39,915 nt of DNA from Bacteroidota bacterium. Its GTDB lineage: Bacteria; Bacteroidota; Rhodothermia; Rhodothermales; UBA10348. The position numbers and the translations under genes are program-made. Location: assembly GCA_022567305.1 (NCBI GenBank), contig JADFHF010000034.1, positions 1-39,915 of the forward strand, given 5' to 3'. This document shows, piece after piece, positions 1 to 39,915 of the stretch; position 1 is the first letter of the stretch, and the number at the start of each line of letters is the position of its first letter. The notes beneath the pieces were generated by a model. It searched no databases, had not been told where the DNA came from, and saw nothing but the letters and a program-made list of their open reading frames with translations.

Positions 1-77
1 GGGTCCATTACCACTTACCTTAGCCGGTTGCACAATAACGCACGCGTAAAATTGTCGAGTACCCCAGGTATTATCAG

Positions 78-1505
78 ATGCGTCTCGCCTCATCCTTCAA
101 GTTCATAACGCTAGTAGGATTCATCACCATTTCGAGCGTTGCAGCTGGGCAGACGTTTGACACGATCCAACTCGATGTGGATCATGCTGCTTTTGCCTAT
201 TCGGACTCTGAATCAATGGTAGAGATCTACCTCGCTTTCGAAGCCGCATCGCTCACGTATGAGTACGGAGACCAAGGATACACGGCCGTTCTACCCGTTA
301 CTCTAAATATTACGCGGTCCTCTTCGGCGACATTGACAGGAACGCCAATCGATCCTGTATGGCAAGAGTCACTGGATCTGAGTTTCGTCATTGCCGATAC
401 AACGGGTCTCAGAGAGGGACAACATTTCGTTCACCAAGTGCGGTTGTCAACGACTCCAGGGGAGTACGAATTGAAAGTGTCAGTACCAGGCGTCGATCAG
501 TCAGTGGTCGAGATCCAAAGAGACCTGCTGGTTCCGGACTTTTCCGGAACAGGAGGGGTGAGCGTCTCGGACATTACACTGGCTGTTTCCATAGAGCAGA
601 GTTCAGACCGGGATGACCTGTTCTACAAGAATGGGTTGGTTATTCGACCCAACGCGAATCAAATATTTGGTAGCGGGCTGAACGAATTATTCTATTATGC
701 TGAGGTCTACGGGGCGGACGTAATACCGTCCACTACGGGAAACTATTCGATTTTCACCTATGTAGCGGAGGCGAATGTCCCTCAGCCGATGCCTGATTAT
801 CAGAAACGTTCGAAACGTAAGATTAGTAATCCTGACGTATTGATCGGATCATTCGATGTCAGTCAGCTCGCGTCGGGGTCCTACTTTCTCCGACTCGCGA
901 TTCTAAGTGAAGACAATGAAGCTGTGACAGAGCAGTCGCAAAAATTCTTCGTCTACAATCCGTTTGTGGAACGGGCCCAGCCAACCATCGTGATGGACGA
1001 ATCTTTCGAGATGAGTCGATACGCGGATATGACGGAGGAAGAGGTCGAACTCTCAATAAAGCATATCCGGATTATCGCGACGGAGGCAGAACGTAGAAGG
1101 GTTCGCGGGATAAAGGACCTGGACGAACGTCGTCGATTTCTGATGGATTTCTGGATGATGCGGGATCCAGTTCCGGGTACTCCAATTAATGAGTTTCAGG
1201 AAGATTTCTTTTCTCGACTTCAGTATGCCAACGATCGGTACTCCACAAACTTCGAGGAAGGTTGGGATACTGACAGAGGCCGAACGATGATTAAGTACGG
1301 TCCTCCATCCGGTATTCAACCACATTTATTTGACTCCGGTGTCATCCCGTACGAAATCTGGGAATACAACAACATTCCGGGTGAAGGGCGCGCAGAATTC
1401 ATTTTTGCAGATCGAGATGGATTTGGGAGTTTTGAATTGATCCACTCGACAGTCGTAGGTGAGCGAAAGCTGGCAGGTTGGTTACAGGAGTTGACGCGCA
1501 TCTAA
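78..1505 (+). CDS. GWxTD domain-containing exported protein
   Basis: A 475-residue protein with an N-terminal signal peptide (hydrophobic stretch to about residue 24, ending SSVAAGQ). The N-terminal two thirds look like beta-rich, surface or periplasmic sequence. The C-terminal third carries the family hallmark GWDTDRGR near residue 395, followed by KYGPPS and a WEYNN segment, as in the GWxTD domain. This domain is known mostly from Bacteroidota, Rhodothermota and neighbouring phyla and has no settled biochemical function. The start ATG at 78 places the signal peptide at the very N-terminus. A rho-independent terminator follows the stop, so it is probably transcribed alone or as the last gene of an operon entering from the left. 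The family call is firm; the function is unknown. Confidence 0.85.
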   Translation: MRLASSFKFITLVGFITISSVAAGQTFDTIQLDVDHAAFAYSDSESMVEIYLAFEAASLTYEYGDQGYTAVLPVTLNITRSSSATLTGTPIDPVWQESLDLSFVIADTTGLREGQHFVHQVRLSTTPGEYELKVSVPGVDQSVVEIQRDLLVPDFSGTGGVSVSDITLAVSIEQSSDRDDLFYKNGLVIRPNANQIFGSGLNELFYYAEVYGADVIPSTTGNYSIFTYVAEANVPQPMPDYQKRSKRKISNPDVLIGSFDVSQLASGSYFLRLAILSEDNEAVTEQSQKFFVYNPFVERAQPTIVMDESFEMSRYADMTEEEVELSIKHIRIIATEAERRRVRGIKDLDERRRFLMDFWMMRDPVPGTPINEFQEDFFSRLQYANDRYSTNFEEGWDTDRGRTMIKYGPPSGIQPHLFDSGVIPYEIWEYNNIPGEGRAEFIFADRDGFGSFELIHSTVVGERKLAGWLQELTRI

Positions 1506-1525
1506 TCGACGTCTAAACGGTTGGC

Positions 1526-1560
1526 GAGCCCGGTATCATCGATGGTGTCGGGCTTTTCGC
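1526..1560 (+). terminator. Rho-independent terminator after the GWxTD gene
   Basis: AGCCCG at 1527-1532 pairs with CGGGCT at 1549-1554, with further partial pairing in the loop (CATC/GATG). The right arm runs directly into TTTTCGCTTTT. It lies about 20 bases after the GWxTD stop codon. Confidence 0.65.
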
Positions 1561-1675
1561 TTTTCATACTGATTTGGTTGCCTGGAATGGCCGACAATGA
1601 GGAAGGCGTTGTAGCTTGTCGGTTGTTGATTTCGAACATCCTCGAAAAAAGTTGCCTCACACTGAAGAATCCAAA

Positions 1676-3181
1676 ATGTCACTCACGGTGGTAGATATCC
1701 GAGACCTCGCCCATCATGTTGGTCAAGAAGTCACACTTCGGGGTTGGTTATATAATAAACGAGGCTCGAAGAGTCTTTTGTTTTTGATTCTGCGAGATGG
1801 ATCCGGCCTCTCGCAATGCGTGGTCAATGAACAGGAGGTTGATGCGGCTTCGTGGACGGCGGCCGACGATGCCACGCAGGAAAGCGCCCTAAAGCTGACT
1901 GGAACCGTCCGCCAGGATGAACGCCAAATTGGAGGGTATGAGCTAAACGTAACTGACGTCTGTCTTATCCATAAGGCTGAAGAATACCCGATTACGCCCA
2001 AAGAGCATGGGGTCGAATATCTGATGAATCATCGACACCTCTGGCTTCGCAGCCGACGACAGTGGGCCATCATGAGGATCCGAAATCAGGTGATCATGTC
2101 AATCCATGGATTCTTCCAGGAACGGGGGTTTCTGCAAATGGATGCGCCTATGATTACAGGTACAGCCGTGGAGGGTACGTCGACTCTTTTTGAGCTCGAT
2201 TATTTTGGTCAGTCGGCCTATCTAACGCAAAGCGGTCAGTTGCACGGTGAAGCCATGGCGATGGCGTTCGGAAAGATTTACACATTTGGACCCACGTTTC
2301 GCGCGGAAAAATCAAAGACCCGGAGACATCTGACCGAATTCTGGATGATTGAGCCTGAGATGGCCTTTTATGATCTGGATATGAACATGGATCTTGCTGA
2401 AGAGATGGTCATCAGAGTGATAGGAGATGCTCTTGCATCGAGCGGGGATGAGCTGGACATTCTGGAGCGCGATTTGACACCCCTTGAGCGAGTCCAGAAA
2501 CCCTTCCCTAGAATCACCTATGACGAGAGCGTAGAGCGGCTTCACAGTGCCGAAACGGTCCATATGTTCGACGAGCGTCAGTCTGGGCTGGATGAAGAGG
2601 ACGCCGCTCTAAAGGCTGAATGGGAAGAGAATCAGAGCATATACGGTCAAGCCAAGAAAGGCGAGAAAAGGCGTATCGACGCCCGGGCCATCCAGATTAA
2701 GCAGCGTCAGACTGAAATTGAAGAGGAACAACGGAATCTCCCGCGATGGAGAGAATCAGCTCAGAATTTTGAATGGGGATCGGATTTCGGCGGGAGTGAC
2801 GAGACCGTTCTCACGTGGCATTTTGATCGACCGATTATCGTTCACAGATATCCGCACGAGATCAAGGCATTTTATATGAAGCGCGATCCAGAAGATGATC
2901 GCCTTGCCATGGGAATGGACGTACTCGCGCCAGAGGGATATGGTGAAATTATTGGTGGTGGCGAACGGGCCACGGATCTGGCTTTTCTGGAGAAGCAAGT
3001 CGCGGATCATCATTTGCCGGCTGAGGCCTTCCGATGGTACTTTGACCTACGCAGATACGGATCGGTAACCCACAGCGGCTTCGGTTTGGGTCTGGAAAGA
3101 ATGATCACCTGGATTTGCGGCATTCACCATTTGCGAGAGGCGATACCTTTCGCGAGAACACTGGATCGACTCTATCCTTAG
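1676..3181 (+). CDS. asnS: Asparaginyl-tRNA synthetase
   Basis: Class II aminoacyl-tRNA synthetase that charges tRNA-Asn. The N-terminal OB-fold anticodon-binding domain (VTLRGWLYNKRGSK) covers about residues 10-110. Class II motif 2 (FRAEKSKTRRHLTEFWMIE) is near residue 209 and motif 3 (GFGLGLERM) near 467. The ATG at 1676 fits the usual family N-terminus; a TTG 60 bases upstream would add an atypical extension. At about 501 residues it is longer than the ~466 of the E. coli enzyme. The excess lies at residues ~300-360, a very charged, probably helical insertion rich in Glu, Lys and Gln before the last catalytic strands. The reading frame is otherwise complete. Confidence 0.95.
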   Translation: MSLTVVDIRDLAHHVGQEVTLRGWLYNKRGSKSLLFLILRDGSGLSQCVVNEQEVDAASWTAADDATQESALKLTGTVRQDERQIGGYELNVTDVCLIHKAEEYPITPKEHGVEYLMNHRHLWLRSRRQWAIMRIRNQVIMSIHGFFQERGFLQMDAPMITGTAVEGTSTLFELDYFGQSAYLTQSGQLHGEAMAMAFGKIYTFGPTFRAEKSKTRRHLTEFWMIEPEMAFYDLDMNMDLAEEMVIRVIGDALASSGDELDILERDLTPLERVQKPFPRITYDESVERLHSAETVHMFDERQSGLDEEDAALKAEWEENQSIYGQAKKGEKRRIDARAIQIKQRQTEIEEEQRNLPRWRESAQNFEWGSDFGGSDETVLTWHFDRPIIVHRYPHEIKAFYMKRDPEDDRLAMGMDVLAPEGYGEIIGGGERATDLAFLEKQVADHHLPAEAFRWYFDLRRYGSVTHSGFGLGLERMITWICGIHHLREAIPFARTLDRLYP

Positions 3182-3186
3182 CGAGC

Positions 3187-3290
3187 CGGTACGACCCGGT
3201 TCATACTAGTACGAATCGGTACTACTTGGTGAAATTAGTACGGTCTCGTACTAATTGGTATAGGTGGGTACGAACCGATACAACAACGGC
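3187..3290. repeat. Degenerate 10-bp tandem repeat after asnS
   Basis: About ten degenerate 10-bp units follow the asnS stop codon. In one phase the units end in GGT or AGT (e.g. ACGACCCGGT, ACGAATCGGT, ACTACTTGGT); after one single-base phase shift they end in GTA. GTACGA/GTACGG recurs at 3189, 3209, 3238 and 3268. The array fills most of the spacer before the SIMPL gene. The pattern is visible directly; function, if any, is unknown. Confidence 0.6.
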
Positions 3291-3351
3291 ACAACACTTG
3301 CAAAAGAATCCGGCGAACAGCAATTTACTATCGAAATGGATGGGTGAGACT

Positions 3352-4137
3352 ATGACTGCGAACCAACGCTCGATTCAAAGGACGATCGTTCGAACGATTG
3401 TGACTGTTTTCCTGATCACCCTGGTTGCCGCGCTGCAAGCTGTGCCAACCGCCACCGGCCAAACTGCCGGACGCACCGTCACCGTGTTCGGTACAGGGGT
3501 TGTCCATGTTCTACCCGATCAGGTCAACGTTCGCTTTGGAATCGTCACGGTAGATTTGGATCCTGAGGTGGCTCGAACAGACAATGCCCGCGCTTCAGCC
3601 GCGACCATGAATGCCGTTCGCGACCTGGGCATTGAAGAGCGAAAGATTCAAGTGGATGCCCTGCGGATTCAACCCTTCAGGGAGTACGACCCGCAAACGC
3701 GCCGAACTGTCGACAGAGGTTTTCAGGCAGTTCGCGACGTATCGGTTCAACTGAACGATCTTGAAACTCTTCCAACACTGATTGCAGAGATCGTAAATCG
3801 CGGCGCGAATCGGATCCACGGAATTGCATACGAACTTCAGGATGCCGAAGCCGCTGAGCACGAGGCACTTCGCGAAGCGCTGGAAAACGCGAAAACCAAA
3901 GCGTCGATCATGGTTGAGGCTCTGGGCGCGCGACTCGGCGTCGTTCTTCAAATAAGAGAACAGGGGACTATTGCCCCTCAGCCTCAGCTACTTCAATTCG
4001 ACACATCGGTTGCAAACAAGTCCTTAGCTCTCGAAGACGCCAACCCGGACGCCTATGCGAGTGGAGAGATCGACGTTTCTGCTCAGGTCACGGTCGTCTT
4101 CGCAATTCTGCCCAAGGGGCCCAAGACGGAGAATTAG
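3352..4137 (+). CDS. SIMPL domain (DUF541) periplasmic protein
   Basis: Exported protein of about 261 residues. After a signal peptide (hydrophobic core FLITLVAALQAV, likely cleavage after ATGQTAG) comes the SIMPL/DUF541 pattern: TVTVFGTGVVHVLPDQVNV, then the NARASAATMNAVRDLGI helix, the KIQVDALRIQP strand and a C-terminal repeat of the same fold. E. coli YggE is the best-known relative and has been linked to oxidative stress; no specific role can be read here. The open frame runs upstream to 3115, overlapping asnS and the 10-bp repeat array. The usual signal peptide begins at ATG 3352 (or 3340), so the longer start is rejected. Confidence 0.85.
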   Translation: MTANQRSIQRTIVRTIVTVFLITLVAALQAVPTATGQTAGRTVTVFGTGVVHVLPDQVNVRFGIVTVDLDPEVARTDNARASAATMNAVRDLGIEERKIQVDALRIQPFREYDPQTRRTVDRGFQAVRDVSVQLNDLETLPTLIAEIVNRGANRIHGIAYELQDAEAAEHEALREALENAKTKASIMVEALGARLGVVLQIREQGTIAPQPQLLQFDTSVANKSLALEDANPDAYASGEIDVSAQVTVVFAILPKGPKTEN

Positions 4138-4199
4138 GCAAATCGTCTTGCACCCCGCCTGACCCCACCCATGTGGCACAGGGGTGGCCGGCGCGAATG

Positions 4200-4451
4200 C
4201 TAGCCCGACGAAGTTTTGAATTTGTTGTAGAGAAACAAAATCAGAAGGGCGCCAGCGGTGGCGGCGATCAGGGTGCCAATCAGGCTGTTCGTATAAATGC
4301 CAAGCATGCCGCCGATCGTTGAACCCACAAAGGCGCCTCCAATACCAAGGAGTGTGGTCATGACGAAGCCGCCCGGATCCTTGCCCGGCATGATGTATTT
4401 AGCCAGGGCGCCGGCTGAAAATCCAACAACAATGGTCCAGATAATACCCAC
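4200..4451 (-). CDS. GlsB/YeaQ/YmgE family small membrane protein
   Basis: 83-residue, very hydrophobic, Gly-rich protein (IIWTIVVGFSAGALAKYIM, PGKDPGGFVMTTLLGIGGAF) with three predicted membrane helices. This is the standard length and pattern of the transglycosylase-associated/GlsB stress-response family, whose members are inner-membrane proteins of unclear mechanism. The start is GTG at 4451, preceded by a plausible GAGGT ribosome site. It converges with the SIMPL gene and diverges from glmM. A short inverted repeat CCACCC/GGGTGG near 4167-4189 lies between the convergent stops and could act as a weak bidirectional terminator. Confidence 0.85.
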   Translation of the reverse strand: MGIIWTIVVGFSAGALAKYIMPGKDPGGFVMTTLLGIGGAFVGSTIGGMLGIYTNSLIGTLIAATAGALLILFLYNKFKTSSG

Positions 4452-4725
4452 GATAGTTACCTCGTGTTAGCTCACAATGTGCGACGAATTCAGGACATTT
4501 TTGGAAGGTCGATTCTCCAAAAGCAGCGTTTTACGGGTCCTGGGTTGGCTACTCAATCCAAACGTCAAGGGCCGAGAACACGCGCGTTGTCCCCATAGTC
4601 AACCGTGTACGGTAGATTCGGTCTTTTGGATGCACGAATTCTCATATATGGATTGAATGGCTGAAAAGGTATCTTTCGGAGCGATTCTGGACCAAACACC
4701 GAAGTGTCTGAACTGGGTTTCGAGG

Positions 4726-6099
4726 ATGGATAAAAGGCTTATCGTTTCTATTTCCGGAATCCGTGGGATATTCGGCAACGGATTGGACGCCGACGTATTG
4801 GTTCGATTCACAAGCGCCTACGGTGCGTGGTGTAAACGTCAAGCGACCAGGCCCATCATCGTCATAGGCCGAGACGGACGTGTGACCGGTCCGCTCTGCG
4901 CTTCGATCGTGTCATCTACGCTGAGAAGTATTGGTTGCGATGTGATAGACATCGGTCTTGCGGCCACGCCAACGGTCGAGATGGCCGTCTTCAAGGAACG
5001 TGCCACCGGAGGAATCATCGTTTCGGCATCTCATAATCCCGAGGAATGGAATGGACTCAAGCTGTTGAATGGGAGCGGAGAGTTGCTATCACCGGATGAA
5101 GCCGCTCAGGTCATCGAATTGGCAGATCAACCATGCCGTGGCTATGTAGAGTTTGACGAAATCGGATCGTTCAGAGAGGCCTCCTGCCTGGATTATCACA
5201 TTGAACGAATTTTGGATCTTTCATTTATAGATCCCCAACAGATCGCCGACCAGAACTTTCGGATCGTCGTAGATGGCATCAATTCGGTCGGAGGCATCGC
5301 CATTCCCGCCCTGCTACGGGCGCTGGGGGTCCGCGATGACCAAATGGTCTGTGTCAATTGTGAGCCAACGGGGCGATTTGCACATCCGGCCGAGCCCCTC
5401 TCGGCCAATCTGATTGATACCTGTAAGCTGGTGCTGGAAAACGAAGCCGATCTTGGAATCGTTGTCGACCCGGACGTTGATCGATTAGCGCTGATCGAAG
5501 ACGGCGGGACGTACATGAGTGAAGAACTGACTCAAGTGTTGGCTGCTGATTTTCTCTGGAAGCACCGACCGGGAGCCTTCGTAACGAATTTGTCCGCGTC
5601 CCGTGCGATTGAGGACGTGGCTGCACGGTACGGAATGGACGTTCATCGAGCGGCCGTCGGCGAGATTAACGTCGTGGTCAAAATGCACGAGGTGAACGCT
5701 TCACTTGGGGGAGAAGGTAACGGAGGGGTCATCCTCCCGGACCTGCATCATGGCCGGGACGCGTTGGTGGGGGTGGCCATGGTACTCCAGCATATGGCTG
5801 AGACGAATCAATCTCTTTCAGAACTGCGAGCCGATCTTCCTTCGTATAGTATCGTCAAGCTTAAAACGGAGATCGGCAGTCTCGACCCCGACAGTCTCCT
5901 GCAATCAATCGCCGAGCGATATTCAAACGAGCGAACCGATACGACTGACGGGGTTAAAATCGACTTCGACGAGGGATGGGTACACATGCGAAAATCCAAT
6001 ACCGAACCGATCATCCGAGTTTACGCGGAGTCGGAGTCGATGGAAGAGGCGACTGCTCTCGGAGAGCGATTCATGCGAGAACTCGTGGTAGGGACTTAG
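4726..6099 (+). CDS. glmM: Phosphoglucosamine mutase / phosphohexomutase
   Basis: Alpha-D-phosphohexomutase of about 457 residues, most likely GlmM, which converts glucosamine-6-phosphate to glucosamine-1-phosphate for peptidoglycan and LPS precursors. All four catalytic elements are visible: the N-terminal SGIRGIFG loop, the phosphoserine loop VSASHNPEEWNG near residue 100, the metal site DPDVDR near 248, the sugar loop GEGNGG near 328 and the phosphate-binding RKSNTEP near 422. The ATG at 4726 starts at MDKRLIVSISG as in relatives; an ATG 69 bases upstream would add a non-conserved leader. Phosphomannomutase is the alternative within the superfamily. Its stop lies one base from that of the convergent small membrane protein. 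Confidence 0.88.
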   Translation: MDKRLIVSISGIRGIFGNGLDADVLVRFTSAYGAWCKRQATRPIIVIGRDGRVTGPLCASIVSSTLRSIGCDVIDIGLAATPTVEMAVFKERATGGIIVSASHNPEEWNGLKLLNGSGELLSPDEAAQVIELADQPCRGYVEFDEIGSFREASCLDYHIERILDLSFIDPQQIADQNFRIVVDGINSVGGIAIPALLRALGVRDDQMVCVNCEPTGRFAHPAEPLSANLIDTCKLVLENEADLGIVVDPDVDRLALIEDGGTYMSEELTQVLAADFLWKHRPGAFVTNLSASRAIEDVAARYGMDVHRAAVGEINVVVKMHEVNASLGGEGNGGVILPDLHHGRDALVGVAMVLQHMAETNQSLSELRADLPSYSIVKLKTEIGSLDPDSLLQSIAERYSNERTDTTDGVKIDFDEGWVHMRKSNTEPIIRVYAESESMEEATALGERFMRELVVGT

Positions 6100-6100
6100 C

Positions 6101-6334
6101 TCAGAGATCCGTCCATTTGGCATCTTCGATATCTGCGTCAGTTGGCACGTCGGATCGCTCGCGGGGCACGGCCATTTCTCTTTGTGGAGGTCGTTCGCGT
6201 TCGGGCATGGGTCTCGAACGCCTCTGAAATTCTTGCCTCTGCTGTCTGCCACCGAGCGACACATTGATCAGATTGCCTAGCGATCTGTAAATCCAATAGG
6301 CGATGATCAGGAGAAGAAGCCATTTGAAGAGCAT
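6101..6334 (-). CDS. Small membrane-anchored protein, DUF4834-like
   Basis: 77 residues: one N-terminal membrane helix (FKWLLLLIIAYWIYRSL), a basic Pro/Arg/Glu-rich linker, and an acidic end IEDAKWTDL. The layout (helix, charged linker, terminal IEDAxxxxL) resembles the DUF4834 small proteins common in Bacteroidota. The start codon lies seven bases beyond the stop of the deoxynucleoside kinase, so it is most likely the last gene of a folK-dNK-DUF4834 operon. The gene is short, and the family call rests on layout only. Confidence 0.6.
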   Translation of the reverse strand: MLFKWLLLLIIAYWIYRSLGNLINVSLGGRQQRQEFQRRSRPMPERERPPQREMAVPRERSDVPTDADIEDAKWTDL

Positions 6335-6340
6335 CGGCGG

Positions 6341-7069
6341 CTACAAAAGAGGTGTTTGACTCGGAGAAGGATTGTAATACGTCGTCCCTGGATGCTTGAG
6401 CGTTTCTATCTGACGCATCAATTCATTCAGGTCCTCCGAGTGTTCAACAAAATCCAAATTCGTTGCATTCACAATCAAAAGAGGACTGGAGGTGTAATGG
6501 AAGAAGTAGTTGTTGTACGCATCATTGAGCGCACTGATATAGGATTCTTCCATGGTTGTTTCGTAGGAACGGCCCCGTTTCCGAATGTTCGCCATGAGTC
6601 GCTCAGTGGACTGCTGTAGGTACACCACCAAGTCCGGTACCGGAGTGGTCGGCTGCATCAGGCTGTAGAGCGTTTCATACAGCTGAAGCTCGTCGCCGCT
6701 GAGGTTGATCCGAGCAAATATCCTGTCTTTGTCGAACGAATAGTCACTCACCATGATCTGGTGAAACAGATCTCTTTTCAGAAGCTCTTGTTGCTGACGA
6801 AACCGGCTGGCCAGGTAGCTCAACTGAGTTTGAAATGCCCAGCGAGGGCGGTCGGAATAAAACTTTTCGAGAAACGGATTCTCATCCGGCCGCTCGGTGA
6901 TCAAGCGGGCTCCGTACCGATTGGCAGTGATCTGCGCCAACGTCGTCTTTCCTGCTCCGATGACGCCCTCTACAATGACGTACTGTATGTGATCGGGGAG
7001 AGTAGGCCGCTTTACGTTTGCATCGAAGGAGGAGAGATCGTTCAGCACCGGGTTCTCGTCTTGTGTCAT
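6341..7069 (-). CDS. Deoxynucleoside kinase
   Basis: Cytosolic kinase of 242 residues that phosphorylates deoxynucleosides in nucleotide salvage (dCK/dGK/dAK family). The P-loop EGVIGAGKTT is near residue 33, followed by the ERPDENPFLEKFY substrate segment, SDYSFDKDRIFA (equivalent of the DRS motif) and PDLVVYLQQST with RKRGRSYE (lid arginines). A non-conserved N-terminal extension of about 25 residues precedes the first strand. Start ATG and the folK stop overlap as ATGA, indicating translational coupling. Substrate choice (dA, dG or dC) cannot be read from sequence. Confidence 0.88.
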   Translation of the reverse strand: MTQDENPVLNDLSSFDANVKRPTLPDHIQYVIVEGVIGAGKTTLAQITANRYGARLITERPDENPFLEKFYSDRPRWAFQTQLSYLASRFRQQQELLKRDLFHQIMVSDYSFDKDRIFARINLSGDELQLYETLYSLMQPTTPVPDLVVYLQQSTERLMANIRKRGRSYETTMEESYISALNDAYNNYFFHYTSSPLLIVNATNLDFVEHSEDLNELMRQIETLKHPGTTYYNPSPSQTPLL

Positions 7070-7623
7070 TCTTTCCTGGGCTCTGCAAGTCTCTCCGGAA
7101 ATACGTCTACCGGAGCGTTGTCCGCGCAGTGTTCCAGAAGATATTGAACCGACTGATCAAACGGTGCGGGAATCTTTAGATCCGGGGCAATTTCAAAGAG
7201 TGGCTGCAGGACAAATCTGCGCTCCGCCAATCGAGGATGGGGGAGAGTTAATGCAGCTTCATTCGAGCAAAGGTCGCCGTACGTCAAAATATCAATGTCC
7301 AACGTTCGCGGTTGCCAGCGCGCGTTCGGAGACCGTTTTCTTCCGCGCTTCTGCTCTATCGTGAGACACGCGCCCAGAAGCTGACGAGGCGTGAGGGACG
7401 TCATTACCTGCAGCGTGGCATTCAGGAAATCGGGCTGGGGTTCGTCAGGATTTAGGACGTGTGCGGTCGTTTCGTAAACGGATGACGCGCGAACGAATTC
7501 GATCCCCGGGTAGTTTGCGAGCGAGACAACGGCGAAATCGAGATGTGCCAGGCGGTCCCCTTGATTCGACCCAAGGGAGAGCATTGCACTCGTCTTTTGA
7601 GTTTTTTCGAATGATTCGGCCAT
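7066..7623 (-). CDS. folK: 6-hydroxymethyl-dihydropterin pyrophosphokinase
   Basis: Transfers pyrophosphate from ATP to 6-hydroxymethyl-7,8-dihydropterin in folate synthesis. 185 residues with the family signature SLGSNQGDRLAHL near the N-terminus, the ATP/Mg site KRGRKRSPNARWQPRTLDID, and the downstream LPHPRLAERRFVLQPL. The C-terminal ~25 residues are a non-conserved tail. First gene of the folK-dNK-DUF4834 operon. The groL terminator hairpin lies just upstream, so folK needs its own promoter in the ~90-base spacer or depends on read-through. Confidence 0.93.
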   Translation of the reverse strand: MAESFEKTQKTSAMLSLGSNQGDRLAHLDFAVVSLANYPGIEFVRASSVYETTAHVLNPDEPQPDFLNATLQVMTSLTPRQLLGACLTIEQKRGRKRSPNARWQPRTLDIDILTYGDLCSNEAALTLPHPRLAERRFVLQPLFEIAPDLKIPAPFDQSVQYLLEHCADNAPVDVFPERLAEPRKE

Positions 7624-7655
7624 CGTGTTCAGAACTGAAACGTCCTAAAATAGAG

Positions 7656-7688
7656 AAAGGCCCAGCCGTTCTCTACGGCTGAGCCTTT
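7656..7688 (-). terminator. Terminator of the groES-groL operon
   Basis: On the minus strand AAAGGCTCAGCCG and CGGCTGGGCCTTT form a 13-bp stem (one U-G pair) around a 7-base loop, followed by TCTCTATTTT. The wobble is a clean pair only in the minus-strand RNA, supporting this orientation. It lies 24 bases past the groL stop codon. Confidence 0.85.
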
Positions 7689-7711
7689 CAAATGCCTGGG
7701 TCGTTTCTGGA

Positions 7712-9418
<1,707 letters not shown>

Positions 9419-9709
9419 TTACTCTTTAATGATTCCGAGAATGTCCGATTCCCGCATGATGAGAAGATCTTCTTCGTCAATAGTGATCTCTGTTCCGGAA
9501 TACTTACCGTAAAGAACAAGGTCTCCCTTCTTCACCGTCATATCGATTTTGGTGCCGTCTTCAACTTTTCCCGGACCGACCGAAATGATCTTTCCTCGCT
9601 GTGGCTTCTCTTTCGCGGTATCCGGTATGAAAAGACCACTTGCCGTTTTTTCCTCGGCAGGCTCCGCTTTTACAACCACGCGATCGCCAAGAGGTGTGAT
9701 GCTAACCAT
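9419..9709 (-). CDS. groES: Co-chaperonin GroES
   Basis: 96-residue heptameric lid of GroEL. Typical features are [19 protein letters not shown] at the N-terminus, the mobile loop [18 protein letters not shown], and [19 protein letters not shown]. The ATG at 9709 is preceded by a perfect AAGGAGG (9719-9725) at 9-base spacing. This is notable because most genes in this window have weak or no Shine-Dalgarno sites, and it fits a highly expressed heat-shock gene. First gene of the groES-groL operon. Confidence 0.98.
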
Positions 9710-9769
9710 CAGTTCGTGCCTCCTTGATTCATGTTGTTTGGGTTTCTATTGCTTCGGTGTGCGTTTCAA

Positions 9770-9796
9770 TTAGCACTCACAAAGATCGAGTGCCAA
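9770..9796 (-). promoter_or_regulatory. CIRCE operator (HrcA binding site)
   Basis: TTAGCACTC (9770-9778), nine bases, GAGTGCCAA (9788-9796): the CIRCE inverted repeat with one substitution in the right arm. It sits about 60 bases upstream of the groES start on the minus strand. CIRCE is bound by the heat-shock repressor HrcA; no hrcA gene is in this window. Confidence 0.93.
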
Positions 9797-9949
9797 GTTG
9801 AGGGCAAAAAAAATTCGCTGCTCAGCTCTGTGGGGTCTGAAAGCGAGAACCAGAAAACACTGTAGCACATTCTGAGTTCCTTCAAAATGGTCTGAAACCG
9901 TTATTCTAGTCAGTATTTCGTGTAAAATGGTGTTAAATTTTTGTGAACG

Positions 9950-10495
9950 ATGGAGGTGCTATCATCGTCTTCTGAAACACACGACGAAATGGCCAACCAC
10001 TCCGAATTAAAAGTAAAAGGCTTCCCAGGGGGATCTGGCTGGGCCGTGGCCTTTGTCATCGGACTCTCGATCGCTGGATTGGCCACGCTGCCTCCGATTC
10101 TTCCCGTGGCCGCGAGGGAGATTGTCATGAACCTGTTCTCCAGCGTATGTCATCAACTCCCGAATCGCTCACCTCATTTAGCCGGTGTTCAGCTGGCCGT
10201 TTGTCACAGGTGTATCGGGATCTACTATGCCTTTCCTGTTGCCGCAGTTTTATTCAGGGTGGCACGTGGTGCATGGCCGTCCAAGACGCATTTCGCTTCG
10301 CTACTATTTTTTATCTCTGTTCTTCCAGCCGGGATTGATTGGCTCGGAGATCTACTTGGATGGTGGGTGAATACGCCCGAATCCAGAGTGGTGACGGGTT
10401 CGATTTTGGGCATTACGGCCGGCTATTTCTTCACAAAGGCGATGCAGGAAATCGTGAGCGATCTACGATCAAACAACCGTTCAAAATCGACTTGA
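9950..10495 (+). CDS. DUF2085 domain membrane protein
   Basis: 181-residue membrane protein. It has the DUF2085 pattern: SSVCHQLPNRSPHLAG followed by LAVCHRCIGIYYAF, with conserved Cys/His pairs next to membrane helices. Four or so hydrophobic helices are visible (VAFVIGLSIAGLATLPPIL; YYAFPVAAVLFRV; LLFFISVLPAGIDWLGDLL; VTGSILGITAGYFF). The biochemical role of the family is unknown; the CHxxC-type residues suggest metal binding. Start ATG 9950 is used, with ATG 9989 (MANHSEL) as alternative. Transcribed divergently from groES. Confidence 0.85.
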   Translation: MEVLSSSSETHDEMANHSELKVKGFPGGSGWAVAFVIGLSIAGLATLPPILPVAAREIVMNLFSSVCHQLPNRSPHLAGVQLAVCHRCIGIYYAFPVAAVLFRVARGAWPSKTHFASLLFFISVLPAGIDWLGDLLGWWVNTPESRVVTGSILGITAGYFFTKAMQEIVSDLRSNNRSKST

Positions 10496-10586
10496 GACTG
10501 TGCCTGTTTGTTGAATACAACGTATTCTTCGATACAATTTTCGCCCGTCCACGAGTATATTGGACGCAAGAGATTCGAGGTGAAAT

Positions 10587-10694
10587 GCGATTCGAAGGGC
10601 AGTTCACGAAGCGATTCACGAAGCAATATTGAAGGCGACTTACTAAGCATCTTACTAAGAACATTACTGAGCACGTTACTAAGCAATGCCGAGC
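10587..10694. repeat. 12-bp tandem repeat spanning a start codon
   Basis: Nine contiguous units of exactly 12 bp starting at 10587, 10599, 10611, 10623, 10635, 10647, 10659, 10671 and 10683. Examples are GCAGTTCACGAA, GCGATTCACGAA, GCGACTTACTAA, GCATCTTACTAA and GCACGTTACTAA. The first bases (GC or GA) and the -TTACTAA/-TTCACGAA ends are conserved; the middle varies. The ninth unit, GCAATGCCGAGC, contains the start ATG of the next gene. Confidence 0.85.
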
Positions 10695-11171
10695 AAACAA
10701 CAATCGATCATACTAGGCGGACTCATTGCTGGACTTCTGAGCACTTCGTATCTCGGATTAATTAACGTGCTCTGTTGTGCCGGAATCATCATCGGGGCGC
10801 TGGTATCCGTGTGGCACTACACGGACACGAATGAGCTCACGATCAAGGCCGGACAGGGCGCGGTGATAGGACTATTGGCGGCCCTGATTGGCTGGGGCGT
10901 TTCCTTTGTCCTCAATTTTATTTTAATCAAGGCTGGCATTCGGTCCGATCTCGTAATCTCTCAATTCATTCTGGATCGCCTTGGCGATAGCATGCCTCAG
11001 GAGAGTGTTGATCAGATGGTGGAGCAGATGAATGCGGAAATGACTTTGGCCAAGTACCTGGCCGGCGCGGTCTGGGGACTGTTGTTCCCAGTATTTGGGG
11101 CGATCGGCGGGTCGATCGGAGCGCTCCTGTTCAAGAAGGGCGGCGACGAGCCGACGGAGTTCGCTGACTGA
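10686..11171 (+). CDS. Four-helix membrane protein of unknown function
   Basis: 161 residues with four hydrophobic segments: LGGLIAGLLSTSYLGLINVL, CAGIIIGALVSVWHY, GAVIGLLAALIGWGVSFVLN, and AGAVWGLLFPVFGAIGGSIG near the C-terminus. A soluble acidic/Met-rich loop (DRLGDSMPQESVDQMVEQMN) sits between helices 3 and 4. Gly-rich helices recall small DUF4199-type membrane proteins, but I do not recognise the family with certainty. The start codon is inside the 12-bp repeat array, so expression or start choice could vary with repeat number. The last 41 bases overlap the 3' end of the convergent gene. Confidence 0.7.
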   Translation: MPSKQQSIILGGLIAGLLSTSYLGLINVLCCAGIIIGALVSVWHYTDTNELTIKAGQGAVIGLLAALIGWGVSFVLNFILIKAGIRSDLVISQFILDRLGDSMPQESVDQMVEQMNAEMTLAKYLAGAVWGLLFPVFGAIGGSIGALLFKKGGDEPTEFAD

Positions 11172-11916
11172 TCGGAGGGCCTAAGATTTCGTGCAGAAGT
11201 ACGGCCTTTTGTAGATCGTTGACGTGGTTAAACTTCGCAAATAGCGAAAAACCGGTGGCCATTTGCTGAGTGACCTGGGGAGCCGGCTCCAGCGCTGGTT
11301 TTGAGGCCTCTTTCCCATGTTTTTCCAGAGGTGAATGATACTCGAAGTCCGATTTATGCCCCTTCCAACGATCCTTAAATTCAACCTCTCTCCACGCTGG
11401 TTGCTCTTCGAAACGGTCCTCATAAGTTCCAGGCCCGCTCTTGTAAAAGTCCCGCCGTTCGAATACATCCTCTCGATCTTCGTCCGAAACAGAATAGGCA
11501 GCTCGTTTTTCGAACCGATCCTCTCGGGTCCCCTTTATTTCGTGAAACGGCACTTCCTTTTCAAAGCGTTCCTCTGTACCTCCAAACACTTCCTCGTCTC
11601 GCCGGGTGGATAGAACCGGTGATGGAGAGGGTGCCTGAGTTTGGCCGAAACCGAGCGCGGTACGTAACTCAGTGAGAGCCTGTCCAATCTCTATCTCGGC
11701 CGGGGTGCTGGTTTCCTCGCCGGGAGATGCCGTTTCCACGGTTATATGAGAAACGTCCGGCTGGGGTTGTTCTGGGCGCGGCTGCGGGCGCTGCTGTGAT
11801 TCTGGGCTCCGCTGTGGGCGCTGCTGGGTCGGTTTCTTCCCCTTCTTCTTCCGGGTAATCACGCGGAGCAGGTAGAATCCTCCTACGACCAGCCAAAAAA
11901 TGACATCCAGATCCAT
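11131..11916 (-). CDS. Membrane-anchored charged protein, unknown function
   Basis: 261 residues: one N-terminal membrane helix (DVIFWLVVGGFYLLRVI), a basic KKKGKK stop-transfer, and a Pro/Gln/Arg-rich linker. Then come several imperfect ~17-22-residue repeats built around an F-E-x-R core (EERFEKEV, EDRFEKRAAY, EDVFERRDFY, EDRFEEQPAW). It ends in a more conserved-looking LQKAVLLHEILGPPISQR. That tail resembles the end of small membrane proteins of Bacteroidota that I cannot name. The 3' end overlaps the convergent membrane protein by 41 bases, and the conserved tail lies next to or inside this overlap. Confidence 0.65.
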   Translation of the reverse strand: MDLDVIFWLVVGGFYLLRVITRKKKGKKPTQQRPQRSPESQQRPQPRPEQPQPDVSHITVETASPGEETSTPAEIEIGQALTELRTALGFGQTQAPSPSPVLSTRRDEEVFGGTEERFEKEVPFHEIKGTREDRFEKRAAYSVSDEDREDVFERRDFYKSGPGTYEDRFEEQPAWREVEFKDRWKGHKSDFEYHSPLEKHGKEASKPALEPAPQVTQQMATGFSLFAKFNHVNDLQKAVLLHEILGPPISQRTPSARRRPS

Positions 11917-11998
11917 CGACGAAGATCGAAATTCAGGTTACTGTGCACTTCCAACCCGAAACAAGTCACGAAGATTCCCAGAGGATGTCTAGACAGCT

Positions 11999-13102
11999 CT
12001 AAATCTGGTCAAGTTCCACGAGCTTCTCGATCAGTTTTCTATTGGCTTTAGGGAATGCATATTCTTCCAGTCGATCTGCCGCAATCCAGGCAATGGGAAG
12101 ATCTCGAGACGACTCAGGCGATCCGGACAGAATATCACAGCGAAATGCATACAAGGTGATTTTGAAATGCGAGTACACTTGCGGAATGGTTGTTAGCAGC
12201 TCGCCCACCTCAACATCGATACCGAGTTCTTCTTTGAGCTCCCGCCGACATGCATCCTCGATGGACTCTCCTGATTCGCGTTTGCCACCCGGGAATTCCC
12301 AAAGACCCCCTAACAGACCATTTTCCGGTCTACGCTGGGCAAACAGTTCGCCTTGACTGTTACAGAGAACGCCGACGGCAATATCGTGGTGCGGTATGGG
12401 CAACTTTTTAACGGTTCGAGGAAAAGCCTCTGGATCATTTTTGGTGCCTTCGCAAAACGAGTGAACGGGACATGCCTCACATTGCGGATTCTTCGGTGTA
12501 CAAATCGTGGCGCCGAGCTCCATCATTGACTCGTTGAATTCTCCTGGCGCCGACACCGCAACAAGATCGTTTGCAACCGATTGGAGATAGTTCCTTGAAG
12601 CCGATTTACGGACGTCGTCCGGAAACTCCAGTAAACGTGACAGAACCCGAATCACATTTCCATCCAGCACACCGTACGGCTGGGCGAAAGCAATCGAAAG
12701 GATCGCCGAGGCCGTATAGGGGCCAATGCCAGGGAGACCCAGCAGGTCCTCGCGATTGTTTGGAACGTGACCCTGGAATCGCTCGACGATCTCTCGGGCT
12801 GCCTTATGCAGGTTTCGAGCGCGAGAGTAATATCCAAGTCCCTCCCAGACGATCAGTAGATCATCGAGTGAAGCTGCAGCGAGTTCCGAAACCGTTGGAA
12901 ATCTCTCGATCATTCTTAGGTAATAGGGGGTGGCCTGATCCACTCTCGTCTGTTGAAGAATGACCTCAGAGAGCCAGATTTTGTACGGATCCGTCGTTTT
13001 CCGCCATGGGAGATCTCGGGCCCGTGCCTGAAACCAGTTGAGGAGTGCCTTTTGAAACTCAGGCGCCTGAGTTAAAAGAATGGTTGAGGCTGCCGTCTTC
13101 AT
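11999..13102 (-). CDS. mutY: A/G-specific adenine glycosylase
   Basis: DNA repair glycosylase of 367 residues that removes adenine mispaired with 8-oxoguanine. It shows the catalytic Glu motif LSEVILQQTRVDQATPYY, the helix-hairpin-helix LLGLPGIGPYTASAI, the catalytic Asp in VLDGNVIRVLSRL, and the [4Fe-4S] ligands C-x6-C-x2-C-x5-C in CTPKNPQCEACPVHSFC. The C-terminal NUDIX-like domain (GLWEFPGGKRESGE) recognises 8-oxoG. Complete and of normal length. The start ATG overlaps the stop of the upstream signal-peptide protein as TAATG, so the two are translationally coupled. Confidence 0.96.
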   Translation of the reverse strand: MKTAASTILLTQAPEFQKALLNWFQARARDLPWRKTTDPYKIWLSEVILQQTRVDQATPYYLRMIERFPTVSELAAASLDDLLIVWEGLGYYSRARNLHKAAREIVERFQGHVPNNREDLLGLPGIGPYTASAILSIAFAQPYGVLDGNVIRVLSRLLEFPDDVRKSASRNYLQSVANDLVAVSAPGEFNESMMELGATICTPKNPQCEACPVHSFCEGTKNDPEAFPRTVKKLPIPHHDIAVGVLCNSQGELFAQRRPENGLLGGLWEFPGGKRESGESIEDACRRELKEELGIDVEVGELLTTIPQVYSHFKITLYAFRCDILSGSPESSRDLPIAWIAADRLEEYAFPKANRKLIEKLVELDQI

Positions 13103-13470
13103 TATTTGACCGTTACCCGAATCGAAAGTGAGTCGGTTGTTTCGTCTTTCAATAAGGCCCGAAACCAGAATTCGTGGTCACCTCGATCACTCGCGGACGT
13201 TTTCCAGAAAAATGATCGTTTCAGCAACCAGGATCTCGCCGGGAGTGTGATACCGCGGTAGCGCACAACCGATTGACCGTAGAGAGAATCTGGGAGATTG
13301 GTGATAAACGTTTGCCCCGATTTCACCGTATCGGGAGCCGCACCCGACAACGTGCGGAGTCGAGTGTCAGGCGGAATGTTTAGCGTGACATCGGCAGCGA
13401 AGGATCGTGATGCGGGCGAATCACCGTGGAGGACAACGGCAAGCAGTATTGCGATCAGGAACGGAGTCAT
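13102..13470 (-). CDS. Exported small Ig-like protein, unknown
   Basis: About 122 residues from ATG 13470, beginning MTPFLIAILLAVVLHG (signal peptide, probable cleavage after RSFA). The mature part is beta-rich (ADVTLNIPPDTRL, FITNLPDSLYG, ending in alternating DSLSIRVTVK), which looks like a single Ig-like or cadherin-like sandwich. No family recognised. Coupled by TAATG to mutY. The 13470 start leaves only 20 bases to the divergent start at 13491, so each gene's promoter would lie inside the other unless the outer membrane gene starts further in. An in-frame ATG at 13497 would overlap the divergent gene. Confidence 0.55.
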   Translation of the reverse strand: MTPFLIAILLAVVLHGDSPASRSFAADVTLNIPPDTRLRTLSGAAPDTVKSGQTFITNLPDSLYGQSVVRYRGITLPARSWLLKRSFFWKTSASDRGDHEFWFRALLKDETTDSLSIRVTVK

Positions 13471-13490
13471 ATGCAAATTGTCGGAGAGAC

Positions 13491-15389
13491 ATGCCAATCA
13501 GATGGACAATATATGATAGCTGGAGACGTGCGGGTGCTGTTGTTGCATCCACATTTGTATCCCTGGCTCTGAGTACCATTTCTCTGAGCTCGATGGTTCT
13601 CAGGACAATGGCTTTCAGGACAATGGCTCTCAGGACAATGGCTTTCAGGACAATGGTTCTCAGCGCAATGGTTCTCAGCGCAACGGCTCTCAGTACAATG
13701 GCTCTGAGCGTTAGGGCATCTCAGGCACAGGACGTCCGGTACCTGGTGAACGGAGACTCGTTATCGGAGAAGCCCCTTCAATTTTCGACTTTGCCGGACA
13801 GTGTGAGCACCTCGATTCAGCGTGTGATTGCTCAGTTGCGAAGGCGCGGCTTCCATTTTGCGGCGCTCGATACGATCTCCAGTTCAGGTGATCAAACAAC
13901 CGTAAGGATATCGAGTGGTCGTCCCGTAAGCGTTAATACGATCACCATTAACGGCCAGTCTGTCAAGGATGCTCAAGACCTGAAGTCCCGAATTCAGTTG
14001 AAAGAAGGGGATCCACTGAATATGGAAATCCTGGAAGAGGATTTACGCTCGTTTCTTGACCACATGGCCGATGCAGGCCTGCACATGGCGGTTGTTGATA
14101 TAGATAGTGTTGTGGCCGTCGGTGGCGACACGCAGCGATACGACGTATTTGTGGGGTTGAACCCGGGCCCCTTAATCCCAGTCACGGAGCTGCTACTCGA
14201 GGGCGCCGAGCGTACGAATTCCCGATATGCCGCTCGGGCCATTGATTTGAGACTTGGGGAAATATTTTTTGGATCCGATTTGACTCCATATTCCGTTCGC
14301 CTCCTGGACGTTGGTCTATTCACTTCGGTGGGTGACCCCGTGCTAGATGTGTATTCAGACTCTACAGCAACGATTCGGGTACCCGTAACAGAGGCTCCCC
14401 CTGGGACATTCGACCTGGTTCTGGGCTATCTGCCCCCGGGCCGCTTGAGCAGCTCGGGCCAATTGGTTGGATCGGGTCATCTTCATCTTCTTAATCCATT
14501 TGGATCCGGACGGACCATCGGGCTCCGTGTGGACCGGCGCCCCGGCCAAGTGAGCAGCGTCGATGTTCGTGCTAGTGATCCGCAAATATTCGGACTCCCG
14601 ATCCTGGTGGGCGGATCCTTCCGGGGACTTCAGCAAGATTCGACCTACAACCGGCGTAGTTGGTCAGCTGAAATGGGGTATAGGCTACTTCGGGGCGTCG
14701 ACATTCTGGCCAGGTTTACCAAGGAACACGCGGCACCGGGAAGTGCTGGTCTGAAATTGCAAGCGGGTACACAGCGTATTCCGCGGTCAGAGGTTACGTT
14801 CTGGGGGTTGATCGTCAATCTCAGAAGGCTGGATAATCCATTCAATCCGAGATCCGGTTTGTCCCTAGAATCCCTGATCGAGCGCGGTAACAAAATCGAG
14901 AAGAGCAAAACGATTACGGTTGAGGAGGACACGACTCGAATTACGCGATCCATACGGCAAGAACGGCTTCGCCTGACCGGCCGGGGCTTCGTTCCGACCT
15001 TCCGGGCTCAGACCATCGCGTTGGGGGTCGATGTGTCGGTTCTTTTGAGCGACGTCTATGACGAGAGCGATTTATTTCGGATAGGGGGTGCCAATTCTCT
15101 TCGTGGCTACGACGAGGATCAGTTTCGTGCATCGACAGCCATACGACTCTTGGTGGAATACCGAGTGTTACTCGATGCCTTATCGTATGTTTTTATTTTT
15201 ACTGATGTTGGCTATATAGAATCACCGCAGATTGGTGATATTCCATCGACAAGCCGTTGGTATCCAGGCTTTGGATTGGGAATGCGTTTCGACACGGCCG
15301 CAGGACTGATTTCTGCTTCGTACGCCCTCAACGATAAAGAGGGGGTCACAAACGGGCGAGTTCATTTGGGAATATCATTCGGACTTTAA
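13491..15389 (+). CDS. BamA/TamA-like outer membrane protein with POTRA domains
   Basis: Omp85-superfamily outer membrane barrel of at most 633 residues. After the signal region come POTRA-type segments (VNTITINGQSV...LKEGDPLNMEILEEDL, then PVTELLLEGAERTNS) and a barrel carrying the family motif GGANSLRGYDEDQF (RGY equivalent of VRGF). It ends in alternating strands (GRVHLGISFGL). Relatives insert or secrete outer membrane proteins; the exact role is not determinable. The start is uncertain: ATG 13491 has a GGAGA site five bases upstream, but the next ~75 codons contain a 15-bp repeat with ATGs at 13593, 13608, 13623, 13638, 13653, 13668 and 13698. A start at 13638 gives a compact signal peptide (MAFRTMVLSAMV, h-region, ASQA cleavage). 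Signal-peptide length is therefore ambiguous. Confidence 0.8.
   Translation: MPIRWTIYDSWRRAGAVVASTFVSLALSTISLSSMVLRTMAFRTMALRTMAFRTMVLSAMVLSATALSTMALSVRASQAQDVRYLVNGDSLSEKPLQFSTLPDSVSTSIQRVIAQLRRRGFHFAALDTISSSGDQTTVRISSGRPVSVNTITINGQSVKDAQDLKSRIQLKEGDPLNMEILEEDLRSFLDHMADAGLHMAVVDIDSVVAVGGDTQRYDVFVGLNPGPLIPVTELLLEGAERTNSRYAARAIDLRLGEIFFGSDLTPYSVRLLDVGLFTSVGDPVLDVYSDSTATIRVPVTEAPPGTFDLVLGYLPPGRLSSSGQLVGSGHLHLLNPFGSGRTIGLRVDRRPGQVSSVDVRASDPQIFGLPILVGGSFRGLQQDSTYNRRSWSAEMGYRLLRGVDILARFTKEHAAPGSAGLKLQAGTQRIPRSEVTFWGLIVNLRRLDNPFNPRSGLSLESLIERGNKIEKSKTITVEEDTTRITRSIRQERLRLTGRGFVPTFRAQTIALGVDVSVLLSDVYDESDLFRIGGANSLRGYDEDQFRASTAIRLLVEYRVLLDALSYVFIFTDVGYIESPQIGDIPSTSRWYPGFGLGMRFDTAAGLISASYALNDKEGVTNGRVHLGISFGL
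13566..13715 (+). repeat. 15-bp tandem repeat encoding the signal peptide
   Basis: Ten contiguous 15-bp units, all in phase, consensus GCTCTCAGGACAATG. Examples: GCTTTCAGGACAATG at 13611 and 13641, GTTCTCAGCGCAATG at 13656. Each unit encodes five residues of the type A/V-L/F-R/S-T/A-M. Seven units end in an in-frame ATG and four carry AGGA 3 bases before it, so a unit can supply both a ribosome site and a start codon. Confidence 0.9.
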
Positions 15390-15407
15390 GCTGGGGATTC
15401 GATTTTT

Positions 15408-16151
15408 ATGAAACATACGTTTTTTGCTCCGCCGGAAGCCGTAACCGATTCGACCATTACCTTTTCTGAAAGCGAATCTCATCACGCTTCGAGAGTACTG
15501 CGAATACAGTCCGGGGAGGAAGTTGCCGTCGTGGATGGGGAGGGGAATTGGTATAGAACGTCCATTGAAATTCTAGGAAGAAAGAAGATGGTTGGGACGA
15601 TTCTCGAACATAAATCCGACGTCGGTGAGCCCGGCTACACGCTGACAGTCGCCGTAGGTACGCTGAAAAATGTTTCCCGATTTGAGACGTTTCTGGAAAA
15701 AGCCGTCGAGCTCGGCGTCTCACACGTGACTCCCGTCGTCACCAAGCGTTCTGAGAAATCGCGGATAAAACGCAAAAGAGCCGAGGGGATCATAACGAGC
15801 GCGATGAAGCAGTCGGGTCGTTCTCGGCGGACCGGTCTCGACGATCCGCTCAAATTCAGAAAGTGGATGAAGCAGCTTCCGGTAAAAGGGGAGGAGTTTC
15901 GAGCGATCTGTCATGAAGGGGCGTCCGAGACACAGAGTATGGAGGCCACTCTTTCCAAGAGTGTGTCACAAAGAAACATGTTGATTCTTGTCGGCCCGGA
16001 GGGTGGGTTTACAGAAGAAGAGCTAAATCAGGCCGTAGATAAAGGATTCGTCGTTGTTTCACTGGGCCCTCGATACCTCCGGACAGAGACTGCCGCAATC
16101 GTATCAGCGGCGACGATTATGTTAAGTAATTACGGTGAAGGGGCTGCGTAG
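15408..16151 (+). CDS. rsmE: 16S rRNA m3U1498 methyltransferase
   Basis: SPOUT-class methyltransferase that modifies U1498 of 16S rRNA using S-adenosylmethionine. 247 residues, normal length. The N-terminal PUA-like part contains SHHASRVLRIQSGEEVAVVDG. The SPOUT knot has the SAM-binding LILVGPEGGFTEEEL and LGPRYLRTETAAI. It follows the BamA-like gene after 18 bases on the same strand, so co-transcription is likely. Confidence 0.94.
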   Translation: MKHTFFAPPEAVTDSTITFSESESHHASRVLRIQSGEEVAVVDGEGNWYRTSIEILGRKKMVGTILEHKSDVGEPGYTLTVAVGTLKNVSRFETFLEKAVELGVSHVTPVVTKRSEKSRIKRKRAEGIITSAMKQSGRSRRTGLDDPLKFRKWMKQLPVKGEEFRAICHEGASETQSMEATLSKSVSQRNMLILVGPEGGFTEEELNQAVDKGFVVVSLGPRYLRTETAAIVSAATIMLSNYGEGAA

Positions 16152-16235
16152 GGCCCACGTAAAATTGTTAGCGATCACCACCCGTCTTATCTTGTAAAGC
16201 TATAGAATGAATGGGGATGCACCCCTTAAGATAAA

Positions 16236-16607
16236 ATGTTTGTATTCCTCATTGTACTTATTTCGCTCATTGGACTCCTGATGACGCTCTCAGTCCTCCT
16301 TCAGAGTGGCCGAGGTGGTGGACTCGCTGGAATCGCCGCGGGAGGGGCTACAACGCAGATATTGGGAGCCAGGCAAGCCCCCGACTTTCTTGAAAAGGCG
16401 ACATGGATCCTCGCTTTCATCTTTATCACTCTTTGCATCCTCACCACATTCACGATTAGACCTGAAGATCAGGGGCAAAGCGTGATCCAGCAGCAAGCAC
16501 AGGATAATCCGACTCAACAACCGATTGCACCGGTAGCACCCCCGACTGACGATGGAGCCGCAGCAGCCGGCGATGATCAAAATGGCGTTGGCGACCCCGA
16601 TCAGTAA
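16236..16607 (+). CDS. secG: Preprotein translocase subunit SecG
   Basis: Inner-membrane subunit of SecYEG. 123 residues with the two-helix SecG layout: MFVFLIVLISLIGLLMTLSV, the cytosolic loop VLLQSGRGGGLAGIAAGG containing the conserved QSGRGGGL, and a second helix WILAFIFITLCILTTF. The C-terminal ~45 residues are an Asp/Gln/Pro-rich low-complexity tail, common in this phylum. A strong terminator follows. Confidence 0.93.
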   Translation: MFVFLIVLISLIGLLMTLSVLLQSGRGGGLAGIAAGGATTQILGARQAPDFLEKATWILAFIFITLCILTTFTIRPEDQGQSVIQQQAQDNPTQQPIAPVAPPTDDGAAAAGDDQNGVGDPDQ

Positions 16608-16629
16608 GCATGCTCGTACCGAGATTGTT

Positions 16630-16672
16630 AAAGGCGATCATTCTCTACCGAGATTTATCGCCTTTTCTGTTT
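16630..16672 (+). terminator. Terminator after secG
   Basis: AAAGGCGAT (16630-16638) pairs perfectly with ATCGCCTTT (16657-16665) around an 18-base loop, followed by TCTGTTTT. It lies 23 bases after the secG stop codon. Confidence 0.75.
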
Positions 16673-16692
16673 TATGGTCGTGCCAGAACTGG

Positions 16693-16722
16693 CGAGAGGC
16701 GACCCGTTAGGATCGCCTCTCG
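16693..16722 (-). terminator. Hairpin downstream of RNase P RNA
   Basis: CGAGAGGCGA (16693-16702) pairs perfectly with TCGCCTCTCG (16713-16722) around a 10-base loop, 15 bases past the predicted 3' end of rnpB on the minus strand. There is no obvious U-tract, so it may be a processing/stability hairpin or terminator serving the two convergent transcripts. Confidence 0.5.
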
Positions 16723-16736
16723 ATGTAAGGCGGCAC

Positions 16737-17136
16737 GTACCGGCCTGTAAGCCGAATTCTGTCTTGCCACCCGAGGGCCGCGATTCCGGGCGGTGAGATC
16801 ATCATTTATCTGGGACGAGCGTCACCGCTCGCCTCAAGCAGTCTACCCGTACCGCAGATTCGGCGGGCCACCATATCGCCATAGGCGTGCGGTACTGCTT
16901 GACCTTGCACCCCGTGGGGTTTGCCTGGCCGCTTCGGTCACCCGAAACGCCGGTGGGCTCTTACCCCACCGTTTCACCCATAACCTGTACTTCTGAAGAA
17001 GCCATCGGCAGGAATGCTTTCTGTTGCACTTGCCGTCCTCGCTTTCGCGAGGCCTTCCCGTTAGGAAGCACGGTGCCCTCTGGTGTTCGGACTTTCCTCA
17101 CTTTACAATCGCAAAGCGCGATGATCCGACCGGTAC
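16737..17136 (-). ncRNA. rnpB: RNase P RNA (bacterial type A)
   Basis: Catalytic RNA of RNase P, about 400 nt, minus strand. Near the 5' end is the universal GAGGAAAGTCCGAACACC block; near the 3' end is ACAGAATTCGGCTTA. P1 is formed by GTACCGG at the 5' end (17136-17130) and CCGGTAC at the 3' end (16743-16737). Internal conserved segments include GGGTAAGAGCCCACCGG and GGTAGACTGCTTGAGG. Several spurious ORFs cross this region. The 5' end lies only ~23 bases after the stop of the upstream zinc-ribbon-family gene on the same strand. Confidence 0.95.
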
Positions 17137-17145
17137 ATGCGAAAA

Positions 17146-17167
17146 GGGGAGCTGTCGGGTTACAGCT
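17146..17167 (-). terminator. Possible short terminator before rnpB
   Basis: On the minus strand AGCTGT, a 6-base loop and ACAGCT form a 6-bp stem, followed by CCCCTTTT. It overlaps the stop codon of the zinc-ribbon-family gene. The stem is short, so the call is tentative. Confidence 0.35.
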
Positions 17168-17921
17168 TTACTTTTTTAACAGTCGTCTTAAATAACGTTC
17201 CGTCAACAATGATACGTCCCGTGTGCTCACACGCAACGATGCGATTTTGCTGACGAATCTCTAACTGTCGCTGTGGAGGAACCGAGAAGCCAGAGGCTGC
17301 TCCGCGGACAAGTGGTACCACAGCGCGTCCGTCGCGAAGACGGCTTCGAAGTCGTTCGTAAGCTCTCAGATACCTCGAATCAACGTCTTTAGCGGCCTTC
17401 TTACGTTTCTTCTCAATGTTGGCCTGTTCCTGCTTGGTGTCTTCAAGAACCTCCTGTAATTCGGTCTGTTTAGCGGTCAATACGTCGTCGAGCTCCGTGA
17501 GACGGGATTGAGCTTCTTCGACGGCAATGTTATTAAGTGGAGTTGCAGCTTCAATATCTTCGCCCTTTGCTTTGGAGTCAACGATCCGCTGCTTTTGGGC
17601 TTCAATTTCCTTCGTCAGAGCGTCGTATTCACGATTGTTGCGAACCTGAAGTTGCTGTTCCTCATATTTCTTAATGAGGCCTTCCGCTTCACTCGCATCC
17701 TTAACAGCCTGCTGGGTGCCAGTCTCAAAGTCAGACTGCTCCAGTTTCAGTTTCTCGAGTCGTAAAGTGAGGCCCTCCTTCTCATCCTCTAAATCGCGGA
17801 TCTCCTCCGGGAGGTCGCCGCGAAGCTGTTTTATCTGGTCGATCTTACTATCAATATGCTGAAGGCTAATGAGGGCCGTCAGTTGATCACCTATCGTCGT
17901 TTCGTGCGTGGCCGTTACCAT
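17160..17921 (-). CDS. Coiled-coil protein of the C4 zinc-ribbon (CdsZ/DUF164) family, ribbon degenerate
   Basis: 253 residues: a long antiparallel coiled coil (residues ~10-195, rich in Glu/Lys/Gln/Leu, with the conserved VRNNREYDALTKEIEAQ turn) followed by the family's C-terminal ribbon region. Relatives normally carry two Cys pairs around PPQRQLEIR. Here the first pair is replaced (VRGAASGFSVPPQ) and the second reads ACEHTGRIIVD, with Thr where CEHCGRI is usual. Only one of four zinc ligands remains, so zinc binding is probably lost, while the surrounding fold and PPQRQLEIR are kept. In many Bacteroidota this gene is the neighbour of nif3; here a small foreign locus separates them. Confidence 0.85.
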   Translation of the reverse strand: MVTATHETTIGDQLTALISLQHIDSKIDQIKQLRGDLPEEIRDLEDEKEGLTLRLEKLKLEQSDFETGTQQAVKDASEAEGLIKKYEEQQLQVRNNREYDALTKEIEAQKQRIVDSKAKGEDIEAATPLNNIAVEEAQSRLTELDDVLTAKQTELQEVLEDTKQEQANIEKKRKKAAKDVDSRYLRAYERLRSRLRDGRAVVPLVRGAASGFSVPPQRQLEIRQQNRIVACEHTGRIIVDGTLFKTTVKKVKL

Positions 17922-18048
17922 GGGTCAATCGGGGTATTCTGTTTATTCGGACAAACTATCGTGAAGCCGTCCAATAAATATTTCAAGCGCAGCTATAAAT
18001 AACCCGATTCAATCAGGAAAGTTCGCGTCCCGCTATGCGAAAATCATT

Positions 18049-18563
18049 TCAAAAAGCAACAGCCCTGGCACCAATCGCTACTGTACTTGCATGAAGCGCA
18101 AAAAGTCCGCGCTGATGAAGAAGGATGCCTAGTACAATACCAGCAGGGGAAGCCGGATGGTCTGCTCCGGGACGTCTTGAAAGGCATCAATTTGAATAGT
18201 GGAGCCACTCTGCCCGTGAAACGTGCCAATTTGACTCCAGTACATGTACGCGCCGCCAGAATTACTCACTACGTGACTCCCCCGTCTGGGGAGCTTTTTC
18301 TCCGGGTGCATAACCTCTCCAAAGCGAATGAAGACATCGGGAGTCCCTTCTGCGCTATGCTCCAAAAGCTCCGGTAAGGAGAACTCGGACTGAATATGAA
18401 GACCAAAAGCCAGGTAGTGATGAATAACGAAATTGAGGCGTTGGGCAATATCCGGAATACGTATCGGATGTGTGGAGTTCTTACCAACAAGAACGCCCCG
18501 CGCTCTGTCGAAGGCGAGGCTCACAGAATGCTCTAGCCAAAATGTAACAGCAACGACGTGCAT
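18049..18563 (-). pseudogene. Truncated, frameshifted HPr kinase-like protein of a RiPP locus
   Basis: N-terminal part of the HPr-kinase-related proteins that accompany PqqD/lasso-type peptide genes. The frame reads AFGLHIQSEFSLPELLEH then DVFIRFGEV, and on to IRLPLLVLY, where it meets a TAG at about 18130. Shifting frame at that point continues the family sequence seamlessly: GILLHQRGLFALHAST, then VAIGARAVAF, then a stop at 18049-18051. The family's Walker A loop (GPSGAGKST) should follow immediately but is absent; the next sequence is unrelated. The gene is therefore frameshifted and missing its catalytic domain. The first ~45 residues from ATG 18563 are not conserved; the real start is probably nearer HHYLAFGL. 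It lies 91 bases downstream of the leader-peptide gene on the same strand. Confidence 0.75.
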
Positions 18564-18654
18564 TCCGATGAGAGAGCATTTCTCTGGAATCAGGAACCAC
18601 GTGAAATGGAGACAAAACTACCCGTTGGTTGAGGCGTAATCTTGCGACACCATT

Positions 18655-18843
18655 CTATGAATAATCCGTGTGATGCGAGGAATGCTCCGAACAGCCGCCC
18701 AGGCTAATTATGTGCCCCATATAGTACATGGAGTCCATGGCTCCCGCACACAGGGTGGCTGCCGACGTGAGTTTTCTTATATCACCATACTCGACCAGTT
18801 TTGGAGCTTCGTACAATTTCCTCCCTGTGAGGGTCTCTTTCAT
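18655..18843 (-). CDS. Lasso/RiPP-type leader peptide-containing precursor
   Basis: 62-residue peptide. The first half, ending KLYEAPKLVEYGDIRKLT, matches the lasso leader pattern Y-x2-P-x-L-x3-G-x5-T, in which Tyr-Pro binds the RRE protein and Thr lies just before the core. The second half begins SAATLCAGAMD and has two Cys, several Gly, and a Ser/His-rich tail (CSEHSSHHTDYS). If cleaved after Thr-Ser, the first acidic residue is at core position 10, late for a classical 7-9 residue lasso ring, so a different modification is possible. No cyclase, RRE/PqqD or protease gene is present; the only partner is a decayed HPr-kinase-like gene downstream. Upstream, 18844-19128 is AT-rich with no recognisable gene. 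Confident on the leader pattern, not on the product. Confidence 0.7.
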   Translation of the reverse strand: MKETLTGRKLYEAPKLVEYGDIRKLTSAATLCAGAMDSMYYMGHIISLGGCSEHSSHHTDYS

Positions 18844-19128
18844 CGTAAATATGATTTTTAGGAACGAGTTCCTCTTTGACTAATACTCGGATACCCGATT
18901 CTCAGAGAACAACACATTTGCTGTTCTATTATCTAGAACGTTTAATTTTTCGTTTGTAGCTAGCGGGAAAGCGTGATTATAATTTCAATTGAGGATAATT
19001 CGAGTGAAAGCGCACTTCCGTCGATAAGACGCAGATAGGTCTTTCGCACGAGGTCGGTATTTAGAAAGGCCATTGCTGCGACAATTGTGTTCAGAATTTG
19101 CCCCGCCACAGGTGCATATCTGTCTTGA

Positions 19129-20280
19129 TTACCGCATGTTCGATATTTGGAAAGACGAATGGACGAATGTCTTGACGGGTGCAGTCCTCGTTGCCGTTCG
19201 ATTCCAATCGACTCTGGGAAGTTTAGTGGAGAGGTATTCTACGAGAATCGTCTCTGTGGCCCGTTCCGTTTCGTAGTGTCCAGGATCGACTAGAGCCATT
19301 TTCGGACCACCATCCGAATCGAGGGCTTCGAAAAAATGATGATACGTGATATCGGCCGTGACGTAGGCGTCGGCACCTCGCTTCATAGCGAGATGCATGA
19401 ACCGTGAACCTGCGCCTCCACAGACGGCCACCTTTTGTATTACGCTGTCGAGATCTCCTACAAATCGGACAGCCGGATTCTCAAGAGCGGTCGATACCCT
19501 TGCCAAAAAAGCGCTCAGAGGCTCACTTGAAGCCAGTTCCCCGATCGCACCAATCCCGGCGCTGCGGTAATCTTGTTCCAGAGGGAATAAATCGTAGGCA
19601 ACTTCATCATACGGGTGTGCCTCACGCATCGCTTGAAGCACGGACGGAAGATTCCAGCGAGGCACTTCGACTTCAATTCTGAGTTCTTCAACACGTTCAA
19701 GATCTCCACCTGCTTCTCCCACGTGTGGACTGGATCCCTCAAGGGGCCTGAACGAACCTGTTCCTGAAGTCGTGAACGAGCAGGAATCGTACTTACCGAT
19801 CCGTCCAGCCCCAGCTTTCGCCAGAGACTCCTTGACTGCATCTGCGTGAGAGGCAGGAACGAAAACGGCAAGCTTTACAAGGCGCTCCCCGAGGCTACCC
19901 AAAAACTGGATATTTTTGAGGCCGAGCTGGCCCGCCAGAGCGAACGAGACCCCGTCCTTCGCGACATCCAGATTCGTGTGGATACAATACAGGGCAATGC
20001 CGGCCTCAGCGAGTTTCAAGCCCAAGTGTCCAACAGGGTGATCTGGAGTCAACCGATCGACCGGTTTGAAGAACAACGGGTGATGGGTGACAATGAGCTG
20101 GACGCCGATCGACTTTGCTTCTTCCAGAACCTGAGGCGTCATATCCAGAGCGATCAGCCCTTTGCTTACATCTCGAGATGGGTCTCCGACATGGAGGCCC
20201 ACGTTGTCCCATGATTCTGCTGAACCGGTGGGTGCCCACTTTTCGAGAATGGTCACTACGTCTTGGATCGAGGTGGCCAT
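19129..20280 (-). CDS. Nif3-like dinuclear metal center hexameric protein
   Basis: 383 residues. The two metal-binding ends of the Nif3/YbgI family are present: VTHHPLFFKPVDRL and CIHTNLDVAKDG at the N-terminus, VTADITYHHFFEALD and LVDPGHYETERA at the C-terminus. A middle insertion of about 100 residues (with EVEVPRWNLPSVLQAMREAH) corresponds to the PII/CutA-like domain of the longer YqfO-type members. Widely conserved; proposed GTP cyclohydrolase-like or metal-dependent hydrolase, function unsettled. Starts 8 bases after the stop of the UMF1 transporter, same strand, so an operon is likely. Confidence 0.92.
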   Translation of the reverse strand: MATSIQDVVTILEKWAPTGSAESWDNVGLHVGDPSRDVSKGLIALDMTPQVLEEAKSIGVQLIVTHHPLFFKPVDRLTPDHPVGHLGLKLAEAGIALYCIHTNLDVAKDGVSFALAGQLGLKNIQFLGSLGERLVKLAVFVPASHADAVKESLAKAGAGRIGKYDSCSFTTSGTGSFRPLEGSSPHVGEAGGDLERVEELRIEVEVPRWNLPSVLQAMREAHPYDEVAYDLFPLEQDYRSAGIGAIGELASSEPLSAFLARVSTALENPAVRFVGDLDSVIQKVAVCGGAGSRFMHLAMKRGADAYVTADITYHHFFEALDSDGGPKMALVDPGHYETERATETILVEYLSTKLPRVDWNRTATRTAPVKTFVHSSFQISNMR

Positions 20281-20288
20281 TTATTGAT

Positions 20289-21578
20289 TTATATCTCTTT
20301 CACTTTACCAACCGCTTTCATTCCCTCTTTCTCATTCACACCCCACAATATCAGGCCTCCTACTATGAAAAGAACTAGGACCGATGAAAAACCGACTCTC
20401 TCGCTCGCAAAAAGTATAGTCATCCAGCCAACCAGAGCCGGGCCGAGAAAAGAGGTAAACTTTCCGGAGAAAGCATAGAACCCAAAGAATTCAGTTTCGC
20501 GATTATCGGGTACAAATCTGGCGAAGAGCGAGCGGCTGGAAGCCTGATTAGGACCAGCAAAGAGAGCTCCCAAAATAAGGGCTACCCAAAACAGTGTCGA
20601 ATTATATGTAACTACGGCAACGAATGCAGCAATTGACAGCCCCACGATTGAAATGATTATGGTTTTTTTACCTCCAATGCGATCGTCTACATAGCCCATC
20701 GCGAAGGCGCCCGCACCCGCTGCCACATTCAATACTATCCCGAGAAGAAAGGGCTCGATTCCGAACTGATTGCCGGCATAGATTGAGATAAGTGCAAAGA
20801 TCGTGATGAGACCGTCGTTATAGATCAATCGCGCAACGAGAAGTCGAAAAGCATGCTTAAAGCGTCGAATTTCCCTGAAAGTCTCTACAAGTTCGGATCG
20901 AGCCGCTTTCAAGAGCTGCCCCATCGGTGGCGGGTTCTCAATTTTCTGGTCTTTCACCCACAGAAACATCGGGATACTAAACGCAGCAAACCATGCAGCC
21001 ACCAGGAGCGTCGTCGCTCGGATATTTGACCCCGATTCACCGCTCAATCCAAATAGTGGGGTCTCGGGTGCGACGAATATGTAATAACCGACTATAAGAC
21101 AGAGAAGGCCTCCTAGATATCCGACCGCCCAGCCGTTGCCGGATATCCGCCCAATTTTATCCAGCGGAGCGATATCAGGTAGATACGAGTTGTAAAAGAC
21201 GTTGGCCATCTCGAATGCCACGTTGGCAACCACGAACGTCGCCAAAGCAAAGATTACCTGGCCGGGAAGGGGGAAAAACATGACGACAGACCCGATCACG
21301 CAAACGACGGTACTGATAAATAGAAAACGTTTTCGGTGGCCTCCCGAGTCCGCGATCGCACCTAGAAATGGCGAGATCAGTGCTATGATGACCGCAGAAA
21401 TGGAGATTGCAAAGCCCCATTGGCTGAGGCCTTCTCCCTCAGCAGCGATAGCATCAGAGAAATATCGCGCGTAAATAAACGTGACGACGATCGTGGTGAA
21501 AGACGAATTTGCGAAATCGTAGAAAATCCAGGATCGTACGGTTCTCTTGTCCACAACACTGGCTCTTCCTCGGCTCAC
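20289..21578 (-). CDS. UMF1-type MFS transporter
   Basis: Major facilitator superfamily permease of 429 residues with about 12 membrane helices. The N-terminus SWIFYDFANSSFTTIVVTF is characteristic of the UMF1/Atg22-like group, followed by the first cytosolic loop GAIADSGGHRKRFL and the central GYVDDRIGGKKT. Substrate unknown; some relatives are amino-acid exporters. Complete. Likely co-transcribed with nif3. Confidence 0.88.
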   Translation of the reverse strand: MSRGRASVVDKRTVRSWIFYDFANSSFTTIVVTFIYARYFSDAIAAEGEGLSQWGFAISISAVIIALISPFLGAIADSGGHRKRFLFISTVVCVIGSVVMFFPLPGQVIFALATFVVANVAFEMANVFYNSYLPDIAPLDKIGRISGNGWAVGYLGGLLCLIVGYYIFVAPETPLFGLSGESGSNIRATTLLVAAWFAAFSIPMFLWVKDQKIENPPPMGQLLKAARSELVETFREIRRFKHAFRLLVARLIYNDGLITIFALISIYAGNQFGIEPFLLGIVLNVAAGAGAFAMGYVDDRIGGKKTIIISIVGLSIAAFVAVVTYNSTLFWVALILGALFAGPNQASSRSLFARFVPDNRETEFFGFYAFSGKFTSFLGPALVGWMTILFASERVGFSSVLVLFIVGGLILWGVNEKEGMKAVGKVKEI

Positions 21579-21723
21579 AGGGTTTCGAATTTTAGTGGGA
21601 TGGGTGCAAGGAATGTACCTGCCCCTATGTGAGCCGTCAACATGCGGTGCCCATTGAAATATGAAACAATAAATTGCCTAGCCGTGCGTTTTGGGTGGGT
21701 AGTAATTAAACACCGATTGAAAA

Positions 21724-22476
21724 ATGACCTTCAAATCCATCAAGATTGTATTTGTAGTCTCACTTCTTTTCTCTTCCCGGGGATTTGCGCAGGATTACAC
21801 GACGGCCCGTGAAGTTCTGAACGCCAATTTGGAGGCAACAGGAGGTGCGTCGAATTGGGCTGAAATTAGCACGGTTACAAGCACGGGAACTCGGGAACTG
21901 GACATGCCCATGGGCGCTCGAGAGTCGACGTTTATTAAGTACGATCTGTATCCAGGGTACAGCCGGACCGAAGAGACGATTGAGTCACCGATGGGATCGA
22001 TGGAGCAACTGACGATCTCAACACCTGAAGGCCGATGGACGACTGCGATGGGAGGTCGGAGGGAGCTTCCAGCTAGCACGTGGATATCGACCGAATCAGC
22101 AAAAGATGAGCTGTTTCTGCTGTCGGATGATCGCGTCGAGTTAATGGACCTGGAGACGGAGATCGGCGATACGGGACCCGAATACGTTCTTTCGTTCAAG
22201 TACGAAGGCGAGACGTATCAGCGCAAGTACAATCAGTTCACGCTATTCTTAACGGCCGCTGAAGCTCCCGGGAATGACGGCTCTAAAAACTGGACGACAT
22301 TCGACGACTATCAGGAAGTCGACGGATTGCAGATTCCACACACATGGGAGTCGGTCGCGAGTATTACGATCAATCGCGGAGCCGGTAATAATACGAGCAC
22401 CATCACGGTGGTGACGCATCTGGAGAGTATCTCTTTTAACGACTCGCTGTCCGACGATTTATTTGCCGAGGAATAG
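21724..22476 (+). CDS. Exported LolA-like protein, unknown function
   Basis: 250 residues with a signal peptide (KIVFVVSLLFSSRGFAQ). The mature start REVLNANLEATGGASNW and the following alternating strands (VTSTGTRELDMPMG, YDLYPGYSRTEE, LTISTPEGRW) are typical of outer-membrane-lipoprotein-sorting-like (LolA/MucB-fold) proteins common in Bacteroidota, which bind lipid or act in the periplasm. No lipobox Cys is seen, so it is probably soluble. Stands alone, divergent from the UMF1 gene. Confidence 0.6.
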   Translation: MTFKSIKIVFVVSLLFSSRGFAQDYTTAREVLNANLEATGGASNWAEISTVTSTGTRELDMPMGARESTFIKYDLYPGYSRTEETIESPMGSMEQLTISTPEGRWTTAMGGRRELPASTWISTESAKDELFLLSDDRVELMDLETEIGDTGPEYVLSFKYEGETYQRKYNQFTLFLTAAEAPGNDGSKNWTTFDDYQEVDGLQIPHTWESVASITINRGAGNNTSTITVVTHLESISFNDSLSDDLFAEE

Positions 22477-22545
22477 AGAAACCCAGACACCAGGGGAGGG
22501 TCAGCCGGGTTTCGTGGGCGATTTGGAACTGCGTAGGATTAGTGT

Positions 22546-23724
22546 CTAGCCTACGACTGATTTTATTGCGAGTCCGAATCGCCCGATCTCTTCTTCAGTA
22601 TTGTAGTAATGGACAGAAGCTCGGACGATTTCGGGTAAATCTCTCGTCGTTGCGTCGATGAGCGCATATTCCCGGGTGGATGTGGTCACATTGATGCTTA
22701 GCGACGACAACCACTTCATGATCTCGGATGCCACGACACGCTCGTGGGAAAAGGTGACAATGCCCCCTTTCAATTCGCCCTTGTCATGAAGTGTTATTCC
22801 TGAGACGCTTTTCAATTCGTCGCGGAGCTGAGATCCCAGCGCATGGATTCTAGGCCACGTGTTCTCAATACCCCAGTCCAGGGCATAGGCTGCGGCAACG
22901 CCGAGACCAATCTTTCCTGCAACAAATCCTTCCCAGTTTTCAAATCTTTTTGAATCGGGTTGAAGTTCGTATTTGTTCGGGCCGGTCCAGGTTGCGGCGT
23001 GGAGGTCGATGAACGGGGGATCCAACAAGTCGAGCGCAGCTTTCCGCACATATAAAAATCCGGTTCCCCGAGGACCGCGAAGATACTTTCGGCCTGTTCC
23101 GGACAAGAAGTCGCAGCCGATATCCCGAACATCAATCGGAATCTGGCCCACGGCCTGACACGCGTCCAGCAAATAGGGAATGCCGGCCTGATTGGCAATT
23201 TCGCCGACTTCTTTCGCGGGATTGATTAGACCGCAGTTTGTTGGGATGTGTGTCAGCGCAATCAGTTTGACGGATTCGTCAATTTGGTTTTTAAGCTGTT
23301 CAAGGGATATTTGACCTTGCTCGTCATCTGGAATAAGAACAATTTCAGCGCCGGTCTTCTCAGCAACGTGAAGCATCGCCAGATAGTTGCTGGCATACGT
23401 CGCGTGGGCGGTCAGGATCTTATCTCCTTTTTCAATAGGCAAACCATAAAAAGCCATATCCCAGGCTCGGGTAGCATTTTCTACCAGAGCAATCTCGAAT
23501 GAATCGCAGTTCAGCAGGCGCGCTAGCGAGACATAAGCGGACTGATATTTGGGCAACGCCATCGCATACGCTTCGTATCCACCCTGCTCGGCTTCCAGCG
23601 TCAAGTGAGACTGGACAGCATCGAGAACAGGTGCAGGCATGAGACCAGCACCTGCATTGTTGAAGTGAACGACGTTAGCGCAACCCGGCGTTTCTCTGCG
23701 AGCGCGATTGATGTCGAACGACAT
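22546..23724 (-). CDS. Class V aminotransferase-fold PLP enzyme
   Basis: 392-residue PLP-dependent enzyme of fold type I, class V. Visible: N-terminal VHFNNAGAGLMPAPV, NATRAWDMAFYGL, the PLP-ring Asp in LLDACQAVGQIPIDV, and the Schiff-base Lys in SGTGRKYLRGPRGTGFLYV. It resembles cysteine desulfurase-like, isopenicillin-N epimerase-like or sulfoxide lyase (EgtE-like) members; no neighbour fixes the substrate. Complete. Its start lies about 90 bases from tRNA-Arg on the opposite strand. Confidence 0.85.
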   Translation of the reverse strand: MSFDINRARRETPGCANVVHFNNAGAGLMPAPVLDAVQSHLTLEAEQGGYEAYAMALPKYQSAYVSLARLLNCDSFEIALVENATRAWDMAFYGLPIEKGDKILTAHATYASNYLAMLHVAEKTGAEIVLIPDDEQGQISLEQLKNQIDESVKLIALTHIPTNCGLINPAKEVGEIANQAGIPYLLDACQAVGQIPIDVRDIGCDFLSGTGRKYLRGPRGTGFLYVRKAALDLLDPPFIDLHAATWTGPNKYELQPDSKRFENWEGFVAGKIGLGVAAAYALDWGIENTWPRIHALGSQLRDELKSVSGITLHDKGELKGGIVTFSHERVVASEIMKWLSSLSINVTTSTREYALIDATTRDLPEIVRASVHYYNTEEEIGRFGLAIKSVVG

Positions 23725-23815
23725 GAAAGTAGTCGGTTGAGGTCTCGAATGGATCTCGAAGGTAGGAAGCGCTTTTTGAGCGCACCACCCGCAGGTCGTA
23801 TTTTCCGCCGATTCA

Positions 23816-23888
23816 GCCCCCGTAGCTCAGGGGATAGAGCACCGGTTTCCTAAACCGGGTGTCGGATGTTCGAATCATCCCGGGGGTA
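23816..23888 (+). tRNA. tRNA-Arg (anticodon CCT)
   Basis: Full cloverleaf: acceptor GCCCCCG/CGGGGGT (one G-U), D stem GCTC/GAGC, anticodon stem CCGGT/ACCGG with loop TTCCTAA (anticodon CCT, reads AGG), T stem GGATG/CATCC with TTCGAAT. CCA is not encoded. A near-copy of its 3' end occurs 8 kb downstream, so it is probably an integration site. Confidence 0.95.
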
Positions 23889-23898
23889 CACATATGAT
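23875..23898 (+). repeat. Putative att site (tRNA 3' end)
   Basis: TC-A-TCCC-G-GGGGTACACATA at the tRNA-Arg 3' end, 20 bp, matches 31885-31904 at 18 of 20 positions, and both copies continue with TGAT (one extra A in the second). Direct orientation, 8.0 kb apart: the layout of an island integrated into a tRNA gene. Confidence 0.65.
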
Positions 23899-23945
23899 TT
23901 TGGTTGATTCACGCTAATGCAGATTAATGCCCGCTACATAGAGTA

Positions 23946-23994
23946 GTGGTCATTTATCGTTTCTCTTGAGTTCTTTTGACCTTCTTTTGACCAC
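23946..23994. repeat. Direct and inverted repeats next to the att site
   Basis: TTCTTTTGACC occurs twice head to tail (23971-23981, 23982-23992), and GTGGTCA at 23946-23952 is inverted as TGACCAC at 23988-23994. Just inside the island edge, these could be integrase or excisionase arm sites; this is inference. No gene lies between the tRNA and 24046. Confidence 0.4.
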
Positions 23995-24045
23995 GTTTTT
24001 ACCTGATCTATCACCTAACGAACGCAGCACGGACGTTTTCTGTGA

Positions 24046-24501
24046 CTTAAAAAAGCTAAGGACGCCTTAGAAAAGAATTTTGATTTTAAAGGCAAGCCCA
24101 AGCTCAAGAAGTTTAGAGAATTAAAATGGGCTCTGCTTCAACACGATGATATTTGTTCTACGCCAATATTAGATGCCACACATTCTCTGAGAGGTACACG
24201 TGCATTTGCATTGTTGGGAGAAAGGGAATCTGGATTTTTATACGTGTTGGGTGTACCTCACACACACGGAAGCATTTCCTATTCCACGAATGAGGAAGTG
24301 GTAAATGTCAGGTTGCTAAGAGTGTGCCCTCCCGATGCTCTACGACTCTATTTTCAAGAACGGAATTTGATCGGTAGATTTCTTCATACATCCGACAGGA
24401 AGAATCCTGAGCTTAACGCTGCTGGTCGGCTAACAGTTAAATATCAGTTAATGAACAATTCCGGGACTTTTTGGGATAGCGACTTCCAACCAATTCCGTA
24501 G
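24046..24501 (+). pseudogene. FRG-domain protein, 5'-truncated
   Basis: Open frame of 151 codons with no usable start codon before TTG 24208/24211. The translation shows the FRG-domain pattern: WALLQHDDICSTPILDATHS (usual LQHxGxxTPLLDxTxS), LRGTRAFALLGERESGFLYV, then SISYSTNEEVVNVRLL and CPPDALRLYFQERNLIGRF, ending SDFQPIP. The N-terminal part, including the FRG tripeptide region, is missing. FRG-domain proteins are often found in mobile or defence contexts; their mechanism is little known. Sequence upstream (23889-24045) holds only repeats. Lower GC than the core genes to the left. Treated as an island cargo remnant. Confidence 0.65.
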
Positions 24502-24716
24502 CGCGTTCTCTTTCAAAATGAAGATGATCCCTTTTTCCGAATACCCGAAGACTTGCACCTTTTAGTGTCGACAACCGGATTCGCGTAGAGTGATGGGTTG
24601 TACATCGTCGCATCTCTGACTGTATTCCGCCCAATTACTGAGACTTATTGATACCTCAATTATATCATAAGACCCAGACCCGGCTGTGAGAGAGATTTGG
24701 TTCTGATTCCGCTTTG

Positions 24717-24850
24717 CACTTCCACCATTAACCCTGTTTCTTTAAGCAAACCCACCCTGAACCGCAATGGTCGGTAAGTCCTTATCTCATTACCAGAGCC
24801 TCGAAGAACTAGATCAAGGCGTCACGGGGATCGTTTATAAGGCCGAGGAT
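24717..24850 (+). repeat. Kinase head module, copy A
   Basis: First of three copies of one module: a leader starting CACTT, then CCTGTTTCTTTAAGC and ACCCACCCT, then a start codon and roughly 30 codons of a PknB-type kinase N-terminus (MVGKSLSHYQSLEEL, GIVYKAED). Compare 30515-30700 and 37054-37170. Confidence 0.65.
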
Positions 24851-25120
24851 GACAGTTCTAACTTTCGGCAACGAGCGACGGAGTTCAACAATTTCGTACA
24901 GGGACGATTGAGAATCATTATGGCCCGTCGGTCCGACAAAATCGTTCATCCAGATCCGTCAATAGCTATCAACATGACTATTTTCGTCGCATATTCAACC
25001 GAGCGCGCAACAGTACTCCAACGCTCGCTCTCCGCTCGTCCGATCGAGTTGAGTTTAGACAACTTGATCGATGAACTGATAACGAACGTATCGCTGTATC
25101 TGAAAGGAGGTTTCGCGTGA
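24767..25120 (+). CDS. Chimeric ORF: kinase head joined to TetR-like C-terminus
   Basis: 117 residues made of two unrelated parts. Residues 1-29 (MVGKSLSHYQSLEEL...GIVYKAEDD) are a worn kinase N-terminus; the Gly-rich loop reads DQGVTG instead of GRGGMG. Residues ~38-115 follow the C-terminal ligand domain pattern of TetR regulators: FNNFVQGRLRIIMARRSD, then KIVHPDPSIAI, then LSLDNLIDELITNVSLYLKG. No helix-turn-helix is present, so it cannot be a normal regulator. Its TGA overlaps the GTG of the next gene (GTGA), with a perfect AAAGGAGG within its last codons, so an ancestral tetR-hydrolase operon is likely. Kinase part sure, TetR part probable. Confidence 0.6.
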   Translation: MVGKSLSHYQSLEELDQGVTGIVYKAEDDSSNFRQRATEFNNFVQGRLRIIMARRSDKIVHPDPSIAINMTIFVAYSTERATVLQRSLSARPIELSLDNLIDELITNVSLYLKGGFA

Positions 25121-25185
25121 AGAAGATCTTGATCCCCACCCTCATGGTCGTCGTTGCAATGTTGCCTTAGCATGCACTTAGCCAA
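25103..25185 (+). other. Signal-peptide segment broken by an amber codon
   Basis: AAAGGAGG (25103-25110) precedes GTG 25117. In frame it encodes MKKILIPTLMVVVAMLP, TAG (25168-25170), then HALSQ, which leads without a shift into the serine hydrolase at 25186. Without the stop this is a complete signal peptide. The stop therefore separates export signal and enzyme. Confidence 0.8.
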
Positions 25186-26961
25186 GTGTCTGATTCACTC
25201 GTTTTGGCCTTGATGGATCAATACAACGTCCCTGGATTGTCTCTGACTATCGTTCAAGGCGATTCCGCTTCGACCGCCAGCTGGGGACATGCCGACGCTG
25301 GTGGGACTATCGCAGTCACCGCCGATACTCCCTTTCGAATTGCCTCAGTGGCGAAAGTGCTCGTCGCGGCAACCGTCGTCACGGAAGTCTCCAGGGGTAC
25401 GATCAGTCTTGAAAACGATGTTTCGGATCTGATACCGCGTGTGGGTCGGTTTTCGGGACCGATCACGCTTCACGACCTGCTGACCCATACGGCAGGTTTC
25501 GATGAAAGGCTCATCGCGTACGGTGCGCGTTCTATTGATGAAATGAAACCGCTGGGTGAATACCTGGTCGATCGCACGCCTTTCCGAGGTTGGCCTGTTG
25601 GCGAGCAGATCAGTTATTCGAATCATGGAATGGCGCTCGCAGCTTTGGCAATCGAACGCGCTCGGGGGCAGTCTTTTGCTGAAGTAGCGGCATTGAACGT
25701 CTTCAAACCCCTCAACATGCGTTCAACCGGTACTCTGACACGTGGTCATAGCGTTCCTCCAAAAAGTGCGGTCCCGCTTTCGTGTGAAGAAGGGAAGTGC
25801 GAACACGTACCGCACCTTTTCTCTCATGCATATCCGGCAGGGCTTGCATTCTCAACTGCACGCGACATGAGCCGATTCGTGTCCGCCATTTTGCGCGCCG
25901 ACGAAGATGAAAGTCCTTTGGCAGAATTGATTCCTAAGCGATTCACTCATGACGAACGGATACCCGGCATGTCGTACGGATTCTTCAACCAGTATCACAA
26001 CGGCTTTCGATTTCTTGCGCATACAGGATCCGTACCCGGGTACTGGTCCCTGCTGCTAATATCGCCTGAGGCTGATCTGGGATTCTTTTTCGTTGCAAAT
26101 AGTGGCGGTTCGCAATTCGGAGAACGATTCCGCGACGAGCTGCTAAGTGCTCTTCTGGGAGATGAGCCCGCGAGTCCGCCTGTCCCTTCCATCTCCGAAA
26201 AACCGTCGATGAGATCGGGTATTTATGAGTCGACCCGCTACTCACACGAAACCATTGAACGCTTCCCACAGGTTTTCGTCAACTTCATCGAACTGATCGC
26301 AGAAGCAGATACACTGAAGATCGTTGCCGGTGGTACGGTCACGAAATACGTCCAGACCGGGACGGCTCTCTATGAAAATCTCGATGGCTCTGACACGATC
26401 GCCTTCGGCATACGTCGCGGCGAACTCCGTTTATTCAGAAGCAGTTTTGTCTACGGAGCGGGAGTGCCTGTTTCCTATGAAAAAAGACCGTGGTATCGTG
26501 CTCCGGGTTTCTTAAACGAGTATGCTTCATGGCTTCTCGCCGTACCCATTCTGATTCTGTTTCTCATCTGGCCACTGAGTGCAGGAGTCGGTCTTTACCT
26601 GAGAAAAAAACGCGGCGATGAGAAACACCCCCAAGCTCTTATATCCGGAAGCGTTTCGGCTCTCACGGCCATTATTGTCTTGTTGTTCGCGACTTTTGGC
26701 CTTGGATTTGTCGGGCGAAGCAACCGCATGCTGGAATCAGGCGAACTCTTTTTCGGGATGCCGGACACCTTGATGGCATTCACCTGGATACCTACTGTGC
26801 ACACTGTATTGGCAGTCTTGATGGGTGCGGCATTTGTCCTGGCCTGGAAATACATGTGGTGGGATTTGCCACGGAGACTCCTGTTCTCCACTGTGGCGGT
26901 ATCGCTCGTTCTACAGGTTGCCTTCCTGGTTCAATGGAATTATTTGCCGATGTCCTGGTGA
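25186..26961 (+). CDS. Membrane-anchored serine hydrolase (class C beta-lactamase family)
   Basis: 591-codon frame from GTG 25186. The N-terminal ~330 residues are a serine beta-lactamase/penicillin-binding-protein fold: SxxK as SVAK at residue 54 (nucleophile Ser), YxN as YSN in GEQISYSNHGMAL, and HxG as HTG in FLAHTGSVPGYW. A beta-rich linker follows, then four C-terminal membrane helices (WLLAVPILILFLIWPL; SALTAIIVLLFATFGLGFVG; TVLAVLMGAAFVLAW; VAVSLVLQVAFLV). Such proteins are periplasmic peptidases or esterases of unknown substrate. The natural start is GTG 25117 with a strong ribosome site and a signal peptide, but an in-frame TAG at 25168 interrupts it. Everything after is intact, so this is a very recent loss, a read-through case or a sequencing error. 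Confidence 0.82.
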   Translation: MSDSLVLALMDQYNVPGLSLTIVQGDSASTASWGHADAGGTIAVTADTPFRIASVAKVLVAATVVTEVSRGTISLENDVSDLIPRVGRFSGPITLHDLLTHTAGFDERLIAYGARSIDEMKPLGEYLVDRTPFRGWPVGEQISYSNHGMALAALAIERARGQSFAEVAALNVFKPLNMRSTGTLTRGHSVPPKSAVPLSCEEGKCEHVPHLFSHAYPAGLAFSTARDMSRFVSAILRADEDESPLAELIPKRFTHDERIPGMSYGFFNQYHNGFRFLAHTGSVPGYWSLLLISPEADLGFFFVANSGGSQFGERFRDELLSALLGDEPASPPVPSISEKPSMRSGIYESTRYSHETIERFPQVFVNFIELIAEADTLKIVAGGTVTKYVQTGTALYENLDGSDTIAFGIRRGELRLFRSSFVYGAGVPVSYEKRPWYRAPGFLNEYASWLLAVPILILFLIWPLSAGVGLYLRKKRGDEKHPQALISGSVSALTAIIVLLFATFGLGFVGRSNRMLESGELFFGMPDTLMAFTWIPTVHTVLAVLMGAAFVLAWKYMWWDLPRRLLFSTVAVSLVLQVAFLVQWNYLPMSW

Positions 26962-27181
26962 GTGATGATCCGCGAGACAAAAAATTTTTGAATTAATTTT
27001 AAGCCAGCCACATTTCAAGCGCGTTCTACGTGCCGCTTCGAGTCCGCAATTCCGCAAACCGTCGGTTGACCCATATTCATTGAGCCTTACTAACAGCTCA
27101 GTTATGTCGTGACATACCGGCACGGGTCATTAACGGAAAAGGAATGCGCGCTAGTCTGATCGGCCGAATCGCTTGACCGGC

Positions 27182-30004
27182 TTATTGGGTCACAGTCTCC
27201 GGAAAGAGCGAAACCTTGACGTAGTTTTCCATATTGAAGAACGTCCTGGCCGCCTCCCGAATCCTTTCCTCAGTGAGGCCGGAAACCATTTCTTCATAGT
27301 CCAAGATTCTCCGTGGGTCGCTACCGTACTGTTCCGAACTCAGGAGCTGATTGAGCCAGTAACGGTTCTCCCGCATGTTCGTTTCATAGGAGCGTCGCTG
27401 GAGTTCCTGCACTTTGTTGCGTTCGGTGGAATCCGGACCAACCGTCGACAGGCTGTCTATCTGCTGGAATACAACGTCAGTCAACTCTTCGACTCGGTCC
27501 GGGGCCGAGCCAAAACTCACAGAAACCGAGTATCCATGATCCGGCTCACGTCTAATGCGGCCGAAGACTCGAACCGAATACGTTCCTCCGAGATCTTCAC
27601 GGAGCCGCTCGCGCAATCTGATTTGTAGCAGTTCAGCCATCGAACTGATGATGTAACGATTATCTCGCGTATCTTCGATTTCACCTGTAAAAATAAGGGT
27701 GGTCTGGCTTTGCGGTTCGACCCCTTTAAGAATTTCTTTCTTGATAACGCCAACGGGCGGCTCGACGCCGATGTCCGCCCACATTTCTTCGCGATCAATC
27801 GAAGGCAACCCGCCGATGTACGTCTCCACCAGCGGACGCAGGGCATCTACATCAATGTTTCCGACGAAAACGAAGGTGAAGTCGCTGGCATCGGCAAATC
27901 GTTCCCGGTAAAAAGCGAACGAATCTTCCAGGTTGGTCTCGTCAAGAACCCCCATATTGAAAGGTCTCGCCCGATAATGGCCTTGCGACATGGTCACGTT
28001 TATCGTGTCCTGAAAAGTGCGTCTAGGACTCGCACTATTGTTGGAAATGAAGCTTTCCATACGGGTCCGGTAAGCAATAAACGCGGTACTGTCATGCCTA
28101 GGTGCTGTGAACTGGAGATTGATCAATTGGAACAGGGTCTCTACATCCTTGGGGGAAGCCTGTCCGGACAGCCCCTCCGTATACGTCCCAATGCTGGGGG
28201 AAACACTAACCACCTTGCCGGCAAGTTTTTTCTTCAGGTCGATATTGTTGAACTCGCCCACACCACTCTGCCCAATAATCATGGATGCAGTCATCGCGGG
28301 CACGTACCGCGCATTCGAAACCAGTGACGTTCCACCGGGGCTGAAGGCTCTAAAGCGAATCTCATCGTCCTTAAAATCCGTGGGGCGAAGCAATACTCGA
28401 ACTCCGTTACCCAACTCCCAGATCGTCAAGCCGAGTTCTTCGATCGTCTCCTCGCGTATAACTGCAGTCGGAGTTGGCATCTCGGCCATCAATGGAGCGT
28501 CAACCGTAGCGTCTTCATACGGCGTAATCTCAGCCGACTCTATGGCTTCGAAAACAGCCATCAGGCTGGCCTCGGTTGGAGTCTCCAGACCTGCCTTTTC
28601 GGGCGAGTTGACCATAACGACCCTGTCGTGCTCCGTTATCCACTCACGCGCAAGACGGTTTACCTCATCCAGGGTGACTGTCGGCACGAACTGTTGATGC
28701 ATCTCCCACTCCATTTCGATGCCGGGAATGATTTCATCCGTCAAGAAATTCCTGCGATATTCTGCCGCGAGTTGCCGTGATTCACGTTTGTCTCGCTCGG
28801 CGTACGCCCGTTCGAAATTGCGCAACGTTTCAACTTTTTGACGATCGAATTCGCTTTCGGTAAATCCGAAACGAGCGACTCGCTCGGCCTCGGTTAGAAT
28901 GGCGTTGAGCCCCTTTTCGATTCCGCCGTCCGGGACGAACGCGGCGAGAAAATAAACTTCCCCGGATCTCACGAATTGGCCCTGGCCCGAAACAGAGAAC
29001 GCAAAGGGTGGATCCGCCGATTGCGCAAGCTCGTTCAGCCGGTTGTTCAGCATTGAATTGTACAGGCCTTCAACGATGACCTGCTGGCGATAGGCACCGA
29101 CCGTAGTCGGATTACGCAATGGTTGTTTATGATATAACGCGATTTGCGAGTTAGTAGCTTCCGGATCGGAAGCGATCGCGAACAACGTTTCGTCGTGGTT
29201 AGGCACCGGAAAGACTTCACGCGGCGCCGGGTACTCTGCCGCAGGTATCGACGCAAAATGACGCCGGATCATGTCCTCTATGACGTCCTCATCAAAATCC
29301 CCGACAGCTATCACCGCCATCAAGTCCGGCCTATACCACTTTTGATAAAAATCTCTCACGCGGCCGATTTCAAAGCCTTGCAGACTTTCAAAGGTTCCGA
29401 CCGGAAGACGTTCGGCGTACCGCGAACCCCGGAACAGAATGGGGAACTGCTTGTCTCTCATCCTGGCGTCGGCGCCCCGACCCAGCCGCCACTCTTCTAT
29501 GACTACTCCCCGCTCGAGGTCTATTTCTTCCGGCTCGAGGCTTATCAGGTGCGCCCAATCTTCGAGAATCTGAAACCCGGTTTCTACAACCTCCGGGTCG
29601 TCCATCGGGACTCGAAGGATATACACTGTTTCGTCGAAACTCGTGAATGCGTTCACGTTCGGGCCAAACCTCATACCGATTGACTCCAAATACTCGACGA
29701 GTTCCTGCTTCTTGAAGTGCTCGGTCCCGTTGAAGGCCATGTGTTCGAGCAGGTGGGCCAGGCCACGCTGATCATCATCCTCGAGTACTGAACCGGCGTT
29801 TACGACCAGCCTCAATTCCGCCCTGTTTTCCGGTCTTGAATTTGCCCGGATGTAGTAAGTCAATCCATTCTCGAACGTGCCTGTCCGTACAGCAGGGTCA
29901 ATCGGGGGGACTTCGTCCAGACCCGGGATCTGGGCCTGTGCTGACCCGGTGAACAAAAGGGCGACGAAGAGCGGCGCCAGAACCAGGCGGTAGGGATGTT
30001 TCAT
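27182..30004 (-). CDS. M16 family zinc metallopeptidase
   Basis: 940-residue pitrilysin/insulinase-type peptidase with a signal peptide (LVLAPLFVALLFTGSAQAQ), hence periplasmic or outer-membrane associated. The inverted zinc motif HxxEH is HLLEH at residues 84-88 (RGLAHLLEHMAFNGTEHF), with the downstream Glu in the ERGVVIEEW region. The second, inactive M16 half starts near residue 510 (GLTIWELGNGVRVLLRPT). Length and two-half design match M16B/C-type secreted peptidases of Bacteroidota. The ATG at 30004 has AAGGA eight bases upstream. Intact, although it lies within the putative tRNA-Arg island. The 27-base to 220-base spacer to the convergent hydrolase holds nothing recognisable. Confidence 0.92.
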   Translation of the reverse strand: MKHPYRLVLAPLFVALLFTGSAQAQIPGLDEVPPIDPAVRTGTFENGLTYYIRANSRPENRAELRLVVNAGSVLEDDDQRGLAHLLEHMAFNGTEHFKKQELVEYLESIGMRFGPNVNAFTSFDETVYILRVPMDDPEVVETGFQILEDWAHLISLEPEEIDLERGVVIEEWRLGRGADARMRDKQFPILFRGSRYAERLPVGTFESLQGFEIGRVRDFYQKWYRPDLMAVIAVGDFDEDVIEDMIRRHFASIPAAEYPAPREVFPVPNHDETLFAIASDPEATNSQIALYHKQPLRNPTTVGAYRQQVIVEGLYNSMLNNRLNELAQSADPPFAFSVSGQGQFVRSGEVYFLAAFVPDGGIEKGLNAILTEAERVARFGFTESEFDRQKVETLRNFERAYAERDKRESRQLAAEYRRNFLTDEIIPGIEMEWEMHQQFVPTVTLDEVNRLAREWITEHDRVVMVNSPEKAGLETPTEASLMAVFEAIESAEITPYEDATVDAPLMAEMPTPTAVIREETIEELGLTIWELGNGVRVLLRPTDFKDDEIRFRAFSPGGTSLVSNARYVPAMTASMIIGQSGVGEFNNIDLKKKLAGKVVSVSPSIGTYTEGLSGQASPKDVETLFQLINLQFTAPRHDSTAFIAYRTRMESFISNNSASPRRTFQDTINVTMSQGHYRARPFNMGVLDETNLEDSFAFYRERFADASDFTFVFVGNIDVDALRPLVETYIGGLPSIDREEMWADIGVEPPVGVIKKEILKGVEPQSQTTLIFTGEIEDTRDNRYIISSMAELLQIRLRERLREDLGGTYSVRVFGRIRREPDHGYSVSVSFGSAPDRVEELTDVVFQQIDSLSTVGPDSTERNKVQELQRRSYETNMRENRYWLNQLLSSEQYGSDPRRILDYEEMVSGLTEERIREAARTFFNMENYVKVSLFPETVTQ

Positions 30005-30514
30005 TACGAGATCCTTGAGATAGTTAGGTGAAACCGGCTCGACCCGCTGGCGCGGTGGGGGAAGGTCGTCGCCGCTCCAGATGAACTCATTCTATACTGA
30101 ACTCCAGGTTGGACGGACAATTCTGGCCCTGTCGGTACTTTTAATCGGATGTGGTCAGAGCCAGCTGATAGGTCCTGACGTCTGTAGCAACGTCATCATC
30201 CACTCAACGCGGTGAAGCCGCCGTATCCGTGGTCGGTCCATAAAGCAGAGATCTGAGACTGAACATCAGACAATATCTATACTGTATTTGTATCGCATAT
30301 GCAATACGTATTACTACGTAAAAAGCGATAACGAATGATTTCCTTAAAACCTGAGAATATTCCGGACTTGCCAACTTCACCGCATAGTTTCGTTTTGAAT
30401 GGAGAGACTCAAGAGTGCTGACTAACGGGGCATGGAACCGATATCGGCGCGCTCATGCTGAGAGGGACTAGCCCCCGCCTTGACCACTCGTTTACCCCTC
30501 TACCCCCTTCATTT
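30005..30514. other. Intergenic stretch, mostly featureless
   Basis: About 510 bases between the M16 start and kinase head B. It contains the M16 promoter region, one short lipoprotein-like ORF (30081-30215) and AT-rich sequence around 30270-30350. No RNA gene or other repeat seen. Confidence 0.4.
30081..30215 (+). CDS. Possible 44-residue lipoprotein fragment
   Basis: ATG 30081 opens a 44-codon frame: MNSFYTELQVG, hydrophobic ILALSVLLIGC (lipobox LIGC), then GQSQLIGPDVCSNV and a stop at 30213. It looks like a lipoprotein signal peptide with only ~20 residues attached, so it is either a tiny lipoprotein or the 5' stub of a lost gene. No clear ribosome site. Confidence 0.3.
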   Translation: MNSFYTELQVGRTILALSVLLIGCGQSQLIGPDVCSNVIIHSTR

Positions 30515-30790
30515 CACTTCGTACTTGAACCGCGTTTCTTCTAAGCCCACCCTCCCGGAATCGACATCGTCGGCAAGAACTATTCGCACTACAAAATCCT
30601 CGAAGAACTAGGCCGTGGAGGCATGGGGATTGTCTACCAGGCCGAGGACACCAAGCTCGACCGGATGATCGCGACCAAAGTGCTTCCCTCAGCGGCTTAA
30701 ACGAACGAGGACGATCGTTTTCAGTTCTATCGTGAGGCGAAAACAGTCCTTTTCTCTATTTCATTCGAAACCGGGTACTCAAAGCCGGGC
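30515..30790 (+). pseudogene. Ser/Thr protein kinase N-terminal fragment (kinase head, copy B)
   Basis: The best-preserved kinase head. The leader from 30515 (CACTT, CGTTTCTTCTAAGCCCACCCT) is followed by a frame from 30566 where the start codon should be, but it is ATC. Translation: [20 protein letters not shown], then [13 protein letters not shown], then ATKVL with the catalytic Lys: a textbook PknB-type N-lobe. TAA at 30698-30700 stops it after PSAA; the frame after the stop still reads like kinase (TNEDDRFQFYREAKT) to about 30745 and then loses similarity. The C-lobe and any sensor domain are absent. Dead gene: lost start, nonsense codon, truncation. Confidence 0.8.
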
Positions 30791-30877
30791 AGAGTGTTAT
30801 CACCTCCGTTCTGACGTATGGATGTACATAAGTAGAACAGCATTCTTTTTTGAACCAGGACCAAGGCGGGTAGCAAG

Positions 30878-31577
30878 ATGGCAGAAAATCAATTTCTCAA
30901 TTTAAAGAAAGCGGCCATCCGATTTTCGGTATTTGGACTCATTTTCGTCGTCGTCGCCAGTCTCGTCGCGGGGTGCATGTCAACGAGGATTCGAGCGGGT
31001 GAAGGGGCTGTCAAATACAGTGTATTCGGTGGCACGGACATTGACGCTGAATTCGGAGGAGCGTGACGCTTACACTGGCCCTGGGTGACGCTGTTCAAGT
31101 ACGATCTTAGTGTTCAGGAGGCCCTCGAGGCCATCGATGCGCTCTCCTCCAACGGATGGTTAGTCAGAAAAGACGCTTCCTATTCGGTGGGGCCCAACCA
31201 CGAGGATCTCGGTCAGCTCCACGTCACGTACGGTAACGATGATTACAGATAGTTCGTGCAGCCGGAAATGAGAAGCGCCGTTCGAGAAATCGTAGTGCAA
31301 TAGACTCCGGAAGAGCTTTACTCGTCGCCCAGAACCGAGCTTCAGGGGCAAATCGAGGAGCGCATCAGGCAGGTTGTTGAGGAGCGGTCTGTAATCCTCG
31401 AAGCTGTGCTCAATCGTGACATTAAAACTTCCGGAACAGATCAAGCTGGCCATTGAAAACACGCTGAAAGAAGAGCACGAGCGCGCAGAAGTGGGCACCC
31501 ATCTTGAAGGCTCACAGAAGGACTATTCCACCATCATGTGGTGGCAGAACGGGGTGCCGTCGCTGTCGAAGGATTAA
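30878..31577 (+). pseudogene. SPFH/prohibitin-family membrane protein, degraded
   Basis: N-terminal membrane helix (FSVFGLIFVVVASLVAGC) followed by prohibitin-like sequence GEGAVKYSVFGGTDIDAEF. The frame then meets TGA (31064), but similarity continues in the same frame: HWPWVTLFKYDLSVQEALEA, DASYSVGPNHEDLGQLHV, then TAG (31250), EMRSAVREIVVQ, TAG (31301), and TPEELYSSPRTELQGQIEER with IRQVVEERSVILEAVLNRDI. A one-base shift in an A-run near 31425 moves it into the next frame: KLPEQIKLAIENTLKEEHER. After that similarity stops and the frame ends at 31577. The C-terminal half is missing. Three nonsense codons and a frameshift mean it is not translated as one protein. Prohibitin-like proteins form membrane microdomain rings. 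It follows kinase fragment B by about 90 bases. Confidence 0.8.
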
Positions 31578-32023
31578 ACCGACACCGCCTCGAAGAATTT
31601 TCTAGATTTTTTCCGAACCGGACCTCTCATTTCCTGCCTTCGATCCCTGCCGAAATCCGCTCCCGTTGAAAAACGATTTTAAAGTGGGCGCGGGGTATAT
31701 CTATTAACGTGTACCCCTGTTTTCTTACGTGGGATGGGGGTGGAAATGGTTGAAAAACGAGCCTGAACTGAATGGGGGTGGCTATATACTGAGAGGCGGA
31801 TATGGTCATGGGTGTCTTAATTTCGCGTTCGTATATGCACTGTAAAATCTATAAATACAATTATTTAGCAGTTAATAGCTGTACTCGTCCCAGGGGTACA
31901 CATAATGATACATAAGTCGTTAAATAATAAATATATAATACTACGTATGGATTCACGGGTTAAGGACTGGATTAAGAGTTCCGGTGTCTATTCAGTAAAA
32001 CCAACGTAATTGGAGGCTGGCAA
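31578..32023. other. AT-rich spacer with island end
   Basis: No gene recognised. It holds the second att-like sequence (31885-31909). The stretch 31830-31960 is strikingly AT-rich (ATAAATACAATTATTTAGC; AAATAATAAATATATAATAC), a plausible junction or promoter region. Confidence 0.4.
31885..31909 (+). repeat. Putative att site, distal copy
   Basis: TC-G-TCCC-A-GGGGTACACATA followed by ATGAT. It repeats the last 14 bases of tRNA-Arg(CCT) and 6 flanking bases with two mismatches in 20. No other tRNA arm is present here, which excludes a second tRNA gene. Confidence 0.6.
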
Positions 32024-32568
32024 TTGACGCAAGAAACAGTAACCCCAAACGGTTTGAGTTCAGTAGCGCAACCAGAATCAAATTCCTACGATGACCCGTT
32101 CGCACTTTTCAATCTCTTATCGACGCTAGAGACGGCTTCGTCATACCTGTGCGACGTAACCGCTCGGCTAAAGCTCTTCTAATTACTACCTGAAGAGCGA
32201 TTCACCTTAAGTGGAAAAGGAGCATGTGTGCGACTGGATAGTTGAGACGGCCGACTAGTTCCGAGATGACGCCCTAGAGTCAAAAGAGTCTTCTGACACG
32301 GCCTGGGACGCCTTTCGAGCTAGAAAAGGACGTGGATCATGAACTCAACGAATTGAGTGCCCTATGAATTTTCCAATTCTATCTAGGTATCGCGCAACGC
32401 GAGCATCGCACACATGCCCGTACGATTCTTCGGGAACTCGATCCAAAGCGAGTTGAAATTGTTCCGTTCGATACATCAGCGATTCAAGTGCTCAAGTCCA
32501 CCGGCTTGCCAGGGTCGTATAGACTAATCGGAGTTCATCCGGATACCGTGCGTCAGCGAATCACATAG
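32024..32568 (+). pseudogene. Decayed unidentified gene
   Basis: TTG 32024, with GGAGG 8 bases upstream, opens 52 codons (LSSVAQPESNSYDDPFALFN, then LETASSYLCDVTARLKLF) ending in TAA at 32180. Coding-like sequence continues past it (LPEERFTLSGKGACVRLDS) and then dissolves into stops. In another frame, 32371-32568 reads FQFYLGIAQREHRTHARTIL, LDPKRVEIVPFDTSAIQVL and SYRLIGVHPDTVRQRIT to a TAG. The two parts look like the ends of one protein of roughly 180 residues broken by stops and indels. I do not recognise the family. Confidence 0.45.
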
Positions 32569-33288
32569 TCAGAAGGCGGTAAGCGCCTGCTGCTTTTCAT
32601 GAATAGAGCGGCCCGTGCTACGGGTCATCAGATTGTACCCAAGCCAAATTAACAGCAGCCCCACGAACTCCGTCACGTAGAGAACCTCTACATAGCCTGC
32701 GCGCGTGGCGGTTCCACCTATGCCCGGGAGGATGGCACCTACGGCGATGGCAATGTTTCCCCACATGCGATCGCGGAGGGAGCGATCGCTCCTCGCATAC
32801 TTGACAGCCGACCAGATGGCGCCACCGATCAGGAAGACGACGGCGTACAGATTTACGACGGGAGAGAACAGACGGACCCACTGCCACTCGAGCACGCTTC
32901 CGGAGAGCCGGTAAGATTCTACCTGCGACAGATCGAGCGGAGAAAGCAAGACAAACACGGACGCAACGGTGATATATAGAAGAAGAACCGCGGTCAATCG
33001 GTGAGCGATTCGATTCGAGAAAAACAAGTAGATCGTCCCCTGCGCAAGCGGAGCACCACCCAGCAGGGCGCCGCTAATATACCATGCTTTGAAGATGCCG
33101 GGATTCCAACCCAGAATCGTGGTCGCGCCCTCGGTAAACGTTCCGATACCGAACGTGGCAACACCAATAGCCCACCACGCAAGATACAGGGCTTCCGGCT
33201 TTCGTCTCCAATGGCGATACAGCGAGACGAAGAATGGGACTGAGACGAAAAATGTCAGTATGGGGATGAAATGGACGAATGATCTCAT
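32569..33288 (-). CDS. Seven-helix membrane protein downstream of HmuY
   Basis: 239 residues with about seven membrane segments (FVHFIPILTFFVSVPFFVSL; LYLAWWAIGVATFGIG; GALLGGAPLAQGTIYLFF; LTAVLLLYITVASVFVLL; LYAVVFLIGGAIWSAV; AIAVGAILPGIGGTA; VLYVTEFVGLLLIWLGYNL). No catalytic motif is evident. It is the third gene after the TonB receptor and HmuY on the same strand, 61 bases from hmuY, so a role in the same uptake system (inner-membrane partner or sensor) is possible but only inferred from position. Confidence 0.65.
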   Translation of the reverse strand: MRSFVHFIPILTFFVSVPFFVSLYRHWRRKPEALYLAWWAIGVATFGIGTFTEGATTILGWNPGIFKAWYISGALLGGAPLAQGTIYLFFSNRIAHRLTAVLLLYITVASVFVLLSPLDLSQVESYRLSGSVLEWQWVRLFSPVVNLYAVVFLIGGAIWSAVKYARSDRSLRDRMWGNIAIAVGAILPGIGGTATRAGYVEVLYVTEFVGLLLIWLGYNLMTRSTGRSIHEKQQALTAF

Positions 33289-33302
33289 AGTGGTGATGGC
33301 AC

Positions 33303-33364
33303 GGGCCGAAGACGGTTGCTCCGGCCCTGGAGAGGTTTATCGATCGTCTCTATAGAAACGATCG
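33303..33364 (-). promoter_or_regulatory. Two hairpins between hmuY and the seven-helix gene
   Basis: CGATCGT (33341-33347) and ACGATCG (33358-33364) form a perfect 7-bp inverted repeat across the hmuY stop codon. GGGCCG (33303-33308) and CGGCCC (33322-33327) form a second. Neither is followed by a clear U-tract, so they may be attenuator or RNA-stability elements within the operon. Confidence 0.3.
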
Positions 33365-33982
33365 CGAACCGTCCGGTTGGAATACGTAATCAAACGTGTA
33401 GAACCTCGCCTCCGATTCGGCCGTCGGTGTTTCCGGCGCACCGCGGTAGTACGAGATGATCTTGATCTTTGCGAACCGGCCATCGGCCGTACGAATCAGG
33501 AGCACGCGTCCGGGCATGGGAGAAACGACCATCGAAGCTGGATTGTAGTTGTACCATCCATTACCCGAGCCTGCCACTATGGCCGTACCCTGATCGCTGT
33601 CAACAACCCATCCCGTCGCGGGCGCCTCCATTATCTCCTCGAAGATACCCTCGACGACCTGGGCACCTCCCTGTCCGGGACCACTCGATCCTCCGTTGAC
33701 GATCATATTCGTTCCCTGTAAAGCGATATCCCAGGCCGTCGACGCCGAGTCTGCCGCATCGATTTCCAATCCCGTTTGAAGACTGAAGAACGCGTATTTT
33801 CCGGTTCCGACGGGTCGTCCGTCAACGAATCCGACAAATGGATCCGCAGCGAAGTCGGTTACGCGTTCGGCGACGATTTCATTGGGCTCGTCCTCTGCCC
33901 CTGAATTGCTGTCACATGCCATCAGAAAGAGCAGGCTTACTAGCGCGGCGAGTCCGGCGACGAATGTGTTTATCCTTTTCAT
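33350..33982 (-). CDS. hmuY: HmuY family heme-binding lipoprotein
   Basis: About 210 residues. Signal peptide with a lipobox (GLAALVSLLFLMAC, Cys near residue 19), followed by a Ser/Asp/Glu linker and a HmuY-type domain: TDFAADPFVGFVDGRPVGTG, KYAFFSLQTG, STAWDIALQGTNMIVNGGSS, then YYRGAPETPTAESEARFYTF. HmuY proteins are surface lipoproteins that capture heme and hand it to a HmuR-type TonB receptor; the receptor gene is immediately upstream. ATG 33982 (MKRINTF) is preferred over 33991 because it gives a standard lipoprotein signal. The 14-23 base gap from the receptor stop indicates one transcript. Confidence 0.8.
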   Translation of the reverse strand: MKRINTFVAGLAALVSLLFLMACDSNSGAEDEPNEIVAERVTDFAADPFVGFVDGRPVGTGKYAFFSLQTGLEIDAADSASTAWDIALQGTNMIVNGGSSGPGQGGAQVVEGIFEEIMEAPATGWVVDSDQGTAIVAGSGNGWYNYNPASMVVSPMPGRVLLIRTADGRFAKIKIISYYRGAPETPTAESEARFYTFDYVFQPDGSRSFL

Positions 33983-34005
33983 GTTAACCATAGGTATGTG
34001 TTGAT

Positions 34006-36225
34006 TTATCGTGCCAGCTCGATGGAGAGGCCGCCGAATACTAATCGTCCCGGTAAGGACGGAATCTGTTCGACATTCGTCTCTCCGAGCATATTTCTGA
34101 TTCCTATCTGACCGGACACCGAATTCGAGATGGTTTTCGTTACGGTCAGATTCAACGTGAGATAACCCGGGACATATTCGGAGCGATCGTCGAGAATGAG
34201 ATTCCCGTTCAGATCGCCTAAACCATACCGACTTCGGTAGAGTCCTCTAAGTGCTGCGGTAAGGCCCCGTCTCGCGTCCGCGAACGTAATGCGCAGGATT
34301 CCGGAGTGTCTCGATCGGTTGAACAGCCCTCCGTACTCCCCTCTTCGTACACGCCGATCGCGGCCGTTCACGCGTTTGAACAGAGAACCAGCTTCGATCT
34401 CGTCGATTACTTCTTTATCTCCCGTATCGAGAAACTGGTAACCGATACCGAATGACCAATGATCATCGAATCTGAAACGGATATCGGTATCGAGGCCCCG
34501 CGTAAAGATTCGGTTCAGGTTTACATAGGTGAAGATGTTCTGACCATTGGGTTTTGTCGCCACGGGCAGTGTCTCTATGAGGTCGCGAACTTGGTTTCGG
34601 AAAAGATTGAGTTCGATACTGAGTCGCTCGCCGAGTTCTCGTTCGACTCCCAGATTGATCGAAAAAGACTTCTCCGGTCGAATCTCGCCGACGGAGGCCA
34701 GATCTGATAGAAAGAATTGAATTTGTCCCAGATCCTCGAATCGTTGTATCGCCGCATCAATGTCTGTCGCGCCGACCACGGAGTAGCCCGCAACCGGATT
34801 CGTGAAATCCATATAGAGCTGCTGAAACGTGGGGGCCTTGAATCCCGAACCGACCGAAGCACGGATCCGGGTTGATTTATCGGCGATGAAAAGAGCGGCG
34901 AGCTTCGGACTTATTCTTGTATCGTAATCACTGTGGGCATCGAGTCGGCCGGAGGTCGTAATATGCAACCAGTCGAACGGAAGCCACTGATGCTGCCCGA
35001 AGACGAACTTGTCCTCGTTCGACCGTCTGCCCCCGGTAACTCGCTCGGTCGTGACGGACTCGGATATGAATCCGCCACCGAGTGTGAGCAGATGCTGGCT
35101 ACCCAGAATCAGGTCAAGCTGAAGCTCGCCCTTGCGATACATTTGTCTGAAATTGATCTGGTCGGGAGCACCTTCGTCGGTTACGGCGGCCAGAATGGAT
35201 CGGGTCGAAAAAGAGGAGAGATGACCCTTTGCCGTTGCGATAAGATTGTTGCCGATCCGCTGTCTAACACGCGGCGAAACATTCCAGTCTTCGCGGTCAG
35301 CCTCCTCCGTAAATTCGAAAATGGTACCGCCGTCCTTGAATCCGAGCGTGTTGGACTGGGACTGACGTGCGATACGCACATTTGTGTTAATCAGTGTGCG
35401 ATCGGAAGGCTCAAAGGTGAATCGACCTGCGAGCGTATAATCGGAAAACCCAGGTGCAGTGAGGCCGATGATATTCGGTGTCAGATCATAGCCACCGGAG
35501 CTAAACCGGTTAACCTGAATGCGTCCGCCGATCTTTTCTCCTCCGATCTCGATGGCACTCGAGAGGTCGGTTGTCTGATTGGATTCGAAGCGGACGGACG
35601 AGGAAACGCGAAGACCGGCGCGAGGACGTCTTGTAATGATATTTATCACGCCGGCGAGCGCTTCGCTGCCGTAGAGTGAGGACGAGGGTCCTCGAACGAT
35701 TTCGACCTGTTCAATCAGGCTGACCGGTAACCGGTTCAGATCCAGTGTTCCGGCCGTTCGTCCGATGATGGGTTCGCCGTCGAGAAGTACGAGCGTGTAG
35801 GCAGAGTCGAAGCCCTGCAACTGGACACCTGCGCCATGGTCGTGCACGATGAAAATTCCTGTCAGTTCGGCCAGAAGATCCGACATTCTCAACGCGCCTT
35901 GAATCTTCGCCTCGTCGGCCGTCACCACCCGGGTCAGGATCGGGGCTTCACTTAGTCTCGTAGCGTTTTTTGTAGCGGTGATAACCATGACGGGCATCTC
36001 GATCGTCCAGATCGAGTCCGGAGGCGTATCTTTTTCTTGCGCCAATCCGGAATGGCTCGTCAGAATAAACGCGCAAAGCAATCCGACAGGCCGTAATAGG
36101 ACCGTGAGAAGTCGCTGATACGGTCGGCGCGTAGTATCTTGGGAGATCGAGTCGAACCGATACAATATTGTGCACCTGGTGGCGACGAACTGTGCAGAAT
36201 CACCCTTTCGTTGTCGGGGTTGCAC
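34006..36225 (-). CDS. TonB-dependent outer membrane receptor, probably heme (HmuR-like)
   Basis: Up to 739 residues. A TonB box-like MPVMVITATK follows the signal peptide (LLTVLLRPVGLLCAFIL, cleavage near LAQEKD). The plug domain shows LSEAPILTRVVTADEAKIQG, LLDGEPIIGRTAG, then VEIVRGPSSSLYGSEALAGV with INIITRRP. The rest is a 22-strand barrel pattern with GSGFKAPTFQQLYMDFTNPV (FRAP-like) and a C-terminal strand LVFGGLSIELAR. Imports a ligand across the outer membrane using TonB energy; heme is inferred from the adjacent HmuY. The first ~45 residues of the longest frame are unusual for a signal peptide, so the true start may be a downstream non-ATG codon. Likely first gene of the operon. Confidence 0.88.
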   Translation of the reverse strand: MQPRQRKGDSAQFVATRCTILYRFDSISQDTTRRPYQRLLTVLLRPVGLLCAFILTSHSGLAQEKDTPPDSIWTIEMPVMVITATKNATRLSEAPILTRVVTADEAKIQGALRMSDLLAELTGIFIVHDHGAGVQLQGFDSAYTLVLLDGEPIIGRTAGTLDLNRLPVSLIEQVEIVRGPSSSLYGSEALAGVINIITRRPRAGLRVSSSVRFESNQTTDLSSAIEIGGEKIGGRIQVNRFSSGGYDLTPNIIGLTAPGFSDYTLAGRFTFEPSDRTLINTNVRIARQSQSNTLGFKDGGTIFEFTEEADREDWNVSPRVRQRIGNNLIATAKGHLSSFSTRSILAAVTDEGAPDQINFRQMYRKGELQLDLILGSQHLLTLGGGFISESVTTERVTGGRRSNEDKFVFGQHQWLPFDWLHITTSGRLDAHSDYDTRISPKLAALFIADKSTRIRASVGSGFKAPTFQQLYMDFTNPVAGYSVVGATDIDAAIQRFEDLGQIQFFLSDLASVGEIRPEKSFSINLGVERELGERLSIELNLFRNQVRDLIETLPVATKPNGQNIFTYVNLNRIFTRGLDTDIRFRFDDHWSFGIGYQFLDTGDKEVIDEIEAGSLFKRVNGRDRRVRRGEYGGLFNRSRHSGILRITFADARRGLTAALRGLYRSRYGLGDLNGNLILDDRSEYVPGYLTLNLTVTKTISNSVSGQIGIRNMLGETNVEQIPSLPGRLVFGGLSIELAR

Positions 36226-36312
36226 CGAATGTATAGAAAAATGAGTTCGACAGTTGTTAGAATTGTATAGATTTACATATATATCACTGGAATTCTGCCA
36301 AATCTTTACAAA
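36226..36312. promoter_or_regulatory. Divergent promoter region
   Basis: 87 bases between the divergent TonB receptor and HTH regulator genes, AT-rich (TAGATTTACATATATATCAC). It must hold promoters for both, making it the likely operator for the adjacent regulator. No specific box could be assigned. Confidence 0.4.
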
Positions 36313-36957
36313 GTGACTCCGACAGCAGCACAGGAACGACTACTGGCGTTGAAAGAAGCGGCCGAGAGGCTCGATGTTCATCCGGCGACTCTTCGACGCT
36401 GGGCGGATAAAGGCGAGATCGAAGTCGTCCTGACTCCGGGCGGACACCGTCGTTTTCCCGTCAGCGAAATTGCTCGTCTTCGATCGAGATCTTCGGCTGC
36501 CACGGGCGAGGCAGCGGGTGGAGTACATAACTCGTACGATAGTTCGTTGGCCGACGCCACACTGGAGCATACCCGACAGGGTATCGACGAACAAAGCGGT
36601 GCGAGCTGGCGCGAGGGTCTTGACGACGAGGATATTCAGGAAAAGAGGGCTCTGGGGCGTCGCCTAGTCGAACTCGTGACAAAATATCTTCACAATGATG
36701 ACGCATCGATCGTGGTCGAGGCCCGCGCCATAGGCCGTCTCTATGGCAAGAGTGCAAGAGATTCCGGCCTCGGACTCACGGAGGCTCTCAAAGCCACGTT
36801 CTTTTTCCGCCAGCACATTATGGAATCAGTTGTTTTCTCAGGAGAGACTGGAGGAGTCCGGCAGGATATCGATCGCGAAACCCTGCGCCGCCTGGACCAC
36901 TTCCTCAACGCCGTTGAACTCTCGATAGCCGAGGTGCTCGAGACCTCCTCTCGATAG
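36313..36957 (+). CDS. MerR/excisionase-type HTH regulator with C-terminal helical domain
   Basis: 214 residues from GTG 36313. Residues ~8-55 are a helix-turn-helix with wing, LLALKEAAERLDVHPATLRR then WADKGEIEVVLTPGGHRRF, the pattern shared by MerR and excisionase DNA-binding domains. A Ser/Ala/Gly-rich linker follows. Residues ~110-212 form an all-helical domain (LGRRLVELVTKYLHND, ALKATFFFRQHIMESV, LRRLDHFLNAVELSIAEVLE) resembling the RsbR/RsbRD N-terminal sensor type. Divergent from the TonB receptor-HmuY operon, so it probably regulates it, possibly with a small-ligand sensor; this is inference from position. Confidence 0.75.
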   Translation: MTPTAAQERLLALKEAAERLDVHPATLRRWADKGEIEVVLTPGGHRRFPVSEIARLRSRSSAATGEAAGGVHNSYDSSLADATLEHTRQGIDEQSGASWREGLDDEDIQEKRALGRRLVELVTKYLHNDDASIVVEARAIGRLYGKSARDSGLGLTEALKATFFFRQHIMESVVFSGETGGVRQDIDRETLRRLDHFLNAVELSIAEVLETSSR

Positions 36958-37053
36958 CTATTCTTCCGATTGTTCTCCCACGGATCAGGAAGACACTTTC
37001 AAGAAACTGATCTACTTGGGTTGAGAGACCTCACTCGTCCACCCTCAACATTG

Positions 37054-37638
37054 CACTTCCGCTTCGAACCCCGTTTCTTCTAGGTTAACTTTCCCCACTT
37101 GAACGTGGTTGGCGAGTCCTTATCCCAATACAAGATGCTCGAAAAACGGGGCCGTGGCTTCTTGAGCACCGTCTTCATGCTGAAGAGGAGAATCGCAATA
37201 AATCAATATTATCGATTACTCCGTGCTATGATTTCATCCTTAATCGAACCGAGATTTTGCGCGGGGTTTATTTCTTGTTTTCCCCTGTATATCAAGGCCA
37301 GACTTGAGCATCCAAGACGCTCTAGGGAGTTCCGGTTCGAGAGGGATAGTCTGCACAGTTCGTGGGCTGCTCCCCTTTTACGGGTTATTGGAGCTGTTAA
37401 AATTATTCAGTTTATCGTAAAGAGTCATTCGTCCGTACCCAAGTGGCATTGCGCCAACGATGGCAAACAGCCACGCCCTGGAGCCAGAGGACGTGAGATC
37501 GGCAGCCAGAAACATGGAGCGGCCTACCCGTATCAGGTCGTTTTCGAAGTGGAGTACCCATATGGAATCGAATACTTGATCCGGCCTAAATCTTCTTACT
37601 TTGTTCGGTCGGAATCCTGGCGAGTTGCTTTACGTGCG
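37054..37638 (+). pseudogene. Kinase head module, copy C, plus unidentified filler
   Basis: Third kinase head: leader CACTTCCGCTTCGAACCCCG and TTTCTTCTAG, then TTG 37099/GTG 37105 and NVVGESLSQYKMLEKRGRGF, with LSTVF where GMGxVY is expected. Similarity ends near 37170. The remaining ~470 bases stay open in the same frame but show no recognisable protein (mixed Arg/Ser/Phe-rich sequence, AT-rich). The open frame runs into the Wzi-like gene at 37639, so the apparent 251-codon ORF is an accidental fusion. Confidence 0.6.
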
Positions 37639-39066
37639 GGCATGTCGTGTAAAAAATCTCTTCTGTTCTATCTATTCATCACCGGATTCTGGACTCAGGT
37701 ATCGATCGCTCAACGTTTTCAAAGATCGTTCGTCGCTCAGGTCATTGCTTCCGGTGCAAGCGAAACCCAGTTGCCCTACTGGCTCACGGCCGATCAGTAC
37801 GGCATCCTAGACCCTGACGGATCGAACGGGATTATTCGTCTGGCATCTATTTGACGGAGTAGTGAATCCTACGGTCCCACTTACAGACTTGAATTCGACG
37901 CTATCGCACGCACCGGAGAACATGCTAGTATTTTTCTTCAACAACTCTACGGCGAGTTGAGTTTTGGGGCCTTCCGCTTACGGGCTGGTCGGAAAGAAGA
38001 GCAAATCGGACTCGTTCATCCTCGTCTGTCTTTAGGCTCGATGACGCTCAGCCGGAATGCGGCCCCCATTTCGAAAATCAGCATATCGGTGCCGGAATTC
38101 ATAGACGTTCCAGGGACCAACGGCTTCGTGGAAATCAGAGGAAGTCTTGCACACGGTTGGATGTCCGGGGATCGGATCGTCAAGGATGCGTTCGTACACG
38201 AAAAGTATCTGTTCTTGCGGTTTGGGGGCAGTGAACTCCCCGCCCGTTTCATTTTTGGATTGACCCACTTTAACAATTGGGCTGGAACACATATCGATCC
38301 GGAAATCGGGAAACTACCGTCGAGCTTCAACGATTTTCTCCGCGTGTTTATTTGAAAACCGGCGGATTCAAGCGCGGTGGTTGAGAGCGAATCGATTGAC
38401 GCACTGGGAAATGCGTTGGGTGCTTACGATTTGAGGTTGAATTTCTTTCTTCCATCTACAACGCTGTCCGTTTATCGCCAGATTTATCTGGAAGACACTG
38501 TTTCCTTACAACTGCGGAGTCCGTGGGATGGGCTATGGGGAGTCGCTTTGGAATTCGAAAACCGACCTGGCGGGCTCCGAAGCGTACTCTGGGAACACGT
38601 GAATACAAAGCAACAGGGCTCCAAATCATTTGAACGCGGAGGAACCGACAATTACTATAATCACGTCCTGTACTCGAGTGGATGGACCCACCGTGGGCGC
38701 GCGCGCGGGCTCCCTCTGGCCCTAACAGAGGAAGGATTCGGGGGCGTAGTGAACAATATTCTGATTGCTCACCACTTGGGGATTGAAGGAATACTCGCAG
38801 GACGGGTGAGCTACACCGCACGGATCTCGTATAGTCGGAACTACGGCGTACACGACTTTTTTGATTTGGAGACGCTTATGCACATCGAGACCGAATTACC
38901 GCTTGAGCGTCGAGATCAGGTTTCGATCGCGCTCAATCTTAAGCGCTTGATTTCGTCGCAATACAATCTGAACGGCTTCTTGCGCTTCGCTTACGATTGG
39001 GGAGACCTTCTTCCGGACAATAATTTCGGGATTACGCTGGGCGTGATGCATCGAGGCATCTTTTAG
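37639..39066 (+). pseudogene. Wzi-family capsule assembly outer membrane protein with two in-frame TGA codons
   Basis: A 475-codon frame starting MSCKKSLLFYLFITGFW (signal peptide) and running without frameshift to TAG 39064, apart from TGA at codon 72 (37852) and codon 239 (38353). Family features: LPYWLTADQYGILDPDGSNG, AFLRLAGRK-like GAFRLRAGRKEEQIGLVHPR, LSLGSMTLSRNAAPISKISI, GLTHFNNWAGTH, LYSSGWTHRGRARGLPLA, SRNYGVHDFF, ending FGITLGVMHRGIF. Wzi is an outer-membrane beta-barrel lectin that anchors capsule; length matches (~479 in E. coli). Both TGA codons follow ATT and lie in extracellular-loop-like stretches. The rest is strikingly well preserved, so inactivation is recent, or read-through occurs. 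Confidence 0.75.
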
Positions 39067-39074
39067 GTGTTCTC

Positions 39075-39308
39075 CTAGTACAGCATCACGGATTTGGTTT
39101 CCAGGCCTGTCATTCCGGGCATGTTGATGTCCGAGAGCCCTAAAACCACATCAGCACGGCGGTGTTCACACAACACCGTCAAGGCATCTTCACCAGAGAA
39201 TGCAAATAGAAGTTCATTTTCGCCTGTGGCTATTTCCTTTCGAAATCGAAGTTTGCCGAATGTTTCGACGTCTCGTTCGTCGTCGACAACAAGAAATTTC
39301 GTGGCGAT
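39075..39308 (-). pseudogene. Response-regulator receiver domain fragment
   Basis: Minus-strand frame of 77 codons reading ATKFLVVDDERDVETFGKLR, then ELLFAFSGEDALTVLCEH and SDINMPGMTGLE: a receiver domain with the DD acid pair and the phospho-acceptor Asp in SDINMP. Where the start ATG is expected the codon is ATC (39306-39308), and no other start lies upstream before a stop. The domain ends after GLE with KSVMLY and TAG, losing beta-4, beta-5 and the conserved Lys. Non-functional. Convergent with the Wzi remnant, 8 bases apart. Confidence 0.7.
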
Positions 39309-39521
39309 AACGTCAGATCGGATGTGGAATGTAGGTCTGCGTTAAGAATTTAATCCTCACATTTCCGGGTCAGTTTAGTACCTTTTTGGCTGATATTTCG
39401 TGCCTCGTCTTCGTCGAATTCCGCTATGAACGAATCAGCCTCCGTCACGCAGCTACTGTGTGTAGCACAAAATGGAGGGCTCATCTTACGCGAATTGGTT
39501 CGTGGGGTCTGGCGACGATGA

Positions 39522-39680
39522 ACACGATCACCATTGTATTACGAGGCCTATGTCAAGCTGGCGGACAAGAGCGATGTTCACTTTGAAAACCGCCTTCATT
39601 TTTTCGCCGTGGCGGCGAAGGCCATGCGTCATGTTTACCTGGACTATGCCAAGCGAAAGAACGCCCAGAAAAGGGGAGCA
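39522..39680 (+). pseudogene. ECF sigma factor fragment (region 2)
   Basis: Open frame with YYEAYVKLADKSDVHFENRL, then HFFAVAAKAMRHVYLDYAKR and KNAQKRG, the region-2 pattern of the ECF sigma factors that read EAYLKL...FFAVAAQAMRRILVDYARR. The frame is closed by TGA 39519 upstream, so the N-terminus is missing. Similarity ends at KRGA near 39680, exactly where base composition changes. Confidence 0.6.
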
Positions 39681-39911
39681 TGGGTTCCCCACGTCATGCA
39701 GGCGGCCGCACCGCGAACACGTCTCGAAGTGCCTCCCCTCCCCGCCCACGGCAGCCTTCTCGGCGGGGAGGAAATGATCGTAGCAGACATACGCCCCCCA
39801 CCCCGGCGAGTAGGCGGTTGCCGCCTTGTCGCAGCAGGCGCACGGGTCCGTTGCCCTCTCGGCGGCGGCTATCCGAGAGCCTTCGATCTCCTCCAGCTTG
39901 GCGACGCGCAT
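39528..39911 (-). CDS. Cysteine-rich peptide in GC-rich terminal segment (edge of window)
   Basis: Frame opening at ATG 39911, preceded by GGAG at the window edge. Residues 1-77 are coding-like: VAKLEEIEGSRIAAAERATD, then PCACCDKAATAYSPGWGAYV, CYDHFLPAEKAAVG and FETCSRCGRLHDVGNPC, with Cys spacing suggesting one or two zinc knuckles. From about 39680 downwards the frame merely runs antisense through the ECF sigma remnant, so the last ~50 residues are probably not real. The part above 39680 is far richer in G+C than the rest. Family unknown; may continue beyond the window. Confidence 0.4.
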   Translation of the reverse strand: MRVAKLEEIEGSRIAAAERATDPCACCDKAATAYSPGWGAYVCYDHFLPAEKAAVGGEGRHFETCSRCGRLHDVGNPCSPFLGVLSLGIVQVNMTHGLRRHGEKMKAVFKVNIALVRQLDIGLVIQW

Positions 39912-39915
39912 CTCC

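Follow-up and report, generated by a model that had tools for sequence, protein, structure and literature searches.

The lasso-type precursor gene studied here and the kinase fragment next to it are very probably a vestigial fragment of an HPrK-kinase-carrying lasso-peptide cluster, stranded between the genes for NIF3 and CdsZ. The window, which is the whole stretch of DNA analyzed, is 39,915 nucleotides long and comes from the draft genome of a Bacteroidota bacterium (115 contigs, 95.6% complete, 3.76 Mb). In a complete cluster, the RRE binds the YxxPxL motif of the leader, B2 cleaves behind Thr(-2)-x(-1), the cyclase links residue 1 of the core to an Asp or Glu at positions 7-9, and the peptide is phosphorylated by HPrK. 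Of the five sequence features by which a lasso cluster was tested, this locus lacks four, and therefore we file it as a remnant and not as a lasso locus.

Results

The ORF at 18843..18658 (-) encodes the 62-residue precursor MKETLTGRKLYEAPKLVEYGDIRKLTSAATLCAGAMDSMYYMGHIISLGGCSEHSSHHTDYS (18655..18843 with the stop codon). Its leader YEAPKLVEYGDIRKLT (18766..18813, -) fits the pattern Y-x2-P-x-L-x3-G-x5-T exactly, with the RRE-binding YxxPxL and Thr at -2, and the same spacing was found in the precursors of 15 relatives. The NCBIfam profile NF033521 (lasso_leader_L3) matched the precursor with 26.1 bits (E 5.6e-06), above the curated cut-off of 19 bits, and this was the sole over-threshold leader in the lasso-leader profile search across the 3.76-Mb genome. 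These two results indicate that the leader is beyond chance. The initial annotation had read a near-perfect lasso leader pattern in this peptide and had named a failed profile search as a refutation; the pattern was confirmed and the profile search was positive. The reading frame, which had been described as intact, has a clean start and a clean end and is open throughout. Pfam gave no match for the precursor peptide, and no close homologue was found in the order sample, the 394-genome phylum search or the GTDB contig scan. A promoter scan found no sigma-70-like site for the precursor, and host promoters may differ from the sigma-70 type. A literature search found no paper combining "lasso peptide" with "orphan precursor".

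With Thr at -2, the core starts with A1-A2-T3-L4-C5-A6-G7-A8-M9-D10. The two Cys, the late Asp (at core position 10) and the His/Ser-rich tail noted earlier in the putative core were all seen. The lasso ring acceptor is required to be an Asp or Glu at core position 7-9 (PMC10368454). Such a residue was present in 14 of the 15 relatives' precursors, and the first acidic residue of the core in the window is at position 10. An Asp that comes one residue late would be compatible with drift of the core or with a product other than a lasso. The core was not conserved in any relative searched (order sample, phylum sample and GTDB contigs). The last residue of the precursor is Ser. In paeninodin, the Ser at the C-terminal end is the residue that is phosphorylated (PMC7533575); by analogy, the C-terminal Ser of the precursor would suit phosphorylation by HPrK.

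Within the order, an over-threshold leader was found in 17 of 114 genomes and the B2 protease in 36 of 114. In most of the 17 leader-bearing genomes, the precursor has a cyclase as its immediate neighbor. The usual gene order in relatives is RRE-B2-cyclase-precursor-HPrK (e.g., L035); therefore, a precursor followed by HPrK is the normal tail end of a cluster. One genome of the survey (G055) has two near-identical lasso-leader precursors with a core beginning TLGDPFTGDQSFDVDGNVIEEG (L037:3375-3572 and 10438-10734; G055:C10), no B2 match and only a weak Asn_synthase match. In another (G034), a G055-like core occurs twice, once beside a cyclase and once on its own.

The gene next to the precursor is the remnant of an HPrK-like kinase (18052..18425, -), of which only the N-terminal half is left in place of a complete kinase with Walker A. 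By tblastn, it is homologous to the HPrK-like genes that, in many genomes of the order, adjoin a lasso precursor. The alignment opens at the domain start (HHYLAFGLHIQSE) and closes with RAVAF, the residues immediately ahead of the expected Walker A motif G-x2-GAGKST. There is a single frame change near 18138-18146 and a stop or truncation at 18052. The closest start codon in frame is a GTG, some 33 codons ahead of the point where the domain begins, so the original start codon may be lost. Taken alone, the kinase pieces had no match in Pfam or NCBIfam. The homologues and the alignment bear out the earlier reading of an HPr-kinase-like N-terminal half with a frameshift and loss of Walker A.

The flanking genes are native: a CdsZ-like coiled-coil/zinc-ribbon protein (17160..17921, -) and DUF34/NIF3 (19129..20280, -). 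CdsZ was found in 25 of the 27 genomes of the family. NIF3 lay directly upstream of CdsZ in all 20 same-family stretches fetched, with the matches 68-162 bp apart. The gap is 105 bp in the closest relative (G006, CdsZ 79% identical) and 1207 bp in the window. The extra sequence of approximately 1.1 kb runs from the kinase cut to the NIF3 C-terminus. On the left, native CdsZ-upstream sequence resumes at about 18047 in the intergenic alignment, and the homology to HPrK stops at 18052. On the right, NIF3 is conserved up to RTAPVKTFV and then ends in ten residues (HSSFQISNMR) unlike those of most relatives. Accordingly, the insert was placed at approximately 18047..19155. A GAAC-N16-GGTT element upstream of CdsZ (18001..18024, -) occupies an equivalent position in most loci of the family, which identifies the left flank as native. 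No convincing repeats were found in a search for transposon ends and target duplications around the insert. Gain of the insert in this lineage is the parsimonious explanation and is more likely than a series of losses in the other genera, each at this same clean junction. The element itself (GAAC-N16-[CG]GTT; window 18001-18024 (-), L059-L078) is ECF-sigma-like and conserved upstream of CdsZ in most same-family genomes. The RNase P RNA (class A) lies directly downstream of CdsZ (window 16732-17137, -).

A custom HMM built from the cyclase C-termini of 14 relatives was run on the insert. The top-scoring frame was 19148-18963 (-), and its score was matched by 2 of 1000 dinucleotide shuffles. This frame has the position expected for the end of the cyclase, some 120 bp ahead of the precursor. 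NCBIfam had no match for it, so that the assignment draws on the custom HMM and the shuffles. On this weak evidence, 18963..19148 (-) is a probable remnant of the C-terminus of an Asn-synthetase-like cyclase, covering its last codons.

The remaining enzymes were searched for in the whole draft genome. No B2 leader peptidase (Transglut_core3) was found, even at E 1, and no lasso-type macrolactam cyclase; the Asn_synthase model gave only short partial matches in long ORFs, which we take for other ATP-pyrophosphatases. No second precursor with a lasso leader was found in the draft. The precursor locus has no RRE (B1 protein). The only RRE of the genome is PqqD-like (C106:72753-72953, 47.2 bits) and adjoins a 359-aa HPrK-like protein, among glycosyltransferases. 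This pair (L008:11435-13011; G000:C106) has no visible precursor, and no leader-like peptide was found in 19 kb around it. Because of this context, the C106 RRE was rejected as the partner of the precursor. The initial annotation had called for a genome search for processing enzymes and further precursors, and of these only an RRE, in another context, was found. It had named the lack of any RRE or cyclase, or of a leader profile match, as counting against its proposal; there is indeed no cyclase, yet one RRE exists elsewhere and the leader profile is positive.

Discussion

The fragment of about 1.1 kb holds the complete precursor gene and the 5' half of an HPrK gene, and probably also the 3' end of a cyclase gene. 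It may have arrived as a larger locus that was later reduced by deletion, or the fragment alone may have been captured. Because no RRE, B2, complete cyclase or complete HPrK is left at the locus, and neither B2 nor a cyclase was found in the draft genome, at most an unprocessed 62-residue peptide would be made. The fragment is likely to have no present function. Two branches had been left open by the initial annotation, namely that the locus is dying or that the peptide is processed by enzymes encoded elsewhere and kept for its own function. The fragment at a conserved NIF3-CdsZ junction favors the former, and the missing B2 and lasso-type cyclase together with the context of the C106 RRE speak against the latter.

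The intact frame of the precursor is not evidence of selection. The kinase and cyclase remnants comprise approximately 190 codons with one indel, or approximately 250 codons with the precursor. At one lesion per 250 codons, the chance that 62 codons stay open is exp(-62/250), approximately 0.78. As about 78% of such frames stay open by chance, the open frame says nothing on selection. The locus is an example of cluster break-up in which a short precursor can survive intact by chance after the loss of its enzymes. It also cautions against calling a RiPP locus functional on the strength of a perfect leader and an open reading frame.

In the strongest rival reading, the precursor is an orphan still in use, which either is matured in trans through the C106 RRE/HPrK pair and an unknown protease or acts as a linear peptide. 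We consider this improbable. The intact frame and perfect leader, the C106 RRE next to its HPrK-like protein, and the existence of linear, cyclase-less relatives of lasso RiPPs (LPPs, PMC13381572) are in its favor. However, neither B2 nor a cyclase was found in the draft, the C106 pair is surrounded by glycosyltransferases and has no leader-like peptide in its vicinity, the open frame is expected without selection, and the core is unconserved. That the precursor was kept for its own function, linear or through the C106 RRE/HPrK, after capture into the NIF3-CdsZ junction is very unlikely; if it had truly been retained, the precursor would represent a rare case of a RiPP precursor that has no enzymes.

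A complete lasso cluster could also exist in the cell, with the working copy in the unassembled part of the genome and the copy in the window as a fragment. The state of the draft allows for this, and the relative G034 has a cluster and an extra stand-alone precursor. However, the missing part amounts to only some 4% of the genome and is unlikely to hold B2, cyclase and a second precursor together, so we give this explanation very little probability. For the B2/cyclase pair by itself, a residual chance of lying in the missing part has to be conceded. Draft genomes can contain false single-base frame changes, and the frameshift and truncation might then have been introduced by assembly or sequencing into a locus that otherwise works. 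This is hardly credible, because the kinase ends where conserved native sequence upstream of CdsZ starts, and the rest of the kinase, RRE, B2 and cyclase do not adjoin. A vestigial cluster fragment is our preferred reading.

Compared with known systems, the locus resembles lasso clusters of the paeninodin and Bsf type (HPrK, split B1/B2) in its YxxPxL...G.....T leader, the HPrK-like gene directly after the precursor, the probable cyclase end directly before it and the terminal Ser. Unlike these clusters, it lacks RRE, B2 and a complete cyclase, its kinase is cut before Walker A, and the first Asp of its core falls at position 10, outside the 7-9 range. A cluster in the same family (G007, 99% complete) shares the leader class and HPrK with the locus but has an unrelated core (AEYGGLD...LFAMASP) and retains RRE and B2. 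It is compact, with precursor, HPrK, an NTase-like protein (named from its sequence, not from a profile), RRE and B2 (L044:3844-6973; G007:C61), and only short partial Asn_synthase matches were found anywhere in that genome. Its core AEYGGLDAATHGLLFAMASP is common to two related precursors of G009 (AEYGGLD-x4-G-x-LFAMASP), of which one adjoins B2, RRE and HPrK; an Asn_synthase protein of G009 is on another contig. The G007 cluster may possibly be a cyclase-less (linear) lasso-like RiPP, and it is a better lead than the vestigial locus of the window. The logic of the G007 and G009 clusters resembles that of the linear polyphosphorylated peptides of Bacillota (LPPs, PMC13381572), but the B2 protease is kept. 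The window locus also shares with LPPs the YxxPx leader motif, an HPrK-type kinase and the absence of a cyclase; the LPPs' own RRE, SpI peptidase and YxxPxVLxHQxIxFETxxS motif were not seen at it (PMC13381572). Compared with LPPs, the probable cyclase remnant at the locus points to lasso ancestry.
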